Positions 1 to 64,000 of a stretch of DNA of 64,000 nt are shown piece by piece. A program made the position numbers and the translations under genes. The stretch's first letter is position 1. The number at the start of each line of letters is the position of its first letter. The notes below the pieces were generated by a model. It searched no databases, was not told where the DNA came from, and saw nothing but the letters and a program-made list of their open reading frames with translations. Origin of the DNA: Sulfitobacter sp. 20_GPM-1509m (lineage in GTDB: Bacteria > Pseudomonadota > Alphaproteobacteria > Rhodobacterales > Rhodobacteraceae); NCBI RefSeq assembly GCF_000620505.1, contig NZ_JIBC01000008.1, forward strand, positions 62,001 to 126,000, read 5' to 3'.

Positions 1-1
1 C

Positions 2-625
2 GCAGCGGCGTATGCCCCGGCAGCGGGCGGCTGGCATCTCTATCGCAATCTGTTCAAGGTCCATGCATCCTGTTTCCTGACCCATGCTGCCCTGATGGCC
101 TGGGACGAACTGAACACAAGGCAGGCTCTGACCCTCTCCGACATCGCCGAGGTCCGCGTCCGGATCGAGGCAGAGCGCCACCGCATCGTGCTGACCGATC
201 CGCCCAAGGACGGGCTGGAGGCCAAGTTCAACCTGCCCTTCTGCCTTGCCATGGCGATGCATGGGGTCGACACCTCTGATCCGTTCAACTTCGATATGAA
301 GACCACCGCGCGCGCGGACCTGCAGGCCACCGCTGCCCGCGTCGTCGTGGACATCGACCCGGATCTCTGGTTCGAGGCCGCCGAGGTGACCGTCAACCTG
401 ACCGACGGACAGGTGTTCACGGCCTATGGCGATGCGGGCACGCCGGTGGCGGATATGGATGCCCTGTCCCGCTCTGTCGAAAACAAGGCACTGCGCCTCT
501 TCGGGCTGCCAAAGGCGGAAGGTAACGCATTGATCCGCCGGTTTCGCGATCTGATCGACTTGCCCGAGATCACCGATCTGCATCCGGACGAATGCCTTCT
601 ACCCAAGCGGAGCGTCAGCCAGTGA
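2..625 (+). CDS. MmgE/PrpD family protein, C-terminal part (5' end outside window)
   Basis: The frame is open from base 2, so the gene begins left of the window and only about 207 C-terminal residues are visible. The family includes 2-methylcitrate dehydratase and cis-aconitate decarboxylase, which are cytosolic lyases acting on tricarboxylic acids. Supporting motifs are FKVHASCFLTHAAL near residues 18-31 and KFNLPFCLAMAMHG, both typical of the C-terminal half of MmgE/PrpD proteins. The stop at 623-625 overlaps the start region of the CoA-transferase alpha gene, which suggests one operon. Which acid is the substrate cannot be told from this fragment. Confidence 0.85.
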   Translation, partial: AAAYAPAAGGWHLYRNLFKVHASCFLTHAALMAWDELNTRQALTLSDIAEVRVRIEAERHRIVLTDPPKDGLEAKFNLPFCLAMAMHGVDTSDPFNFDMKTTARADLQATAARVVVDIDPDLWFEAAEVTVNLTDGQVFTAYGDAGTPVADMDALSRSVENKALRLFGLPKAEGNALIRRFRDLIDLPEITDLHPDECLLPKRSVSQ

Positions 626-1440
626 CCCGATCAGACACAAATGTCACCATGCTGGCAGAACAGATCAAAGACGGCGCGCGGCTGGCGCTTCCCAGCGAAA
701 ACTCCGGCGTTCCGGTGGCCGTCGTGCGTGCCCTGATCGCGCGCGGCGCGCGCGATCTGCGCCTTGTCGGGGGGCCGACCGGCGGCTTTGCCATCGACCT
801 GCTTGTCGGTGCCGGCTGCGTTGCATCGGTCGAGGCCGCCGGGGTCAGCCTTGGACCGCGCGGACTGGCGCCACGGTTCTGCGCCGCCGTCGAGGCGGGC
901 GAGATCGAGATGATCGACAGCACCTGCCCCGCCACACATGCAGGATTTATTGCCGGCGAAAAACGTCTTCCTTTCATGGCAGTACGCGGTGTCTTCGGAT
1001 CCGACATGCTAAAGAACCGCAGCGACTGGTTCGTCATCGACAATCCCTTTCCCCCGCATGACCCCGTCGTGGTTGTCCCGGCCATCCTGCCGGATGTGAC
1101 CGCCTTGCACGCGCCGATGGCAGATGAGGCGGGCAATGTCTGGGTCGGCAACCGGCGCGAGCTCAAGACCATGGCCCGCGCCGCAAAGCAGGTTCTTGTG
1201 ACGGTGGAAAAGATCCACCCCGGCAATCTGGTCAAGGACAGCGCCATGGCCCCCGGGCTGCTGACCGCGCCCTATATCGACCTGATCGCGCTGGCCCCGC
1301 GCGGTGCGGCACCAACCGCCCTGCCGCCGGACTACGGGCCGGATGATGCCATGCTCGACAGCTACGCCAGCGCCGCGAAGACCCGCGAAGGTTTCGATGG
1401 CTGGCTGGCCGACTTCCTCGGACCCGATGGGGCAGCATGA
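592..1440 (+). CDS. CoA-transferase alpha subunit (glutaconate CoA-transferase-like)
   Basis: This is predicted to be the A subunit of a heterodimeric family I CoA-transferase that moves CoA between a donor acyl-CoA and a carboxylic acid. The fold begins near DGARLALPS and continues with ARDLRLVGGPTGGFAIDLLVGAG, as in GctA-type proteins. The start is uncertain. ATG 592 overlaps the upstream gene by 34 bp. GTG 622 overlaps its TGA stop and has GCGGAG upstream. ATG 649 is also possible. The stop overlaps the beta gene's ATG, so the subunits are translationally coupled. The acid substrate is unknown. Confidence 0.85.
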   Translation: MPSTQAERQPVTRSDTNVTMLAEQIKDGARLALPSENSGVPVAVVRALIARGARDLRLVGGPTGGFAIDLLVGAGCVASVEAAGVSLGPRGLAPRFCAAVEAGEIEMIDSTCPATHAGFIAGEKRLPFMAVRGVFGSDMLKNRSDWFVIDNPFPPHDPVVVVPAILPDVTALHAPMADEAGNVWVGNRRELKTMARAAKQVLVTVEKIHPGNLVKDSAMAPGLLTAPYIDLIALAPRGAAPTALPPDYGPDDAMLDSYASAAKTREGFDGWLADFLGPDGAA

Positions 1441-2174
1441 TGCGTGAATACACCAAAGAAGAATTTCTGATCGCCACGATGTCGGGGCTTTTCGGCGATG
1501 GGCGCTTCATGGTCTCCGGCGTCAATTCGCCAATCCCCGCCGCTGCGGGGCTGTTGCACGAACATCAGCAACCGGGATTTTTCGTGTCGATTCACGGCGA
1601 CCCGAACCGCACGCCCTTTGTCGACGGCGGCGTGGAACCTTTCGACATGGCCGCGCAGGGGCGGCTCGACACGTTTGTCTTTGGTGGGGTCCAGGTCGAC
1701 GGACAGGCGAACATCAATCTTGTCTCGATCGGTGACCCGAAACGCCCCAAGAAACGCTTTACCGGGTCGTTCGGCGCGGCGGGCCTTTATTACCTGATCC
1801 CGAACATCGTCCTGTTCTTCCCGTCGCATTCCAGACGCAGCCTGGTGCAAAAGGTCGATTTCCGCTCCGCCTCCCCGCAGGCTCCCGAAGGTGCCTTTCG
1901 CCAGGGCGGGCCAAAATGGCTGCTGACCGACCTTTGCCTGTTCCGGTTCGATCCAGCGACAGGAGGGTTCGAACTTGCCTCTGTCCACCCCGGCCAGACG
2001 GTTGCGGCCATCAGGGACGCGACGGGGTTCGATTTTGTCGTGCCCAAGGACGTGCCGACCACAGCAGAGCCGGATGCGGCAACACTGGCGCGCATCCGCG
2101 GCGACGTCCGCGACGGGTTGTCGGTGGCTTACGCACAATTCGCGAAAGACTGCATCAAGCAACCAGGCTCCTGA
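1437..2174 (+). CDS. CoA-transferase beta subunit (glutaconate CoA-transferase-like)
   Basis: This is the 245-residue B subunit paired with the gene just upstream. The N-terminus (YTKEEFLIATMSGLFGDGRF) and the segment GRLDTFVFGGVQVDGQANIN match GctB-type subunits, which normally carry the catalytic glutamate of the complex; I did not assign that residue. ATG codons at 1437 and 1440 both overlap the alpha stop, giving tight coupling. The gene is followed after about 70 bp by a LysR gene in the same direction, a likely regulator of the MmgE/PrpD and CoA-transferase unit. Confidence 0.85.
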   Translation: MMREYTKEEFLIATMSGLFGDGRFMVSGVNSPIPAAAGLLHEHQQPGFFVSIHGDPNRTPFVDGGVEPFDMAAQGRLDTFVFGGVQVDGQANINLVSIGDPKRPKKRFTGSFGAAGLYYLIPNIVLFFPSHSRRSLVQKVDFRSASPQAPEGAFRQGGPKWLLTDLCLFRFDPATGGFELASVHPGQTVAAIRDATGFDFVVPKDVPTTAEPDAATLARIRGDVRDGLSVAYAQFAKDCIKQPGS

Positions 2175-2245
2175 AACTCTGGAAACAGGTGCGGCAGTCA
2201 TAGTATGTATCAAGGCAGGCTTTCTTCGCCGAAAGGACCATCACC

Positions 2246-3172
2246 TTGGGCATTGACCGGAACCAGCTGCAATACTTCATGGATGTCGCCGCCTTTCGGA
2301 GCATCAACAAGGCTTCGGAACACCGCAACATCGCCCAGCCAGCGCTGAGCCGCCGGATGAGCCAATTGGAATACGACCTTGGCTGCGATCTGTTCATCCG
2401 GTCGACAAAGGGCGTGGACCTGACTCCAGCCGGCAAAACACTGCTGAAGCGGGCCGCGTCGATCATCCGGCAACTGGACGACCTGCGCGATCTCCCGCAG
2501 GAGGAGGAATCCGACGGCCGCAACCTGCGCATCGGAATGCCCCCCGGCGTGAGCCTGATGCTGCTGGACGATGTCGTGCGCAGTGTCTACCGCGAAATCG
2601 ACGACATCATTCTTACCATCGAGGAAGAGAATTCCTGGTTGCTGCTCGAGCAATTGAGCAAGGGCGAGTTGGACATTGCCGTGGTGTCCCGACGCAGGCC
2701 GCAAAAAGGCCTGACCTTCGAGCCCTATTTTGTGGAACCGCTCTATTTCGCCATTCACAGCTCGAAACTGGATGCCGTGGGCGAGCAAGCGCCGCCTTTC
2801 GCCTTGCCCGATGCCGATGAGGCGTTCTTTTCGACCGCCGAGATGGCAATGACTTCGCTGGGCCGTCCCGCCCACATCGACATGAAGCTGGCCTCCATCG
2901 GCAGCATCAAAAGGCTGGTGGACAAGGGGCGGGCCTGCACCCTGGGGCCTTATTCGGCCTTCACATCCGAACTGGCCGCCGGGTCCTGGGTATTCGAGAA
3001 GGTGGCGCAACCCTTGCTGTATCGCGATCTTGCCTGGCGCAGCGGAGAGCACGACAGCGACCTGGTGTCACGCGCCCGCGTGATTTTGCAGGCTGTCATC
3101 GAACGCTGCGCAGAGGATGGACCGCCCGGCGCGGTGACGATCCTGTCCGAAAGCAAGACGGCGCGACGCTGA
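2246..3172 (+). CDS. LysR-family transcriptional regulator
   Basis: The 308-residue protein has the LysR winged helix at residues 6-65 (LQYFMDVAAFRSINKASEHR, then QPALSRRMSQLE) and a periplasmic-binding-type effector domain after about residue 90. The start is TTG 2246, with AAAGGA about 9 bases upstream; no in-frame ATG precedes the helix. It follows the CoA-transferase genes and probably controls them. It is clearly paralogous to the LysR at 13353-14264, sharing FRSINKA-EHRNIAQPALSRRM and MPPGVSLMLLD. The two may therefore sense related ligands. Confidence 0.9.
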   Translation: MGIDRNQLQYFMDVAAFRSINKASEHRNIAQPALSRRMSQLEYDLGCDLFIRSTKGVDLTPAGKTLLKRAASIIRQLDDLRDLPQEEESDGRNLRIGMPPGVSLMLLDDVVRSVYREIDDIILTIEEENSWLLLEQLSKGELDIAVVSRRRPQKGLTFEPYFVEPLYFAIHSSKLDAVGEQAPPFALPDADEAFFSTAEMAMTSLGRPAHIDMKLASIGSIKRLVDKGRACTLGPYSAFTSELAAGSWVFEKVAQPLLYRDLAWRSGEHDSDLVSRARVILQAVIERCAEDGPPGAVTILSESKTARR

Positions 3173-3279
3173 CCTGTACCGTAAAGTGCTGGGCAGAGAC
3201 GGTTTTCCGCGCGGGATCAAGGCTGCAGGTCGCCGTGCATCGCCCTCCGGCGCGGCCCGTCAGCGCACGGCTTCTTGCA

Positions 3280-4986
3280 TCAGGACTTCCCGACCGCGAC
3301 CTCAATGAAGGCCAGTCCCTTTTTCGCGTCGACATGCGCAAGCGCGTCTGACAGGGCCTTGCGGAAACCGGCGACATCGCGCGCGTGGCACGCAAAGGCG
3401 CGGGAAGCTTCGGCCACCTTCACGAAATTCGGGCTGGGCGAGAGATCCGTCAGCGGCACCGCATTCGCGCGGGAGGCGTGGCCATCTGGATAGATATCCA
3501 GCACCGACTGGCGCACAGCGCCCCATTCGCTGTTGTTCAGCACGATCACCAGCATCGAGATGTCCAACGCTTCGGCGATCTGGTGACAGGCGACCGGGTT
3601 GGCGAACATGTAAGACCCGTCGCCCATGGTGGCCACGACCGTCTTGTCCGGCCGCGCGAGGGCAAAGCCCATGGCCGCCGGGAACCCCCAGCCAAGACCG
3701 CCCGAATGGGGGCCGTCGAACCAGCTTTGGTGCCGTTCCAGCTTCATCGAGGGCAACTGGCAGCCAAGTTCGGAAAAGACGGCAGAGTCTCGTTCGCTCA
3801 GGCGAAGCGACAGTTCATGACTGACCCAGCGCTTGGTCAGGGACGCAGCATGTTCGCCCGCCAAGGCCGCATCGAAACGGGCCGCACGGTCGACGGCGGT
3901 GTTTTGCGCGATGTCCTTGCCGCGTTCTTTCGTGACGTCGCTTGCGGTGAACCGGTGCAGCGCAGCCTCCAGCGCCAGGATCGCCGGAGCCACTTCGCTT
4001 GTGATCCCGATGTCACAGCGGAAATTGCGCACGCCGGAACGGTCCTGCAAAGGCCGCGGGCCGATCTGGATCACTGTTGCATCCTCATGCGGCTCGATAT
4101 CAGCGGGGGCCCAGGGTGCCAGCGCATCCAGACACAGGATCACGTCTGCTTTCTCCAGCCAGGGACGCGGGTCGGGTCCGGTGGCCATCGGATGTGTCAT
4201 CGACATCGCCAGTTCAACCGCCCAATATTGGCAAACCGGAATGCCCCACTGCTCTGCCAGCCGCGCCAGCGCATCAAACGCCTCGGCGCTGCCTGCGCCG
4301 TGCTGGGCGAAGATCACCGGGTTCTTTGCCCCGGCAATCAATCGGGCAATTTCGTCAATCGTGGCGGCATCGACTCCGACAGCCGGCGCGCGCATCTGCG
4401 GGCGTCGCAACGCGCCTTCGGCGGGCACAGTCTCACACAGCACCTCGCGCGGCAGACTGACGTAAACCGGCCCCTTGGGTGTGGATGTCGCAATGCCATG
4501 GGCGCGGTCTGTCACATCAAAGATCTGCTCCGGGAAACGCAGCTCGTAGTCCCATTTGGTGGCCTCGCGCACCAGACTGGCCTGGTCGAGCATTTCCTGC
4601 CCCCAGCCGATCGGCACCGTGCGCGCACCCAGACGCCCCTTTTCAAGGGTGGGCGTGCGTCCCGAAAACAGCAGCATCGGAATGTTGTCACAAGCAGCAT
4701 TGATCGCGCCCATCGCAACATTGGCCAGACCCACGTTGGTGTGCACCATCACCGCCTGCGGCTTGCCTGTCGCCAGCGCGTACCCATGCGCCATGCCGAT
4801 GGCGGCGCTCTCAAAGGGCACCGTGACAGTGCGCGGCAGGGACATGCCCTCTGCCTCCGCCTCGGACAACCCCTCGATTACAGGAGGAAAATCGGTTCCT
4901 GAATTGGCAAAGACATAATCGACACCCAGCGCGCTGAACCGCGACAACAGCGCGGCACCGGCAGTCATTCGTTTCGATTCAGTCAT
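3280..4986 (-). CDS. Thiamine diphosphate-dependent enzyme (acetolactate synthase/benzoylformate decarboxylase superfamily)
   Basis: The 568-residue protein has the three-domain layout of this superfamily: an N-terminal PYR domain with the cofactor-activating glutamate E59 (VPFES), a central domain, and a C-terminal PP domain with the ThDP/Mg motif GDG at 455-457 ending in NN at 484-485. The reaction would be decarboxylation or carboligation of a 2-keto acid; the substrate is not evident. No small regulatory subunit is adjacent, which argues against a biosynthetic acetolactate synthase. ATG 4986 is chosen because GAGGG lies just upstream. A longer frame to 5031 would start inside the operator palindrome. 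Confidence 0.85.
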   Translation of the reverse strand: MTESKRMTAGAALLSRFSALGVDYVFANSGTDFPPVIEGLSEAEAEGMSLPRTVTVPFESAAIGMAHGYALATGKPQAVMVHTNVGLANVAMGAINAACDNIPMLLFSGRTPTLEKGRLGARTVPIGWGQEMLDQASLVREATKWDYELRFPEQIFDVTDRAHGIATSTPKGPVYVSLPREVLCETVPAEGALRRPQMRAPAVGVDAATIDEIARLIAGAKNPVIFAQHGAGSAEAFDALARLAEQWGIPVCQYWAVELAMSMTHPMATGPDPRPWLEKADVILCLDALAPWAPADIEPHEDATVIQIGPRPLQDRSGVRNFRCDIGITSEVAPAILALEAALHRFTASDVTKERGKDIAQNTAVDRAARFDAALAGEHAASLTKRWVSHELSLRLSERDSAVFSELGCQLPSMKLERHQSWFDGPHSGGLGWGFPAAMGFALARPDKTVVATMGDGSYMFANPVACHQIAEALDISMLVIVLNNSEWGAVRQSVLDIYPDGHASRANAVPLTDLSPSPNFVKVAEASRAFACHARDVAGFRKALSDALAHVDAKKGLAFIEVAVGKS

Positions 4987-5014
4987 CCGGCCCTCGTCAA
5001 CATTTCTCATATAG

Positions 5015-5030
5015 TGAGATTTAAATCTCA
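5015..5030. promoter_or_regulatory. Perfect 16-bp palindrome, candidate IclR operator
   Basis: TGAGATTTAAATCTCA is fully self-complementary, and a further half-site TCTCA lies at 5005-5009. It sits between the IclR gene and the thiamine diphosphate enzyme, just downstream of the predicted promoter, where a bound protein would block transcription. IclR proteins are known to bind short AT-centred palindromes. Assignment to this IclR is inference. Confidence 0.6.
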
Positions 5031-5033
5031 TAA

Positions 5034-5062
5034 ATACTGTGAACTTCAGACTGTTTTGTCAA
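5034..5062 (-). promoter_or_regulatory. Predicted sigma70-type promoter of the thiamine diphosphate enzyme gene
   Basis: On the minus strand, TTGACA (5057-5062) is followed after exactly 17 bases by CAGTAT (5034-5039). The -35 is a perfect consensus and the -10 is weak. The start site would fall at the edge of the 5015-5030 palindrome, consistent with repression. Confidence 0.5.
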
Positions 5063-5072
5063 CCGTGACGTT

Positions 5073-5825
5073 TCACCCGCCCGGAATGGCCTCTGCCACG
5101 TCCCGTGCGGCGACCTTCAGACCCTCCGCGATCCACGCCTCGTGCTCCTCTGTAAAACGGCTCGCCATGCCAAAGGCTGACAAGGTCAGGCGCAGCGCGC
5201 CTTCCGCGTCAAAGACCGGCACCGCGACCGCCCCGATATCGGGTTCGCTTTCGCCGCGGTTGCAGGCAAAGCCGTTTTCCAACGCCACCGTGATGTCGCG
5301 GCGCAGGCTTTGCGATTCCTCCGCATTCAGCTTGCCCGTCACCTCGAGTTCGGTCAGGCGCGCCGCGCGTTCGGCACTGTCCATATGGGCCAGCCAAAGC
5401 TTGCCCTGCGCCGATTGGTGCAGCTCCAGCAGCCGCCCCACCTGAATGTTCACCGAGATCGGACGCGGCGCAATGGCCGTGGCGATGCAAACGACACCGT
5501 CGCGCGTCAGCGCACCGGCCATGACGGATTCGTTCAACCTGCCGCAGATCCGCGCAATCACCGGCTGCACCAGCCGGGCCAGCGGGTTGGTACGTTCCGC
5601 GACCCGCCCCAGTTGCGCGATGTGGTGACCCAAGCCATAGACGCCGCGTCTGACTTGCACCAGCGCGCCCACCTCTTCCAGCGTCGTCAGAAATCGGTGC
5701 GCGGTGCTATGGCTCATCTCCAGCGCCCGCGCCACCTCGGCCGAGGTCACCTGAGGCTGCTGCTCGGAAAACAAATCCAGAATCTCGAACGCCTTGATCA
5801 GGGATCCGTTCAGCGGCGTGGCCAT
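5073..5825 (-). CDS. IclR-family transcriptional regulator
   Basis: The 250-residue protein has an N-terminal winged helix (SLIKAFEILDLFSE, then TSAEVARALEMSHSTAHRFLTTLEEVG) and a C-terminal IclR effector domain from about residue 80 (ARICGRLNESVMAG). The ATG at 5825 overlaps the TAA of the upstream LysR gene (TAATG), so the two regulators are co-translated. The gene reads towards the thiamine diphosphate enzyme 86 bp downstream, with a palindrome in the gap. It is probably the repressor or activator of that enzyme. Confidence 0.9.
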   Translation of the reverse strand: MATPLNGSLIKAFEILDLFSEQQPQVTSAEVARALEMSHSTAHRFLTTLEEVGALVQVRRGVYGLGHHIAQLGRVAERTNPLARLVQPVIARICGRLNESVMAGALTRDGVVCIATAIAPRPISVNIQVGRLLELHQSAQGKLWLAHMDSAERAARLTELEVTGKLNAEESQSLRRDITVALENGFACNRGESEPDIGAVAVPVFDAEGALRLTLSAFGMASRFTEEHEAWIAEGLKVAARDVAEAIPGG

Positions 5826-6802
5826 TATGTCTGCTCCGGTTTGGGGTCCAAAGAGTCCGACGCGCTGCGGGGCGCGGTTGTCGCGGACCCTGCACTGATG
5901 TCCGGACTTTGGAACAGGTCGGTAATCTGTTTGCGCAGCCAGGCACAGCCGGGATCCTGCATCGTGTTGATGTGCCAGACCAGCTGAACCTTTTGCCGAC
6001 CCCGCGGCAGGGTCATGTTCAAAAGCGTCGCCTGACCCGCCGCACACATTCTGCGGCCAAGGTATCCGGGAACGATGGCAAAGGCGCCCAGCGTCACCAG
6101 CAACTCAGGCAACGCGCCAAAGTTGCGGATGCGCAAACAGACATTCTCTGCCATCCCCAGTTCGGTCAGAACCTTTTCAACGTCATCGGCATAGGTCAGG
6201 CTTGGCACCGCCATCACGATCCGCTCGCGGCTTAGATCCACCGCCGCTGCGCGCTGCGGTGACAGACCGGGCGGACCGATCAGGCGGTAATCCTCGTCGA
6301 ACAGATGGCATTGGCGCAATTGCGGCTCTTGCTGTTCAAGCAGACCGATGGCCAGCTCGGATTCCCGGGCTGCAAGCGTTCGGTACAGGTTCTGAAACGG
6401 AGAAGAGACATTTTCGAGCCGCACATGCGGTGCCAGTTCAAAAACCCTCTGCGCCAAAGGGCCAAGAAAGACCTGCTCACCCAGACCGGAAAGGGACAGC
6501 CGGAACGTGCGTCTGCTTTGCGCGGGATCAAAAGTCGTCGCATCATTCAGGACCAGCGCGATACCAGCCAGATGTTCGCGCACTTCGGGCACAATACGTT
6601 CGGTGAAAGGTGTCGGCTCCATCCCCTGCCCGCCCCGCACGAACAACGGGTCGTCCAGCATGTGCCGCAGACGGGCCAGAGCGTTCGATGTTGCAGGCTG
6701 GCTCAGGCCCATGTTCGACCCGGCGACCGAAACCGAATGGGTATCGTGAATCTGAAGCAGCAGCTCCAGCAGGTTCAGGTCGATGTGCCGCGAGGTTATC
6801 AT
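5825..6802 (-). CDS. LysR-family transcriptional regulator (NodD/NahR-like branch)
   Basis: The 325-residue protein has an N-terminal helix-turn-helix (HIDLNLLELLLQIHDTHSVS, then LSQPATSNALARLRHMLDDPLF) of the branch with the DPLFVR signature, followed by a ligand-binding domain. It is divergent from the TRAP transporter operon starting at 6932, across 129 bp that hold an inverted repeat. It is co-transcribed with IclR. It is probably the regulator of the TRAP, reductase and aldehyde dehydrogenase unit. Confidence 0.9.
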   Translation of the reverse strand: MITSRHIDLNLLELLLQIHDTHSVSVAGSNMGLSQPATSNALARLRHMLDDPLFVRGGQGMEPTPFTERIVPEVREHLAGIALVLNDATTFDPAQSRRTFRLSLSGLGEQVFLGPLAQRVFELAPHVRLENVSSPFQNLYRTLAARESELAIGLLEQQEPQLRQCHLFDEDYRLIGPPGLSPQRAAAVDLSRERIVMAVPSLTYADDVEKVLTELGMAENVCLRIRNFGALPELLVTLGAFAIVPGYLGRRMCAAGQATLLNMTLPRGRQKVQLVWHINTMQDPGCAWLRKQITDLFQSPDISAGSATTAPRSASDSLDPKPEQT

Positions 6803-6820
6803 TTTTCTGAATACTGATTA

Positions 6821-6838
6821 TCCAAACTATCATTTGGA
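6821..6838. promoter_or_regulatory. Inverted repeat TCCAAA-n6-TTTGGA, candidate LysR operator
   Basis: Two perfect 6-bp arms flank 6 bases in the divergent promoter region between LysR (starts 6802) and the TRAP binding-protein gene (starts 6932). LysR proteins usually bind such dyads in the divergent control region of their own gene and target. The link to this LysR is positional only. Confidence 0.4.
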
Positions 6839-6931
6839 CTTTATGCGCTCACCCAGCCATCGTCCAGTCGGCTTTACCGAGGAGTTGCCCATTCCGGGCA
6901 AGGAGAGCCAGCTTTTTTGGGGGAGACAACC

Positions 6932-7972
6932 ATGAACCGTCGCATCTTTACAGGCGCACTGACCGCCGCCGTTTCAACGCTCGCATTTTCCACCGCCGCT
7001 TTGGCGCAGGAATACACCTTCCGGCTGCACCATTTCCTGAGCCAGCAGGCGCCGGCGCAGACACAGATGCTGGAGCCTTGGGCCAAAGCCGTCGAAGAAA
7101 ATTCGGGCGGCCGCGTCAAGATCGAGATTTTTCCGTCCATGACCCTGGGCGGGCGCCCACCGGAACTGATCCAGCAGGCACGCGACGGCATCGTCGATCT
7201 GGTCTGGACCGTGAACGGCTATACGCCGGGCCTGTTCCCCCGCACCGAGGTGATGGAACTGCCAACCGTCTACAAGAACGATCCCCGGGCCGCGAACCTC
7301 GCGCTTTATGACATGTTCCAGGACGATCTCGCCGCGGATTACAAGGGCGTCGAAGTGATGTTCCTGCATGTGCACGCCGGTCAGGCGCTGCAAACCGGCG
7401 ATCTGGACGTGACCAGCCTGGACGACCTTCAGGGGGCCAAACTGCGTATCCCGACGCGGACAGGTGGCTGGGTGATCGAGGCACTTGGCGCAACACCGGT
7501 GGCAATGCCGGTGCCGGAACTGCCACCGGCGCTGCAAAAGGGCGTGGTCGATGGCGCGTTGATCCCCTGGGAGATCATTCCGCCGCTGAAGATCCAAGAC
7601 CAGACCAAATACCAGATCGAACTTTTTGAGCGGGAACGCTTTGGCAATACGACCTTTCAGGTCTCGATGAACCAGACCCGCTGGGATGGTCTGCCGGAAG
7701 ACATCCAGCAAGCATTTCGCGATGCGTCGGATCGTGATTGGTGGGGTCAGGTGGGTGACATCTGGCGCGCCTCGGACGATTTCGGCATCAAGGTCGCCAC
7801 AGATGCAGGCAACACGCACCGTATCCTGAGCGCAGAACAAAGCCAGCCTTTCCTTGACGCCATGCAGCCGGTCGTGACCCGCTGGGTCGAGGAAGTCACT
7901 GCCAAGGGCATCGACGGTGCCGCGCTGGTCGAAAAGGCGCGCGCACTGGTTGCCAAGAATACGGCGGATTGA
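6932..7972 (+). CDS. dctP: TRAP transporter solute-binding protein, DctP family
   Basis: This 346-residue periplasmic protein captures an organic acid for the DctQ/DctM membrane pair that follows. It has a signal peptide (residues 1-25, ending AALA) and DctP features: ENSGGRVKIEIFPSMTLGG, then LDDLQGAKLRIPTRTGGWVIEALGATPVAMPVPELPPALQKGVVDG in separate blocks. ATG 6932 is preferred to TTG 6917 because GGGGGAGA lies just upstream of it. The arginine in RIPTR is where family members bind a substrate carboxylate. Confidence 0.92.
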   Translation: MNRRIFTGALTAAVSTLAFSTAALAQEYTFRLHHFLSQQAPAQTQMLEPWAKAVEENSGGRVKIEIFPSMTLGGRPPELIQQARDGIVDLVWTVNGYTPGLFPRTEVMELPTVYKNDPRAANLALYDMFQDDLAADYKGVEVMFLHVHAGQALQTGDLDVTSLDDLQGAKLRIPTRTGGWVIEALGATPVAMPVPELPPALQKGVVDGALIPWEIIPPLKIQDQTKYQIELFERERFGNTTFQVSMNQTRWDGLPEDIQQAFRDASDRDWWGQVGDIWRASDDFGIKVATDAGNTHRILSAEQSQPFLDAMQPVVTRWVEEVTAKGIDGAALVEKARALVAKNTAD

Positions 7973-8499
7973 CCTTGGCCGAAGTGATGCAAAATCCTCG
8001 CCGCCCCGAAGGCAACGGGGCGGTGGCAACTGCGGTTGCCGCTTGGGCGCTGCTGGGCGGTGCGCTGTTGCTTGCGGTTGTGGTGATGAACGTCGCCTCG
8101 GTGCTGGGCACGCTTGTGGGCCTGCCGGTGCCGGGTGATTTCGAGATGACCGAGATGGGCGTGGCCGTCGCGGCCTTTGCCTTTCTGCCCTATTGCCAGA
8201 TGACACGCTCGAACGTGACCGCAGATATCTTTACCCAAAGCGCAGGGCCGCGCACGCTGGCCTTGCTCAGCCTGCTTGGGTCGGTGATCGCGCTGCTGTT
8301 TGCGCTGCTGATGCTGTGGCGGATGTACGACGGCATGCTCGACCAGAAGACCTATGACTACGAAACATCAATCCTGCAAATCCCGGTCTGGATGGCCTAT
8401 GTGCCCGTCCTCGCGTCCCTCGCCCTGCTGGCGGTCGCCGCACTGACCACGCTGGTGCAGGACGTCCGTCGCCTGTCGAACGGAGGCTCCCATGACTGA
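7969..8499 (+). CDS. dctQ: TRAP transporter small permease, DctQ family
   Basis: The 176-residue membrane protein has four hydrophobic segments (about residues 23-48, 62-78, 92-113 and 138-160), the normal DctQ size and topology. It is coupled to its neighbours: the start (TTG 7969 or 7975, or ATG 7987) overlaps or abuts the dctP stop, and its end overlaps dctM. DctQ binds DctM to form the sodium-dependent secondary transporter. Confidence 0.88.
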   Translation: MTLAEVMQNPRRPEGNGAVATAVAAWALLGGALLLAVVVMNVASVLGTLVGLPVPGDFEMTEMGVAVAAFAFLPYCQMTRSNVTADIFTQSAGPRTLALLSLLGSVIALLFALLMLWRMYDGMLDQKTYDYETSILQIPVWMAYVPVLASLALLAVAALTTLVQDVRRLSNGGSHD

Positions 8500-9850
8500 T
8501 CCCCTGACGCTGGGCATCGCGGCGCTTGTTGCCCTGGTCGCGCTGATCGCCATCCGCATTCCCATCGCTTACGCGATGATCCTCGTGGGCGGCGTGGGTG
8601 TCGCGCTGGTGAACGGCATCGCGCCGGTCTTCAACCAGCTCAAGACGCTGGCCTATGGGCAGTTCTCTGTCTACGACCTGTCGGTCGTGCCGATGTTCAT
8701 CCTGATGGGCGCACTGGCATCCAAGGCGGGCCTCAGTCAGGCGCTGTTCCGCGGGGCCAATGCATGGCTTGGCTGGATGCGCGGCGGCACCGCGATGGCG
8801 GCCATCGCAGGCTGTGCGGGCTTTGGTGCGGTCTGCGGTTCGTCGCTGGCCACCGCCTCGACCATGGGCCGCGTTGCCTTGCCCGAACTTGAAAAATACC
8901 GCTATTCCGGCGCACTGGCCACCGGCACACTGGCCGCCGGTGGCGTGCTGGGCATCCTGATCCCGCCCTCGGTCGTGCTGATCATCTACGCGATCATTGT
9001 CGAGGCGAACATCGTCACCATGTTTGCCGCAGCCCTGCTGCCCGGCCTGCTTGCGGTTGTCCTTTTTATCCTCACCATCGCGATCTATGTGCGTATCAAA
9101 CCAGACGCGGGCCCTGCCCATGGCGGGGTTGGCAAGGCAGAATTCCGCGCCGCGACGGTCGGCATGATCCCGGTTCTCGCCATTTTCGGCATCGTTCTGG
9201 GCGGCATCTACGCCGGCATCTACAACCCGACGCCGGCGGCCGCCATTGGCGTGGCGCTGGTCTGGCTGTACGGCGCGATCACCCGCGAAATCCGCACGCG
9301 CGACATGATCGACGCGCTGCGCGAAACCGCATCGACCACCGGCATGATTTACCTGATCCTGCTGGGTGCGGAATTGATGAAGATCTTTATGTCCCGCATC
9401 GGTCTGCCGCAGGCGACCGCCGACTGGATCATCCAGTCCGGCATGGAACCGATGATGGTCATGGTCCTGCTGCTGGTCGCGCTGATCCTGCTGGGCTGCC
9501 TGATGGACAGCCTGTCGATGATCCTGCTGGTGATCCCCTTCTTCTGGCCGGTGCTGGTCGAGCTGAACGGCGGGCTCTACATGGGGGCCGAAGGGGCAGG
9601 CTTTGGCATGAGCACCGAGGACCTGAAGATCTGGTTCGGGATCCTCGCCCTGATCGTCGTAGAACTGGGTCTGATCACGCCGCCTGTGGGCATGAACGTC
9701 TTTGTCATCTCGGCGCTGGCCAAGAACACGCCCATGTCCGAGACCTTCAAAGGCGTTCTGCCCTTCTTTGGCGCCGAGGTCGTGCGCGTGGTCGTGCTGC
9801 TGGCCTTTCCGGGGCTGGTTCTGTGGCTGCCGCAGGTCCTGGGCAGCTAG
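8492..9850 (+). CDS. dctM: TRAP transporter large permease, DctM family
   Basis: The 452-residue protein has about 12 membrane segments. Family hallmarks are the stretch CAGFGAVCGSSLATASTMGR near residue 110 and GVLGILIPPSVVLIIYAI near 150. It forms the transport channel of the TRAP system. It overlaps dctQ by 8 bp and is followed after a short gap by two dehydrogenase or reductase genes, which probably act on the imported acid or its products. Confidence 0.93.
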   Translation: MTDPLTLGIAALVALVALIAIRIPIAYAMILVGGVGVALVNGIAPVFNQLKTLAYGQFSVYDLSVVPMFILMGALASKAGLSQALFRGANAWLGWMRGGTAMAAIAGCAGFGAVCGSSLATASTMGRVALPELEKYRYSGALATGTLAAGGVLGILIPPSVVLIIYAIIVEANIVTMFAAALLPGLLAVVLFILTIAIYVRIKPDAGPAHGGVGKAEFRAATVGMIPVLAIFGIVLGGIYAGIYNPTPAAAIGVALVWLYGAITREIRTRDMIDALRETASTTGMIYLILLGAELMKIFMSRIGLPQATADWIIQSGMEPMMVMVLLLVALILLGCLMDSLSMILLVIPFFWPVLVELNGGLYMGAEGAGFGMSTEDLKIWFGILALIVVELGLITPPVGMNVFVISALAKNTPMSETFKGVLPFFGAEVVRVVVLLAFPGLVLWLPQVLGS

Positions 9851-9872
9851 GTTTAGTTGAATGGAGAACAGG

Positions 9873-10769
9873 ATGAAAATCGCAATACTCGGCGCGGGCG
9901 CCCTTGGATCGGTGATCGGGGCAGAGCTTCATACAGCGGGACATGAAGTCGTTCTGCTGGATCTGAACGAGGCACATCTGAACGCGATCAACGCGGACGG
10001 GCTGCGTGTCGATTGGGACGACCGGACCGAGCACCTGCCGATCCCCGCGATGCGGCCCGATCAGGCGCCGCAGGTCGACCTTGTGATCCTGCTAACCAAG
10101 ACAATGCACTCGAATGCGGCGCTGCAAAGCGTCGCACCGTTGATTGACGCCGGGGCCTGCGTGCTGACCTTGCAGAATGGCCTTGGCAATGTCGAACGTG
10201 TGCGCATCCAGGTGCCGGACGAACAGGTCCTGTTCGGCTGCACCATGACGCCGGGCGACCTGCGCGGCCCGGGCCACGTGGCCAGCCACGGCATGGCCTA
10301 CACCCCGTTTGACGCCTTGACCCAGGACGGACCTGCGGCACAGCTCGCGGAAAAGCTGAACGGAGACCAGATGAGCTGGACCAGCGCCGCCGCTGCACAG
10401 GTCTGGCAAAAGGCCGCGTTCAACTGCGCCATGAACGCCACCGCCGTTCTGGGCGCGGGCACGGTCGGCGCAATTGCCGAACATGTCGGCGCCGGGCTGG
10501 CGCGGGACATTGCCGCCGAAGTGCTGGCCGTGGGCAAGGCCGAGGGCGTTACCGGCGACATCGACGCGGTGGCCAAGCAGATCGACTTCGCCCTGCGCGA
10601 ACACACCGGTCACAAACCGTCGATGCTGCAGGACGTCGAGGCGGGCCGCCGGACAGAGATTGAATCGCTCAACGGCTATGTCGAACAGGCCGCCGCCCGA
10701 CACGGGATCGACGCGCCGATGAACCGGTTGCTCGCAGCACTCGTGCGTATGCGCGAGAGCCAGAACTGA
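9873..10769 (+). CDS. Ketopantoate reductase-family protein (PanE/ApbA-like)
   Basis: The 298-residue protein starts with a Rossmann motif (KIAILGAGALGSVIGAEL) for NAD(P) binding and contains ILLTKTMHSNAAL and VLTLQNGLGNVERV, as in 2-dehydropantoate 2-reductases. The start is ATG 9873, preceded by GGAGAACAGG; ATG 9861 lacks a ribosome site. Its place between a TRAP transporter and an aldehyde dehydrogenase suggests catabolic reduction or oxidation of a 2-keto or 2-hydroxy acid rather than pantothenate synthesis. That reading is inference. Confidence 0.85.
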   Translation: MKIAILGAGALGSVIGAELHTAGHEVVLLDLNEAHLNAINADGLRVDWDDRTEHLPIPAMRPDQAPQVDLVILLTKTMHSNAALQSVAPLIDAGACVLTLQNGLGNVERVRIQVPDEQVLFGCTMTPGDLRGPGHVASHGMAYTPFDALTQDGPAAQLAEKLNGDQMSWTSAAAAQVWQKAAFNCAMNATAVLGAGTVGAIAEHVGAGLARDIAAEVLAVGKAEGVTGDIDAVAKQIDFALREHTGHKPSMLQDVEAGRRTEIESLNGYVEQAAARHGIDAPMNRLLAALVRMRESQN

Positions 10770-10817
10770 CACTCGGGCAATGTGCCCAACATTGAACCAT
10801 CCAAGGAGGAGAAAACG

Positions 10818-12263
10818 ATGACTGTTGCATTTGTAGTCAACAACAAGAACGCGGACGCGTCCGACAAGACCACCTTTGACCGGATCGATCCGGTGACCGG
10901 CGATGTTGCATCCACCGCTGCCGCAGCAAAGGCCGTGGACGCCGCCGCTGTCGCCAGTGCGGCAGGTGCTGCCTTTCCTGCCTGGTCCGCCACCGGCCCC
11001 GGCCAGCGCCGCGCGCTGCTGAACAAGGCCGCGGACATCATGGATGCCAAGTCCGACGACTTCATCGCGACCATGATCGCCGAAACCGGCGCGACTGGCC
11101 CCTGGGCGGGCTTCAACGTGATGCTGGCGGCGGGTGTCATCCGCGAGGCGGCCGCAATGACCACCCAGATCGGCGGCGAGGTCATCCCCTCGAACAAGCC
11201 CGGCACGCTGGCCATGGGTGTCGCAACGCCCAAGGGCGTCTGCCTTGGGATCGCACCGTGGAATGCGCCGGTGATCCTCGGCACCCGCGCGGTGGCGATG
11301 CCGCTGGCCTGTGGCAACACGGTGATCCTGAAAGGCTCCGAAGCCTGCCCCAAAACGCACCGCATGATCGTGGACTGCTTTGTCGAGGCCGGTTTCCCCG
11401 AGGGTGTCGTCAACTATATCTCCAACGCGCCCGCCGATGCCGCCGAGGTGGTCAAGGCGCTGATCGAAGCGCGCGAGGTCAAGCATGTGAACTTCACCGG
11501 CTCCTCTGGCGTGGGCCGCATCATCGGGCGTCTGGCCGGTGAAAACCTGAAACCCTCGCTGCTGGAACTGGGCGGCAAGGCACCGCTGGTGGTGCTGTCC
11601 GACGCCGATATCGACGGCGCGGTGAATGCCGCAATCTTTGGCGCTTTCATGAACCAGGGCCAGATCTGCATGTCGACCGAACGCATCATCGTCGATGAAG
11701 ACATCGCCGACACCTTCGCGCAAAAGCTGGCCGACCGCGCGTCTAAGCTGCCCTACGGCGATCCGCGCGGGCAGGTCGTGCTGGGGTCTCTGGTGAACCC
11801 CGAGGCGGGCGAAAAGATGGACGCGTTGATTGCCGATGCCACGGCAAAGGGTGCAAAGCTGGTGGCAGGCGGTCAGCGCGACGGCGCGATCCACTCGGCA
11901 ACCCTGCTGGACGGCGTGACCTCCGACATGCGCATCTATGGCGAAGAAAGCTTTGGCCCGGTGAAATCGATCATCCGCGTCAAGGGCGACGCCGAAGCGA
12001 TCCGCGTGGCCAATGACACCGAATACGGCCTGTCCGCAGCGGTCTTCAGCCAGGACATCCAACGCGCGCTGTCTGCCGCCAAGCAGATCAAGAGCGGCAT
12101 CTGCCACATCAACGGACCCACGGTCGGGGATGAGCCGCAGATGCCCTTCGGCGGCGTCAACGACTCCGGCTATGGCCGCTTTGGCGGCAAGGCAGCGATT
12201 GCGGAATTCACCGACCTGCGCTGGATCACCATCGAAGACCCGAACCAGCACTATCCGTTCTGA
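10818..12263 (+). CDS. NAD(P)-dependent aldehyde dehydrogenase
   Basis: The 481-residue enzyme oxidises an aldehyde to its acid. It shows the catalytic cysteine C284 (GQICMSTER), general base E250 (LELGGKAP), the coenzyme-binding segments APWN (147-150) and FTGSSGVG (near 227), and a final PFGGVNDSGYGRFGG motif. It resembles vanillin/salicylaldehyde-type dehydrogenases, though substrate specificity cannot be read off. ATG 10818 has an AAGGAGGA ribosome site. It ends the TRAP operon and is followed by a strong hairpin. Confidence 0.92.
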   Translation: MTVAFVVNNKNADASDKTTFDRIDPVTGDVASTAAAAKAVDAAAVASAAGAAFPAWSATGPGQRRALLNKAADIMDAKSDDFIATMIAETGATGPWAGFNVMLAAGVIREAAAMTTQIGGEVIPSNKPGTLAMGVATPKGVCLGIAPWNAPVILGTRAVAMPLACGNTVILKGSEACPKTHRMIVDCFVEAGFPEGVVNYISNAPADAAEVVKALIEAREVKHVNFTGSSGVGRIIGRLAGENLKPSLLELGGKAPLVVLSDADIDGAVNAAIFGAFMNQGQICMSTERIIVDEDIADTFAQKLADRASKLPYGDPRGQVVLGSLVNPEAGEKMDALIADATAKGAKLVAGGQRDGAIHSATLLDGVTSDMRIYGEESFGPVKSIIRVKGDAEAIRVANDTEYGLSAAVFSQDIQRALSAAKQIKSGICHINGPTVGDEPQMPFGGVNDSGYGRFGGKAAIAEFTDLRWITIEDPNQHYPF

Positions 12264-12278
12264 ACGCTGTAAATACTT

Positions 12279-12308
12279 TGGCCAGCGCTGCCCCGGCAGC
12301 GCTGGCCA
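12279..12308. terminator. Strong hairpin between convergent operons
   Basis: Two perfect 14-base arms (TGGCCAGCGCTGCC and its complement) flank 2 bases, 15 bp after the aldehyde dehydrogenase stop and 75 bp beyond the 3' end of the opposing dioxygenase gene. Being symmetrical, it could end transcription both ways. The T-run after it is poor (CTTTACTT). Confidence 0.65.
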
Positions 12309-12383
12309 CTTTACTTCATGTTGATCGGATTGCTAAGCCCGCCTGTCCGCCGAATTGCCGACGACCACGCGCGGATGGGACAA

Positions 12384-13253
12384 TCAGCGGATCGTGGTGC
12401 GGTACATGCGCCGGCGCATGCTGGACGGGAAATCTGCTATCGCGCAATGCAGGCAGGAATAATTGTCCCACATGACCAGGTCCCCCACCTTCCAATTGTG
12501 CCGATACACCGCCTCCTCGCGCGTCACATGCGCGAGCAGTTCATCGACAAGCGCCATCGCTTCGGCGTGTTCCATCCCGTCGACACCCACAATGGCCCCC
12601 TCGCTCACGTAAAGACAATCGCGGCCCGTGACCGGGTGTGTCTTCACCAAATGGTGCTTGATGTCGGGAATTGAGGTGGCGCTACGTGTTTTCCGGGCCG
12701 CAGACTTGTCGTCCGCCTGCTCCGCGGCTTTTGCAGCACGCCATTCGGCATGAAAGTCGTGGCTGAAGGTCGCCGACCGCCCGTTGACCAGCTTTTTCAG
12801 GTCCGTTGGCAGGGTGTCATAGGCATGTGCGGTACTGGCGAACATCGTGTCCCCCAGGGCGCGACCGTCCTTGACCGGAACCTCGCGGGCATGCAGCAAG
12901 GAGCCGCGCGGCGGATTATCCGTGTACCACATATCGGTGTGCCAGCAACGGCCTGCATCGCCGACACCAATCGGCTTGCCATCCTCGATCACGTTCGAGA
13001 CCACCAGAATGTCAGGCTCCTCCGGCAGGTTGAACTGCACCATCGGAAAGCGCACCAGCTCGCTGAACCGCTTGCTGAAACGGATCAGATCCTGCGGTGA
13101 GATGTCCTGTCCGGGAATGACGATCACGCCGTATTCTTCATACAGCCGTTGCACCTCGGCGAAATCAGCCTCCGGCACCTCTTGTCCCAGGTCCAGTCCA
13201 AGAACTTTCGGACCGAGCGGCTTGCCGTTGGGCTCCAGGGTAATGTTTGTCAT
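12384..13253 (-). CDS. TauD/TfdA-family Fe(II)/2-oxoglutarate dioxygenase
   Basis: The 289-residue enzyme is predicted to couple 2-oxoglutarate decarboxylation to hydroxylation of a substrate, as in taurine or 2,4-D degradation. The facial triad is visible as H105 and D107 (WHTDMW) and H269 (SCLHCA), with an arginine near 285 for 2-oxoglutarate. ATG 13253 follows a GGAGG site. It is the last gene of a minus-strand run: reductase, monooxygenase, ABC transporter, LysR, dioxygenase. The substrate is unknown; a C-S, C-O or C-N cleaving role would fit the neighbours. Confidence 0.9.
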   Translation of the reverse strand: MTNITLEPNGKPLGPKVLGLDLGQEVPEADFAEVQRLYEEYGVIVIPGQDISPQDLIRFSKRFSELVRFPMVQFNLPEEPDILVVSNVIEDGKPIGVGDAGRCWHTDMWYTDNPPRGSLLHAREVPVKDGRALGDTMFASTAHAYDTLPTDLKKLVNGRSATFSHDFHAEWRAAKAAEQADDKSAARKTRSATSIPDIKHHLVKTHPVTGRDCLYVSEGAIVGVDGMEHAEAMALVDELLAHVTREEAVYRHNWKVGDLVMWDNYSCLHCAIADFPSSMRRRMYRTTIR

Positions 13254-13307
13254 GGGGTTTCCTCCTTCATCGGGCTGAGCCTATCGCGGGAGGCAAGCAG
13301 GCCGATA

Positions 13308-13322
13308 ATACCATCGCGGCAT
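13308..13322. promoter_or_regulatory. ATACC-n5-GGCAT dyad upstream of the dioxygenase gene
   Basis: This is an imperfect LysR-type box (one mismatch between the 5-base arms) in the 99-bp gap between the LysR gene and the dioxygenase gene. It may be where that LysR acts. The match is short and could be chance. Confidence 0.25.
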
Positions 13323-13352
13323 AGTGGCGCGAAAGCTGTCAGGGCCTTTGGC

Positions 13353-14264
13353 CTAGTCTGAAGGCAAGGTCAGAAACCCATGGGTGTCCTGCTGTGCCGC
13401 ATCCGCGACGGCATCCTGAATGACACGGATACTGCGCGCGATGGCGGGTGAATCGCTCTCGTTGCGGCGCCAGACAACGTATCGCTTGAGTGGCATTTCA
13501 GGTACGGCGGTAAAATTCCATTCTGCCCTGTCAAGCTCGCCGATAAGGGCCGAATAGGGCCCGATCGTACATGCCAGCCCCCGGGCGACCAAAAGCTTGA
13601 TGCTGGAGATCGTAGCCATGAACATATCGACTTCCGTCGGACGTCCGAGCCTTGTCAAAGCATCATAAGCTGTCTCAAGGAAATCCTGATCCAGATCCGG
13701 CAGCGCGAAAGGCAAGGCAACCTCGGCAGGTGCCTCCGGCGCGCCGGGGCCGGCAACAAAGAACAGCGTTTCGGCATAGCAAAACGCGGCGTCCAGTGGT
13801 GCTGCGAAATCGCGTTCCGTGACGATGGCGATGTCGATCTCCCGCTCAAGAAGCCGGTCCAGCAGATCCTGCGTCCCACCCTCCCTGACCTGCAGGAGCA
13901 CGCCTTGCGACCCGCCATAAATCCCGCGGGTGATCCGGTCGAGCAGCATCAGGCTGACACCGGGTGGCATGCCCAGCGACAGGGTGTCGGATGTGGGCGC
14001 TCCGCTGCTTCGCAGGACCGCGCCGATGCGGTCGAAATCCCCGATCAGCTTGGCCGCATGTTCCAGCAGGCGCCCGCCCGCTTCGGTCAGGGATATGCCC
14101 GCGTTGGATCTGTTGAACAGTTTGACCCCAAGGTCGTGTTCCAGCTGCCGCATGCGGCGGCTCAGCGCCGGCTGCGCGATGTTGCGATGCTCGGCCGCCT
14201 TGTTGATGCTGCGAAAGGTTGCGACATCGACGAAGTAACGCAGCTGCCTGTCGTCTATGGGCAT
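13353..14264 (-). CDS. LysR-family transcriptional regulator
   Basis: The 303-residue protein carries a LysR helix-turn-helix (residues 5-64) and an effector domain. ATG 14264 (MPIDDRQLRYF) is chosen because it aligns with the family start; the frame opens further upstream without homology. It is a paralogue of the LysR at 2246-3172, with shared blocks in both domains (FRSINKAAEHRNIAQPAL; LSLGMPPGVSLMLLDR). It lies between the ABC transporter and the dioxygenase gene and may control either. Confidence 0.9.
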   Translation of the reverse strand: MPIDDRQLRYFVDVATFRSINKAAEHRNIAQPALSRRMRQLEHDLGVKLFNRSNAGISLTEAGGRLLEHAAKLIGDFDRIGAVLRSSGAPTSDTLSLGMPPGVSLMLLDRITRGIYGGSQGVLLQVREGGTQDLLDRLLEREIDIAIVTERDFAAPLDAAFCYAETLFFVAGPGAPEAPAEVALPFALPDLDQDFLETAYDALTRLGRPTEVDMFMATISSIKLLVARGLACTIGPYSALIGELDRAEWNFTAVPEMPLKRYVVWRRNESDSPAIARSIRVIQDAVADAAQQDTHGFLTLPSD

Positions 14265-14378
14265 ATGTGAACCTTGTTGTTGCTGTGACGCGACGGATCG
14301 TAGCCTCGCAGAATTATGATGGGGCCACCCGATCACGCCGACCGGATGACCCCAATTTTCAGGACGGACGATCCGGCC

Positions 14379-15413
14379 TTACTGGCTGAACACTTCCTGA
14401 AACATCGTCAGATAGCCGCCATAGTTTTCCTGAAGCGTCTTCCAGTCGATCGCATGCAGTGTCAATCCTTCCGGGGTTCCGTCGACGCCCGGCGCACCCG
14501 GCATTGTTCCCTGCAGGCCGGACTGCGCGATTGCTGCCTGTGCCTCGGGGGTGAACATCCAGGCCACGAACAGCTTGGCTGCATTGATGTTCTTGGCCCC
14601 TTCGAAGATGCCCACATTCCTGGGGATTGAAATGCCACCCTCCGCCGGGAACACCATTTCAATCGGCGCGCCCTTGGCCTTGGCTTCCACATAGTAGTGG
14701 AAAGGAATGTCCAGTCCGATGTCGGACTGGCCGTTGACCACGGCAAGGGTTGCCGCCGACGCACGTTCGGTGACGAAAGGCTCCTGGGCCGCCAGCCCTT
14801 CGAACCACGCGCGGTCCACAACCCCGTCACGAATGGCCGCTGCAAAGGCCTGGCCGGTGCCGCTGATGATGCGGAAAGAGGTCATCGAGATGCGGCCTTT
14901 CCATTTGGGGTCCAGAATATCCGCGTAGCTTTTGGGTGCATCCTCTGCAGTGACATTCGACGTGTTGTAGAACATGCCGCCGATGGTCATGCCCCAGTCC
15001 AGCCATTGGTCCTCATTCCCGACATAGATTTCTGGCAGCGCGGCGGCGGTCTCGGGCCGGAACGAGATCAGCCGACCGGCCTTGCCGACTTCGGGGGTAT
15101 CGGCTGGCGTCGAGGCGACGACATCACCCAAGGGGCCACCGGCGGCATATTCACTATCGACCCGCGCCAGCAGCTTTGAACCAAAGAGGTCCACACCCTT
15201 GATGCGGATCTCAGGGAACCGTGCTTCGAATGCCTCGATAACCGGCTCAAGGCCGCGTGTCGTCGGATTGTAGATGATGACTTCGGATTCACCCGCATCG
15301 ACGGCTTGCTGGTAGAATCCGTCAAGATAGGCATCGGCGTCCTGCGCGGCGGCGGGCAATGCAGACAGCCCAAAGGCAAAGGCAAGCGCGATTGCGCGGC
15401 TCAAGATTTTCAT
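14379..15413 (-). CDS. ABC transporter substrate-binding protein (Fe(III)/thiamine/polyamine-type, AfuA-like)
   Basis: The 344-residue periplasmic protein has a signal peptide (1-23, ending LPAAAQ) and the type II binding fold with DGFYQQAVDAGESEVIIYNP at the N-terminus and DPKWKGRISMTSF mid-protein, as in FbpA/AfuA-like proteins. Since the operon also encodes a flavin-dependent monooxygenase pair, the ligand is more likely an organic compound or chelate than free iron. It pairs with the ATPase and double permease upstream. Confidence 0.85.
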   Translation of the reverse strand: MKILSRAIALAFAFGLSALPAAAQDADAYLDGFYQQAVDAGESEVIIYNPTTRGLEPVIEAFEARFPEIRIKGVDLFGSKLLARVDSEYAAGGPLGDVVASTPADTPEVGKAGRLISFRPETAAALPEIYVGNEDQWLDWGMTIGGMFYNTSNVTAEDAPKSYADILDPKWKGRISMTSFRIISGTGQAFAAAIRDGVVDRAWFEGLAAQEPFVTERASAATLAVVNGQSDIGLDIPFHYYVEAKAKGAPIEMVFPAEGGISIPRNVGIFEGAKNINAAKLFVAWMFTPEAQAAIAQSGLQGTMPGAPGVDGTPEGLTLHAIDWKTLQENYGGYLTMFQEVFSQ

Positions 15414-15448
15414 TGTTTGTAACCTCTCCTGTTTGTTTTTGATGTGGT

Positions 15449-16558
15449 TCAATTGTCCCGAAGCAACGGGCAGTTTTCCGGGATCCTGATCCAGACGTCC
15501 TGGTTGATCCGAAAGCGCGTATCGGCCTTGTCGCGTATCCAAAGCGTCTTTCCGGATACCTCGGCCTGGTATTCCATGACCGAACCGAGCTTGGCGCGGT
15601 CCGTGATCCGGCCCGACACCGCGTTGGCGGGGGCGACACCACCCGCCTTATCGAAAATCTCAAGCTGGTCGCCCCGTGCGGCGATCAGCACCGGTTCCGA
15701 TTGTGTCACGGCCAGATTGGTGGCGACCGCCACCGTCGCGCCATTGGGCAGGGTGACGCTCACACTGCCCGCGCTCTGCCCGGTAACGGTGCCTTTCAGA
15801 AAACACTCGTAGCCGACAAATTCAGCCACATAGCGATTGTCGGGCCGGTCGAGCACATCTTCGGGGCTGCCCGATTGCATGATCACGCCGTTCTGCATGA
15901 CGGCGATCACATCGGCCAGGGCCGCGGCCTCTTCCTGGTCATGGGTGACCAGAATTGATGTCATGCCCAGGCGGTTGTGAAGGGCGCGCAACTCGCGGCG
16001 CAACTGATGCCGCAGCACCGCATCAAGGTTCGACAGCGGCTCATCGAGCAGCAGCAGTTGCGGATCCCCGGCAAGCGCGCGGGCCAGTGCGACCCGCTGC
16101 TGTTGACCACCCGAAAGCTGGTTTGGCCGACGCTCCAGGTAGGACTCCAGACCGACCAGCCGCGCCAGCCGCTCCACGTCGCCGCCCCGGTCCCCGGCAC
16201 GGATGCCGCGCTGGCGCAACGGATAGGCGATGTTTTCCCGCACCGACATATGCGGCCAAAGCGCGTAGTGCTGGAACACCATGCCAAGCCCCCGACGGTT
16301 GGCCGGCACCATCTTGCGCGCGCCTGCATCGAAAACCGTGACATCCCCGATCGTGATAGTGCCGCGGTCCGGTTCCTCCAGCCCTGCGATGCTGCGCAGC
16401 AAGGTGGTCTTGCCGCAGCCGCTGGGACCCAGCAGACACAGGAAAGTTCCCGGTTCGATCCGAAAGCTGATGTCGTGCAGAACGGTCTGTGTCCCATAGG
16501 ACTTTTCGATACCGGAGAACGACAGCCCGGTTGCGGTTCTTGTGTCCATGTCAAACAT
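15449..16558 (-). CDS. ABC transporter ATP-binding protein (PotA/FbpC-type)
   Basis: The roughly 369-residue ATPase has Walker A GPSGCGKTT, signature LSGGQQQ, Walker B LLLLDEP and a C-terminal regulatory TOBE-like region after about residue 250. ATG 16558 overlaps the permease stop by 8 bp and has GGAAAAG upstream; ATG 16549 is the alternative. It energises the import system encoded by its neighbours. Confidence 0.92.
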   Translation of the reverse strand: MFDMDTRTATGLSFSGIEKSYGTQTVLHDISFRIEPGTFLCLLGPSGCGKTTLLRSIAGLEEPDRGTITIGDVTVFDAGARKMVPANRRGLGMVFQHYALWPHMSVRENIAYPLRQRGIRAGDRGGDVERLARLVGLESYLERRPNQLSGGQQQRVALARALAGDPQLLLLDEPLSNLDAVLRHQLRRELRALHNRLGMTSILVTHDQEEAAALADVIAVMQNGVIMQSGSPEDVLDRPDNRYVAEFVGYECFLKGTVTGQSAGSVSVTLPNGATVAVATNLAVTQSEPVLIAARGDQLEIFDKAGGVAPANAVSGRITDRAKLGSVMEYQAEVSGKTLWIRDKADTRFRINQDVWIRIPENCPLLRDN

Positions 16559-18332
16559 CCGTCTTTTCCATTGCAAGGGGTCGGGCCGCTTTGCCGGACC
16601 AGTGAAATCCTGACGCCGCGGTGCGCAGCAACATCATCAGCCCGATCAGGGCCGCCATGAAGGCAATGAGCAGGCCGATGAACAGCACATAGAGTGCTGC
16701 GGCTTCAGCCACGTCGCCGTTGTTGAACATGCTGTAGGACAGCGTCGCGACCATCTGGGTGTTGGTGGTCTGAAGCATCATCACCACGTCCAGCGCGCCC
16801 GAAATCGCAAGGCTGATCAGCAACCACGCCCCCAGCAGGCTGGGCGTGCACAGACGCGCGGTGATCTCGGCAGCCGCGCGCCAGGGCCCCGCCCCCGACA
16901 CCCGCGCCGCCTCGTCCAGGCTGGTGCTGACCTGCACGATGATCCCCTCGCAGGCTCGGGCCGCAATCGGCACATGCGCGATGACAAGCGCGATCAGCAT
17001 CAGGAATGGCGTGCCGTAGAGGCTGCGGACCAGTGGCGTGGAAAGATAGGCCCAGACGAAGGCAATACTCAGGACGATACCGGGGGCTGTTGCGGGCAGC
17101 CACGACAGTATCTTCAACAGCGCGACGGTCGGTCGGGACTTGGACCGCTGCATCGCGTAGATCATCAAGAAGGAAAGCGTCACAACAAGGAACCCGCCGC
17201 CCACCGAAATCAAAAGCGAGCTGACCAGCGCATCAAGCGTGTCACGGTCCTTGATTACCGCAACGTAGTTTGCCGTCGTCAGCTTGGTGTAGAGGCCGAA
17301 GTACGGTTGCAACGAACCGATCAGGATCTGCAGGAAGGGCAACACGAAGGCCACCGCGAAGAACCCAACGATGATCGCATCGAACAGGACAGCGAACTTG
17401 CCGATCTCGGCCGTATCCGCCCCCCGTGCCTTGCCGCCCACGGTCGCGAAATCGCGCCCGCCCAGCAGCCGGGACTGCAACAGGATCAACAGGGCGATCA
17501 CAACAACCACGACGAGCGAAAGGGCATTGGCCGCCCCCCACTTCGGCGTGACATCGGTGTTGATGAAGTCGTTGATCAGGGTCGAGAGCGTTGTAATGCC
17601 TGCCGGACTGCCCAGAACCGCAGGAAAATCGAACACCTGTATGCCTTCGACGAAAAGCAACATGCCGATGGCCAGCAACGAAGGGGCAAGCAGCGGCAGC
17701 GAAATGCTGAAAAACGCGCGCAGGCGGGTTTGGCCACACATGACCGCCGCATCTTCAAGACTGCGGTCAAGCAGCCGCACCGGCCCGGACAGCAGAAGGT
17801 AAGCCACCGCAGTAACCTTCATGCTGCTCACCAGCACCAGCCCCGGCCAGCTGTAGACGGTCAGCCAGGCGGGATTGGCAATGTCGAAGTACCTGAGGAT
17901 ATTGGCGGCAAAGCCGCTGCCGGGATTGCCCATCATCCCCCAGGCGAAGGCATAAAAGAGCCGCGGCGTACAAGCAATCAGCACCATTGCGGGAAGCACC
18001 AGCCAGCCGAACCGCAGTTTGAACCGCGAGGTGATGATGGCAAAGAAGAGCCCTCCGGCGATGGAGATCACCATGACGAGGCCGGAGAACAGGAAGGAAG
18101 ACAATGTGCTGCGCAACGCGCGCGGATCGTTCAGAACGGTACGAAACCCATCCAGCGTCCATTCCCCGCCACCATAGGGCGTGGTCAGGAATGCGCCGAT
18201 CACAAGCATGACGAAGGGCCAGACAAAAAGGTAGGCAAGCACAAGCACAGCGAGACCGGTGATGATTTTGCGCGGCGTCAAAAGATGCGCCATACGCCGG
18301 AGCTGCCCACCCTCATGGATATTCTCACTCAT
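16551..18332 (-). CDS. ABC transporter double permease (FbpB-type)
   Basis: This 593-residue permease contains two fused membrane halves, each with about six helices, joined near residue 310, as in FbpB-type iron and thiamine transporters. Each half carries an EAA-like loop (LEDAAVMCGQTRLRAFF in the first, LDEAARVSGAGPWRAA in the second) that docks the ATPase. ATG 18332 has a GGAGGG site. The single double-length permease explains why the operon has only one permease gene. Confidence 0.9.
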   Translation of the reverse strand: MSENIHEGGQLRRMAHLLTPRKIITGLAVLVLAYLFVWPFVMLVIGAFLTTPYGGGEWTLDGFRTVLNDPRALRSTLSSFLFSGLVMVISIAGGLFFAIITSRFKLRFGWLVLPAMVLIACTPRLFYAFAWGMMGNPGSGFAANILRYFDIANPAWLTVYSWPGLVLVSSMKVTAVAYLLLSGPVRLLDRSLEDAAVMCGQTRLRAFFSISLPLLAPSLLAIGMLLFVEGIQVFDFPAVLGSPAGITTLSTLINDFINTDVTPKWGAANALSLVVVVVIALLILLQSRLLGGRDFATVGGKARGADTAEIGKFAVLFDAIIVGFFAVAFVLPFLQILIGSLQPYFGLYTKLTTANYVAVIKDRDTLDALVSSLLISVGGGFLVVTLSFLMIYAMQRSKSRPTVALLKILSWLPATAPGIVLSIAFVWAYLSTPLVRSLYGTPFLMLIALVIAHVPIAARACEGIIVQVSTSLDEAARVSGAGPWRAAAEITARLCTPSLLGAWLLISLAISGALDVVMMLQTTNTQMVATLSYSMFNNGDVAEAAALYVLFIGLLIAFMAALIGLMMLLRTAASGFHWSGKAARPLAMEKTDV

Positions 18333-18368
18333 CGTCGACCCTCCTGTCGGTGTGGTATGGGTCACGCG

Positions 18369-19694
18369 TCATTCCGGACACTTGAGGCCAAGGTTTTCAC
18401 GCAGGGTCGTGCCCTCGTACTCTTCCCGGAAAAGCCCGCGCCGCTGGAGCTCCGGCACCACGAGGTGCGCAAAGTTGGCGATCCCGCCCGTCATTGCAGA
18501 CGGCATGACGTTGAAGCCATCGGCAGCCTTGTCGGCAAACCATTCCTCCATCAGGTCGGCGACCTGCGTGGGGCTGCCCACGACGTTCAGGTGCCCCTTG
18601 GACACCGACGCCCGGATGTATGTCTCCCTAAGGGTCAGGTTCTCCTCGCGGGCCATGTCGATGAACAGTTTCTGGCGGCTCTGAATGATCTTGGCGCTGG
18701 CTTCCGGGATTTCCGGCAGGGGGCCATCCACCGGATAGCCCGTCACATCGAAGCCCAGGAAGCTGGACAGATGCGTCAGCCCCACCACCGGGTCGATCAA
18801 CGCCTCCAGCTCCGCCACCTTGGCTTTGGCTTCTTCCTCTGTTTCAGCCACGGTGACCCCCATGCCGGGCATGATCTTCAGATCGTCCGGGCTGCGCCCG
18901 TGGGTTTCGGCCAGCGTCTTGATCTCGCTATAGAAATCCTGCGCCTTTTTCTTGTCGGGCTGGGCGGTAAAGACGATCTCGGCGGTGCGGGCGGCCAGTG
19001 CCTTGCCGGGCCCCGACGATCCCGCCTGCACGATCACCGGATGCCCCTGCGGCGAACGCGGCACGTTGAGCGGTCCCTTGACCGTGAAATGTTTGCCGTG
19101 ATGGTCAAGCGTGCGCAGCTTGGACGGGTCAAAGAACTCTCCCGTGGACTTGTTGCGCAGGAACGCATCCTCGTCCCAGGACCGCCACAGGCCCTTGACC
19201 ACCTCGACGAATTCCTCGGCGCGGTCATAGCGTTCTTCCGCGCTCGGTGTCTCGGTGTAGCCGAAGTTCTCGCTTGAATCGGTATTGGCCGTGGTCACGA
19301 CGTTCCAGCCCGACCGCCCGCCGTTGAGCACGTCGAGCGATCCGAAAAGCCGGGCAACGCGGTAGGGATCGTAATAGGTCGTCGACGCCGTCGCGACCAG
19401 CCCCACATGGCTGGTATGCTGGCTGAGCGCCGACAGCAACGTCAGCGGCTCGAACTGTGCGACAACCCTGTTGGCAGTGTGCGACAGCGCTTCAAGTGGC
19501 CAGCCGCCGTGAATGCCATCCCCGTCCGCAAGGAAAAGAAGATCGAATTTCGCCGCCTCCAGTTCCCGCGCAAGCTCGGCGTAATAGGCCGCATTCATGT
19601 GCATATCCGCCACCGTTTCAGGCAGGCGCCATGCGGCGACATGCTGGCCCGTTGGCAAAAGGAAAAGACCGAGTTTGATCTGGCGTCTGGACAT
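18369..19694 (-). CDS. FMN-dependent monooxygenase of the NtaA/SnaA/DszA (bacterial luciferase-like) family
   Basis: The 441-residue enzyme is the oxygenase half of a two-component system using reduced FMN from the reductase encoded just upstream. Family marks include LGLFLLPTGQHVAAWR at the N-terminus, ASTTYYDPYRVARLFGSLD, and SGWNVVTTANTDSSENFG. Known relatives oxidise nitrilotriacetate, EDTA or dibenzothiophene sulfone. Its operon with an ABC importer suggests attack on an imported N- or S-containing compound. The exact substrate is not predictable. Confidence 0.92.
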   Translation of the reverse strand: MSRRQIKLGLFLLPTGQHVAAWRLPETVADMHMNAAYYAELARELEAAKFDLLFLADGDGIHGGWPLEALSHTANRVVAQFEPLTLLSALSQHTSHVGLVATASTTYYDPYRVARLFGSLDVLNGGRSGWNVVTTANTDSSENFGYTETPSAEERYDRAEEFVEVVKGLWRSWDEDAFLRNKSTGEFFDPSKLRTLDHHGKHFTVKGPLNVPRSPQGHPVIVQAGSSGPGKALAARTAEIVFTAQPDKKKAQDFYSEIKTLAETHGRSPDDLKIMPGMGVTVAETEEEAKAKVAELEALIDPVVGLTHLSSFLGFDVTGYPVDGPLPEIPEASAKIIQSRQKLFIDMAREENLTLRETYIRASVSKGHLNVVGSPTQVADLMEEWFADKAADGFNVMPSAMTGGIANFAHLVVPELQRRGLFREEYEGTTLRENLGLKCPE

Positions 19695-19722
19695 GGGTGT
19701 TTCCGCTTGTGATTGGAGTGCT

Positions 19723-20199
19723 TCAGATGGCTTGGGTCAGTTCGCGGTACCCGCCCCGGAAATAGACCAACGGGTCACCGCCTTCGGACTCGGCGGACAG
19801 GACATTGCCAATGATGATCGCGTGGTCGCCGCCCGCGTGGATGGTATCGACCTCGCATTCGATGATCGCCAGCGCATCTTCGACGCAAGGCACGCCGCGT
19901 GCGGTCTGGCCGGTCAATTGTTCCAGCTTCTCGGGGTTTTTCGTCGCAAAGACCCGAGAGACAGCCTGCTGCGTGTGCTTGAGGTAATTGATGCAGAACA
20001 TCCCGCTTTCGCGAATGGCGGCAAGCGTTGCGGACTTCTGGTCAAGGCAGATCAGATATTGCGGCGGATCCAGCGACAGCGAGGTCACGCTTGTGATGGT
20101 CAGGCCAGAGGCCCCTTCCGCTCCGCCCGCAGCCGACACGATCGCGACCCCGGAGGCCCAATGGCTTGCAATCTTCTTGAACTGTTGTTGGTCCAGCAC
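19723..20199 (-). CDS. Flavin reductase (NtaB/HpaC-like)
   Basis: The 158-residue protein starts at GTG 20199 with a GAGGGG site. The flavin-binding core is recognisable in FKKIASHWASGVAIVSA, GLTITSVTSLSLDPPQYLICLD and MFCINYLKHTQQAVS. It supplies FMNH2 to the monooxygenase whose gene begins 28 bp downstream. As first gene of the minus-strand operon it faces the nitrile hydratase genes across a 304-bp gap. Confidence 0.92.
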   Translation of the reverse strand: MLDQQQFKKIASHWASGVAIVSAAGGAEGASGLTITSVTSLSLDPPQYLICLDQKSATLAAIRESGMFCINYLKHTQQAVSRVFATKNPEKLEQLTGQTARGVPCVEDALAIIECEVDTIHAGGDHAIIIGNVLSAESEGGDPLVYFRGGYRELTQAI

Positions 20200-20503
20200 G
20201 TCGTTCCCCTCTTCAGAGCGTCAAAGTTGCGTAGTGTCCTTTTCGGGATAGCACCGGCCATGATGCTTGGGCGGAATACCAGAGATGACTTTTTGGACTG
20301 GGCTTCGTGGCCAGAACCGGCGTCATTTTCCATGGTGCAGCGCCGGTCGCGCTATGCGGATTCGGCATGAGTGCGGATTCCGCCTTTGCGCTAAGCTCGA
20401 TACGCGGTTGCGCAAATTTTTTGGCTCAGTCTCGCTGAATTCGGCAGACCCTGCAGGGACGCGCGAAGGACCGGACTGTCCCAAAGCCAAATCCGGAGAA
20501 GAC
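20200..20503. other. Divergent control region between flavin reductase and nitrile hydratase
   Basis: No gene is visible. The region carries two direct copies of TGCGGATTC (20355-20363 and 20372-20380, 17 bp apart); the second extends into the perfect palindrome GCGGATTCCGC (20373-20383). I see no convincing -35/-10 pair for either direction. Confidence 0.5.
20373..20383. promoter_or_regulatory. Palindrome GCGGATTCCGC upstream of nitrile hydratase
   Basis: Two perfect 5-base arms flank one base, and a partial copy (TGCGGATTC) lies 17 bp before it. It could be a regulator site for the divergent pair; the LysR at 22250 or the LuxR at 23185 are candidates. This is positional inference. Confidence 0.35.
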
Positions 20504-21115
20504 ATGTCAGACCAGAACCACACCGAACCCCCATCCGATTTCGCGCTGCGTGTCCGCGCATTGGAGACCCTGCTTTCTGAAAGGGGGCTTGTTGATCCCG
20601 CCGCGCTGGATGAGCTGATCGACATTGCCGAGGCCCGGATCGGCCCGCGGACCGGTGCAAAGATCGTTGCCCGTGCCTGGGCGGACCCCGATTACAAACG
20701 CCGCCTGCTGGAGAACGCCCAGGAGGTGACCGAAGAGCTGGTCGACATCACCGGTGCCAATGTCATCGTGCTGGAGAACACGCCGGATGTGCACAACGTC
20801 ATCGTCTGCACGCTCTGCTCGTGCTACCCCTTCCGGCTGCTCGGCATGTCGCCGGGCTGGTACAAATCCTACGCCTATCGGTCGCGCGTGGTCCGCGAGC
20901 CGCGCAAGGTGTTGGCCGAGTTCGGTTTGACCGTGCCCACAAGCACCGAGGTCCGGGTGTGGGATTCCAATGCCGAACTGCGCTATCTCGTGCTTCCCAT
21001 GCGGCCCGAAGGCACCGAAGGGATGGCGGAAACTGACCTTGAAAAGCTGGTGACGCGCAATTCCATGATCGGGACCGGGCGCCCGCTGACCCCCGGCGAA
21101 GCGGGGGCAAGCTGA
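20504..21115 (+). CDS. nthA: Nitrile hydratase alpha subunit, cobalt type
   Basis: The 203-residue subunit holds the metal site of the enzyme that hydrates nitriles to amides. The motif VCTLCSC gives ligands C102, C105, S106 and C107. Threonine at the third motif position is the pattern of non-corrin cobalt enzymes, where iron enzymes have serine. The segment [20 protein letters not shown] is also typical. The usual YPW after the motif is YPF here. ATG 20504 has GGAGAAG upstream; the beta gene overlaps the stop (TGATG). Thiocyanate hydrolase gamma is a relative, but the beta gene favours nitrile hydratase. Confidence 0.93.
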
Positions 21116-21762
21116 TGGACGGCATACATGATATGGGCGGCTTTCACGGCTTTGGGCGCGTCGACACGACCAATGAAACAACCTTCGCCAATGATGCGCA
21201 GAGACGTATTTTCGCCATCAACATGCTGTCGGTCATGCAGGGCGTCTACAACATCGACAAGACCCGCTACTACATGGAAAACGTGGACCCATCCGATTAC
21301 CTGAATACTCCCTATTGGGAGCGCTGGCTGGGCATGGTCGAACAGCTGTACCGCGAAGCGGGCATCACCGCTGAATCGGATCAGTCAGAGATACCCGGGG
21401 CGCGCCGGATTCCCGGCGACAAGTTATGGGATGGTTTCCGCACCTTGCGGATCCCGGAACCGCCCCCGCTTCCTGCCCCGATCTACAGCGTTGGCGAAAG
21501 TGTCCGAATGCGCCGCGACAGTGTCCCGACACATACCCGCCTGCCACACTTCCTGCGCGGCCGCGTGGGCCGGGTAGAAGACTACAAAGGCATCTTTCGC
21601 TTTGCCGACGCCTATGCCTCGGACCGTCCGGAAAACCAGCATGTCTATTCCGTCCGTTTCACCGGTGATGAAATCTGGGGCAGCGGCTGCGAGGAAAACA
21701 CATCCGTTCAGATCGAAATCTACGAACCCTACATATCGGAGCGCGTGGCCCATGAAAACTGA
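21115..21762 (+). CDS. nthB: Nitrile hydratase beta subunit
   Basis: The 215-residue protein begins with the signature [14 protein letters not shown] and ends with an SH3-like barrel (from about residue 120: SVGESVRMRRDS, then HTRLPHFLRGRVGRVE and HVYSVRF). It forms the substrate pocket and half of the interface with the alpha subunit. Its ATG overlaps the alpha stop, and its last 11 bases overlap the accessory gene. The alpha-beta-accessory order is the usual one for cobalt nitrile hydratases. Confidence 0.94.
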   Translation: MDGIHDMGGFHGFGRVDTTNETTFANDAQRRIFAINMLSVMQGVYNIDKTRYYMENVDPSDYLNTPYWERWLGMVEQLYREAGITAESDQSEIPGARRIPGDKLWDGFRTLRIPEPPPLPAPIYSVGESVRMRRDSVPTHTRLPHFLRGRVGRVEDYKGIFRFADAYASDRPENQHVYSVRFTGDEIWGSGCEENTSVQIEIYEPYISERVAHEN

Positions 21763-22204
21763 AGCCGGTAATGAAGCCGTGTATTCCAAAGCACTCGACA
21801 CACAGACGTTCAACGACCCTGCGCAGGCGTCTCTCTTCGCCCTGACCGTCGACGCCAGCCGTCACAACCTTTTTAGCTGGAGCGAATGGGGTGAACGCTT
21901 CTCCACCAATCTGGCAGCGGGACCCCAGAACCAGACGCTGGACGATTATTTCAACATCTGGATGGATACTTTGCAGTCGCTGCTTGCCGAAAAATCGGAC
22001 ATCGGCGATGCGCAGGTCGCGGAAATGGCAGAGCACTGGCGCCGGTCGTACCTCGCCACACCTCATGGCGATCCCATCGAACTTTGCCTGACGCTGCCCC
22101 CACAGGATCATGTGCATCACGATCATCACCACCACCACGATCACCATGCGCAGGGAACCCCGGCGGCTGAACCCGTTTTCGTTGATCGCGCGTGCCAGAT
22201 CTGA
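21752..22204 (+). CDS. Nitrile hydratase accessory/activator protein with histidine-rich tail
   Basis: This 150-residue protein resembles the small activators (p14K type) that are homologous to the beta subunit N-terminus and load cobalt into alpha. The core FNDPAQASLFALTVDASRHN, FSWSEWGERFS and MAEHWRRSYLATPHGDPIEL fits. Unusually, residues 120-132 contain ten histidines and two aspartates (HVHHDHHHHHDHH). This looks like a built-in metal-binding tail. ATG 21752 overlaps the beta gene. No CobW/P47K metallochaperone gene is nearby. Confidence 0.85.
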   Translation: MKTEAGNEAVYSKALDTQTFNDPAQASLFALTVDASRHNLFSWSEWGERFSTNLAAGPQNQTLDDYFNIWMDTLQSLLAEKSDIGDAQVAEMAEHWRRSYLATPHGDPIELCLTLPPQDHVHHDHHHHHDHHAQGTPAAEPVFVDRACQI

Positions 22205-22249
22205 TGCAACCCCCAGACACTTCCATGCCGGTTCCGCGGAACTGACACG

Positions 22250-23164
22250 ATGGACATCAAGCAGCTGAAGTACTTTCTGCTGGTCGCCGACATGGGGGGC
22301 TTCACCAATGCTGCGCGGGCCATGGGCCTCGGGCAATCCGCCATCAGCAAACAGATCAAGCTCCTTGAAACGGAAGTGGGCGCGCAGCTTTTTCTCAGGC
22401 ACGGGCGCGGCATCGTGCTGACGCCGGCCGGGCGGCAACTTCTGGACCATGCACGCGACATCACCGAACGGATCGAGGTCGCCCGCGCCGACATGTCCGA
22501 ACTCAGCAAGTCGGTCGCGGGCGAGATCACCTGTGGCCTTCCCGCCAGCCTGGGGTCGACGCTGACCACCCCGCTGCTCAAGCGCTTCCTGGATTCCTAT
22601 CCGCTGGTCCGGCTCAGCCTCGTCGAAGGCCTCAGCGGTCATCTTTATGAATGGTTGCTTCGGGGTGACCTCGATCTTGCCGCGCTCTACATGCCCAGCG
22701 TAAACAACAGCCTGTTCTCCGAATTCATCCTGTCCGACCAGATTTACCTCGTGTGGGCAAACGATGGCATCCCGGCCCCGGAAACGATCCCCTTCGATGA
22801 GGCCGTGGGCAGGCCTTTGATCCTGTCCTCTGCCGCCCATGCATTGCGCAAGCGGGTCGAACACATCGCCAGCCAGCGCAACCTGAAGGTCAATATCCGG
22901 TGCCAGGTGGACTCGATCGCGGCAATCCGCAACCTCGTTCTGCAAGGTTACGGCTATGCCCTGATGCCGGTCAGCCTGATTCAATCCGAACTCGAACAAG
23001 GCATGGTCAGCTGTTCACGTCTGGTCGACCCCACGCTCAACCGCGACCTGCTGCTGGCCATGTCACCATACACCCGCAACACACCACTTACCCGCACACT
23101 GCGCCGCGAGATCAGGCAATTGGTCTCCGATACGAAATCAGGCGTTCTGCCGACCGGGCCTTGA
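22250..23164 (+). CDS. LysR-family transcriptional regulator
   Basis: The 304-residue protein has a LysR helix-turn-helix (MDIKQLKYFLLVADMGGFTN, then LGQSAISKQIKLLETEVGAQLF) and a CbbR/NAC-like effector domain (EITCGLPASLGSTLTTPLLKRF). It lies 45 bp after the accessory gene in the same direction and is probably the last gene of the nitrile hydratase operon. It meets the LuxR-type gene tail to tail, 20 bp apart. Confidence 0.9.
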   Translation: MDIKQLKYFLLVADMGGFTNAARAMGLGQSAISKQIKLLETEVGAQLFLRHGRGIVLTPAGRQLLDHARDITERIEVARADMSELSKSVAGEITCGLPASLGSTLTTPLLKRFLDSYPLVRLSLVEGLSGHLYEWLLRGDLDLAALYMPSVNNSLFSEFILSDQIYLVWANDGIPAPETIPFDEAVGRPLILSSAAHALRKRVEHIASQRNLKVNIRCQVDSIAAIRNLVLQGYGYALMPVSLIQSELEQGMVSCSRLVDPTLNRDLLLAMSPYTRNTPLTRTLRREIRQLVSDTKSGVLPTGP

Positions 23165-23184
23165 TTTCTTGCGGAACGTGCCCG

Positions 23185-23922
23185 TCAGTGCCTGTGGCGA
23201 TGCGAGATGAACGCGGCCAGCTCACTGCGGTTGGCGCAGCCCAACTTTTCAAAACAGCGCGCCACATGGGTCCGCACGGTCGAAAAGCTGATGCCCAGAA
23301 TGCGCTGGATGTCCGCATCCGTACATCCGCGCGCAACCAGTTTCGCAATCTCCTGTTCACGCGCCGTCAGGATGTCCATCGCGGCCACGTTCGACTGTTC
23401 CAGTTCCATCGCCTTCACCAGGTATTGGCTCATCGTGTCGATCATCAGCAGATCGCGACGGCTGAAGGCCGGGCTCTTCGGCCCGCGAAACAAGCGAAAA
23501 TCGCAAAGCACTTCGCTTCCCGTCCGCAAAAACACGTTGACCCCGTGGTACATCTCATCAGGGCGGAGAAATTCGTTGTAGAAGGTCAGGCTTTCAAAAT
23601 GCTGCAAAGGCACCACGTCCTGGATACGCGTTGCAGTCCTCTGGTTCCGCATCATGGGCGTGATCGGGTCGTCGTGCTGTAGCACGTCAATGTAATGCTG
23701 GCTGTGCTTCGGGTTGAGGTTGATCAGCAGGGGTTTGTGATACTTTCCGGTTTTTGCATCCCAACGATAGGACGCCAACCGTTCCGCACGGGTCAGATCG
23801 AACAATGCGCGTGCGGCGATCTCTCGCGGAGACCGGTCCGTAATGCTCTGGCCAAGATCAAAAATCGCTCCGGCGAAAATATCCAGTTCGGCGGAGGTCA
23901 GAACACATGAAGGGTCGTTCAT
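23185..23922 (-). CDS. LuxR-type regulator with C-terminal helix-turn-helix
   Basis: The 245-residue protein ends with a GerE/LuxR DNA-binding domain (LTAREQEIAKLVARGCTDAD, then RILGISFSTVRTHVARCFEKLG; residues about 185-240). The N-terminal 180 residues look like a small-ligand sensor but lack residues I could assign to an acyl-homoserine lactone pocket. No LuxI synthase is in the window. It lies between the nitrile hydratase and amidase units and may sense nitrile- or amide-related compounds. Confidence 0.85.
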   Translation of the reverse strand: MNDPSCVLTSAELDIFAGAIFDLGQSITDRSPREIAARALFDLTRAERLASYRWDAKTGKYHKPLLINLNPKHSQHYIDVLQHDDPITPMMRNQRTATRIQDVVPLQHFESLTFYNEFLRPDEMYHGVNVFLRTGSEVLCDFRLFRGPKSPAFSRRDLLMIDTMSQYLVKAMELEQSNVAAMDILTAREQEIAKLVARGCTDADIQRILGISFSTVRTHVARCFEKLGCANRSELAAFISHRHRH

Positions 23923-24022
23923 CTGCAGTCCTCTGGATTGCCATTGGCAAAGCCTAGCGCGCGCTCCGACTGCAATGCAAGTGAATCAACAGTCCCTGCC
24001 TCAATCGCAAGATAAGAAAGTC

Positions 24023-25402
24023 CTATGCCGGTTCGACCTGCATTTCGCGCAGCTCCTGCTCGATCACCGCACCCCATGCCAGAACGGAAAGATCCGCCCC
24101 GACCGGTCCTTCGATCATCAATCCAACCGGCAGTCCGTCCCGGTCAAAGCCCGCAGGAAGCGACAGCGACGGCGTCCCGATCAGCGTGGCAAGCGTCGTG
24201 TTGTGCACCACCGTGAAAAATGTGGGCCGCTCTGTGCCATTCACCTGCATCGTCTCGGCCTCGTCCCAGCGTGGGGGTTGCACCACGGCTGTCGGCATCA
24301 CCATCGCATCAATGTCGAACCGGACGTAAAGCTCTGCCACACGCGCTTGCAGATCGGATCGCCCCCGGTCGCGGAAGGCTTCATAACGCCGGACAAGGTC
24401 GTCGTCGTCATGCAGCATCGAACCAAAAGCCGCGCGCACCGCGGGATCGCCCAGCAGTGGAACAAACTCCTCCAGTGTGCACCCAAGGTGCTCGGGGCAA
24501 AGCCTGCGCCAGATTTCTGCCGCTTCTGTCAGGGCGACCGGAAACCCGAAATCAGCCTCCATCGCGCCCAATCCCAGCGTGGGCAAGTCGATCAGTTCGA
24601 TAACCTCGCGCGCAGCGAGACGTGCCAGCGCTGCGCGGAAAGCGGCCTCGACCGGCGCACAGAAACCGGGCAGCGCATCAGCAGGCAGGCCAAGCCGCAG
24701 CGGACGGTCGGGCAATTTGGGAAGAGGGACCTGCGCGCCAGACAATACCGCATCGAACTCGCAGATGTCCTCGACGTTTGCGGCAAGCACGCCAATCGTG
24801 TCCCGCGTATGCGACAACGGCAGAACCCCGCCCGATTGATACCGTCCGGTCGAGGGGCGGAACCCTGCAACTCCGCAAAAGCTTGCAGGTATCCGCACCG
24901 ATCCGCCTGTATCCGTTCCAAGAGCTGCGGGCACGATGCCCCGGGCCACCGCTGCACCGGACCCACCGGACGACCCCCCTGCTGTCCTGCTGCTGTCAAA
25001 GGGGTTGAACACACGACCAAAGGTGCCGTTGTCACTGGTGATGCCAAAGGCCAGTTCATGCATGTTCAGCTTGCACACCACGTTGGCCCCTGCCTCTCGC
25101 AAGGCTGCCACAGCGGGGGCATCGGCGCTCGGGCGATAATCCCTCAAGGCAGGCGATCCACCCGTCGTGGCGAACCCTGCAACGTTGATGTTATCCTTTA
25201 CGCCGATCGGAATGCCCGCCAGAGGTCCGGTCGAACCGGAATTGGAAAAATCACAGGCGATGACCGCATTATGTCCTGCACCCTGCGCGCGGTTTTCAAG
25301 CCGTTGCAGCAAACCGGACAGCCCTTCGGTGACAATCACCTGTCGCGCTTGCGTCAGGGTCATCGGGCCATCCGTGCTCTGTTCACCGTTGTTCATGCTC
25401 AT
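24023..25402 (-). CDS. Amidase (amidase signature family)
   Basis: The 459-residue enzyme hydrolyses an amide to acid and ammonia. The Ser-cisSer-Lys triad is visible as K69 (GIPIGVKD), S144 (GGSSGGSG) and S168 (GTDTGGSVR). Its start at 25402 overlaps the ABC ATPase stop (ATGA), so it is the last gene of the amide-transporter operon. Taken with the nitrile hydratase nearby, it would complete nitrile to acid conversion. That pathway link is inference. Confidence 0.92.
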   Translation of the reverse strand: MSMNNGEQSTDGPMTLTQARQVIVTEGLSGLLQRLENRAQGAGHNAVIACDFSNSGSTGPLAGIPIGVKDNINVAGFATTGGSPALRDYRPSADAPAVAALREAGANVVCKLNMHELAFGITSDNGTFGRVFNPFDSSRTAGGSSGGSGAAVARGIVPAALGTDTGGSVRIPASFCGVAGFRPSTGRYQSGGVLPLSHTRDTIGVLAANVEDICEFDAVLSGAQVPLPKLPDRPLRLGLPADALPGFCAPVEAAFRAALARLAAREVIELIDLPTLGLGAMEADFGFPVALTEAAEIWRRLCPEHLGCTLEEFVPLLGDPAVRAAFGSMLHDDDDLVRRYEAFRDRGRSDLQARVAELYVRFDIDAMVMPTAVVQPPRWDEAETMQVNGTERPTFFTVVHNTTLATLIGTPSLSLPAGFDRDGLPVGLMIEGPVGADLSVLAWGAVIEQELREMQVEPA

Positions 25403-26094
25403 ACCTTCAGCTTCTCAAGAATTTCCGCGCGCATGTCCGGGCCGTTGCGCGTCTGGTGGACGATTTCGCCGTGGTCGATCACGATGACCCGGTCCGCGGC
25501 CTGCTCGATCAGGGACAGGTTCTGCTCCACAACAACAATGCCGCGCCCCGCCTCTGCGGCTGCCCGAATTTCTTCGGCCATATGGGAGATGTTCTCCGGC
25601 TGCACCCCTTCGGTCGGCTCATCGAGACACAGCAGGCTCCCGCCCTCGGCCATCACCCGGCAAAAGGCGAGAATCTTGCGCTCCCCGCCCGACAGCGTCC
25701 CGGCAACCTGCCCAAGGCGTTCTTCGATCCGGGGAAAGCGGCGGAACAGACCCTGGTATCGGTCCAGACTGTGGTCCTTGTGGTGCAGGGTCAGGTTCTC
25801 GCGCAGGGTCAGCGGCGCAAAGGTCACCGAATCCTGCGGCGCATAGCTCAGCCCGATATGCTGGCGCGCGTGCGGTTCCAGCGGCGCGATGTCCTGACCG
25901 TTCATCGCGATGCTGCCCGATTGCGGGGGCAGGACCCCCGAAATCAGACGCATGAGGGTCGTCTTGCCCACTCCGTTGCGGCCCGTGATGCACAGCACCT
26001 CGCCCGCCGCGACGGTCAGGAAGATGTCCCGCAGAACGGTCAGGTCGCCATAACCGGTGCTGATCCTGTCCAGCTTCAGAAGCGGTTCACTCAT
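25399..26094 (-). CDS. Branched-chain/urea/amide-type ABC transporter ATPase (LivF/UrtE-like)
   Basis: The 231-residue ATPase has Walker A GRNGVGKTT, signature LSGGERK and Walker B LLCLDEP, followed by TEGVQPENI as in UrtE/LivF. It starts by ATGA overlap with the fused permease-ATPase gene. It provides one of the two nucleotide-binding domains of the importer. Confidence 0.92.
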   Translation of the reverse strand: MSEPLLKLDRISTGYGDLTVLRDIFLTVAAGEVLCITGRNGVGKTTLMRLISGVLPPQSGSIAMNGQDIAPLEPHARQHIGLSYAPQDSVTFAPLTLRENLTLHHKDHSLDRYQGLFRRFPRIEERLGQVAGTLSGGERKILAFCRVMAEGGSLLCLDEPTEGVQPENISHMAEEIRAAAEAGRGIVVVEQNLSLIEQAADRVIVIDHGEIVHQTRNGPDMRAEILEKLKV

Positions 26095-27827
26095 TTTGAT
26101 CCTCCGGCATAGACGGCCTGCACGTCTGCATTCGCCCGGATCTGATCCAGCGTGCCCTCGGCCAGAAGCTGACCCTGATGCAGCACATAGATGTGATCCG
26201 ATAATGTCTCGACGACGCTGAAATCGTGCTCCACGATCAATGCCGAGATGCCGAACCTTTCCCGCATCCGGGCAATGGCACTGGTCATTTCCGTAGTCTC
26301 CAGCTTGGACAGACCCGCGCAGGGTTCATCCAGCAGGACAAGCGTCGGCTTGTTCATGACCGACATCGCGAATTCCAGCATCTGCCGATGACCCAGCGAA
26401 AGCGCCCCGGCGGTCTTTTGTTCGTCGCGCAGGAACGGAAACAGCGTGAACAGTTCGTCCATCATCTCGTTCCTGCGGCGAAAGCCGACAGGGCGCAGGG
26501 CGTCGCGGACGGTCAAATTCTGCGCCCAGTTCGCAATGTTCAGATGGTCCGCGACACTCAGGTCATGGAAGATCATCGGAACCTGCAACTTGCGGGCGAT
26601 CCCCAGCCGCGCAACCTGATGTGGCAGCCTCCCGGTCACGTCCCGCCCGTTCCAGTGGATCGCCCCCCTGGACACCGGCAACAGGCCGGACAGGGCGTTG
26701 AACGACGATGTCTTGCCCGCCCCGTTCGGGCCGATCACACAATGCAGGCCCGGGTCTTTCATATCGAACGACAGTCCCCGCAGGATGTGAACCGACCCCA
26801 TGGTCACCTCAACATCAGAGAAACTGAGGTCCGGTTGCGACGGCGCATCGGACAGCGGGATTATCACGTCACGCGCGGGGGTCTCGCGGTTGCGCGACAG
26901 TTTATCCAGAAGCGGCTTGGCCAATCCGCCCAAACCCTGGGGCATCAAGAGCACAACACCGATAAAGATCGCGGCCAGCAGCACCTCCCAAAGGGCGAAA
27001 CCATCGCGCAGCTCGGAGGACAGGAACCCGATCAGGATCGCACCGACCACTGGCCCAAGGACGGTCTGACGCCCACCGACGGCGGTCCAGATCAACAGCT
27101 CGCCTGACAGCACATAGCCCAGCGTCTGTGGCGACACGATGCCCTGCTGGCTGGCATAAAGCGCCCCGGCCAGTGCCGCGAGTGCCGCGGAACCGGCAAA
27201 GGCCAACGCCTTCAACCCCGCCACATTGTACCCAAGGAACGAAAGCCGCGCCTCGTTCTGTGCCACGGCGCTCCACAGCGTGCCGATGGGCGCGCGCAGC
27301 ACCCATGTGGTGCCAAGCGTCGTGACCAGAAGCGTGCCAAGGATGACCCAATAAAGGTTGCCCCACGGGTCGGTGCCCGGCAGCGGCGGAATACCTGTCA
27401 GCCCGTTGAAGCCGCCGGTCAGGTCGCTGGCGGTCAGGGCGATCTGATAGGTCAGCATCGACAGGGCCAGCGTGATTAGCGAAAAGAACGGCCCGCTGCC
27501 GGTTTGCCGGCGGAAAACGACCAGCGCCACCAGCCCGGCAAGCAGCGCAGGCAGCAGGATGGCCAGCACAAGGCAGGGCAGCAGCAACGCCCAGTTGCCC
27601 TCAGCCCAGATCAGCGCACCGCCGCCCAGATAGGCGCCAAGACCAAAGAACATCGCCTGACCCAGCGGCAGGATGCCGACCCGACCCCAGCACAGCGCGA
27701 TCCCCTGACCCACAATGCCGTAGAGAATGAAAAGGCTCAGTTGATAGGCCGTGAAGTCGCCAAAGCTGAACGGCACCAGCGCCAGAAGGGCAAAGACAGG
27801 AAGCAGCAAAGCATCAGCGGCGCGCAT
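26091..27827 (-). CDS. Fused LivM/UrtC-type permease and LivG/UrtD-type ATPase
   Basis: The 578-residue protein joins a permease (residues 1-300, about 8-9 helices) to an ATPase (about 335-578). The ATPase has Walker A GPNGAGKTS (366-374), Walker B LVLLDEP (496-502) and an atypical signature loop LSLGHRQ (476-482) where most ABC ATPases have LSGGQ. UrtD proteins also deviate here (LSHGQ). The fused form is seen in some amide transporters. It overlaps the upstream permease by 14 bp. The missing separate LivG gene is explained by this fusion. Confidence 0.9.
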   Translation of the reverse strand: MRAADALLLPVFALLALVPFSFGDFTAYQLSLFILYGIVGQGIALCWGRVGILPLGQAMFFGLGAYLGGGALIWAEGNWALLLPCLVLAILLPALLAGLVALVVFRRQTGSGPFFSLITLALSMLTYQIALTASDLTGGFNGLTGIPPLPGTDPWGNLYWVILGTLLVTTLGTTWVLRAPIGTLWSAVAQNEARLSFLGYNVAGLKALAFAGSAALAALAGALYASQQGIVSPQTLGYVLSGELLIWTAVGGRQTVLGPVVGAILIGFLSSELRDGFALWEVLLAAIFIGVVLLMPQGLGGLAKPLLDKLSRNRETPARDVIIPLSDAPSQPDLSFSDVEVTMGSVHILRGLSFDMKDPGLHCVIGPNGAGKTSSFNALSGLLPVSRGAIHWNGRDVTGRLPHQVARLGIARKLQVPMIFHDLSVADHLNIANWAQNLTVRDALRPVGFRRRNEMMDELFTLFPFLRDEQKTAGALSLGHRQMLEFAMSVMNKPTLVLLDEPCAGLSKLETTEMTSAIARMRERFGISALIVEHDFSVVETLSDHIYVLHQGQLLAEGTLDQIRANADVQAVYAGGSK

Positions 27828-28665
27828 AGAGCCCTCCCGGTTTCAGCCAGAGAAACAGAATGGAGATCACCAGAACGGTGACATAACCGCCGGTCCCGCC
27901 AAGGATCGTCGATGCGGCGGTTTCCGCACCGCCGATGACGCCGGAACCGATAAAGACACCTTGCAGACTGCCAAGCCCGCCGACCACCAGCACAAAGAAC
28001 GACGACAACAGGTAATCGACACCCATATAAGGATCGATGCGGATCAGCGGTGCCATCAGACAGCCTGCCAACCCGGCGGACGCTGCCCCCAGCACAAAAG
28101 CCCGTCGCGCCAGTTTCGCCGTTTCGATGCCAACAGCCGAGGCCAGCATCGGATTTGCAACCATCGCTCGGACGCGGGTGCCCGCATGCGAACGCCGATA
28201 CCACAGGAAGAGCCCGACAAACCCCAGCACGACAGCCACCATGAGCCATATCCGATAGGTCGGATAATCCGCGCCCAAGATCGTTATGCTGCCGCCGACA
28301 GGTTCGATCACCGACTTGTACTCCAGCCCAAAGCACAGCTTGATCGCTTCGCGCAGAAGGATCGAAATGCCCCATGTCGCCAGAAGCGTGTCAAAGGGAC
28401 GCCGGTAAAGGTGACGGATGATGGTAATCTCCATCAACCAGCCGATGGCCCCCGCCGCCACTGCCGCCACCGGCAGCGCAAGCAACAGGGGCAAGCCGGC
28501 GGACTGCACCGCCCAGGCGGTATAGGCACCGATGGCGACAAGCTCTCCGTGTGCCATGTTCAGCACGCCAAGCAGCCCGAAAATGATCGCCAGCCCCAGC
28601 ACCAGCAGCGCAAGGCTGATGATGCCGTAGCTGACGTTCAACGAGAAGACGATCGCTTCCTGCAT
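27814..28665 (-). CDS. ABC transporter permease (LivH/UrtB-like)
   Basis: The 283-residue membrane protein begins with SYGIISLALLVLGLAIIFGLLG and LNMAHGELVAIGAY, the hallmark of LivH-type permeases, and has about 8 helices. It starts 5 bp after the binding-protein gene and overlaps the fused permease-ATPase gene. It forms one half of the amide or amino-acid import channel. Confidence 0.92.
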   Translation of the reverse strand: MQEAIVFSLNVSYGIISLALLVLGLAIIFGLLGVLNMAHGELVAIGAYTAWAVQSAGLPLLLALPVAAVAAGAIGWLMEITIIRHLYRRPFDTLLATWGISILLREAIKLCFGLEYKSVIEPVGGSITILGADYPTYRIWLMVAVVLGFVGLFLWYRRSHAGTRVRAMVANPMLASAVGIETAKLARRAFVLGAASAGLAGCLMAPLIRIDPYMGVDYLLSSFFVLVVGGLGSLQGVFIGSGVIGGAETAASTILGGTGGYVTVLVISILFLWLKPGGLYARR

Positions 28666-28670
28666 CGCAC

Positions 28671-29831
28671 TCAGCCGTTGGTGCAGGCGTTGCCGGGTGC
28701 GACTTTTTCAAATCGCTGGACGATCTCGAAAACCGCGCCTTTCGCCGTGGCCAGATAGATGTCGGATGCCGCAAACCCCTCGGACAAGGTGGTCGTGCCG
28801 CGGGGGCCGGTGTAGCTGACACCATTGGCCGCTGCCGCGACAGCATCGGTCTCTGTCGAACCTGCCGCCTCGAACATCGCACGCAGGGCCATGGCGCCTT
28901 CGTAGCAACCCTCGCCCAATGTATTGAGCACGGGTGCATCCGCGCCAAAGCGGTCGTAATATGTCTTGCGAAACGCCAGCGCCGCCGGCGTGTCAAGCGC
29001 GTCGAAGTAGCCCGCGGTCGAATACATACGGTTGCTGTTCGCCTCGCCGATCCCGGCCAGCGTGTTCTCTTCGATCAGCGTGCCCAACCGGATCGCCTGC
29101 TTGTCCAGACCGAAGCTTGCAAAGGCACGGTTGAAGGTCACCGAGGCCCCGCCCACCAGCGTAATCAGCACCGCATCCGCGCCGCTTTCCCGGATCCGCG
29201 TCAGCGAGGTGTCAAAGTTGTCGACGGTGAAGGGATGGTATTCCTCGCCGACGATCTCGCCGCCGGTTTCCGCGATATAGGTCTTGGCCGCCGCATTCGT
29301 GCCGCGTGGCCAGACATAATCGTTGCCGATCAGATACCACTTTTTCAGCCCATGTTCCTTGGCGAGGTAGGGGATGACCGGGGCCAGCTGCTGGTCCGGC
29401 GTCTCGCCAAGCGAATAGGTGTTCGTGTGGCAATAGCCGCCCTCGTTCACCGGCGTGTAGACATAGGTCAGCTGACCACGCAGCATTGCGGCAACCGCCT
29501 CGCGCGAGGCGCTGTCGTGCTGGCCGATCAGGGCATCGACCCCGTCGCGCCGCCACAGCCGTTGGGCCGCCTGAACCGTGTCCGACGGCGCACCGCCCGC
29601 GTCCCCAAAAAGCGCCTCGACCTGACGTCCCAGAATGCCGCCCGATGCGTTGATTTCCTCGATTGCCATCGCGGTGGTGGTTTCGCTGGACGGGCCAAAG
29701 ATACCGGCCGGCCCCGACTTCGGGATAAGGAACCCCAGTTTCAGCGGCTTGCCCTGTGCCCAGGTCGGCGATGCGATCTGGCTTGCGGCCAGTGCGCCAA
29801 TGGTCGTTTTCAGAAAGTTGCGGCGATCCAT
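28671..29831 (-). CDS. Periplasmic substrate-binding protein (UrtA/AmiC/FmdD-like) with Tat-type signal
   Basis: The 386-residue protein has a twin-arginine leader (DRRNFLKTT) cleaved near AQG at 26, then a type I periplasmic fold: LGFLIPKSGPAGIFGPSSE, NASGGILGRQVE and WYLIGNDYVWPRG. The YVWPRG block is typical of the urea/short-chain-amide branch rather than leucine-binding proteins. ATG 29831 follows AAGGAG. It starts the five-protein uptake and hydrolysis operon that ends with the amidase. Confidence 0.9.
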   Translation of the reverse strand: MDRRNFLKTTIGALAASQIASPTWAQGKPLKLGFLIPKSGPAGIFGPSSETTTAMAIEEINASGGILGRQVEALFGDAGGAPSDTVQAAQRLWRRDGVDALIGQHDSASREAVAAMLRGQLTYVYTPVNEGGYCHTNTYSLGETPDQQLAPVIPYLAKEHGLKKWYLIGNDYVWPRGTNAAAKTYIAETGGEIVGEEYHPFTVDNFDTSLTRIRESGADAVLITLVGGASVTFNRAFASFGLDKQAIRLGTLIEENTLAGIGEANSNRMYSTAGYFDALDTPAALAFRKTYYDRFGADAPVLNTLGEGCYEGAMALRAMFEAAGSTETDAVAAAANGVSYTGPRGTTTLSEGFAASDIYLATAKGAVFEIVQRFEKVAPGNACTNG

Positions 29832-29978
29832 GTTGGTAACTCCTTTATTTTTATCCGGAACGGTTGTTTTCGGACAATCAAGGAGGATTCAGACGCGTTC
29901 GGCAATCGGCAGTATTGTCGATGGCGTGGGCCAAAACGGGCAAAAAGACGTGAAACAGAGAGGCTGCTGCGTGCCTGC

Positions 29979-30890
29979 TCAGTCAGGGCTGGTCGTGCCG
30001 GACCCAAGCACGTCCTTGATCAGGGCCGTCATCCAGTCATAGGCGACGCGACGTCGACCGGCCCCCTTGTGCGTCAAGAGCCGGACCGTAAATCGTGGCA
30101 AGGGAATGGGAATGTCGATCACCTGCAGGCCCCAGGTTTCGGAAAAGGCAACCGCACTGCGATGTGGCACAACTCCGATCAGGTCGCTTTCCTTGATCGC
30201 GGCGGGCAGCACGTTGAACTGGGCCAGCGTAAGGCGCACATCAAAGACTGGTTCGCCAACCCGAACAACATGACTTACAGCCTGCCAGTGTCCCGCAGGA
30301 TCGGAGACGACGGCATGCGCCGCGTTCCGAAATGTCTTTTCGTCCAGCTCGCCCTGTATGGTCGGGTGATCCCGGCGCACGATGGCTGCGTAATGCTGGT
30401 CGATCAGGTCGATCTGCGACAGTTCCGGGTCCTGTGCTTCGAGCTTGCCAATCGCAAAGTCCAGACGCCCCGTCTTGAGAAGAGATTCCACCTCGGGAAT
30501 TTCCAGAGGCGTTGCCTCGACCCGTATGCCCGGCGCGTGTTTCTGGAGCCCCGCGACAAGAGGCGGCAGGAAGGTCAACGCACCGATATCCGAGAACGCA
30601 ATGGTGAAACGGTCCCGTGCCGTCTTTGGATCGAATGGCTCACCATCGTGAAAGGTGGATTCCAGCTGACTGAGCGGCCCACGGCATTCAAGATAAAGCT
30701 GGGTGGCAAGAGAGGTCGGGCTCATGGACCGCGATCCGCGAATGAACAACTGGTCGCCGGTAATGTCGCGCAAACGTCCCAAACCCTGCGATATCGAAGG
30801 CTGAGAGACATTCAGTCGCTCAGCGGCCCCCGTCGTCGAGCCGCACTCGTGCACCGCAACCAGTATCCGAAGAAGGCCGAGATCGTTCAC
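29979..30890 (-). CDS. LysR-family transcriptional regulator
   Basis: The 303-residue protein starts at GTG 30890. It has a helix-turn-helix (LLRILVAVHECGSTTGAAER, then NVSQPSISQGLGRLRDITGD) followed by an effector domain. It lies 147 bp upstream of the amide transporter operon in the same direction, so it is the natural candidate regulator of that operon. It is distantly like the LysR at 5825-6802. Confidence 0.9.
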   Translation of the reverse strand: MNDLGLLRILVAVHECGSTTGAAERLNVSQPSISQGLGRLRDITGDQLFIRGSRSMSPTSLATQLYLECRGPLSQLESTFHDGEPFDPKTARDRFTIAFSDIGALTFLPPLVAGLQKHAPGIRVEATPLEIPEVESLLKTGRLDFAIGKLEAQDPELSQIDLIDQHYAAIVRRDHPTIQGELDEKTFRNAAHAVVSDPAGHWQAVSHVVRVGEPVFDVRLTLAQFNVLPAAIKESDLIGVVPHRSAVAFSETWGLQVIDIPIPLPRFTVRLLTHKGAGRRRVAYDWMTALIKDVLGSGTTSPD

Positions 30891-31045
30891 TTGTATTCCC
30901 GCCGTTTGTCACTGGGCAGACTTTTTCTAGAGGACCGATGCGCGTCAGTCCAGCGCCAACACAAGCGCGCGTCGGGGCCTGCGATGCGGATACGACAAGG
31001 CACGGAGGGGCGCGAAACCGACGTGCGCCGCCTCCCCGTCAGGTC

Positions 31046-33514
31046 TCAGGCGTCAGGGGCCGCGGTCTTGCAGCCTTCGGTCCAATCCTCGGTCAGGCGC
31101 AAAACCACCTTGTCACCAAAGTCCGCCGCCGAGGTTCCCACCCACAGCACATAGTCCCCGGCCGGCGCTTTCCACGCATTGCCGTCCACATCGAAATAGG
31201 CCAGGTCGCGCATGTCCAGTGCGATCCGCACCTCGGAGGCCACGCCCGGTTCCAGCGTCAACGCCTTGAACCCGCGCAACTCCTTGACCGGTCTGCCCCG
31301 CCCTTCCGGCGGCGCGACATAAAGCTGAACGACTGCCTTGCCTCGACGTTGCCCGATGTTCTTTACCTCAACAGCGACCGTCACGCTGCCGCCCGCGTCT
31401 ATCTCGGAGGCCGAAGCCACCGGCGCGCCGATTTCAAAGTCGGTGTAGGACAGACCGAACCCGAACGGATACAAGACACCCGCCCCGCCCTTTGCGTCGT
31501 AATGCCGATAGCCGATGAACACGCCCTCGCCATAGCTGACATGGCCGTTGTCGCCCGGATAGTTGCCTGTGGTCGGATTGGCGTCGAGCACATCCGGGAA
31601 GGTCTGTGGCAAGCGCCCGCCCGGCTCCGCGTCACCCATCAGGACATCGGCAACGCCGTGCCCAAGCTCTTGCCCCGGATACCAGGCCTGAAGGATCGCG
31701 GCCACGTCGTCTTTCCACGGCATGACGACCGGTCCGCCGGTCTGAAGAACGACCACCGTATTGGGGTTGGCCGCGGCCACACGCGCAATCAATGCGTCCT
31801 GCTCGCGCGGCAGCGACAGGCCCGGCAGGTCCCGCCCTTCGCTGTCCCACTCGGGTGTGCGTCCCACAAAGAGCACAGCAACCTCGGCATCGCGCGCGAT
31901 CTCTTCCGCGCGCTTCAGCCCGGCCTCGCCGAGCGGACGGTGAACACCGACGCGGAAGGCCTGGATGCCGTCCATGACCCCGGTGGTAGATTGATAATCG
32001 ACCCGGAAGCGGTAGGTCTTGCCGGCCTCAAGGTCGACTTCCACGATTCGCTCATCACCACCGAAATCGTAATATGTCGCCCCTGTCGGCTCCCAGCCGT
32101 CCCAGCCATCCACGACCAGAGCGTCATCGACATAAAGACGGGCAAGTCCCGCGTTCGCCAGACCCAGCTCATGGCGGCCACTTTCGGTCGGCGTGAATTC
32201 GAACGTGTTGCGGACCGAGAACACCTTGAGGTCGACGCCCGGCTCGTTGGAGCCGAACCATTTGGCGTCCGACTGGTTGTACTGCTTCTCATGAACGACC
32301 GGACCGGTGAAATCCGGACTGTTGTAAAAGGTCGAGGTCATGGGCCCCTGCACCACCGGCAGAAGCAGATGGTTCGCGCAGCCGGTCTCGAAACGGATGT
32401 CCAGTTCGTCACGCGCCTTCAGGCCCTCCAGCGGGCTGATGCGATAATGCGCGTTCACCCGCGCGCTGCCGCCGCCCATGATCCGCGCCACATCGGCATT
32501 CGGCCCGATGACGGCCACCTTGGCCTTCTGGCCGGATTGCAGCGGCAGGATGCCATTGTTCTTGAGCAGCACGGTCCCTTCGGCCACGGCCCGCCGGATC
32601 AGCGCGCGGTGATGTGGCGCATCGACCGACTTTTCCTCTTTCGGGTTCTCCTTGATGCGGACACCCGCGCGGTCGACCAGCCCCAGAATGCGCCGCGCCC
32701 CGTCGGTGACCATGTCGACGTCCACCTCACCGCGTTCGATCGCGTCGAGCAGCTTTTGCCCACGATAAAGCGCCGGTCCGGGCATTTCGAGGTCCAGACC
32801 CGCGTTCATGCTCTCCGCCGTGGTCTTGACTGCGGTCCAGTCCGACACCACCACCCCGTCAAAGCCGTATTCATCCTTGAGCAGGTCGGACAACAGCCAC
32901 TTGTGCGCGCTGGTATAGGTGCCGTTGAGCTTGTTGTAGGAACACATGACCGCCCAGACCCCGGCCGCAACGGCGGCCTCGAAGGGCGGCAAATAGAGTT
33001 CCCGCAGCGCCCGGATGCCGATATCGCTCGACATGGTCATCCGCTGGTATTCGCTCTCGTTGCCGATGAAATGCTTGATCGTGGCCCCAATCCCGTTGGA
33101 TTGCAGCCCGTCGATATAGGCCAGCGCGATCTCGGTCGTCAGTTCCGGGTCTTCGGAATAACATTCAAAGTTGCGACCATTGAGCGGGCCGCGATGCATG
33201 TTGACCGTCGGGGCCAGCAGGACGTTGGCGCCCTTGGTCCGGGTTTCCTCGGCCAGCGCGGCGCCGATCTCGCGGACAAGGTCGGGGTTCCAGCTGGAAC
33301 TCAGCGCGATCCCCGCCGGGAACACCGCAGCCGTCGGGCCGTTTTCGGTCACGCCACCGCGCGCCCCGTTGGGGCCATCAGTGACTTTGACCGCAGGCAC
33401 ACCGAGCCGTTCGATGGCAACCGTTTCCCAGAAATTTGCACCAGCGAGCAGAGAGACCTTTTCCTCAAGCGTCAGTTTTTGCAGCGTGTCCTCGACCCAG
33501 GCCGTATTCATCAT
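31046..33514 (-). CDS. GH3-family beta-glycosidase with PA14 insertion
   Basis: The roughly 822-residue enzyme removes terminal beta-linked sugars. Domains in order are the GH3 barrel with KHFIGNESE (near 148) and nucleophile D225 (VVVSDWTA), the first part of the GH3 C domain, a PA14 module at about 390-520 (GLARLYVDDALVVDGWDGWE), the remaining C domain, and a fibronectin III-like tail. No signal peptide is visible, so it should act on imported oligosaccharides in the cytoplasm. ATG 33514 has AAGGG nearby. It is the last gene of the sugar transporter operon. Confidence 0.93.
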   Translation of the reverse strand: MMNTAWVEDTLQKLTLEEKVSLLAGANFWETVAIERLGVPAVKVTDGPNGARGGVTENGPTAAVFPAGIALSSSWNPDLVREIGAALAEETRTKGANVLLAPTVNMHRGPLNGRNFECYSEDPELTTEIALAYIDGLQSNGIGATIKHFIGNESEYQRMTMSSDIGIRALRELYLPPFEAAVAAGVWAVMCSYNKLNGTYTSAHKWLLSDLLKDEYGFDGVVVSDWTAVKTTAESMNAGLDLEMPGPALYRGQKLLDAIERGEVDVDMVTDGARRILGLVDRAGVRIKENPKEEKSVDAPHHRALIRRAVAEGTVLLKNNGILPLQSGQKAKVAVIGPNADVARIMGGGSARVNAHYRISPLEGLKARDELDIRFETGCANHLLLPVVQGPMTSTFYNSPDFTGPVVHEKQYNQSDAKWFGSNEPGVDLKVFSVRNTFEFTPTESGRHELGLANAGLARLYVDDALVVDGWDGWEPTGATYYDFGGDERIVEVDLEAGKTYRFRVDYQSTTGVMDGIQAFRVGVHRPLGEAGLKRAEEIARDAEVAVLFVGRTPEWDSEGRDLPGLSLPREQDALIARVAAANPNTVVVLQTGGPVVMPWKDDVAAILQAWYPGQELGHGVADVLMGDAEPGGRLPQTFPDVLDANPTTGNYPGDNGHVSYGEGVFIGYRHYDAKGGAGVLYPFGFGLSYTDFEIGAPVASASEIDAGGSVTVAVEVKNIGQRRGKAVVQLYVAPPEGRGRPVKELRGFKALTLEPGVASEVRIALDMRDLAYFDVDGNAWKAPAGDYVLWVGTSAADFGDKVVLRLTEDWTEGCKTAAPDA

Positions 33515-33542
33515 ATTCCCTTCAAATTTCATGAGTCTTCGA

Positions 33543-34634
33543 TCAAAGCCGCACGCCGGATTCCGCGTCAAACAACGACAGCGCCCGTGGCGAAAATCCA
33601 AGCTCCATCTCAGAGCCGCGCGGCGGATTGAGTTTCAGATCGCTGCCGAAGCGGACCGATGCCTTCTGCCCTGCGGTGGTACCCCACAACACGCTGTCGG
33701 CCCCCATCGACTCGGATACCTTGACGGTGAAAGGCAGGCGCAAAGGCAGGTCCCCCGCATCGACGAACAGATGCTCAGGCCGAATGCCCAGCACCGCCTC
33801 GCCCCCCTGCTCCAACGGCGCATCAAAGGCATAGTCGGACACGTCGATCTCGGGTCCATCATTGATCGCGAAGACAGCCTTGCCTGCCTCCGACCGCAGA
33901 TGTCCGGAAAAGAAATTCATACCGGGCGATCCGACAAACCCTGCCACAAACAGGTTCGCGGGGCGTTCATAGATATCCTCGGGCGCGGCAAGTTGCTGGA
34001 TCACGCCGTTCTGCATGACTGCGATGCGGGTCGCCAGGGTCATGGCTTCGACCTGATCATGGGTCACATAGATCATGGTCTTGCCGATGGTCTGGTGCAG
34101 CTCCTTCAGCTCCACCCGCAGTTCCGCGCGCAGCTTGGCGTCGAGGTTCGACAGGGGTTCGTCAAAAAGATAGATGTCGGCATCCCGCACCAGCGCCCGG
34201 CCGATGGCAACCCGCTGGCGCTGACCGCCGGACAAGGCCGCCGGACGACGCTTCAGATAGGGCTCGATCTGGAGCATCTTTGACACCCGGTCGATCCGCC
34301 GCGCGATCTCGTCCTTAGGCATCTTCGCCATGCGCAGGCCAAAGCTCAGGTTCCCCTCGACCGTGGTCTGCGGGTAAAGCGCGTAGGACTGGAACACCAT
34401 CCCGATGCCACGGTCCTTGGGCTCCGCGTCGGTCTTGTCCTCGCCGCCAATCCGAACCTTACCGCCGGACACATCGATCAGCCCGGCAATCGCGTTGAGC
34501 AAGGTCGACTTGCCACAGCCCGAAGAGCCAAGCAGCACGATGAACTCGCCTTCGGCGATCTGCAGGTTGAGGTCATTCAGCACACTGACTGCGCCGAACC
34601 GGATGTCGAGATTTTCGATTGAAACTTCAGCCAT
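33543..34634 (-). CDS. Sugar ABC transporter ATPase (UgpC/MsmK-type)
   Basis: The 363-residue ATPase has Walker A GSSGCGKST, signature LSGGQRQ, Walker B IYLFDEP and a C-terminal TOBE region (FGIRPEHL-like segment VLGIRPEHLFVDAGD near 275). This fits carbohydrate importers of the CUT1 class. It starts 3 bp after the MalG-like permease stop. Confidence 0.93.
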   Translation of the reverse strand: MAEVSIENLDIRFGAVSVLNDLNLQIAEGEFIVLLGSSGCGKSTLLNAIAGLIDVSGGKVRIGGEDKTDAEPKDRGIGMVFQSYALYPQTTVEGNLSFGLRMAKMPKDEIARRIDRVSKMLQIEPYLKRRPAALSGGQRQRVAIGRALVRDADIYLFDEPLSNLDAKLRAELRVELKELHQTIGKTMIYVTHDQVEAMTLATRIAVMQNGVIQQLAAPEDIYERPANLFVAGFVGSPGMNFFSGHLRSEAGKAVFAINDGPEIDVSDYAFDAPLEQGGEAVLGIRPEHLFVDAGDLPLRLPFTVKVSESMGADSVLWGTTAGQKASVRFGSDLKLNPPRGSEMELGFSPRALSLFDAESGVRL

Positions 34635-34637
34635 GTC

Positions 34638-35501
34638 TTATCCCTTCACGGCGCCGGCTGCGATACCGCGCACAAACCAGCGCCCGGATGCCAGATAGAT
34701 TATCAGGGGAACCGCAGCGGTAAGGATGGTTGCGGCCATGTTCACGTTGTAGGCTTTCTCGCCCTGCGTCGAATTGACGATGTTGTTCAGAAGGACCGTC
34801 ATCGGCTGGTTGTCTGATCCGGCAAACACCAGACCGAACAGGAAGTCGTTCCAGATATGTGTGCTCTGCAGGATCACCGCGACGATCAGGATCGGCGGCG
34901 AGAGCGGCAGGATCAGCCGGATGAAGATGACCCAGAAGCCACCGCCATCGACACGGGCCGCGCTGAACAGATCACGGGGCAGCCCGGCATAATAGTTGCG
35001 GAACAGCAGCACCATGATCGGCATGCCAAAGATCACGTGGATGGCCACGATCCCGGCAAGGCTGTTATAAAGCCCGACCTGTGACAGCATCCGCACCAGC
35101 GGGTAGATAAAGACCTGATAGGGAATGAAGGCCGCGACCAGCAGGATGCCAAAGATCAGCCCGGTGCCTTTCGGACGCCAGAACGACAGGGCATAGCCCG
35201 TCACCGCGCCCAGCAGGATCGAAAACACCGTCGCGGGCACCATGATCATGACCGAGTTGAAGAACCCCACCGACAGACCGTTGCAGTTCAGGCCCGTGCA
35301 GGCGGATTGCCATGCGGTGACCCAGGCCTGAAGCGTCGGGGTGTCCGGCAGGGCAAAGATCGAAGTGACGCGGATTTCGTCCATTGTCTTCAGCGAGGTC
35401 ACGACCATCACGTAGAAAGGCATCAGGAAGAAGGCCGCCGAGATCACCAGAAAGGCGTAGACGCCGGTGCGGGCCAATGTCTTTTCGGAACTCATACGCA
35501 T
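34638..35501 (-). CDS. Sugar ABC transporter permease (MalG-like)
   Basis: The 287-residue permease has six helices and an EAA-type loop (LPRDLFSAARVDGGGFWVIF). The start ATG 35501 has a GGAGG site and lies 2 bp after the upstream permease stop; a long open frame continues upstream but overlaps that gene. It is the second membrane subunit of the CUT1 importer. Confidence 0.92.
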   Translation of the reverse strand: MRMSSEKTLARTGVYAFLVISAAFFLMPFYVMVVTSLKTMDEIRVTSIFALPDTPTLQAWVTAWQSACTGLNCNGLSVGFFNSVMIMVPATVFSILLGAVTGYALSFWRPKGTGLIFGILLVAAFIPYQVFIYPLVRMLSQVGLYNSLAGIVAIHVIFGMPIMVLLFRNYYAGLPRDLFSAARVDGGGFWVIFIRLILPLSPPILIVAVILQSTHIWNDFLFGLVFAGSDNQPMTVLLNNIVNSTQGEKAYNVNMAATILTAAVPLIIYLASGRWFVRGIAAGAVKG

Positions 35502-35503
35502 GA

Positions 35504-36388
35504 TCAGACCTCCGCCTTCTGCGCCATGTACCGGCGCGCGTAATACATCGGAACCAGGATCGCGATGACAGCAACCAGCATCATGATCGCGCCCGCATTG
35601 GCCAATGCGACGTTCTGGCGGGCAAAGAGGTTTTCCATCACGAACTTGGCCGGCACCTCGGTGGCATTCCCCGGCCCGCCACCGGTCAGGGCCACGACAA
35701 GGTCGTAGGCCTTGACCACCGAAACAGCGAGCAACACGGTGGCCGTTGCCGCCATCGGTGCGATGATCGGCAGAACGATGGAGGTATAGACCCGCCATTT
35801 CGCGATGCCGTCGATCCGCGTGGCCTTCCACAGGTCCTCGTCAACGCCCCGCAGGCCCGCCAGCAGAATGGCCATGACCAGCCCGCTGCCCTGCCACACC
35901 GCGGCAAGGACAAGGATATAGATCGCCCGGTCAGGCTGGACGATCCAGTCGAAGGTGAAATTCTCGAACCCAAGCCCCCGGACCGCGGCCTGAATGCCGA
36001 AACCGGGGTTCAGCACCCACTGCCAGACAAGGCCAGTCACGACAAAGGACATCGCATAGGGATAAAGGAAAACCGTGCGAAAGAACGCCTCGCCCCGGAT
36101 CCTCTGATCCATCATGATCGCCATGACAAAGCCGAAGACCAGGCAGATCGCGATGAAAAGCACACCGAACACGATCAGGTTCGAGACCGCCACCTGCCAG
36201 GCCGGCTGCTTCAGCAGCAGTTCGTATTGGTGAAAGAAGTTGAACTTGTAGACCGGCAGCAGCTTGGAGTTGGTCAGCGAAATGACAAACGTCCAGACGG
36301 TCGAGCTGACAAGAGCAACAAGCACGATGATCCAGACCGGCAGCATCGCCAGATAGACATGCGCGCGCGTTCCCGAAAATTTAGCCAT
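35504..36388 (-). CDS. Sugar ABC transporter permease (MalF-like)
   Basis: The 294-residue permease has six helices and the EAA loop VDEDLWKATRIDGIAKWRVY. ATG 36388 follows GGAGG. It pairs with the MalG-like subunit to form the sugar channel. Confidence 0.92.
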   Translation of the reverse strand: MAKFSGTRAHVYLAMLPVWIIVLVALVSSTVWTFVISLTNSKLLPVYKFNFFHQYELLLKQPAWQVAVSNLIVFGVLFIAICLVFGFVMAIMMDQRIRGEAFFRTVFLYPYAMSFVVTGLVWQWVLNPGFGIQAAVRGLGFENFTFDWIVQPDRAIYILVLAAVWQGSGLVMAILLAGLRGVDEDLWKATRIDGIAKWRVYTSIVLPIIAPMAATATVLLAVSVVKAYDLVVALTGGGPGNATEVPAKFVMENLFARQNVALANAGAIMMLVAVIAILVPMYYARRYMAQKAEV

Positions 36389-36466
36389 CGCCAGATCCTC
36401 CAATGACGCGTGGGTGGTGCGCGCCGCAGGCAGCCCTGCGATGCGCTATTCTGGTCGGACTCAGGA

Positions 36467-37693
36467 TCAGTAGTTTTCCAGGATGCCCGCGACGGTTTCG
36501 ACATAGTCGTCGGCGGTCGCATCAGGATCGACCCAAAGCACCTTCAGCTCGGACCCCAACGCCCCGAGCTTCTCGGGAGAGAAATTGATGAAGAGCGCCA
36601 TGACCGAATTGCCGTCCGAGATCGCCTTGGCCCCCGCTGCCGCACAGGCGTTGAACTTGGATGTGTCCACGCCCGAACGCACCGGCAGCGAACCCATGGT
36701 CGAAGTGAATTCGGCCTGAACCTCGACAGAGGTGGTGACCTCGGCCAGTTTGGCCTGCGCTTCGGTCAGCCCGTCGCCCTTGGCGGGCATCGCCCAGACA
36801 TCGCCTGCGACCACGAGCGGTGCGTGGTTCGGACCGACACCGCACAGCACTTCTTTGCCCGGTGTAAGACCTGCGGCCCCGATTTCACCGATGGCCCAGC
36901 CACCCATGATAAAGAATCCGGCCTCGCCGTTCAGGATCATCTGATTGGTGATGTTCCACTGACGGCCCGAGACGCCGGAATCCGCATAGCTCGGCAGTTT
37001 CGCCATGATCTCTGCCACCGGACGGAATGCCTCGGAACGGACGAATTCTGCTCCATCGGGACCGGTGAACTGGCCCCACTCCTCGGTCCCGAGAACCGAT
37101 GCAAGCACCGCCTGAAACGTGTTCATGAACCAGACGTCCCGATCACCGGCCTGGGCAAAGGGCACGATGCCCGCTTCGCGCAGCTTGTCGCCGGTTTCAA
37201 AGAATTCGTCCCAGGTCTGCGGCATGCCTGCCCCGACCTTGTCGAGCGCATCCGCAGAGGCGAAAAGGAAGTTGGTGCCCTGAAGCTGGATCGGCACGCC
37301 GTAGACGTGCCCGTCCCGGGTCACGGCGTCCAGCACGGCCTGTGGCATGACGCTGGCCCAGTCGTTCGCTTCGGCCACAGCGTCAATCGGCGCCAGAACG
37401 GCGCTGTCGACAAGGTTGTCGATATCCGCACCAAGGTTGAATTGCGCCGCGTCGGGTGGGTTGCCACCGACCATCCGGCTGATCGCGGATGTCTTCGCGG
37501 CGTCACTGCCGGCCACAGCCTGATCGACCCATTCGCCGCCGGTGTCGCCATAGGCATCAGCGATCACGCCAACGCCCGCTGACTCCGCCGCGGATGTCCA
37601 CCAATGAATGACTTCCGCAGATTGCGCAGTGGCGGCTCCGGTCGTCAGAGCAGCCATCGCAGTCGTGGCAAAGGCCAGGGAAAGTGTTTTCAT
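36467..37693 (-). CDS. Sugar ABC transporter substrate-binding protein
   Basis: The 408-residue periplasmic protein has a signal peptide (1-24, ending GAATAQ) and the sugar-binding fold, with VIHWWTSAAESAGV at the N-terminus and AGFFIMGGWAIGEI mid-protein. ATG 37693 follows GGGAGG. It is the first gene of a five-gene operon ending in a GH3 glycosidase, which suggests a beta-glucoside or similar oligosaccharide as ligand. Confidence 0.92.
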   Translation of the reverse strand: MKTLSLAFATTAMAALTTGAATAQSAEVIHWWTSAAESAGVGVIADAYGDTGGEWVDQAVAGSDAAKTSAISRMVGGNPPDAAQFNLGADIDNLVDSAVLAPIDAVAEANDWASVMPQAVLDAVTRDGHVYGVPIQLQGTNFLFASADALDKVGAGMPQTWDEFFETGDKLREAGIVPFAQAGDRDVWFMNTFQAVLASVLGTEEWGQFTGPDGAEFVRSEAFRPVAEIMAKLPSYADSGVSGRQWNITNQMILNGEAGFFIMGGWAIGEIGAAGLTPGKEVLCGVGPNHAPLVVAGDVWAMPAKGDGLTEAQAKLAEVTTSVEVQAEFTSTMGSLPVRSGVDTSKFNACAAAGAKAISDGNSVMALFINFSPEKLGALGSELKVLWVDPDATADDYVETVAGILENY

Positions 37694-38285
37694 GTATCCT
37701 CCCAATCGGCGACGGACCTGTTTCCCGGCGGTCGCCCCAAATCCGTTTCAGGTTGCGCATGGCTGACTTTGCACCTCTCAAAGTCCCTGCGTGGCAGTTG
37801 GTATAGGCGCTAACATGATAGTCGAAAAATTATTTAATGGTCTCCGGTGTTATTCAAATTTCAATAACACAAGGATCGGAGGCCAGGTCGGGCGTGTCTG
37901 TCAGGCCCGTCGCTCTGCCGAAAACTTTGGCGCGCTGGGACCAGAGCGGCTGCGTTGCAAGCCGCGTTGATCTGGGGATTCACGCCATGACTTCGGTGGG
38001 TTAGGAGGATCTTTCCAAGGCGTTTCAGCCGCGCGGGTTGCGTGGAATCCGAGCCATACAACTCCCGCCGCGCAGGCCGCAATCGCGTGGCTCTTGTCCG
38101 CCCCTGCGAGATCACCGCTTATGCGGTCGCGGTCAGAATGCCCTCAGAAGGCTTTCGTGCGTTACCTCATTCTAGGCGCAACGTTGCCCTCAACATTGGC
38201 AGCGGGGTTCACATGCGGCGCTCACTGGATAAATCTGTCCTGCAAAAGATCTCGTCGAGCGCACAAGGCAGACCGGAGAATCCAG
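37694..38285. other. 592-bp intergenic region between sugar operon and TetR gene
   Basis: It holds the promoter region of the sugar operon and a near-perfect 24-bp palindrome (37847-37870) in an AT-rich patch. The part from about 37880 to 38285 is GC-rich with short overlapping frames on both strands (for example 37861-38115 minus), none with homology I recognise or a good ribosome site. It could be decayed coding sequence. Confidence 0.5.
37847..37870. promoter_or_regulatory. 24-bp near-perfect palindrome, candidate operator
   Basis: The arms GTGTTATT and AATAACAC are perfect complements, and the centre AAATTT is itself palindromic; only one symmetrical pair is mismatched. It lies 154 bp upstream of the sugar-binding protein start and is AT-rich in a GC-rich genome. 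A LacI-type or TetR-type repressor could bind here. No T-run follows, so a terminator is unlikely. Confidence 0.5.
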
Positions 38286-38960
38286 ATGAAGACGTTAGCC
38301 GCCAAAGCCATTTTTGATGCCGCGAGAGAGTTGCTGATCGAGGCAAAAACGCTGGACGAGGTCACGGTCCGCAAGATCGCGCTTCGTGTTGGCACGAGCC
38401 ACACAGCGATCAACTATCACTTCGGCAGTCGTGACCGGTTGATCCGTAGCGTGATGGAAAAGACCTATCTGAAATTCAATGCGGAGCGTTTGACGCGCCT
38501 GCAATCCGCCTGCTTTCGCGCAAAGTCCGGCAATCCAAACGTGGCCGATATTCTGGACGCATTTTTGGAACCCTCGGTCAGATGGGCGTCGGACCCGTCG
38601 ACCGGGTTCGGCATTTTCAGGCACTTCGACCTGGTGTCCAAGTTATCCTCCGACAGGGAGGTGAGCGATCCGAACCTCTTTGAGGTCAATGTCCATCGCC
38701 AGTTCATAGACGCGCTTTGCAAGGCGGCTCCGTGGTTTTCCAAAGAGGAAACCGGCTGGCGCCTCTTCTCGATCCTCGGGATGCGGCATCTGGCAATCCA
38801 TGACCCGGACCGAGGTCAGATGCTTGTGGGCGACCTGTTCGACCTGCGTGAACCGGACGCCCTGCTGGCGCATCTTGTCGAGTCAGGTGAAGCCCTGTTC
38901 GCACGGCCGCGCACCGTCCCTGTGCGCAGGCTTTCGGTCAAAGCACCCCGCGCGGTTTGA
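38286..38960 (+). CDS. TetR-family transcriptional regulator
   Basis: The 224-residue protein has an N-terminal TetR helix-turn-helix (IFDAARELLIEAKTLDEVTV, then ALRVGTSHTAINYHFGSRDRL) and an all-helical ligand domain. ATG 38286 is preceded by GGAG. It lies 54 bp upstream of the DUF2855 gene in the same direction and is probably its regulator. Confidence 0.9.
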   Translation: MKTLAAKAIFDAARELLIEAKTLDEVTVRKIALRVGTSHTAINYHFGSRDRLIRSVMEKTYLKFNAERLTRLQSACFRAKSGNPNVADILDAFLEPSVRWASDPSTGFGIFRHFDLVSKLSSDREVSDPNLFEVNVHRQFIDALCKAAPWFSKEETGWRLFSILGMRHLAIHDPDRGQMLVGDLFDLREPDALLAHLVESGEALFARPRTVPVRRLSVKAPRAV

Positions 38961-39014
38961 CCAACGGTCCGGAAACGTCACACATGCACGCCGCTGCGTG
39001 GGTATACTGACCCA

Positions 39015-40064
39015 ATGGAACAGCACGCACACCCTCTTCGCTGGCATTTGTCCGTCGATCCGCACCGGGTCGGCAACGCAGTGATGTCAACTTTCGATCC
39101 GGTACCGATAGAAGACGGCGAGGCCCGGTTTGCCCTCGAAAGCTTTGCGCTGTCGGCCAATAACGTGACCTACGTCCAGACCGCCGGTGATTTTGGCTAT
39201 GACAAGCTGTTCGACAATCCCGCCGGTCGCATGATCCCGCCGGTCTGGGGCTATGCGACGGTCGTCGAAAGCCGTTCCGCGCTCGAAATTGGCTCCAGGT
39301 GGTACGGTCTCTGGCCCGCAGGGTCCCATCTGACGGTGCGGCCAAAGATGACCCGCGCTGGATTCCTTGACGTGACCGCGCGGCGCACTGCGCTCAACCC
39401 ATTGTATAACGGCTATCTCCCCGGAGGACCGGACGACACCCGCGAACAGATCACGCAGGCATCACTGCGACCCCTGCATTTTCTTGCCTATGTGGTCAGC
39501 CGTGACCTGAAACACGAGCTGAAACGCTATGCTCGGGTCGTCGTCACCAGCGCATCAAGCAAGACGTCCACCGCGCTGGCATGGGAGTTGCGCGATCTGA
39601 ACCCGATCGGCCTGACCTCTGCCAAACGCGTCGGTTTCGTCCAAGGGACAGGATTCTGGACGCGGGTCCTGCCCTATACGCGAACGACGGACATCGGCGC
39701 AGGTTCAGTCGTTGTCCTGGATGTGGCTGGCAGCGAGGATATACTTACAACCATACGCACGCGTCCGGACTTTGGCGAGACGCGCGTGGTCGGCATAGGT
39801 TTCACGCATCCGGTATCCGCGCGCGCGTCAGAGCGCGAATTGTTCTTCGCACCAGACCGTGTCGCCGCCGTGGTCGCGCGCCTCGGAGCAGCGGCCTTTG
39901 AAAGAGATCTGGAAGAGAGTGCGCGCCAATTTCTCAGCCGATCCTTTGCAACATATGACGTAAATCGGGTGACGCCGGATAAGCTGGAACAATTCTGGGC
40001 AGAAATTTCGCGAGGCGAAGTGGATGGTTCGCTTCTCAACGGATGTGTGGTTAACGCGCGGTGA
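39015..40064 (+). CDS. DUF2855 family protein
   Basis: The 349-residue protein matches the uncharacterised DUF2855 family, which looks like a divergent medium-chain dehydrogenase/reductase. Marks are FALESFALSANNVTYVQTAG, GRMIPPVWGYATVVES and VVVTSASSKTSTALAWEL. The classical Rossmann glycine motif is not obvious. A TATACT box at 39003-39008 lies 6 bases before ATG 39015, and no ribosome site is visible, so the transcript could be leaderless. Function is unknown; the TetR neighbour suggests an inducible response. Confidence 0.8.
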   Translation: MEQHAHPLRWHLSVDPHRVGNAVMSTFDPVPIEDGEARFALESFALSANNVTYVQTAGDFGYDKLFDNPAGRMIPPVWGYATVVESRSALEIGSRWYGLWPAGSHLTVRPKMTRAGFLDVTARRTALNPLYNGYLPGGPDDTREQITQASLRPLHFLAYVVSRDLKHELKRYARVVVTSASSKTSTALAWELRDLNPIGLTSAKRVGFVQGTGFWTRVLPYTRTTDIGAGSVVVLDVAGSEDILTTIRTRPDFGETRVVGIGFTHPVSARASERELFFAPDRVAAVVARLGAAAFERDLEESARQFLSRSFATYDVNRVTPDKLEQFWAEISRGEVDGSLLNGCVVNAR

Positions 40065-40160
40065 TCCGCGCCCCGGAACGGCATTGTCCCCTTAACCGAC
40101 CTGCGGTTTCTCCCCAGATGACCCCATCAGCCCGAAATTTGCCGCGGGATGGTCCAGACC

Positions 40161-41747
40161 CTAGTAGCCCGCGACACAGCCGTCCTTTCTGGGGTCTGAG
40201 GCGCCGATAAGGGTGCCGCGCGCGTGGTCGATCCGGATCGCCTGCGCACCGCCAAGCGGGTCTTCGGCCAGCCGCAGGGTGTGGCCCTTGCCCGCAAGGC
40301 CGCGCAACACTTCGGCCGGCACGCTGCGCTCGACCTCGACAACATCGCCCAGAGGAAACACGCGCGGCGCATCCAGCACGCCTTGCAGGTCGCACCCGTG
40401 ATCGAAAAGGTTCGATATCACGCGGGCCTGGCCCAGCGGTTGATAATCTCCGCCCATGACGCCGAAGGACAGCACCGGCTTGCCCTGTTCTGTCACCATG
40501 CCGGGCATGATCGTGTGCATCGGGCGCTTGCCCGGGGCAAGCACGTTGGGATGATCGGGGTCGAGAGAGAAGGAATGGCCACGGTTCTGGAACAGAACGC
40601 CGGTCTCCGGGCAGAGAATACCGCTGCCGAAACTGTCGAAGATCGAGTTGATGAAACTGACCGCATTCATGTCGCGATCCACCACGGTCATATAGACGGT
40701 GTCCGAGGTCCTGAGGCCAAGCGGGCCGATGTCGGTCATGGCGCGGTCGGGCGTGATCCGTGTGCGCAATTCATCCGCCCAGGATTTGGACAGGATCTGC
40801 TCGACCGATGCCTTCATGTCACCCAATTCGGTGATGTGCCGGTCGCGCATGGCATAGGCCAGACGCGCGGTCTCGATCTCCAGATGCAGCGCCTCGGCGT
40901 TGCCGGGGGTAAGGGCGGACAGGTCGAACCCTTCCATCAGGTTCAGCATCATCAGCGCGGTCAGGCCTTGGTTGTTGGGCGGCACCTGATGCACGGTCCG
41001 TCCCCGGTAGTCGGTCGATATCGGCGTGACAAAGTCGCCCGCGACCCCGGCGAAATCCGTGGCAGTATGAACGCCGCCCTGCGCTTGCAGCGTGCGCACC
41101 ATCGCCTCGGCCACAGGCCCTTCGTAGAAACCGCGCGAGCCCTTGGCCGCGATGATCTCCAGCGTCTCGGCCAGACGTTCCTGGCGGTGGATCATACCCT
41201 CGGCGGGGCTGGTACCATCCGGCAAGAAAAGCGCGCGCGCGGCGTCCCGCTTGGCCAGATGCGCACGGGCTTTGCGCCAGTCACGGGCGACACGGGCATG
41301 GACGGGATAGCCGTTTCGGGCATAACCGATGGCAGGCTTCAGCAAGCGGGCCATGTCCAGACGCCCGAACCGGCCATGCAGCCGGAACCAGCCGTCAATC
41401 GCGCCGGGCAGCGTGACCGCGTGGATGGAATCGACCGGGATGTCGGTGAAGCCTTCTTCACGCAAACGGTCCACCGAAGCAGCCGCAGGGGCGCGACCGG
41501 ACCCGTTAAAGGCGATCACGTCGCCACCGCCATTCGGCGTGACCAGCGCAAAGCAATCTCCACCGATCCCGGTCATCTGCGGCTCGACCACCGCCATGAC
41601 AGCCGACCCCGCAATGGCAGCATCCATCGCCGAGCCGCCCTCGCGCAGGACCTGCATGGCGGCTTCGGTCGCCAGAGGATGCGAGGTTGCCACCATGGCC
41701 TCCATCGCATGGACAGCCGACCGGCCGGGAAAATGAAAATCACGCAT
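40161..41747 (-). CDS. Gamma-glutamyltransferase-like Ntn hydrolase
   Basis: The 528-residue protein is predicted to self-cleave before T350 (RTSDTVYMTVVD), which aligns with the catalytic threonine of E. coli GGT. The N-terminal block ATEAAMQVLREGGSAMDAAI is typical. No signal peptide is visible, so it is likely cytoplasmic, unlike periplasmic GGT. It would hydrolyse gamma-glutamyl or similar amides. It lies 16 bp after a GntR gene in an amino-acid uptake operon, suggesting a role in using imported gamma-glutamyl compounds. Confidence 0.9.
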   Translation of the reverse strand: MRDFHFPGRSAVHAMEAMVATSHPLATEAAMQVLREGGSAMDAAIAGSAVMAVVEPQMTGIGGDCFALVTPNGGGDVIAFNGSGRAPAAASVDRLREEGFTDIPVDSIHAVTLPGAIDGWFRLHGRFGRLDMARLLKPAIGYARNGYPVHARVARDWRKARAHLAKRDAARALFLPDGTSPAEGMIHRQERLAETLEIIAAKGSRGFYEGPVAEAMVRTLQAQGGVHTATDFAGVAGDFVTPISTDYRGRTVHQVPPNNQGLTALMMLNLMEGFDLSALTPGNAEALHLEIETARLAYAMRDRHITELGDMKASVEQILSKSWADELRTRITPDRAMTDIGPLGLRTSDTVYMTVVDRDMNAVSFINSIFDSFGSGILCPETGVLFQNRGHSFSLDPDHPNVLAPGKRPMHTIMPGMVTEQGKPVLSFGVMGGDYQPLGQARVISNLFDHGCDLQGVLDAPRVFPLGDVVEVERSVPAEVLRGLAGKGHTLRLAEDPLGGAQAIRIDHARGTLIGASDPRKDGCVAGY

Positions 41748-41763
41748 TGGGGGGCTCCGTCGT

Positions 41764-42513
41764 TTATTTGTCTTTGCGCATCGGGATGCGGCTGCCGCGA
41801 GACCGGCGCAGGTCCGCAACCTCGCGGATCATCTGCATGTTGTCGCGCGACGAGCGCACATGCGCCCGCGCCGCGGCCATCGCCCGGGGCGCGTCGCGGT
41901 CCAGCATGGCTTCGACGATGGCGCGGTGTTCGGCCACGGCCATGGTCCATTGATCGATCCAGCGCACCTCGACCCAGAGCGCAAGGCGCAGCTGGTCGTA
42001 GACGCGGCGGGTGATCTCGATCAGCGGGGCGTTGTGCGTGGCGGCCAGGATCACCTCGTGCACCTCAAGCCCCAGCTCCAGCTCGCGCGCATAGACTTCC
42101 GGTGTGCGTTCATGGGCCTGATCCAGCGCATAGATGTCATCCATGACCCTGGCCAAAGCCTGCAATTCCTCGTCGCTTGCCGTTTCTGTCGCAATCTCGG
42201 CGGCCATGGCGTCAAGCCCTTCACGCACCACCAGCAAATCGCAGACCGCGTCCACATCCAGATTGGCGACCGAGTAGCCGCTGTTGGGCTGGCTGACGAC
42301 AAGCCCCTCGCGTTCCAGACGGTTCAGCGCCTCGCGCAGCGGAGTGCGGCCAATGCCGAACTCCTGGATAAGGCGCGCCTCGGACAGCCGCTCGCCGCGT
42401 TGCAGGTTGCCGCTCAGAATGGCGTCCTTGAGGGTCAGAAAGGCTTTCTCCCGCAGAACGCCCCGTTTCTTGGGGGCCGTTGCAGGAGCGGAGTGCGGCA
42501 TTGTTTCACTCAT
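41764..42513 (-). CDS. GntR-family (FCD) transcriptional regulator
   Basis: The 249-residue protein has a winged helix (REKAFLTLKDAILSGNLQRG, then LIQEFGIGRTPLREALNRLE) and an all-helical FCD ligand domain that normally binds a metal and a carboxylate effector. Its ATG overlaps the permease stop (ATGA), so it is encoded inside the operon it probably controls. A matching TTGTATACTA-type site lies upstream of the operon. Confidence 0.9.
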   Translation of the reverse strand: MSETMPHSAPATAPKKRGVLREKAFLTLKDAILSGNLQRGERLSEARLIQEFGIGRTPLREALNRLEREGLVVSQPNSGYSVANLDVDAVCDLLVVREGLDAMAAEIATETASDEELQALARVMDDIYALDQAHERTPEVYARELELGLEVHEVILAATHNAPLIEITRRVYDQLRLALWVEVRWIDQWTMAVAEHRAIVEAMLDRDAPRAMAAARAHVRSSRDNMQMIREVADLRRSRGSRIPMRKDK

Positions 42514-43232
42514 CTGATGTTCCCTGCGAGCTTGGGTTTGTTGACGGCGGCGGGTCGGATCAGATGCGCGCCAAGCCTTTTTTCGATCCGTCCGGCCACG
42601 AAGATGAACCCATAGACCAGAATAAGATAGAGCAGTGCCGCAAGGCCAAAGGCTTCGAAAAAGGTAAAGTCGCGCGCGCCCACGGTACGCGCCACACCGG
42701 TGATATCCATGATTGTGATGATCGAGACAAGAGACGTGGCCTGGATCTGGTAGACCACCTCGTTCGTATAGGCAGGCCAGCCGATGCGGATGGCACGAGG
42801 TAGGATCACCAGCCGCAACAGCAGATACCGGTTCAGGCCAAGCGCCTTGGCCGCCTCGATTTCTCCTTTCGGGATCGCCTGGATCGCGCCGCGCAGGATT
42901 TCGGAAGTATAAGCGGCCGTGTTCAATGTCAGCGACAACAGGGCGCAAAACCACGGGTCCCGGAAGAAGGTCCAAAGGCCAAAAGCGCCCAGTTCATGGC
43001 GGAACTGCCCGCTGCCGTAATAGATCAGGAATATCTGGGCCAGCAGCGGCGTGCCCCGGAAGAAAAAGACATAGCCCGTGGCGGCGCTGCTCAGCAGGCG
43101 TTTGCGCGACAGCCGTGCAAGTGCGATCGGCAGCGCCATGAGCAGACCACAAGAGCAGCTGAACAGGGCCAGCTGGATGGTCATCCACGCCCCTTCAAGA
43201 AATCGGGGCAGGTTCGCAAGGATGAAATCCAT
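42510..43232 (-). CDS. Polar amino-acid ABC transporter permease (HisM/GlnP-type)
   Basis: The 240-residue permease has about five helices and the EAA loop GEIEAAKALGLNRYLLLRLV. The segment FFRGTPLLAQIFLIYYG is diagnostic of polar amino-acid permeases. It overlaps the other permease by TGATG. No cognate ATPase gene lies in the operon. Confidence 0.92.
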   Translation of the reverse strand: MDFILANLPRFLEGAWMTIQLALFSCSCGLLMALPIALARLSRKRLLSSAATGYVFFFRGTPLLAQIFLIYYGSGQFRHELGAFGLWTFFRDPWFCALLSLTLNTAAYTSEILRGAIQAIPKGEIEAAKALGLNRYLLLRLVILPRAIRIGWPAYTNEVVYQIQATSLVSIITIMDITGVARTVGARDFTFFEAFGLAALLYLILVYGFIFVAGRIEKRLGAHLIRPAAVNKPKLAGNIR

Positions 43233-43927
43233 CAGCTTCTGGCCTCGGTCGTGCCGCGCGCAGCCCAGCGTTCAAGCCGCGCTTGCCCCAGCATCGAGAT
43301 GGCGGTGATCGCAAGATACAGAAGGCAGGCCGCGAAAAAGAAGGTGAAGGGCTGCCGTGTGGACCGTGCCGCGATGTCGGCATTGCGCATGAGTTCGGGC
43401 AGCTGGATGATGGAAATCAGGGCCGTGGCCTTGACCAGCACCATCCAGACATTGCCGAGGCCGGGCAGCGCATAGCGCATCATCTGCGGCAGTTCGACCT
43501 TGCGGAAGGTGATCACCGGGTTCAGCCCCAGCGCATATGCGGCCTCGCGCTGGCCCGGTGGCAGGGCCAAATAGGCGGCGCGAAAGACCTCGCAGGCAAA
43601 GGCCGCATAGATCACCGTCAGCGTGCCAATGCCCGCGACAAAGGGGTTGATCGACAGCGACAGGTCGTACCCTGCCTTGGCCGCCGTGTTCTGCACCAGC
43701 GTCGGCAGGCCGTAGTAGATCAGCAGCAACAACACCAGTTCCGGCACACCGCGCACGATGGTCGTATAGACCTCGATCAGAATTTTTCCTGCACGCGGCG
43801 CGAAAAGCTTGCCAAGTGCCGCCAGCAGTCCAAGGGCCAATGCGCCCAGCATCGACGCAATCGCCACGCCAAGTGTCAGCACCAGGCCATCCAGCAGCAG
43901 CCAGCCATATCCCTGAAAATCGGGCAT
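43232..43927 (-). CDS. Polar amino-acid ABC transporter permease (HisQ/GlnP-type)
   Basis: The 231-residue permease has five helices, TTIVRGVPELVLLLLIYYG and the EAA loop GQREAAYALGLNPVITFRKV. It pairs with the 240-residue permease downstream. The gene starts 62 bp after the binding protein gene. Confidence 0.92.
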   Translation of the reverse strand: MPDFQGYGWLLLDGLVLTLGVAIASMLGALALGLLAALGKLFAPRAGKILIEVYTTIVRGVPELVLLLLIYYGLPTLVQNTAAKAGYDLSLSINPFVAGIGTLTVIYAAFACEVFRAAYLALPPGQREAAYALGLNPVITFRKVELPQMMRYALPGLGNVWMVLVKATALISIIQLPELMRNADIAARSTRQPFTFFFAACLLYLAITAISMLGQARLERWAARGTTEARS

Positions 43928-43989
43928 GTGATCCTTTCGGGGGTAAGTTGGGGGTCACGAGGCCGGGCGCCATGCCCGGCCCCCATGGT

Positions 43990-44775
43990 TCAGCTGCCGT
44001 AAACGTCGAGGCCAAACCACTTCTGCGAGATTTCCTGATAGGTGCCATTTTCGCGCAATGCCTTGATCGCCTCGGAAAAGGCGTCAGCAATGGCCTGATC
44101 ATCCTGCCGCACCGCAACGCCCGCGCCATAGCCGAAATATTCGGGGTTGGTGAATTCCGGCCCGCGCAGCTCGAAACCCGCACCCTCCGGCGTGCCAAGG
44201 AAGCCGTCCTGCAAGGCAACGACGTCGCCCAGAACCGCATCCACACGGCCCGAGGCAAGATCAAGATAGGCCTCGTCCATCGTGCCGTACAGCCGCACTT
44301 CGACTTCGGGCATTTCAGCGGTCAGGTAGCGTTCAAAGCTGGTTGCACGCTGGGTGCCGACGACGGTCCCGGACAGGCCGGCAGCCGAAATTTCCAGGGT
44401 GCTGTCTGTCGGCACCACGAAACGCGAGGGCACGTTGTAATACTTGTCCGAGAACGCAATGACCTTGCGGCGTTCATCGGTGATGTAGAGCGACGCGATG
44501 ATCGCATCGTATTTCTTGGCCTGCAGGCCGGGGATGATGCCATCCCAGTCCTGGGTGACCCATGTGCATTCAACCTTGATATGGGCGCACATGGCGTTGC
44601 CGAGATCAATCTCGAACCCGGCGACATTGCCGTCGGATTCCGTAAAGTTGAACGGGGGATAAGCCCCTTCCGTGCCGATCACCAGCGTGTCGGGCAGGTC
44701 CTGTGCGGCAGCGGAAAATGCAAATGTCAAAGCGGCAATGGCACCTGACAGCGCCGCAGCAAATGAAGTCTTCAT
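43990..44775 (-). CDS. Polar amino-acid-type periplasmic binding protein
   Basis: The 261-residue protein has a signal peptide (1-24, ending SAAAQ) and the family 3 binding fold: LVIGTEGAYPPFNFTESDG, DGIIPGLQAKKYDAIIASLYIT and GRVDAVLGDVVALQ. ATG 44775 follows GGGAG. It likely binds an amino acid, opine or gamma-glutamyl compound for the adjacent permeases. Confidence 0.92.
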   Translation of the reverse strand: MKTSFAAALSGAIAALTFAFSAAAQDLPDTLVIGTEGAYPPFNFTESDGNVAGFEIDLGNAMCAHIKVECTWVTQDWDGIIPGLQAKKYDAIIASLYITDERRKVIAFSDKYYNVPSRFVVPTDSTLEISAAGLSGTVVGTQRATSFERYLTAEMPEVEVRLYGTMDEAYLDLASGRVDAVLGDVVALQDGFLGTPEGAGFELRGPEFTNPEYFGYGAGVAVRQDDQAIADAFSEAIKALRENGTYQEISQKWFGLDVYGS

Positions 44776-44836
44776 AGTGTTACTCCCTGTTTTGAGTGCG
44801 CTTGTAGGTCGCGCTTGGGGAAACTTGGATGCAAAA

Positions 44837-44846
44837 TAGTATACAA
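44837..44846 (-). promoter_or_regulatory. TTGTATACTA, candidate FCD-GntR operator
   Basis: This matches the TTGTATACAA-type dyad known for several FCD-branch GntR regulators, with one deviation. It overlaps the predicted -10 box of the amino-acid operon that encodes the GntR at 41764-42513, consistent with autoregulated repression. Confidence 0.45.
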
Positions 44847-44866
44847 TCAAGAATATTATCTATCAG
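44838..44866 (-). promoter_or_regulatory. Predicted promoter of the amino-acid transporter operon
   Basis: On the minus strand, CTGATA (44861-44866) and TATACT (44838-44843) are separated by 17 bases. The -10 matches consensus at 5 of 6 positions and is embedded in the candidate GntR site. Confidence 0.45.
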
Positions 44867-45139
44867 ATGCCAAGTTTCCCGGTTTTCGACAGGCGTGGCA
44901 GTTGGTTTTGCTGCATTTATGATCAGGGATTTAAGAGTGCGTTTCACACCGTGACGAAGACCTGATCCACATGGTGATCCCTGGTCTTTGCGCCGTTGAC
45001 CTGTGAGATGTCCCCGTTTGCGTGAACGAGGAATTTGTACCGCAAAAGCCATTGCGGTCGTGCGAGGGCAGCCTGCCAACGCACCCTTTTCCGGTGACGC
45101 ATATATGAAAGGGCGCGCGTTTCCGCGACTGCCCTGATT

Positions 45140-46807
45140 TTAGCGCCCGCGTTTGTCGGGCGCTTTGCGGCCCACATATTTGCTTGCGGTTCCATCCGCT
45201 GCTTCGGTCGCATCCGCAACGCCGATCAGCACGCCCGTGCGCGGGCCAGAGGTGCGGTATTCGACGAACGTGGCATTCGACAGGGTCGTGCGGGCCGCCG
45301 GGCGGCGGGCCCATGTGTTCAGCTTGTCGTACATGGCTGCGATGGTCTCCGCGTGGTCGGCGCTGTTGCCCAGATCGGTCAGCTCGTTCGGGTCGGCCTG
45401 CAGGTCGAACAGCATCGGGCGGTGGCCGCTTTCAAAGTGGATCATCTTCCAGTGATGGTCCGCGACCATGAACATGCGCGACTGGTCGGGGTGCAGCCCC
45501 AGCCGTCCGGCCAGCGGTATGGCGGAATAATCGTATTCGCAGATGCTGTAATCGCGGGCCGGGGCCGCGCCGCCGCGCAGCAGGGGCAAGAGCGAATGCC
45601 CCTCGAGGATGTGATCCAGCGCCGATGCATCACCCCCCGCCACGTCGACAAAGGTGGGGGCCAGATCGATACATTCCACCAGCGAGTCCGAGGTGGTGCC
45701 CCGGGTCGCGTCGGCCGCGTCAGACGGGTCATAGATGATCATCGGCACCTTGACCGAGGCATCGTGAAAGAACGTCTTTTCCCCCAGCCAGTGATCGCCC
45801 AGAAAATCCCCGTGATCCGAGGTGATGACAATCATCGTGTCCTCCATGCGGCCCGTCTTTTCCAGCCAGTCGAACAGCACGCCCATCTGGTCGTCGCATT
45901 GCTTGATCAGGCCCATGTAGGCGGTCAGCACCTTGTCGCGGATGTCGTCGCGCGCAAAGGCGCGGCCCACGGGGGCGTTCTGGAAGCCCTTGAACACGGG
46001 GTGGTCCGTCTCGCGCTCGGCATCGCTGCGCACAGGCGGCAGGAAGTGTTCGGGGCTGTACATGCCCGCGTAAGGGTCAGGCACGATATAGGGCCAGTGC
46101 GGTTTGATGTAGCTCAGGTGACAGCACCACGGCTGGTCGCCCTGCGCCTTGATGAATTCGATGCCGCGGCGCGTCAGATAGGGCGTTTCGCTGTCTTCCT
46201 CGCGGATGTTGGCGGGGCTGTCCGAATTTTCCAGAAACCAGCCAGACAGGACGTTGCCATCGTCGTCGATGCCGGAATTGGCATAGTCGTGCCAGGGATT
46301 GTCGCTGTCATAGCCCTTGTCGCGCAGGTAATCGTTGTATTTCAACGCGCCACCTGGATCGTAAAACCCGTCCGGCCCTTCGGGGCGCATGCCGTCGTCG
46401 CGCTCCCAGATGTCAAAGCCGCACTCCGCGACCCGCGCGCCGATCACGCTGTCCGGCGCCAGCCCCAGCCGCCGCATCCCGTCGGCGTCGGCGGCCATGT
46501 GTGTCTTGCCCACCAGCCAGCAGCCCATTCCCAGATCGCGCAGATGGTCGCCCATCGTGCGCTCGCCCACCTTCAGCGGCACGTTGTTCCACGAGGCACC
46601 GTGGCTGTGCACATACCGCCCCGTATAGGTCGACATCCGCGAGGGACCGCAGAGCGGCGATTGAATGCGGGCATTGTCAAACCGCACCCCGCGCGCGGCG
46701 ATCCGGTCGATGTTGGGGGTCTTCAGATGCGGGTGGCCATAGCAGCCCAGGTAATCCCAGCGCAGTTGGTCGAACATGATGAACAGGATGTTCTTTGGAT
46801 TGGCCAT
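45140..46807 (-). CDS. Sulfatase/phosphonate monoester hydrolase-like enzyme
   Basis: The 555-residue alkaline-phosphatase-fold hydrolase has the formylglycine motif with C53 (PLCGPSR) and metal ligands near D13 (MFDQLRWDYLGCYG) and in TSDHGDFLGDHW. The DQ pair in place of the DD of classic sulfatases resembles phosphonate monoester hydrolases. Activity needs conversion of C53 by a formylglycine-generating enzyme, which is not encoded nearby. There is no signal peptide, so it is likely cytoplasmic. It ends an operon with a TRAP transporter and an amidase. Confidence 0.9.
   Translation of the reverse strand: MANPKNILFIMFDQLRWDYLGCYGHPHLKTPNIDRIAARGVRFDNARIQSPLCGPSRMSTYTGRYVHSHGASWNNVPLKVGERTMGDHLRDLGMGCWLVGKTHMAADADGMRRLGLAPDSVIGARVAECGFDIWERDDGMRPEGPDGFYDPGGALKYNDYLRDKGYDSDNPWHDYANSGIDDDGNVLSGWFLENSDSPANIREEDSETPYLTRRGIEFIKAQGDQPWCCHLSYIKPHWPYIVPDPYAGMYSPEHFLPPVRSDAERETDHPVFKGFQNAPVGRAFARDDIRDKVLTAYMGLIKQCDDQMGVLFDWLEKTGRMEDTMIVITSDHGDFLGDHWLGEKTFFHDASVKVPMIIYDPSDAADATRGTTSDSLVECIDLAPTFVDVAGGDASALDHILEGHSLLPLLRGGAAPARDYSICEYDYSAIPLAGRLGLHPDQSRMFMVADHHWKMIHFESGHRPMLFDLQADPNELTDLGNSADHAETIAAMYDKLNTWARRPAARTTLSNATFVEYRTSGPRTGVLIGVADATEAADGTASKYVGRKAPDKRGR
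45142..45164. other. Hairpin at the 3' end of the sulfatase gene
   Basis: Perfect 8-base arms (AGCGCCCG and its complement) flank 7 bases and overlap the last codons and the stop. It lacks a T-run on the sulfatase strand, so it is at best a factor-dependent terminator or an mRNA-end stabiliser. Confidence 0.35.
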
Positions 46808-46870
46808 CGGGTTGGTCCTCTTAATATGCGCGCCGCGCGGGTTGAGATACAGGGTTGCAGTTCATCGCCA

Positions 46871-48229
46871 CTAGCGTCCCATGAGCGACGGCACCAAAAG
46901 GGCAATCGACGGGAAGGAAAGCACCAGCCCGAGCAGCACCAGCATGGCCACGACGAAAGGCATCACGCCGCGGAAGATGGTCCAGACGCTGATGTCCGTG
47001 GTCGCGGCCTTGACGACAAAGACGTTGATCCCGACCGGTGGCGTAATAAGCCCCAGTTCGATCGCAATAACCGCGACGACGCCGAACCAGACCATGTCGA
47101 CGCCCATCGGCTTGAGGATCGCGGCCACCACGGGCACGGTCAGTGTCAGCATCGCGATGCTGTCGAACACGCACCCCATAGCCAGGTAGGCCACGACGAT
47201 GCACAAAACGACCTGGAAGGGGCTGAGGTCATAAAAGGCCAGAATATCCGTCATCGCGGTCGTGAACCCGGCGATATTGATAAAATTCGAGAAGATCAGC
47301 GCGCCGATGGCCACGACAAAGATCATGCCCGTGGTGATGCCCGTCTCGATCAGGCTCTCCCACAGACCGCGCCATGTCAGACGCCTGCGCAAAAAGGCAA
47401 AGAGCGCGGCAAAGACAACGCCGATCCCGGCGGCTTCGGTGGCGGTGAAGATGCCCATGTAGATGCCGCCGATGATCACCACAAAGATCACCACGATGCC
47501 CCAGACCTTGACCAGCAACCGAAACCGCTCGGCCATCGGGACGCGATCGGCGCTTGGGCCGGCGGTTGGGTCAAGCATCGTGGTCATGCCGATGGTGAAG
47601 AAAAACATCACTGTCAGCAGCAGGCCGGGCAGGATACCCGCCATGAAGAGATCGGCAATGTCCGTCTCTGCCAGGATACCGTAAAGCACCATCGGAACCG
47701 ACGGCGGGATCAGGATGCCCAAGGTGCCGCCCGCGGCGATCGACCCGGTGGACAGGGAATCCCGATAGCCAAAGCGGCGCATCGACGGCATCGCAACCTT
47801 CGAGATCGTTGCAGCCGTGGCAATGGACGAGCCACAGACAGCCGCAAACCCCGCGCAGGCCGCCACGGTGCCCATCGCCATCCCGCCCCGCCGATGGCCG
47901 AGGAAAGCGTTCGCCGCGACGTACAGATCCTCGCTGAGCTGGCTGCGGTGAATAAAGGCACCCATCAGAACGAAGAGCGGGATCACCGTCATGCCATAGT
48001 TGGTCGAGACATCGAACATCTGCTGTCCCGCCATGGAAAAGGCGGCGTTGAGGGCCCGGGTGTTGACCTCCAGCCCGCCGTCACCCCACCAGATCAGCGC
48101 CTGACCCACCATATCGGCACGGGCGATGGCAAACCCAAGCACGCCCACCAGTATCAGCGCAAACCCCAGTGGAATGCCGGCAAAGGCCGCGACCAGAAGC
48201 GCGACAAAACCAATCAATGACAGGATCAT
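46871..48229 (-). CDS. dctM: TRAP transporter large permease, DctM family
   Basis: The 452-residue protein has about 12 helices with the family block CAGFAAVCGSSIATAATISK and GTLGILIPPSVPMVLYGI. Its ATG overlaps the dctQ stop (ATGA). It forms the channel of the second TRAP system in the window and lies 63 bp upstream of the sulfatase gene. Confidence 0.93.
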   Translation of the reverse strand: MILSLIGFVALLVAAFAGIPLGFALILVGVLGFAIARADMVGQALIWWGDGGLEVNTRALNAAFSMAGQQMFDVSTNYGMTVIPLFVLMGAFIHRSQLSEDLYVAANAFLGHRRGGMAMGTVAACAGFAAVCGSSIATAATISKVAMPSMRRFGYRDSLSTGSIAAGGTLGILIPPSVPMVLYGILAETDIADLFMAGILPGLLLTVMFFFTIGMTTMLDPTAGPSADRVPMAERFRLLVKVWGIVVIFVVIIGGIYMGIFTATEAAGIGVVFAALFAFLRRRLTWRGLWESLIETGITTGMIFVVAIGALIFSNFINIAGFTTAMTDILAFYDLSPFQVVLCIVVAYLAMGCVFDSIAMLTLTVPVVAAILKPMGVDMVWFGVVAVIAIELGLITPPVGINVFVVKAATTDISVWTIFRGVMPFVVAMLVLLGLVLSFPSIALLVPSLMGR

Positions 48230-48735
48230 TCGAGCGTCTCCTCAGGATGTGTAACGGGTGGCGGCTTGCCCCCTATCGCCTGCACCACCAGCACGGCTGA
48301 GACAGCAGTAGCCAGCCAGGCAAGACCCGTCATTGCATAGGCCACGGGTGCCAGCGGGAGGCCAAGTGACCCTGACAGGGCAGAGCCACGCGACAGGTGA
48401 CTGGCCTGCACACCCATCCGCCAGGCCAAAAAGGCCAACATCAGGGTGATGATGCACAACATGATCACACGTTGAACCACCTTGGCGCGGTCGCTCAAAC
48501 GGTCGGTCAAAAGCGAGATCGTAAGGTGACCTTCCGCCCGCGTGGTCAGGGGCAATGCCGCAAAAACCGATAGAGCCATCAGATACTGAACGATCTCATA
48601 GCCGCCCGGCAGCGGGGCGCTGAAGAAATAGCGCCCCACGACGTCGATTGCAGTGATCAGCGCCATCGCCAGGAGAAAGGTCGCCATGATCGCTTCCAGT
48701 ATCCGCTCTAGCCAGGTCCATGCGGTTGTGAACAT
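48226..48735 (-). CDS. dctQ: TRAP transporter small permease, DctQ family
   Basis: The 169-residue protein has four helices and the conserved segment TAIDVVGRYFFSAPLPGGYE typical of DctQ. ATG 48735 follows GGGAG. It bridges the binding protein and DctM. Confidence 0.9.
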   Translation of the reverse strand: MFTTAWTWLERILEAIMATFLLAMALITAIDVVGRYFFSAPLPGGYEIVQYLMALSVFAALPLTTRAEGHLTISLLTDRLSDRAKVVQRVIMLCIITLMLAFLAWRMGVQASHLSRGSALSGSLGLPLAPVAYAMTGLAWLATAVSAVLVVQAIGGKPPPVTHPEETLE

Positions 48736-48749
48736 TGCCCCCGCTCCCT

Positions 48750-49772
48750 CTAGTTGCCAGCGGCGACGAGGGCGACCTGCTCGCGGTAGTACGCAAGCGC
48801 CGCGGCACCATCGATCCCGGCGTCATCCGCCAAGTCGGTCCAGTTCTGGTAGATCGGCGCCCAGGCATCGGTCAACGCCTTGACCATCTCGTCCGAGGCC
48901 TTGTGAACCTTGCCACCGGCGGCAACGAAAGCCGCGCGGTACTCTTCGCTCTCAGCCTGCGAGGTGATCATGCGACGGGCAAGCGCCTCGCCCGACAGGC
49001 CACGAATGATCTCCTGATCTTCCGGCGAGATGGTGTCCCAGATGTCGCTGCTGACGTAGAATGCAAAGGCCGAGGAATACAGCCCATTGGGCAATTCGGT
49101 GGCGGTCTTGGTGAATTGCGTGACGTTGAAGGCGTCCACGCCGGCATAATCAATGCAGCAATAAGCATCGACCACACCACCGGAAATCACCTCGTACATA
49201 CGCACCGCAGGGCCCGGCGAAACCACAGCACCCAGGGCTGCCAGAGACCGCGACGCCAAGCCGGGCAGCGCCCAGAATTTTGCCCCCTGGAAGTCCGAGA
49301 TATCATCGAACACTGTGTCGTTCATCGAGTAAAAGCTGCCCGGCTCCAGGGTCAAAAGGCCCAGCAACTCGACGCCCTCCAACAAATCGCCCGCCGACAG
49401 ATGTTCTTCATAGGTCCGCCAATAGGCGACTGAACCGGCCACCGCGCTGGCGTTCACCGAGGGCAGCAAGGAGATCTGCAAGAGTGGGTTCGAGCCTTCA
49501 AGGAAACCGGTCATGATAAACCCGCCGTCCGCGATGCCCTGTTGCACCATGGTCAGCAGCTCGGGGGGCGGCGCGAGCGAGGCGTCCGGGATCTGGAACG
49601 TCACCCGACCTTCGGTCTCGGTTTCAATGTCGTTGATCCAGGGCTGAATGATGTCGGTATACAGACCATTGGTCGGCCCGAGGAAATTGTTGAACAAAAT
49701 CGTTGTATCAGCCTGAGCCGCGAACGGGCTCGCCAGCATCGCTGCCGTTAACAATGTGGTAAACTTCTTCAT
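48750..49772 (-). CDS. dctP: TRAP transporter solute-binding protein, DctP family
   Basis: The 340-residue periplasmic protein has a signal peptide (1-21, ending FAAQA) and DctP features: GRVTFQIPDASLAPPPELLT and DDISDFQGAKFWALPGLASR. The usual arginine-containing RVP/RIP strand is replaced by FWALPG, so the carboxylate-binding arginine is not in its normal place. The ligand may not be a simple carboxylate. Its gene lies 72 bp after the amidase gene. Confidence 0.9.
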   Translation of the reverse strand: MKKFTTLLTAAMLASPFAAQADTTILFNNFLGPTNGLYTDIIQPWINDIETETEGRVTFQIPDASLAPPPELLTMVQQGIADGGFIMTGFLEGSNPLLQISLLPSVNASAVAGSVAYWRTYEEHLSAGDLLEGVELLGLLTLEPGSFYSMNDTVFDDISDFQGAKFWALPGLASRSLAALGAVVSPGPAVRMYEVISGGVVDAYCCIDYAGVDAFNVTQFTKTATELPNGLYSSAFAFYVSSDIWDTISPEDQEIIRGLSGEALARRMITSQAESEEYRAAFVAAGGKVHKASDEMVKALTDAWAPIYQNWTDLADDAGIDGAAALAYYREQVALVAAGN

Positions 49773-49844
49773 CTCGTTTTCCTTTCAGTATGTCGTGCGC
49801 CAACGCGCGTTCAGGGGTGAAGTGAAAACAGGGCATCGCCACGA

Positions 49845-51302
49845 TCAGGCGAAACCTGGTGGCGGAACGAAACCGCCGAAAATCTCGTCGCACAACGCGG
49901 TGAACCCTATTGTCGTGCGGTCTGCGAATTCCGCGCTGATGGCCTGAATGCCCGCAGGCATGCCGCGCACCGGATCCGGCAGCGGGCGCACGGTCGAGGG
50001 CAGGTGCCCCAGCGTGGCAACGCCCGGCCAATAGAGGTTTTCCATATAGGGCCGCGTCTCGCCGCCAACGTCGAGCACACGTGACATCTGGGGCACCGGG
50101 CCGTGCCCGTCCTCGGTCTGATGCGGGAAGGCGACGGTCATGCTGACCGGGCAAAGCAGGATGTCGAAATCCGCAAACCAGGCGCGCCATGCCGCGCGCA
50201 ACTTCGCCTGCCGTTCGACCAGACCGGCGAAGTCGGCCAGACTGGACCGGGTCGCCCGTGCCACCTGATCGGGCAGGCTGCCATCCGGGTGGCCTGCGGC
50301 AGCAGCGGCATAGGCTTCAAGCTCGGCCTGCGGCACGCCCGATCCGATCGTCGCAAAGAGCAGCGCGATATAAAGGTCGTCGTTGCCGATCAGCGGTTCG
50401 GGCATCGCATCGAGGCGGGTGACCCGCGCGCCCTGCCCCGCCAATGTATCGGCGTATTCGGCGATCGCGGCGGCATAGGCCGGATCGACCGGATTGCCGC
50501 CGGTCCACACGGCGACACGATAGTCGGACAGCGCTTCGTGTCGTGGTTTCGGCAGGTTCAGGACCCAGCCACTGTCACGCTCAGTGCCTGCAAGCAGATC
50601 AAGCCCCAGCTCAAGGTCAGCAGCGGACCGACCCATCGGACCGCTGACCGAAAGCGGAGATGTCGCCAACGCGCCTGAAGGCGGCACCTGGCCGCGCGAG
50701 GGAATGATGTCGTAGGTGGGTTTGTGCCCCCAGACCCGGCAGAAATGCGCGGGGATGCGGATCGAACCACCAATGTCGCTGCCCAGCTCCAGCGCGGTGA
50801 ACCCCGCAGCCAGCGCCGCAGCCGCACCGCCCGAGGATCCGCCAACCGTGCGGGATGTGTCCCACGGGTTGCGGCAGACCCCGTGCAGCGGGTTATAGCT
50901 CTGGTGATCAGAGGCGGCGACCGGCACGTTTGTCTTGCCCCAGATCACAGCACCAGCAGCACGCAGACGCGCGACCGCCGGGGCGTCGTCGGTCGACACG
51001 TAATCCTTCAGCTCCGGTATGCCTGCCGTCGTGTGGAACCCTTCGATCTCATAGGTTTCCTTGATGGTCATCGGCAGTCCGGCCAGCGGGCTGGACGCGT
51101 CAGAGGCATCCGCCGCCTTTGCCGCCTGACGCGCGGCATCGGCCCGGACCTCGACGACCGAATTCACGTCGCCATCAAGCCGGGCGCGGCGGTCCAGACA
51201 CTGTTCAAGCAGTTCGAGCGCGCCGATTTTGCGGGCCTTCAATGCCGCGACGGTCTCGACGGCGGTCCACTGATGTGGGGCTTTTTGTAGGAATGCGGTC
51301 AT
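49845..51302 (-). CDS. Amidase (amidase signature family)
   Basis: The 485-residue enzyme has the catalytic triad K81 (PMTIKE), S156 (GGSSGGAA) and S180 (GSDIGGSIR). It is distinct from the amidase at 24023-25402. Its ATG overlaps the stop of a 29-codon upstream ORF (ATGA), so its translation is probably coupled to that ORF. It heads the TRAP and sulfatase operon and would hydrolyse an amide bond in, or derived from, the imported compound. Confidence 0.92.
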   Translation of the reverse strand: MTAFLQKAPHQWTAVETVAALKARKIGALELLEQCLDRRARLDGDVNSVVEVRADAARQAAKAADASDASSPLAGLPMTIKETYEIEGFHTTAGIPELKDYVSTDDAPAVARLRAAGAVIWGKTNVPVAASDHQSYNPLHGVCRNPWDTSRTVGGSSGGAAAALAAGFTALELGSDIGGSIRIPAHFCRVWGHKPTYDIIPSRGQVPPSGALATSPLSVSGPMGRSAADLELGLDLLAGTERDSGWVLNLPKPRHEALSDYRVAVWTGGNPVDPAYAAAIAEYADTLAGQGARVTRLDAMPEPLIGNDDLYIALLFATIGSGVPQAELEAYAAAAAGHPDGSLPDQVARATRSSLADFAGLVERQAKLRAAWRAWFADFDILLCPVSMTVAFPHQTEDGHGPVPQMSRVLDVGGETRPYMENLYWPGVATLGHLPSTVRPLPDPVRGMPAGIQAISAEFADRTTIGFTALCDEIFGGFVPPPGFA

Positions 51303-51388
51303 GGATGGGCCTTGCCTGTGAACGATTGAATGGATCCGGGAAGGGCACGCCAGAGCGGTATTCCGGCGTTCTTCAATTTCGACATCAT
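51299..51388 (-). CDS. Small 29-codon ORF coupled to the amidase gene
   Basis: This ORF has an excellent ribosome site (GGGAGGG at 51396-51402, 7 bases before ATG 51388) and ends with TGA overlapping the amidase ATG. The peptide is basic with a short N-terminal stretch MMSKLKNAGIPLW. The amidase itself has only a weak ribosome site. It looks like a leader peptide or translation-coupling ORF. A real small protein cannot be excluded. I know of no family match. Confidence 0.55.
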   Translation of the reverse strand: MMSKLKNAGIPLWRALPGSIQSFTGKAHP

Positions 51389-51414
51389 GCTCAAACCCTC
51401 CCGTTTTGCGAAAA

Positions 51415-51431
51415 TGTCACCAGTGGTGATA
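51415..51431. promoter_or_regulatory. TetR operator candidate 1: TGTCACCAGTGGTGATA
   Basis: The core TCACCA-G-TGGTGA is a perfect palindrome with 6-base arms. It overlaps the -10 box of the amidase-operon promoter and lies in the divergent region with the TetR gene (51563). A near-identical site lies at 54061-54077. Confidence 0.75.
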
Positions 51432-51459
51432 TTAGGAGTAAGCGATTCGTTTTTGTCAA
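51429..51459 (-). promoter_or_regulatory. Predicted promoter of the amidase-TRAP-sulfatase operon
   Basis: On the minus strand, TTGACA (51454-51459) and TAATAT (51429-51434) are separated by 19 bases. The spacing is long, but the amidohydrolase promoter at 54075-54105 has exactly the same layout. Confidence 0.6.
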
Positions 51460-51562
51460 GCTTCATCGCTTGACCTGACGCATTGTGGGTCAGCAACGGT
51501 TGTCGAGCGGGACCGCCGCATGCTAAAAAAGCAGCGCCTCTGATGTCGGGAAAAAAGCAACC

Positions 51563-52267
51563 ATGAACAAGCAAGCAGCGCCCAAGGCAGCGCGCAAAAA
51601 GTCATATCATCACAAAGACTTACGCAATGCGTTGCTGGAGACTGCCCTGACCCTTATCGATCAGCGCGACGGTCCCCATTTCTCTTTGCGTGAACTTGAG
51701 CGCGCACTTGGCGTCTCGCATGCGTCGGCCTATCGTCACTTTGCTGACAAGGCCGCCTTGCTGGATGCTTTGACGGCAGAGGGATTCGCCAGGCTGGCCG
51801 CCTGTCAGGATGAAGAACTGAAAAAGGCGGGGGACGATCCAATGGATCGCCTCGAGGCGCTTGGCGTCGCCTACATTCACTTTGCCCTGAACAACAAAGG
51901 CTTCTTCTCGTTGATGTTCACCGAGCGCGACGACGAGAACCTCGAACGCAGCAACAGGACCCATCACAACCAACAAGCCCTGACGACCTTGCTTGGCTGC
52001 ATCATCGCGTGTCAGGACGCCGGGATCGTCACCGCAGGCGATCCGAAACGCATCGCGGGCTATGTCATTCTCGCCACGCATGGCCTTGCAGTATACCGGA
52101 CACAAGGCCACCACCCCTTGGGCAGCGGCAACGACGATGCCTTTTTCCCTGACATTGACGCGGTGAACGAACTGACCATCGCGCCCCTGCTGATCAATCG
52201 CCCCAGCGCGGCAGAGTACTCTGCCCGCTGGTTCGCGCCCATTGATCCTGCGCGATCGGAAAGCTGA
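51563..52267 (+). CDS. TetR-family transcriptional regulator
   Basis: The 234-residue protein has a TetR helix-turn-helix (ALLETALTLIDQRDGPHFSL, then LERALGVSHASAYRHFADKA) and a C-terminal TetR_C-type domain (YIHFALNNKGFFSLMF). It is divergent from the amidase operon and convergent with the amidohydrolase gene. Two similar palindromes overlap the promoters of both of those units, so it is the likely shared repressor. Confidence 0.92.
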   Translation: MNKQAAPKAARKKSYHHKDLRNALLETALTLIDQRDGPHFSLRELERALGVSHASAYRHFADKAALLDALTAEGFARLAACQDEELKKAGDDPMDRLEALGVAYIHFALNNKGFFSLMFTERDDENLERSNRTHHNQQALTTLLGCIIACQDAGIVTAGDPKRIAGYVILATHGLAVYRTQGHHPLGSGNDDAFFPDIDAVNELTIAPLLINRPSAAEYSARWFAPIDPARSES

Positions 52268-52290
52268 TCATGGCAACGGTGCATGGCATC

Positions 52291-52314
52291 CGGGCGCCCC
52301 AAAAGGAGCGCCCG
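52291..52314. terminator. Hairpin between convergent TetR and amidohydrolase genes
   Basis: Arms CGGGCGC and GCGCCCG, extended by CC/GG after one mismatch, enclose an AAAA loop, 23 bp after the TetR stop. It is symmetrical and could serve both convergent genes. There is no clear T-run. Confidence 0.5.
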
Positions 52315-52324
52315 CCGCAAGGCC

Positions 52325-53992
52325 TTAGAGAGCCGCCTCAAAGGTGATCTTCCCACCGCATATCGTTGCGATGGGCGTCATCTGCGGAATGTCGTCGGTT
52401 GGGACAGCTTCAATATCAGCCGACAGCACAACGATATCGGCAAGCATACCAACCTGAAGCCTGCCTTTGATATCCTCGGCATGTTCGGCATAGGCCCCTT
52501 CAACCGTGTAACTGTAAAGCGCCTCGTGAAGCGTAAACCGCTGATCCGGCAGATGCGGTAGATAGGGTTCACGCGTCATGGCGGCGTGCACCCCGCGCAT
52601 CACGTTCAGGTCGGCAACGGGCCAATCGGACGCAAAGACAACGTGCGCCCCTAACTCCTTGAAGGTGCGGAAGGCGTAGAAATACGGCAGGCGTTCCTGC
52701 CCAACCACTGTGAGCGTAGGCTCCAACGGCGTGCCCATCATGCCCGGCGGATGGGGTGGCTGAACCGAGGCGATGGCACCCAGACCCGCAATGCGCGGCA
52801 GGTCAGCGGGATCGATCACCTCGATATGTTCCAGACGATGCCGGCTGTCCCTGGTCCCGTTGGCGTCGGCCGCCGCCTCATAGCCATTCAGGACAGACCG
52901 GACAGCGCCGCTTCCGATGGCATGGACGGCAATTTGCAACCCGCGCCTGTCGGCCCCGATGGCAACCTCGTTGAACTGTTCCTGGGTGAACAACGGCTCG
53001 CCCTGAAAGTCCGGCTGATCGCCATATCCGTCCAGCATATAAGCTGTGTGACCGTCCAGAACCCCGTCATAGAACATCTTCACCAGCCCGCTGGACAGCC
53101 ATTCGGTGTCATAACGCGCGGTCATGGTCGATGCCTTTTCAAGGTCGTCCAGTTTCATGAAATTCTTGTAGTGGAATGGCACCTTCACCCGGCACAACAG
53201 ATCGCCATCGCGCTGAATTTCCTCAAGGATCTCGAAGGTATAAAAGTTGCCATCCATGTTCTGGATAGATGTGATCCCGTGCTGGGCGCACCATTTCAGC
53301 GCGTCCTTCACCATTCGGACATCGGATGCGAATTCGTCCGCGGTCGGCTTGGGATCGGGCTCTCCACCAGTGGTCATGCCAAGCATGCCACGATCCAGAC
53401 CACCGAACCTGAGAAGCGGGTTATAGGCCTCGGCCTCATTCAGCTCGCCATTTGCAAGGCCGTCATCGCCCATGACAACAGCATTGCCCGGGCTGACCTC
53501 AAGACCATGCAGCAACCCGGCCTTTTCAAGCGCAAGCGTGTTGCCCCACATCGTGTGATTGTCGAAAGAGACGAACGCAAGCGGTCGATCCGGCATAATC
53601 CGGTCCAGATGATGTCTGTCCAGCCGGGTCCCCTCGCCCAACATCGTATAGCTCGCCATCTTGCAGGTCAGAAGCTTTGCGTCGGGATGTTGCACCGCAT
53701 AATTTCGGACCGCCGCCGCGACAGGCTCGAAACCCTGCAGCCCCGTCAGATCAAGGTGCCCCAGCTGAGAGGCACCGCCAAAAAGATGCATATGCGCTTC
53801 GATAAACCCGGGCAGAACCGTGCCACCGCGCGCCGAGACAATTTTTGTGTCTGGCCCGATCAAACTCTCAATTTCGGCGTTCGACCCAACCGCAACTATC
53901 TTGCCATCTGAAACCGCAACGGCCTCTGCCTTGGGACGGTCACGGTCCATGGTCAGGACATGACCTTCCAGAACAACCAAATCAGCTTTCAT
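52325..53992 (-). CDS. YtcJ-like amidohydrolase
   Basis: The 555-residue metal-dependent hydrolase has the HxH motif in GFIEAHMHLFGGASQ, the block HRLEHIEVIDPADLPRIAGL and the C-terminal FASDWPV and GVHAAMTREPYL segments of YtcJ/NfdA-type enzymes. Known relatives cleave amide or formamide bonds. ATG 53992 has GAAAGG upstream. Its promoter carries the second TetR-type operator, so it is probably co-induced with the amidase-TRAP-sulfatase operon. Confidence 0.92.
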   Translation of the reverse strand: MKADLVVLEGHVLTMDRDRPKAEAVAVSDGKIVAVGSNAEIESLIGPDTKIVSARGGTVLPGFIEAHMHLFGGASQLGHLDLTGLQGFEPVAAAVRNYAVQHPDAKLLTCKMASYTMLGEGTRLDRHHLDRIMPDRPLAFVSFDNHTMWGNTLALEKAGLLHGLEVSPGNAVVMGDDGLANGELNEAEAYNPLLRFGGLDRGMLGMTTGGEPDPKPTADEFASDVRMVKDALKWCAQHGITSIQNMDGNFYTFEILEEIQRDGDLLCRVKVPFHYKNFMKLDDLEKASTMTARYDTEWLSSGLVKMFYDGVLDGHTAYMLDGYGDQPDFQGEPLFTQEQFNEVAIGADRRGLQIAVHAIGSGAVRSVLNGYEAAADANGTRDSRHRLEHIEVIDPADLPRIAGLGAIASVQPPHPPGMMGTPLEPTLTVVGQERLPYFYAFRTFKELGAHVVFASDWPVADLNVMRGVHAAMTREPYLPHLPDQRFTLHEALYSYTVEGAYAEHAEDIKGRLQVGMLADIVVLSADIEAVPTDDIPQMTPIATICGGKITFEAAL

Positions 53993-54060
53993 CCTAGGGC
54001 CTTTCGCCAAATCTGAGTCTTCCAGATTGTATGTTGTATGACATTCGCGACTTCACGAAA

Positions 54061-54077
54061 TGTCACCACCGGTGATA
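54061..54077. promoter_or_regulatory. TetR operator candidate 2: TGTCACCACCGGTGATA
   Basis: This site is identical to the 51415-51431 site except for two central bases, keeping TGTCACCA and GGTGATA. It overlaps the predicted -10 box of the amidohydrolase gene. Confidence 0.75.
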
Positions 54078-54105
54078 TAAAAGCAGTGTCCGCCGAATTC
54101 GTCAA
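54075..54105 (-). promoter_or_regulatory. Predicted promoter of the YtcJ-like amidohydrolase gene
   Basis: On the minus strand, TTGACG (54100-54105) and TTATAT (54075-54080) are 19 bases apart. The last bases of the -10 run straight into the operator, as in the amidase promoter. Confidence 0.6.
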
Positions 54106-54186
54106 TCTGCCAGTTTGCAATCAAGACGCATCCGGGAAATGCCCGCGCAGTGCGTTTACATTTTGCCGCCTGCGCCCTGTTCGGAT

Positions 54187-54879
54187 TTACGCGGTCAGGC
54201 GTGACCGATCCTTCTTGAAGAACGCGGCGAAAATATCGGCGTAGCGCGTTGAACTCAGCGGGTCACCGATACGCTCCTGCGCGGTATTGATGATCTCCGC
54301 CGGCAGAATATCACCGCGCGCGGTCAGAAGGTCGGCCATAAACTCAGCCGTGAATTCGGGATGCGGCTGGACCGTAAGTGCGCGATCACCGTATGCAATC
54401 ATCGCATTGGCGCAAAAATCCGAGGCGCCAATCACCTGCGCCTCGGGCGGGAGCTTGGTGATTTGATCCTGATGCCAGGCGATGATGCGATCGGTTCGCC
54501 CGTCTTGACCCTGATAGTCGGTGGCCCCGACGGACCAGCCGCCGCTGAACTTTTCGACCCTGCCGCCAAGTGCCTGCGCAAGCACCTGATGGCCGAAACA
54601 GACCCCGACAATCGGGACGCAACCCTGATAGGCATCACGCAGAAAGGCTTCGAGCGGGGCAATCCAGTCGTGGCCTTCGTAGACGCCGAATTTGGATCCG
54701 GTAATCAGCCAGCCATCCGCATCATGCACCGAGGCGGGAAGATGCCCTTCGAGGACCAAATAGGTATCAAATTCAAAGTCGTACCCGGCCAGAAGCCTTT
54801 TGAACAAGTCGTCGTAGTCACCATGTTTGGCACGCATCTCATCCGGGGTGCGCCCGGTTTGTAAAATACCGATCTTCAT
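54187..54879 (-). CDS. Class I glutamine amidotransferase-type hydrolase (GuaA-like domain)
   Basis: The 230-residue protein has the triad nucleophile C94 (GVCFGHQ) and H173/E175 (QPHPEF). It is a stand-alone amidotransferase domain related to the GMP synthetase type, not the PuuD sequence type. Its place next to PuuB- and PuuA-like genes suggests it hydrolyses a gamma-glutamyl amide in the pathway, the job PuuD does in E. coli. That role is inference. Confidence 0.88.
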   Translation of the reverse strand: MKIGILQTGRTPDEMRAKHGDYDDLFKRLLAGYDFEFDTYLVLEGHLPASVHDADGWLITGSKFGVYEGHDWIAPLEAFLRDAYQGCVPIVGVCFGHQVLAQALGGRVEKFSGGWSVGATDYQGQDGRTDRIIAWHQDQITKLPPEAQVIGASDFCANAMIAYGDRALTVQPHPEFTAEFMADLLTARGDILPAEIINTAQERIGDPLSSTRYADIFAAFFKKDRSRLTA

Positions 54880-54945
54880 CTTGTTCTCTTATCGCCTACC
54901 AGTTTCGAGAAATCAGCGCCTTGCGCCCCAGCCCGTTGGCCAATC

Positions 54946-56256
54946 TCAGACACCCAGCCGGTCACGCAGCGCATACCACCACGACCCCATCACGGAATAC
55001 GGAACGCGGAACACCCTGCCGCCCGGGAATGGATACCAGGGGATATTTTCAAAGACGTCAAACCGCGTGAGATCACCGTCGATGGCTTCGGACAGGATGC
55101 GACCAAAGGTGTGCGACCCCGTGACGCCGTGGCCGGAATAGCCATGGGCGAAATAGGTGTTCTTGCCCAACCGGCCCATCTGCGGCACGCGGCTGAACGA
55201 GAGCGCAAAATTGCCGCTCCAGGCATAGTCGATCTGGATGCCCTTCAACTGTGGAAAGACCTTTTCCATGTTGCCGCGCAGCTTGGCCTCGATGTCGCGC
55301 GGGTCCGCGCCGCCGTAAACAGTTCCACCGCCAAACAACATGCGTTTGTCACCAGACAGGCGAAAGTAGTCCAGAATATAGCGGATATCCTCGACGCAGG
55401 CGTCCTGCGGGATCAGCGAATGCGCCAGTTCCTCGCCCAGGGGTTTGGTGGCCATGACCTGGGTCGAAACGGGCATCACGCGCGATGTCAGCGCGGGCAC
55501 GACATGGCCCAGATAGGCATTGCCACACAAGACAAGCGTTTTGCAGATCATCTTGCCCTTGGCTGTCTTGACCACGGGTTTTGCTGCATCGGTGTCGACG
55601 TCAGTCACCGGCGACATCTCGTAGATGATGCCGCCAAGTTTCTCAAACGCAGCGGCCTCGCCCAGTGCGAGGTTCAATGGATGCATGTGGCCGCCGGAAT
55701 GGTCGACAAGCCCACCTTCGTAGAGATCCGAGTTGATGTGGGCGCGCAGCTGGTTTTTATCGAGCATTTCTTGATTGTCGATGCCGTAGCTTTTCCAAAG
55801 TGCCTGACGGTCTTCCAGCTCTTTCATGTGGGCACTGGTCAGCCCGGTAAAGATGTTCTTTTCTTTCAGGTCACACTGGATGTCATAGGTCTTGACCCGA
55901 TCGCGAATGATCTGGCCACCTTCCTGCACCAGACCGGCGACAAAGGTCGCGGTGTCCTGACCATAGCGTTTCCTGATCGTTTGCAGGCTGGCGTTCAACC
56001 CGTTGACGATCTGGCCGCCGTTGCGCCCGGACGCGCCCCAACCGACCCGCGCGCCTTCGACGATGGCCACCTTGTACCCTTTTTCAACCAGATACAGACC
56101 GGTCGACAGACCGCTGTAGCCCGCCCCGATGATGCAGATGTCAACTTCGTTGATACCGCTCAGAGCCGGACGCCTGGGTGCGGGGTTGGCCGAGGCCGCA
56201 TAATAGCTTGTCGTGTGCTGACCGTCGCCAGCATAGGGGTTATTGGCAGCGTTCAT
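54946..56256 (-). CDS. FAD-dependent amine oxidoreductase (PuuB-like)
   Basis: The 436-residue protein has the FAD-binding motif IIGAGYSGLSTG (GxGxxG at 44-49) with acidic E67, and the block GWGASGRNGGQIVNG typical of gamma-glutamylputrescine oxidases. The C-terminus FAHGYSGHGVTGSHTFGRIL also fits. It would oxidise a gamma-glutamylated amine to an aldehyde with release of ammonia and hydrogen peroxide. ATG 56256 overlaps the glutamine synthetase-like stop (TGATG). Confidence 0.92.
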   Translation of the reverse strand: MNAANNPYAGDGQHTTSYYAASANPAPRRPALSGINEVDICIIGAGYSGLSTGLYLVEKGYKVAIVEGARVGWGASGRNGGQIVNGLNASLQTIRKRYGQDTATFVAGLVQEGGQIIRDRVKTYDIQCDLKEKNIFTGLTSAHMKELEDRQALWKSYGIDNQEMLDKNQLRAHINSDLYEGGLVDHSGGHMHPLNLALGEAAAFEKLGGIIYEMSPVTDVDTDAAKPVVKTAKGKMICKTLVLCGNAYLGHVVPALTSRVMPVSTQVMATKPLGEELAHSLIPQDACVEDIRYILDYFRLSGDKRMLFGGGTVYGGADPRDIEAKLRGNMEKVFPQLKGIQIDYAWSGNFALSFSRVPQMGRLGKNTYFAHGYSGHGVTGSHTFGRILSEAIDGDLTRFDVFENIPWYPFPGGRVFRVPYSVMGSWWYALRDRLGV

Positions 56257-57605
56257 CACACCACCTCCAGATATGAGTGATATTCAAAATCGGTGACGTG
56301 GCGGGCAAAGCGTTTAAGCTCTTGTGTCTTGCATTCCACCAGCATCGTTTGCAGCTGTTTGGAAAAGACGTCTTGGACATAGGTGCCACGCCGAAAGGCC
56401 TCGATCGCGCTGGCCCAGTCCAGAGGCAGGTGCGGCAGCTCTTGCCGGTACGCATCGCCAATGACAGCCGGAGCGGGAACAAGCGCCTTTTCGATTCCCA
56501 TCAGCGCGCCACCCAGAATACTGGTCATCACCAGATACGGGTTCGCATCGGCACCGGCGACACGGTGCTCGATCCGCCGCGCCTTGTGACTGCCACCCGG
56601 GATACGCACGGCGACCGTCCGGTTTTCATATCCCCAACCAACGCCCGTGGGGGCATGGGCACCGGGCAGCAGGCGGCGGAAAGAGTTCTCATGCGGCGCA
56701 AACGTAAGGCTGTTCTCCTGCATCGTCTCCAAAAGCCCGGCGACGGCGCTGCGCATGATGTCCGTGCCTTCTTCGCCACCGTTGTCAAAGACGTTCTCGC
56801 CCTTTTCGTTCAACAGCGAGAAGTGAACGTGAAAACCGCTGCCAGCACGATCGCCATAGGGTTTGGCCATGAAAGTCGCGGCAAAACCGTGTTTGCGCGC
56901 GACACCCCGGACCAGCCGTTTGAACAAAACCGCGTCGTCGGCCGCACGCAGCGGATCATCGACATGCATCAGATTGATTTCAAACTGACCCGCACCGTTT
57001 TCCGAAATGGCCGCATCAGCCGGAATGCCCTGTTCGGCGCAGGCGTCATAGACGTCGTTCAAAAATCCGTCGAAGTGCTGCAGTTCATCCAGTGACAAGG
57101 CACCGTCGGAATCCAGCCGTTTTCCTGTGACAGGCGAACGCGGGGCTTCCGGCTTGTCGCCCGAGGGGTCGCAGACGTAGAATTCCAGCTCGGACGCGAC
57201 AACCGGCGTCAGGCCAAGCGCCTTATAGCGCTCGACGATGCTTCCCAACGCGCGGCGTGGATCGCCCGGGAACGGTACGCCATTCTCCTGGCGCATCCAG
57301 AGCATGGCCATCGCCGTGGGCCGGTCAAGCCAGGTGATGGGCAAAAGATCACGACCCGTAAAATCGCACAGACCGTCGGAATCGCCTGTTTCAAAGACCA
57401 GTTTGCTGTTTTCGATATCCTCGCCCCAGACATCAAGGCCAACGACAGACAGGGGCATGCGCATGCCGCCCTCGACCACTTTCTCGGCCTGATCAACTGG
57501 AACACGTTTGCCGCGCAGGGTGCCGTTCAGATCACAGACGCAGGCAAAGATGGATTGAATTTCGGGCCTGTCCGCAAGCCACTGCGTTACGTTGAAATCA
57601 GACAT
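56256..57605 (-). CDS. Glutamine synthetase-family gamma-glutamylamine ligase (PuuA-like)
   Basis: The 449-residue protein has glutamine synthetase core motifs: ELEFY, ENGAGQFEINL, KPYGDRAGSGFHVHFSL and RIEHRVAGADANPYL. The first 100 residues differ from GlnA, as in PuuA. It would attach glutamate to an amine with ATP. ATG 57605 follows AGGAG. It is coupled to the PuuB-like gene and divergent from a GntR gene. The class III paralogue at 60136 is about equally long. Confidence 0.9.
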   Translation of the reverse strand: MSDFNVTQWLADRPEIQSIFACVCDLNGTLRGKRVPVDQAEKVVEGGMRMPLSVVGLDVWGEDIENSKLVFETGDSDGLCDFTGRDLLPITWLDRPTAMAMLWMRQENGVPFPGDPRRALGSIVERYKALGLTPVVASELEFYVCDPSGDKPEAPRSPVTGKRLDSDGALSLDELQHFDGFLNDVYDACAEQGIPADAAISENGAGQFEINLMHVDDPLRAADDAVLFKRLVRGVARKHGFAATFMAKPYGDRAGSGFHVHFSLLNEKGENVFDNGGEEGTDIMRSAVAGLLETMQENSLTFAPHENSFRRLLPGAHAPTGVGWGYENRTVAVRIPGGSHKARRIEHRVAGADANPYLVMTSILGGALMGIEKALVPAPAVIGDAYRQELPHLPLDWASAIEAFRRGTYVQDVFSKQLQTMLVECKTQELKRFARHVTDFEYHSYLEVV

Positions 57606-57617
57606 GGAGACTCCTAA

Positions 57618-57646
57618 GTGATACCTTGAGTAATTTTGTGATATCA
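57618..57646. promoter_or_regulatory. Paired GTGATA half-sites in the GS/GntR divergent region
   Basis: GTGATACC (57618-57625) and GTGATATC (57638-57645) start 20 bp apart, and the second includes the palindrome TGATATCA (57639-57646). A similar pair lies 40 bp apart before the aminotransferase gene. They are candidate sites for the GntR regulator at 57734. Confidence 0.4.
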
Positions 57647-57733
57647 TATTGAGTGTTTAGATTTCATTTGAAGCTTGTGTCAATTTTTTTCTTGAATATT
57701 GTCCCTTAGCGAAAACAAACGCGGGATAGTCGC

Positions 57734-58423
57734 ATGGCAAAGGCCGACACACTGAACGTTCCAGAGATCGCTTTCGGTGCGGACCGGACGACGCAAGAGT
57801 ACGTCTATGCGCGGCTGCGGAATGCGATCATGGTGGGAGCGATCGAGCCCGGGGCGCATTTGACGATGCGCGGACTGGCCGAGGCGCTGAACCTAAGCCC
57901 GACACCCATACGCGAGGCAGTCCGGCGGCTCAGCACCGAACATGCGCTGCAGATTTTGCCAAATCGCCGGATGACCGTACCCCTCATGACGCTGGGACGG
58001 TTCGAAGAGCTGGTCGCGCTGCGGATCACGTTAGAGGTACACGCAGCCGAGCGGTCCGTGCCTTATATCTCTGATATCATTATTGAAAACATGGTCGCGC
58101 TTGACAATGAAATGGACAGGGTTCTGTCCGAAGGGCACTATGACGCGCTGACGATCCTGAACCAGGATTTTCACCGGATGCTGTACGCGGTGAACCCCCA
58201 TCAGGTCTGTATCCCCGTGATCGAAAGTGTCTGGCTGCAACTGGGGCCGTTCCAGCGTCAGGTGCTGGTGCGCTTGAACCAGGTGCCGGGCGTGGATCAC
58301 CACAAACAGATCATTAGCGCGCTCAGAGCGCGGGATGTGGTGGCGTTGGGCGAGGCCGTTAAGAACGACATTCGCGAAGGTATCAGCCGCAGCGGCCGGC
58401 AGATTTTGGAACAGGTCGCCTGA
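57734..58423 (+). CDS. GntR-family (FCD) transcriptional regulator
   Basis: The 229-residue protein has a winged helix (QEYVYARLRNAIMVGAIEPG, then LAEALNLSPTPIREAVRRLS) and an FCD domain with PVIESVWLQLGPFQRQV. It is divergent from the PuuA-like gene and upstream of the aminotransferase operon. It is a paralogue of the GntR at 62505-63176, which has the matching ESVWMQFGPF block. It probably controls both flanking units. Confidence 0.9.
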   Translation: MAKADTLNVPEIAFGADRTTQEYVYARLRNAIMVGAIEPGAHLTMRGLAEALNLSPTPIREAVRRLSTEHALQILPNRRMTVPLMTLGRFEELVALRITLEVHAAERSVPYISDIIIENMVALDNEMDRVLSEGHYDALTILNQDFHRMLYAVNPHQVCIPVIESVWLQLGPFQRQVLVRLNQVPGVDHHKQIISALRARDVVALGEAVKNDIREGISRSGRQILEQVA

Positions 58424-58726
58424 GAGCAGCCTGCCGCCCAATACATCAGCCCTGACAATTGCAGCACAAAACAACGCTTGGGACGGCATCTTTAAGCTGG
58501 GCAGACCACGCCGAATCCTCGCCCTGAAATGGGGTTTTCGCGCCATGCTGTCAGAGTCTGAAGTGATCCGCCTACCGTGACGAATTCCCAACTGTTATAA
58601 CTTTATCAAAAATCCGAACCTGAGAGGTCACAAAATACCCCCTTTTAAGGCCTTTTTTTGTGATACCGATTGACAGAATGTGTCTTCGCCCTCATTAAAG
58701 TGATAACTTTTAGCTTGAGGTCCACC
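58424..58726. other. 303-bp intergenic region upstream of the aminotransferase gene
   Basis: No gene is visible. The right part is AT-rich and holds the predicted promoter (58670-58699) and two GTGATA repeats (58660-58665 and 58700-58705). A run of seven T at 58652-58658 follows only a 4-bp stem, so I do not call a terminator. Confidence 0.5.
58670..58699 (+). promoter_or_regulatory. Predicted promoter of the aminotransferase-GS-SDR operon
   Basis: TTGACA (58670-58675, perfect -35) is followed after 18 bases by ATTAAA (58694-58699), or after 17 by CATTAA. GTGATA motifs sit on both sides (58660 and 58700), well placed for a regulator. Confidence 0.5.
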
Positions 58727-60136
58727 ATGAACACCCAGAATAACGCCGCCACCCTTACGCCGGGCCTTGATGTCGCGGCCTTGTGCGAAAAGGCCCGCCA
58801 GATGGTTGCGCACGAAGCCCCGCTTTACGAACAGCTTCGTCCGCGCAGCAAGGACATGTTCGCAAACCCAACGCCGGGGTTTTACGATCAGGTGCCGCAG
58901 CACTGGATGCGCGATTGGCCGATGCCCTTTCCCTTTGCCGTCGCCGGTGCCTCCGGCAGCACCCTGACCGACATTGACGGCAACACGCTTGTCGATTTCT
59001 GCCTTGGTGACACCGGCGCAATGTTCGGCCACGCGCCCCGGCCCATTGTCGAGGCCTTGTCGCAATCGGGCGAACGCGGCCTGACCACCATGCTGCCCTC
59101 GGGCGAAGTCGCGGAAGTCGGCAAGCTGTTGACCGACCGTTTCGGCCCCTTCGTCTTTCAGATTGCCACCACCGCAAGCGATGCCAACCGCTTTGCCATC
59201 CGGGTCGCGCGGGCGGTGACCGGGCGCAACAAAATCCTGGTCTTCGATGGTTGCTATCACGGGGCCGTCGACGAAACGCTGGTCGACCTTGAGGACGGCC
59301 AAACGGTCGCCCGAAAGAACCTGTTGGGTCAGGTTGTCGATGTCACCACGACGACCGTCAGCATTCCGTTCAACGACATTGACGCGCTGAAGACCGCGCT
59401 TGAGGCGGGCGATATCGCCGTCGTTCTGGCCGAACCGGTGATGACGAACTGTGGCATGATCCTGCCCGACGAGGGCTATCTGACAGCGCTGCGCGACCTG
59501 ACGCGCAGCGCTGGCACGTTGCTGCATATCGACGAAACGCACACGATTTCCACCGGCCTTGGCGGCTATACTGCGGTGCACGGGCTTGACCCGGACATCT
59601 TTGTCGTCGGCAAACCCGTGGGCGGCGGCGTGCCGGTCGCGATCTGGGGCATGTCGCAGGACGTTGCCAAAGCCATGTCCGACATCCGCGCCAAAATGAC
59701 CGGCATCGGCCATTCCGGCATCGGCACGACCCTGTCGGGCAGCACACTGCAAATCGCCTGTCTGCGCGCATGCCTGTCGGAAGTGATGACAGCAGAGGCT
59801 TACGCCACCATGAACCGCCACGCCGACCGGCTTGAACAAGGTTTCACGGACGCGATCCGCGCCGCAGGGCTGCCGTGGCACGTCAGCCGCGTTGGCGCGC
59901 GGCTTGAAATTGTGTTCTCGGCCGACCCCGTGCGCAACGCGGCAGAGGCGCGCGCGGCTGCGATTGATGACATTCAACATGCCCTGCACATCGGCGTGCT
60001 GAACCAGGGCTATCTGGTGACACCCTTCCACAACATGGTGCTGGTCGCGCCAACCACGACAGACGAACAGGTCGAGGGGCTGCTGAGCGCCTATGAAACC
60101 GTGCTGACGCGTCTCGTTGGACAGGAGGGCAAGTGA
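58727..60136 (+). CDS. Class III aminotransferase (glutamate-1-semialdehyde aminomutase-like)
   Basis: The 469-residue PLP enzyme has the cofactor lysine K296 (VVGKPVGGG), the aspartate D269 (LLHIDETHT) and GCYHGAVDE near 175. It resembles the GSA-aminomutase branch, but the phosphate-binding region reads TTASDANRFAIRVAR instead of the usual SGTEA, and the operon context is catabolic. It would transaminate an amine or amino acid of the gamma-glutamylation pathway. ATG 58727 follows GAGG. The next gene overlaps its stop (TGATG). Confidence 0.88.
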   Translation: MNTQNNAATLTPGLDVAALCEKARQMVAHEAPLYEQLRPRSKDMFANPTPGFYDQVPQHWMRDWPMPFPFAVAGASGSTLTDIDGNTLVDFCLGDTGAMFGHAPRPIVEALSQSGERGLTTMLPSGEVAEVGKLLTDRFGPFVFQIATTASDANRFAIRVARAVTGRNKILVFDGCYHGAVDETLVDLEDGQTVARKNLLGQVVDVTTTTVSIPFNDIDALKTALEAGDIAVVLAEPVMTNCGMILPDEGYLTALRDLTRSAGTLLHIDETHTISTGLGGYTAVHGLDPDIFVVGKPVGGGVPVAIWGMSQDVAKAMSDIRAKMTGIGHSGIGTTLSGSTLQIACLRACLSEVMTAEAYATMNRHADRLEQGFTDAIRAAGLPWHVSRVGARLEIVFSADPVRNAAEARAAAIDDIQHALHIGVLNQGYLVTPFHNMVLVAPTTTDEQVEGLLSAYETVLTRLVGQEGK

Positions 60137-61518
60137 TGACCGACACCAGACCGAACGAAGCCGCCTCGATCGAAGAGGCCGAAGCCTTTCTGGCCAAACA
60201 TCCGGACATCTCCGCCTTTGACCTTGTGCTGATCGACCCCAACGGGATCGCGCGCGGCAAGATCATCCGCCGTCACGAACTGTTGGGCCTGTACAAATCC
60301 GGCCGTCACCTTCCGGGCTCGATCCTCGGCCTGGACGTGACGGGCGAGGATGTGGACGAAACCGGACTGGTCTGGGACGACGGCGATGCGGACCGCATTG
60401 CCTGGCCTATTGCCGGATCGCTGGTGGAACTGCCCTGGACCGATCCGAAACGGGGTGAAGTCCGCGTCAGCCTGTATGAACTGGACGGCACGCGCATGGG
60501 GGCCGATCCGCGCCATGCGCTGTCGCGTCAGATCGAGGCGTTCAACCAGATCGGCATGAACCCCGTCATGGCCTTTGAGCTGGAGTTCTACCTGCTGGAC
60601 GCCACCCGCGACGCCAATGGCCGCCCGCAGGCCGCGCGGATGCCGATCACGGGCGACCTGAACCAGACCAATCAGGTTTACAGTCTGGATCCGCTCGACA
60701 ATATGCAGACCTTCATCGCCCAGCTTTATGCCCATGCCGAAACGCAGGGCCTGCCGGTCGAAACCATGATCTCCGAATACGCTCCCGGCCAGTACGAGCT
60801 GACCCTGCGCCACCGCGACAGCGGGCTGCGCGCGGCGGATGATCTGGTGATGCTGAAACGGCTGGTGCGCGGCCTTGCGATCCGTCACGGGATGCGGGCG
60901 AACTTCATGGCAAAGCCCTTTGGCGGGCGCTCCGGTTCGGGGATGCACCTGCACACCAGCCTGACGGATGACGCGGGCAAGAACCTGATGGCGGACGCGG
61001 ACGGGGACCTTGCGCCGCTGTTGCTGAATGCTGTTGCGGGGCTGCAAAAAACGCTGGCCGAATCCATGCTGCTTTATGCGCCCAACATCAATTCGTGGCG
61101 CCGTTTCGGACGCAACAGCTATGCGCCCACGGCTGCCACATGGGGCCGCAACAACCGCAGCGTCGCCATCAGGGTCCCCGCGGGGAACCCTGCCAACCGC
61201 CACATCGAACACCGCACACCCGGTGTCGATGCCAACCCCTATCTCGTGGCTGCGGGCGTGCTGGCCGGGATGTACGACGGCATCCGCGACACATTGCAGC
61301 CAGAGGCCGAAGCGACGTCTTACGACGCAGACAGCGCCTATGGGCTGCCTGCGGACTGGGCCTCCGCGATTGCATGCGCGTCAGGCTCCGCTTTCCTCAG
61401 GCAAGCCCTGGGAGAGAAGATGGCACATGTGTTTCTGGCGCTGCGGCAATCGGAATACGACCGGTTCATCGCCGAGGTCACGGCGGAAGAGTTCGACTAT
61501 TTCAGCAACACGATCTGA
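60136..61518 (+). CDS. Glutamine synthetase-family ligase (second PuuA-like paralogue)
   Basis: The 460-residue protein has GS motifs ELEFYLLD, EYAPGQYELTL, KPFGGRSGSGMHLHTSL and HIEHRTPGVDANPYL. It differs widely in sequence from the other PuuA-like gene (56256-57605), so the two probably prefer different amines. ATG 60136 overlaps the aminotransferase stop and follows AGGAGGG. Its product could feed the shared PuuB-like oxidase. Confidence 0.9.
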   Translation: MTDTRPNEAASIEEAEAFLAKHPDISAFDLVLIDPNGIARGKIIRRHELLGLYKSGRHLPGSILGLDVTGEDVDETGLVWDDGDADRIAWPIAGSLVELPWTDPKRGEVRVSLYELDGTRMGADPRHALSRQIEAFNQIGMNPVMAFELEFYLLDATRDANGRPQAARMPITGDLNQTNQVYSLDPLDNMQTFIAQLYAHAETQGLPVETMISEYAPGQYELTLRHRDSGLRAADDLVMLKRLVRGLAIRHGMRANFMAKPFGGRSGSGMHLHTSLTDDAGKNLMADADGDLAPLLLNAVAGLQKTLAESMLLYAPNINSWRRFGRNSYAPTAATWGRNNRSVAIRVPAGNPANRHIEHRTPGVDANPYLVAAGVLAGMYDGIRDTLQPEAEATSYDADSAYGLPADWASAIACASGSAFLRQALGEKMAHVFLALRQSEYDRFIAEVTAEEFDYFSNTI

Positions 61519-61532
61519 CGCGCAAACACCCG

Positions 61533-61566
61533 TTTCCCATCGCAGATCACTGTCCGCGATGGGAAA
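61533..61566 (+). other. Stable hairpin between the GS-like and SDR genes
   Basis: Perfect 11-base arms (TTTCCCATCGC and its complement) flank 12 bases in the 71-bp gap after the GS stop. No T-run follows, so it may be a processing or stability element or a regulatory hairpin within the operon. Confidence 0.5.
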
Positions 61567-61589
61567 TGGACCTGGACAGGCAAAACAAC

Positions 61590-62351
61590 ATGACCCTACT
61601 CAAAACGGCCTTGGTCACCGGCGCCGGTGCGCGTGACGGCATCGGTGTGGCAATTGCCAGAACGCTTGCAAAACGCGGGCTCTCGGTCGCAATTGCCGGT
61701 GCCAGCGCGCGGATACACGACCGCGCAGAAGAGTTGCGCACCGAGGGTTTCCAGATCACGTCGCACGTCGCCGACCTGACCAAAGCGCACGAGGTCGCAC
61801 GCCTGCGGGCCGAGGTCGGCAGCGTCGATGTGCTGGTCAACAATGCGGGTATGGGGTCGGTCGCCGCCCCCGCGCTTCAGCGCAGCTTTCTGTCGCTCAC
61901 CGAAGCCGATTGGGATGTCGGCATTGATGTGACCCTCAAAACGGCATTCCTTGTGACCAAGGCCTTTCTTGGCGACATGACCGAACGGGGCATCGGGCGG
62001 ATCGTGAACATCGCTTCCGTGACCGGGCCGCTTGTCTCGAACGAAGGCGAGGCGGCCTATTCCGCGGCCAAGGCCGGCATGGTCGGAATGACCCATGCGC
62101 TGGCACTGGAGGTTGGGCGCTTTGGCGTCACGGTCAACGCGGTCGCGCCGGGTTGGGTCGACACCAGCGCCTCGACCGAAGAAGAGCGGATCGCCGCACG
62201 CCATACGCCATTGGGCCGTGCCGGACGCCCTGACGAAATCGCGGCGGCTGCTGCCTTTCTCGCCTCCGAAGAGGCAAGCTATGTGAACGGATCAGTGCTG
62301 GTCGTGGACGGTGGCAATATCCTGCAAGAGAGCAAGGTTCAAATCGGATGA
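61590..62351 (+). CDS. Short-chain dehydrogenase/reductase
   Basis: The 253-residue classical SDR has the cofactor motif TGAGARDGIG (10-19), NNAG (84-87) and the catalytic S143, Y157 and K161 (IASVTG; YSAAK), and ends VNGSVLVVDGG. It would oxidise an alcohol or reduce an aldehyde made in the gamma-glutamyl pathway. The start is ATG 61590; the frame stays open upstream inside the GS gene but has no homology there. The ribosome site is weak (CAGGCAAAACAAC). Confidence 0.92.
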   Translation: MTLLKTALVTGAGARDGIGVAIARTLAKRGLSVAIAGASARIHDRAEELRTEGFQITSHVADLTKAHEVARLRAEVGSVDVLVNNAGMGSVAAPALQRSFLSLTEADWDVGIDVTLKTAFLVTKAFLGDMTERGIGRIVNIASVTGPLVSNEGEAAYSAAKAGMVGMTHALALEVGRFGVTVNAVAPGWVDTSASTEEERIAARHTPLGRAGRPDEIAAAAAFLASEEASYVNGSVLVVDGGNILQESKVQIG

Positions 62352-62504
62352 ATGAGAAGGGCCCTCCTGGCCTGACCGAATTGGCAAAGACATCTTGACT
62401 GGCTAGGCTTGAGGCACCAACCGACCTATGTCGGACATCTTTGTTGCGCGGGACCCGTCATGCCGCCGCAGCCGTCCCGATCACGAAAGCAATGGTAGAC
62501 CTGA

Positions 62505-63176
62505 ATGCGCGATATTTCGACCCTGCACCAACAGATCTATCAGACGCTGCGCGAGCAACTGATTTCGGGGCAGTTTGCGCCGGGTAAGAATGTGAACGCC
62601 CGCGACATCAGCCAGACGATGGACGTGGGGCTTATGCCTGTGCGCGGTGCCATCACGCGGCTGGTCGGGGAACGCGCCCTTGAGGTTCAGCGCAACGGCC
62701 GCTTTTGCGTTCCGGCGCTGACCCGCCGTCGCTTCGACGAGTTGATGCAGGCCCGACAACAGCTGGAACCGCTGTGCGCGATGCGCGCCCTGCCGTTCAT
62801 GACGTCGGAAAAAATCGCGGAAATGGAAGCCTGCGACCAGCGTATGAACCACAGCTACACCACCGGCGACGCCGGGGTGTATATGCAGCAGAACTACCAG
62901 TTTCACTTTACCCTCTACAGAGCAGGCGCGTCCGAGGTGCTGGTGCCGCTGCTGGAAAGCGTGTGGATGCAGTTCGGCCCCTTCATGCGCAGCGTTTTCA
63001 AGATGGAAGAGAAATCCGACATCGTGGACAAACACCAGATGACCCTCGAGGCGATCCGGCGCAACGACGCCGAAGCGCTGGGGCTGGCCATCCGGGCGGA
63101 CATTGCCGATGGCGTTCATCTGCTGAAGCAGACGCTGGACGACAGGCCGGATGAAGAGGTCCGCGCGCCGGAATAA
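62505..63176 (+). CDS. GntR-family (FCD) transcriptional regulator
   Basis: The 223-residue protein has a winged helix (LHQQIYQTLREQLISGQFAP) and an FCD domain (PLLESVWMQFGPFMRSVFKM). The recognition helix reads MPVRGAITRL, where most family members have PVREAL; the usual glutamate is glycine. It lies 153 bp after the SDR gene in the same direction. It is a paralogue of the GntR at 57734-58423. Its targets are probably in the surrounding amine-utilisation genes. Confidence 0.88.
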   Translation: MRDISTLHQQIYQTLREQLISGQFAPGKNVNARDISQTMDVGLMPVRGAITRLVGERALEVQRNGRFCVPALTRRRFDELMQARQQLEPLCAMRALPFMTSEKIAEMEACDQRMNHSYTTGDAGVYMQQNYQFHFTLYRAGASEVLVPLLESVWMQFGPFMRSVFKMEEKSDIVDKHQMTLEAIRRNDAEALGLAIRADIADGVHLLKQTLDDRPDEEVRAPE

Positions 63177-63237
63177 ACGGACGGACCATTTTGGGGCTCG
63201 GTTCTTTATTATGGGTAGGGCGGTTGTGATCCGCGCC

Positions 63238-63717
63238 TCAGATCTCGGCGTGCCAGAGTTCGATGAAGACGTTTTTATCATCGCCTGCGGGGGCATAGGC
63301 GGTTCCAAACAGCACCATGTCGCCCAATGCCGCGTGGGGGCCTGCAGGCACCTCCAGCTCCGCCCGGGTGCGTCCGTGAAAGCTGCCGTCCGCCTGCGGC
63401 ACCATGCGCCCCGCATTGTGCACCATCAGGACCGTTCCATCCTCAAGCTCAAGGAAATAGCGCGCTTCGACCTCATAGGTTCCATCGGCAAGGCGGCGGG
63501 CGAAATCGGCACCGCCGGGCAGGATCTTCGCGCGCCAGCTGGCTGAAACCGCTTCGCCTCCGGTGATCGGGAACAACGCCCTGCCCGTGCCCCGGCTTGT
63601 ATCAAACTCGGTTGCCGGTCCAATTTCGGCCCGGATCGAACAGACCTGGCTTAGGCGGGGTTTTCCGGGTGACAAGGGGGCACCCAGCGTCGTGATGTCG
63701 GGGCAATCAGCGTTCAT
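63238..63717 (-). CDS. DUF3237 family protein
   Basis: The 159-residue protein matches the small beta-barrel DUF3237 family of unknown function: CSIRAEIGPATEFDTSRGTG, TGGEAVSASWRAKILPGGAD and YFLELEDGTVLMVHNAGRM. It has no signal peptide. ATG 63717 overlaps the end of the amidohydrolase gene by 11 bp, so the two are co-translated and may act on the same compound. Confidence 0.85.
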   Translation of the reverse strand: MNADCPDITTLGAPLSPGKPRLSQVCSIRAEIGPATEFDTSRGTGRALFPITGGEAVSASWRAKILPGGADFARRLADGTYEVEARYFLELEDGTVLMVHNAGRMVPQADGSFHGRTRAELEVPAGPHAALGDMVLFGTAYAPAGDDKNVFIELWHAEI

Positions 63718-64000
63718 GGCTAACCCTCCCGTCGAACAGTGTCAGATCAACTTCCAGTGCGCCGATGCGGTCGATGGCGGTGCTCTCGATATCGGCTGAC
63801 AGCATGGCAAGGTCCGCCTTCATGCCGGTCCGGATTGTTCCGGTCAGCCCTTCCGCGAAACCCACATACGCGCCGTTGCAGGTGTATGCCGCCAAAACCT
63901 CTTGCAAGGTCAGCCGCTGGTCCGGCAGTGCCGCGACCCAGTTCTGCCGCGTCATCGCCGCCTGAATCCCTGCCAGCGGAGAAATCGGCACGATCGGCCA
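63707..64000 (-). CDS. YtcJ-like amidohydrolase, C-terminal end (5' part outside window)
   Basis: The frame is open to base 64000, and the visible 97 residues match the C-terminus of the amidohydrolase at 52325-53992: WPIVPISPLAGIQAAMTR against DWPVADLNVMRGVHAAMTR, then LTLQEVLAAYTCNGAY and GMKADLAMLSADIES. It is a second member of the family in the window. The catalytic residues lie outside the window. Confidence 0.85.
   Translation of the reverse strand, partial: WPIVPISPLAGIQAAMTRQNWVAALPDQRLTLQEVLAAYTCNGAYVGFAEGLTGTIRTGMKADLAMLSADIESTAIDRIGALEVDLTLFDGRVSHER

Follow-up and report, generated by a model that had tools for sequence, protein, structure and literature searches.

The gene for a TetR-family regulator in Sulfitobacter sp. 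20_GPM-1509m stands between two promoters that carry the same 17-bp inverted repeat, TnTCACC-n3-GGTGAnA. These are the only two perfect copies in the genome, and one of them is conserved, with the regulator gene and its divergent operon, in Phaeobacter sp. HF9A. The best reading of the locus is that one TetR-family repressor very probably occludes both promoters. Support is good for its core, a predicted TetR repressor that acts on two promoters. Within the predicted regulon, the place of an operon for an amidase, a TRAP transporter and a sulfatase is well supported, and that of a YtcJ-like amidohydrolase gene is likely.

Genome context

The window is a 64,000-nucleotide stretch of contig NZ_JIBC01000008.1. 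The regulator gene (51563–52267, + strand) encodes a 234-residue protein with two Pfam domains above cut-off: TetR_N (PF00440; E 8.5e-9, 35.5 bits against a cut-off of 24) and the C-terminal ligand and dimer domain TetR_C_33 (PF13305; E 7.5e-10, 39.8 bits against a cut-off of 26.8). An intergenic region of 260 bp (51303–51562) separates it from a divergent operon of five genes, which runs on the - strand from 51302 down to 45140. The first gene encodes an amidase-signature hydrolase resembling PRK06170 (49845–51302; PF01425, E 6e-84). It is followed by the TRAP transporter substrate-binding protein DctP (48750–49772; PF03480), the small permease DctQ (48226–48735; PF04290), the large permease DctM (46871–48229; PF06808, and TIGR00786 above cut-off) and, as the last conserved gene, an SpAS2-like sulfatase (45140–46807; PF00884). 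On the other side of the TetR gene and convergent with it, the YtcJ-like amidohydrolase gene (54010–52325, - strand; Amidohydro_3, PF07969, E 5e-86) forms a separate unit with a 176-bp gap upstream. Three of the enzymes fall below NCBIfam equivalog cut-offs: the amidase (NF004816, 489.1 bits against 503) and the YtcJ-like protein (60.8 against 391), each the best among the matches listed, and the sulfatase (302.8 against 900 for PehA).

Operators and promoters

Operator O1 lies in the amidase–TetR gap at 51415–51431 and reads TGTCACCAGTGGTGATA on the + strand. Operator O2 lies upstream of the YtcJ-like gene at 54061–54077 and reads TGTCACCACCGGTGATA on the + strand. The two are identical at 15 of 17 positions, and neither is assigned a strand. 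In promoter sense the repeat is TATCACC-n3-GGTGACA. The initial annotation had recognized the shared palindrome and written it as TGTCACCA-n2-GGTGATA; the palindrome is there, and that form is off its centre of symmetry, the symmetric form being 7-3-7.

Both promoters are predicted on the - strand. The amidase operon promoter has the layout TTGACA-19-TAATATCACCACTGGTGACA, with its -35 at 51454–51459 and a candidate -10, TAATAT, at 51429–51434. The YtcJ promoter has the layout TTGACG-19-TTATATCACCGGTGGTGACA, with its -35 at 54100–54105 and a candidate -10, TTATAT, at 54075–54080. TTGAC begins at offset -28 from the first base of the operator in both, so the common TTGAC–operator layout first seen in the initial annotation is borne out, as is the position of the TetR gene between the two units. 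Each operator overlaps the last bases of the predicted -10 and extends past the likely start point. Outside the operator the promoters match at only 17 of 45 positions upstream and 13 of 33 downstream. Promoter duplication was rejected on these counts, and apart from the operator the two are not copies of each other.

The pattern TnTCACCnnnGGTGAnA was searched for in all 4,740,410 bases (23 contigs) of the genome, a scan that the initial annotation had proposed. It occurs at two places, O1 and O2, where base composition predicts 0.20 perfect sites per 4.74-Mb genome. Eleven more sites have one mismatch. A small in-house gene finder based on codon usage, checked only on its 15 training genes, placed all of them in coding sequence; one (L035) is just 25 bases inside a predicted frame and would be intergenic if the true start were later. 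A wide regulon is not seen for perfect sites. At up to two mismatches there are 206 places, against 75 for the reversed pattern. In the window, a scan of both strands at up to three mismatches gave 7 matches, 4 of them due to O1 and O2 (shuffle mean 0.90). The perfect reversed pattern is absent from the genome, which proves little because it is rare everywhere (one site in 149 genomes).

The word itself is fairly common in the family. Perfect sites number 49 in 148 other genomes (about 0.33 per genome), and 40 of 149 family genomes, this one included, have at least one. Two or three sites occur in 8 of the 148, always farther than 3 kb apart. The same gene finder classed 38 of the 49 as coding and 11 as intergenic, the latter including one locus (L232) for which it gave no gene. 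No relative of the window TetR at E<=1e-3 is encoded in any of the 49 stretches; in one stretch, a partial amidase match, at 36% across 135 residues, lies some 1.6 kb away from the site. Occurrence in unrelated places, named at the outset as evidence against a regulon, is therefore real in other genomes, mostly in coding sequence, and absent from the rest of this one.

With 9-bp arms and 100 shuffles per gap, an equal or better repeat arose in 13 of 100 shuffles of the amidase–TetR gap, 63 of 100 of the YtcJ gap and 17 of 100 of the corresponding HF9A gap, so the symmetry by itself is not beyond chance. The evidence is the position of the operator word: two perfect copies lie in promoters flanking one TetR gene, at equal distance from TTGAC. 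Chance was rejected on this position beside TetR and on conservation, not on word rarity or symmetry alone, both of which are modest.

Conservation in Phaeobacter sp. HF9A

TetR relatives were sought in one genome per species, and the best 80 of 130 loci were kept. Among these 80, the only orthologue is that of Phaeobacter sp. HF9A, with 79% identity over nearly the full length; the rest reach at most 55%. The HF9A locus (L046, NZ_JAATOX010000078.1) has the sulfatase, DctM, DctQ, DctP and amidase genes with a divergent TetR gene, in the order found in the window. Identities to the window proteins are 85% for the amidase, 73% for DctP, 83% for DctQ, 88% for DctM and 89% for the sulfatase.

O1 is identical in HF9A (L046, 7825–7841) and occupies the equivalent place, again with TTGAC at the -28 offset. 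Over the 45 bases that run from the -35 through the operator, the amidase promoters of the two genomes agree at 42, and all six bases of the -35 are kept. The flanks have diverged, with 16 of 32 bases identical just upstream of the -35 and 18 of 33 just downstream of the operator. Conservation of promoter and operator reads as a phylogenetic footprint drawn from two sequences. The comparison of orthologous upstream regions suggested in the initial annotation therefore comes out in favour of O1, in the sole orthologous genome found.

The HF9A locus differs in having neither an adjoining YtcJ gene nor a second site beside the operon. The one perfect site in that genome is the site of its amidase operon. 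Ten sites have one mismatch; of the four that were classified, three are coding and one is not. The best YtcJ relative in HF9A (58%) is on another contig, with a GntR-type gene beside it. No counterpart of O2 was found in any other genome. The evidence for the amidase-operon arm thus comes from two genomes, and that for the YtcJ arm from one.

On the + strand, the best promoter candidate in both genomes is TTGTSR-18-TAAAAA, which starts about 85 bases past the first base of the operator. Other + strand candidates span the operator; they attain the threshold score in the window but not in HF9A.

The promoter spacer

The 19-base spacer reported in the initial annotation is insecure because the -10 itself is ambiguous in both promoters. 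In the amidase promoter, TAATAT with a 19-nt spacer and CCTAAT with a 17-nt spacer each match the consensus at 4 of 6 positions. In the YtcJ promoter, TTATAT (19 nt) matches at 3 of 6 and TTTTAT (17 nt) at 4 of 6. Both 17-nt candidates are without A at position 2. Neither promoter was flagged by a consensus scan restricted to spacers of 16–18 nt. Of the matching layout first described, the TTGAC offset stands and the identical 19-base spacing does not stand firmly, a 17-base reading being as good or better.

That annotation had also proposed that so long a spacer may call for the repressor or an activator at both promoters. Some features fit this proposal. Three promoters share a 19-base distance between TTGAC and a hexamer resembling a -10, the spacer is conserved at 16 of 19 bases in HF9A, and TAATAT of the amidase promoter, unlike CCTAAT, has the A of position 2 and the T of position 6. 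In addition, one of four long-gap TetR regulators in the excerpted text of Ahn et al. 2012 was an activator (PMC3511530). Against it, the 17-base reading is equal or better by consensus matches in both promoters, and the operator lies beyond the spacer on its downstream side, over the -10 and +1, where a repressor would sit. Since only 16 of 32 bases are conserved upstream of the -35, no site for an activator stands out, and no conserved block suggesting one was seen there between the Sulfitobacter window and HF9A. We consider it highly improbable that TetR or another activator is needed, with the regulator working as an activator or spacer-corrector, and the proposal is not supported. Slighter still is the chance that the 19-base spacers are conserved for regulation and that the TetR dimer or a partner does more than simple blocking. 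If true, a TetR-family protein would tune suboptimally spaced promoters in an uncharacterised marine amide/sulfate-ester pathway.

Predicted regulation

The preferred reading is simple repression. A dimeric TetR-family repressor, the product of 51563–52267, would bind TnTCACC-n3-GGTGAnA at both promoters. Because the site runs from the end of the -10 past the likely start point, the bound dimer would mask both and keep RNA polymerase out. A small molecule related to the compound that is transported or hydrolysed may then bind the C-terminal domain and cause the repressor to leave. The amidase-TRAP-sulfatase operon and the YtcJ-like gene would be expressed together, and their products would take up an amide compound and hydrolyse it; this compound perhaps also bears a sulfate ester. 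Repression rather than activation is the expected mode, most characterised TetR-family proteins being repressors according to Ahn et al. 2012 (PMC3511530).

TetR is taken as the regulator of both promoters because the genome has no perfect sites other than the two at promoters on either side of its gene. The palindrome could instead belong to a different regulator, with the adjoining TetR acting elsewhere or only on itself. Binding by the window TetR is a prediction, and the 260-bp gap exceeds the 200 bp that serves, in the excerpted text of PMC3511530, as a predictor rather than a defining trait of a divergent target. Of the four tested TetR regulators with gaps above 200 bp in that paper, three had no control over the divergent gene, and one activated it. 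Besides flanking the TetR gene here, however, the site occurs together with TetR in HF9A. Elsewhere in the family the motif is at background level, mostly in coding sequence, and none of its copies is near a relative of the window TetR. In our judgement, an operator within the neighbour's promoter and its conservation outweigh the 200-bp rule, and a different regulator is very unlikely.

It is about equally unlikely that O1 is a genuine TetR operator and O2 is due to chance or non-functional. O2 is known from one genome alone, no close YtcJ relative (E<=1e-225) was found in 393 other family genomes, and the nearest HF9A relative adjoins the GntR-type gene. However, a perfect site in the 176-bp YtcJ gap is expected only about 1e-5 times, whether from the 0.20 sites per genome given by composition or the 0.33 observed, and TTGAC is at the identical offset. 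A single repressor for both units, as in the initial annotation, is therefore kept for the amidase operon, where it is conserved in HF9A, and for the YtcJ-like gene as a probable membership inferred from one genome.

Divergent TetR-family repressors such as TetR/tetA (Ahn et al. 2012, PMC3511530) are alike in having a divergent target, a palindromic operator at the target promoter and an expected release by ligand. The present locus is unlike these systems in its 260-bp gap, in a second target promoter beyond the next gene, and in targets that are hydrolases and an uptake transporter, not an efflux pump. The mechanism is ordinary and the layout textbook; what is new is this particular case. 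A literature search of titles found no publication on a TetR regulon that combines an amidase, sulfatase or YtcJ-like gene with a TRAP transporter. The repressor–operator pair is clean and testable, with a predicted sequence and two targets. It would tie the amidase, the TRAP transporter, the SpAS2-like sulfatase and the YtcJ-like hydrolase to one inducer, whose identity would give a lead to the substrate of the whole set at once.

Substrate of the sulfatase

The closest solved relative of the sulfatase is SpAS2 (PDB 4UPL, E 1.2e-260). A C-x-P-x-R motif is present at residue 53, as CGPSRMSTYTG; SpAS2 has CGSSR where the window sulfatase has CGPSR, and the activity of the latter is a prediction. 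No match to the formylglycine-generating enzyme (PF03781) was found in the genome, and the control search gave matches in 4 of 14 genomes. With no PF03781 match, maturation of the sulfatase is unexplained.

For SpAS2, a table in PMC12421950 gives a kcat/KM of 2.1e5 with p-nitrophenyl sulfate and of 4.0e2 with p-nitrophenyl phenylphosphonate, and choline-O-sulfate is not acted on by SpAS2 according to PMC5870055. By analogy, a sulfate ester is the likelier natural substrate than a phosphonate, because this nearest solved relative is reported to favour aryl sulfate. The amide-bearing sulfate or phosphonate ester first put forward as the substrate is a guess, as is any substrate class for the pathway, and its phosphonate half is the less probable.

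Sulfatases of this kind are common, with 185 of 394 genomes having one at E<=1e-120, and they are found in other gene contexts; for this reason the gene carries little information on the regulon. It has the look of a recruited part, of no diagnostic value. The contig also has a 95% copy of the sulfatase at another place, without the motif.

Wider relatives

At E<=1e-25 no TetR relative was found in 393 other family genomes (one per genus, with at most 7 first-pass candidates scored per genome), and at E<=1e-30 none was found in 5 congeners. Weaker TetR matches are common, occurring in 42 of 61 genomes including this one, with a best E of 1.9e-21. Among 394 genomes, only this one has the amidase at E<=1e-140 and the YtcJ-like protein at E<=1e-225. 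The motif upstream of more distant TetR relatives is matched at no more than 9 of its 12 positions.

One distant locus resembles the amidase operon. On plasmid pAtS4e of Allorhizobium ampelinum S4 (L126), a TetR relative (42%) is divergent from an uptake operon whose last gene encodes an amidase with 51% identity to that of the window, the better of two plasmid matches at E<=1e-60. This locus differs in having an ABC transporter instead of a TRAP transporter, in having no sulfatase listed, and in its gap palindrome, which is unlike O1 and O2 in sequence. The palindrome was equalled by 1 of 100 shuffles; its geometry is suggestive, was noticed after the fact and is not used as proof. Since TetR and amidase genes occur together with different transporters, the comparison suggests that the inducer may be related to the substrate or product of the amidase. 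The solved relatives of this amidase include ClbL and the UMG-SP urethanases.

The sulfatase gene of the amidase-TRAP operon (window 45140–46807) is also carried by Pseudosulfitobacter plasmids and a few other Roseobacter plasmids. The operon stretch is matched by 45 records, nearly all of the matches falling in this gene, and its neighborhoods differ among the five plasmids read (L166 and L179–L182). The gene appears as if it had spread singly between replicons. The Sulfitobacter genome itself encodes a second copy, 95% identical to the operon sulfatase, at 320243–321904 of contig C6 (stretch L167). Both copies lie on one contig, approximately 211 kb apart. The second copy lacks the operator motif, and its neighbor is a TRAP large permease (38%) other than that of the operon. 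The operon sulfatase contains a CxPxR motif, although no match to the formylglycine-generating enzyme family (PF03781) was detected in this genome.

A group of genes at window 54187–60136 lies directly upstream of the YtcJ-like amidohydrolase gene. Transcribed in the YtcJ direction are a class I glutamine amidotransferase, an AmaA-like FAD oxidoreductase, and a glutamine-synthetase-like gene, all with matches below cut-off. The opposite strand encodes a transaminase (PRK07046), which scored above its cut-off, and a GntR-like regulator gene, which was read from the sequence and had no match at E ≤ 1e-30. These genes look like a cluster for gamma-glutamyl amine breakdown.

On Allorhizobium ampelinum S4 plasmid pAtS4e, the palindrome ATTATGTTTCCACTGTAAACATAAT (L126 7779–7803) is found between an ABC operon that includes an amidase and a TetR relative with 42% identity. 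It is centered like the operator in the window and is a candidate operator of that TetR relative.

A 29-codon frame, MMSKLKNAGIPLW..., is present on the reverse strand at window 51299–51388 with GGGAGGG ahead of its ATG. It starts immediately past the predicted TetR operator at the amidase promoter, and its stop shares bases with the amidase ATG (ATGA). In Phaeobacter sp. HF9A, a frame at this position likewise opens past a G-rich stretch. The HF9A frame has a different sequence, and the 29-codon frame may therefore have arisen by chance.
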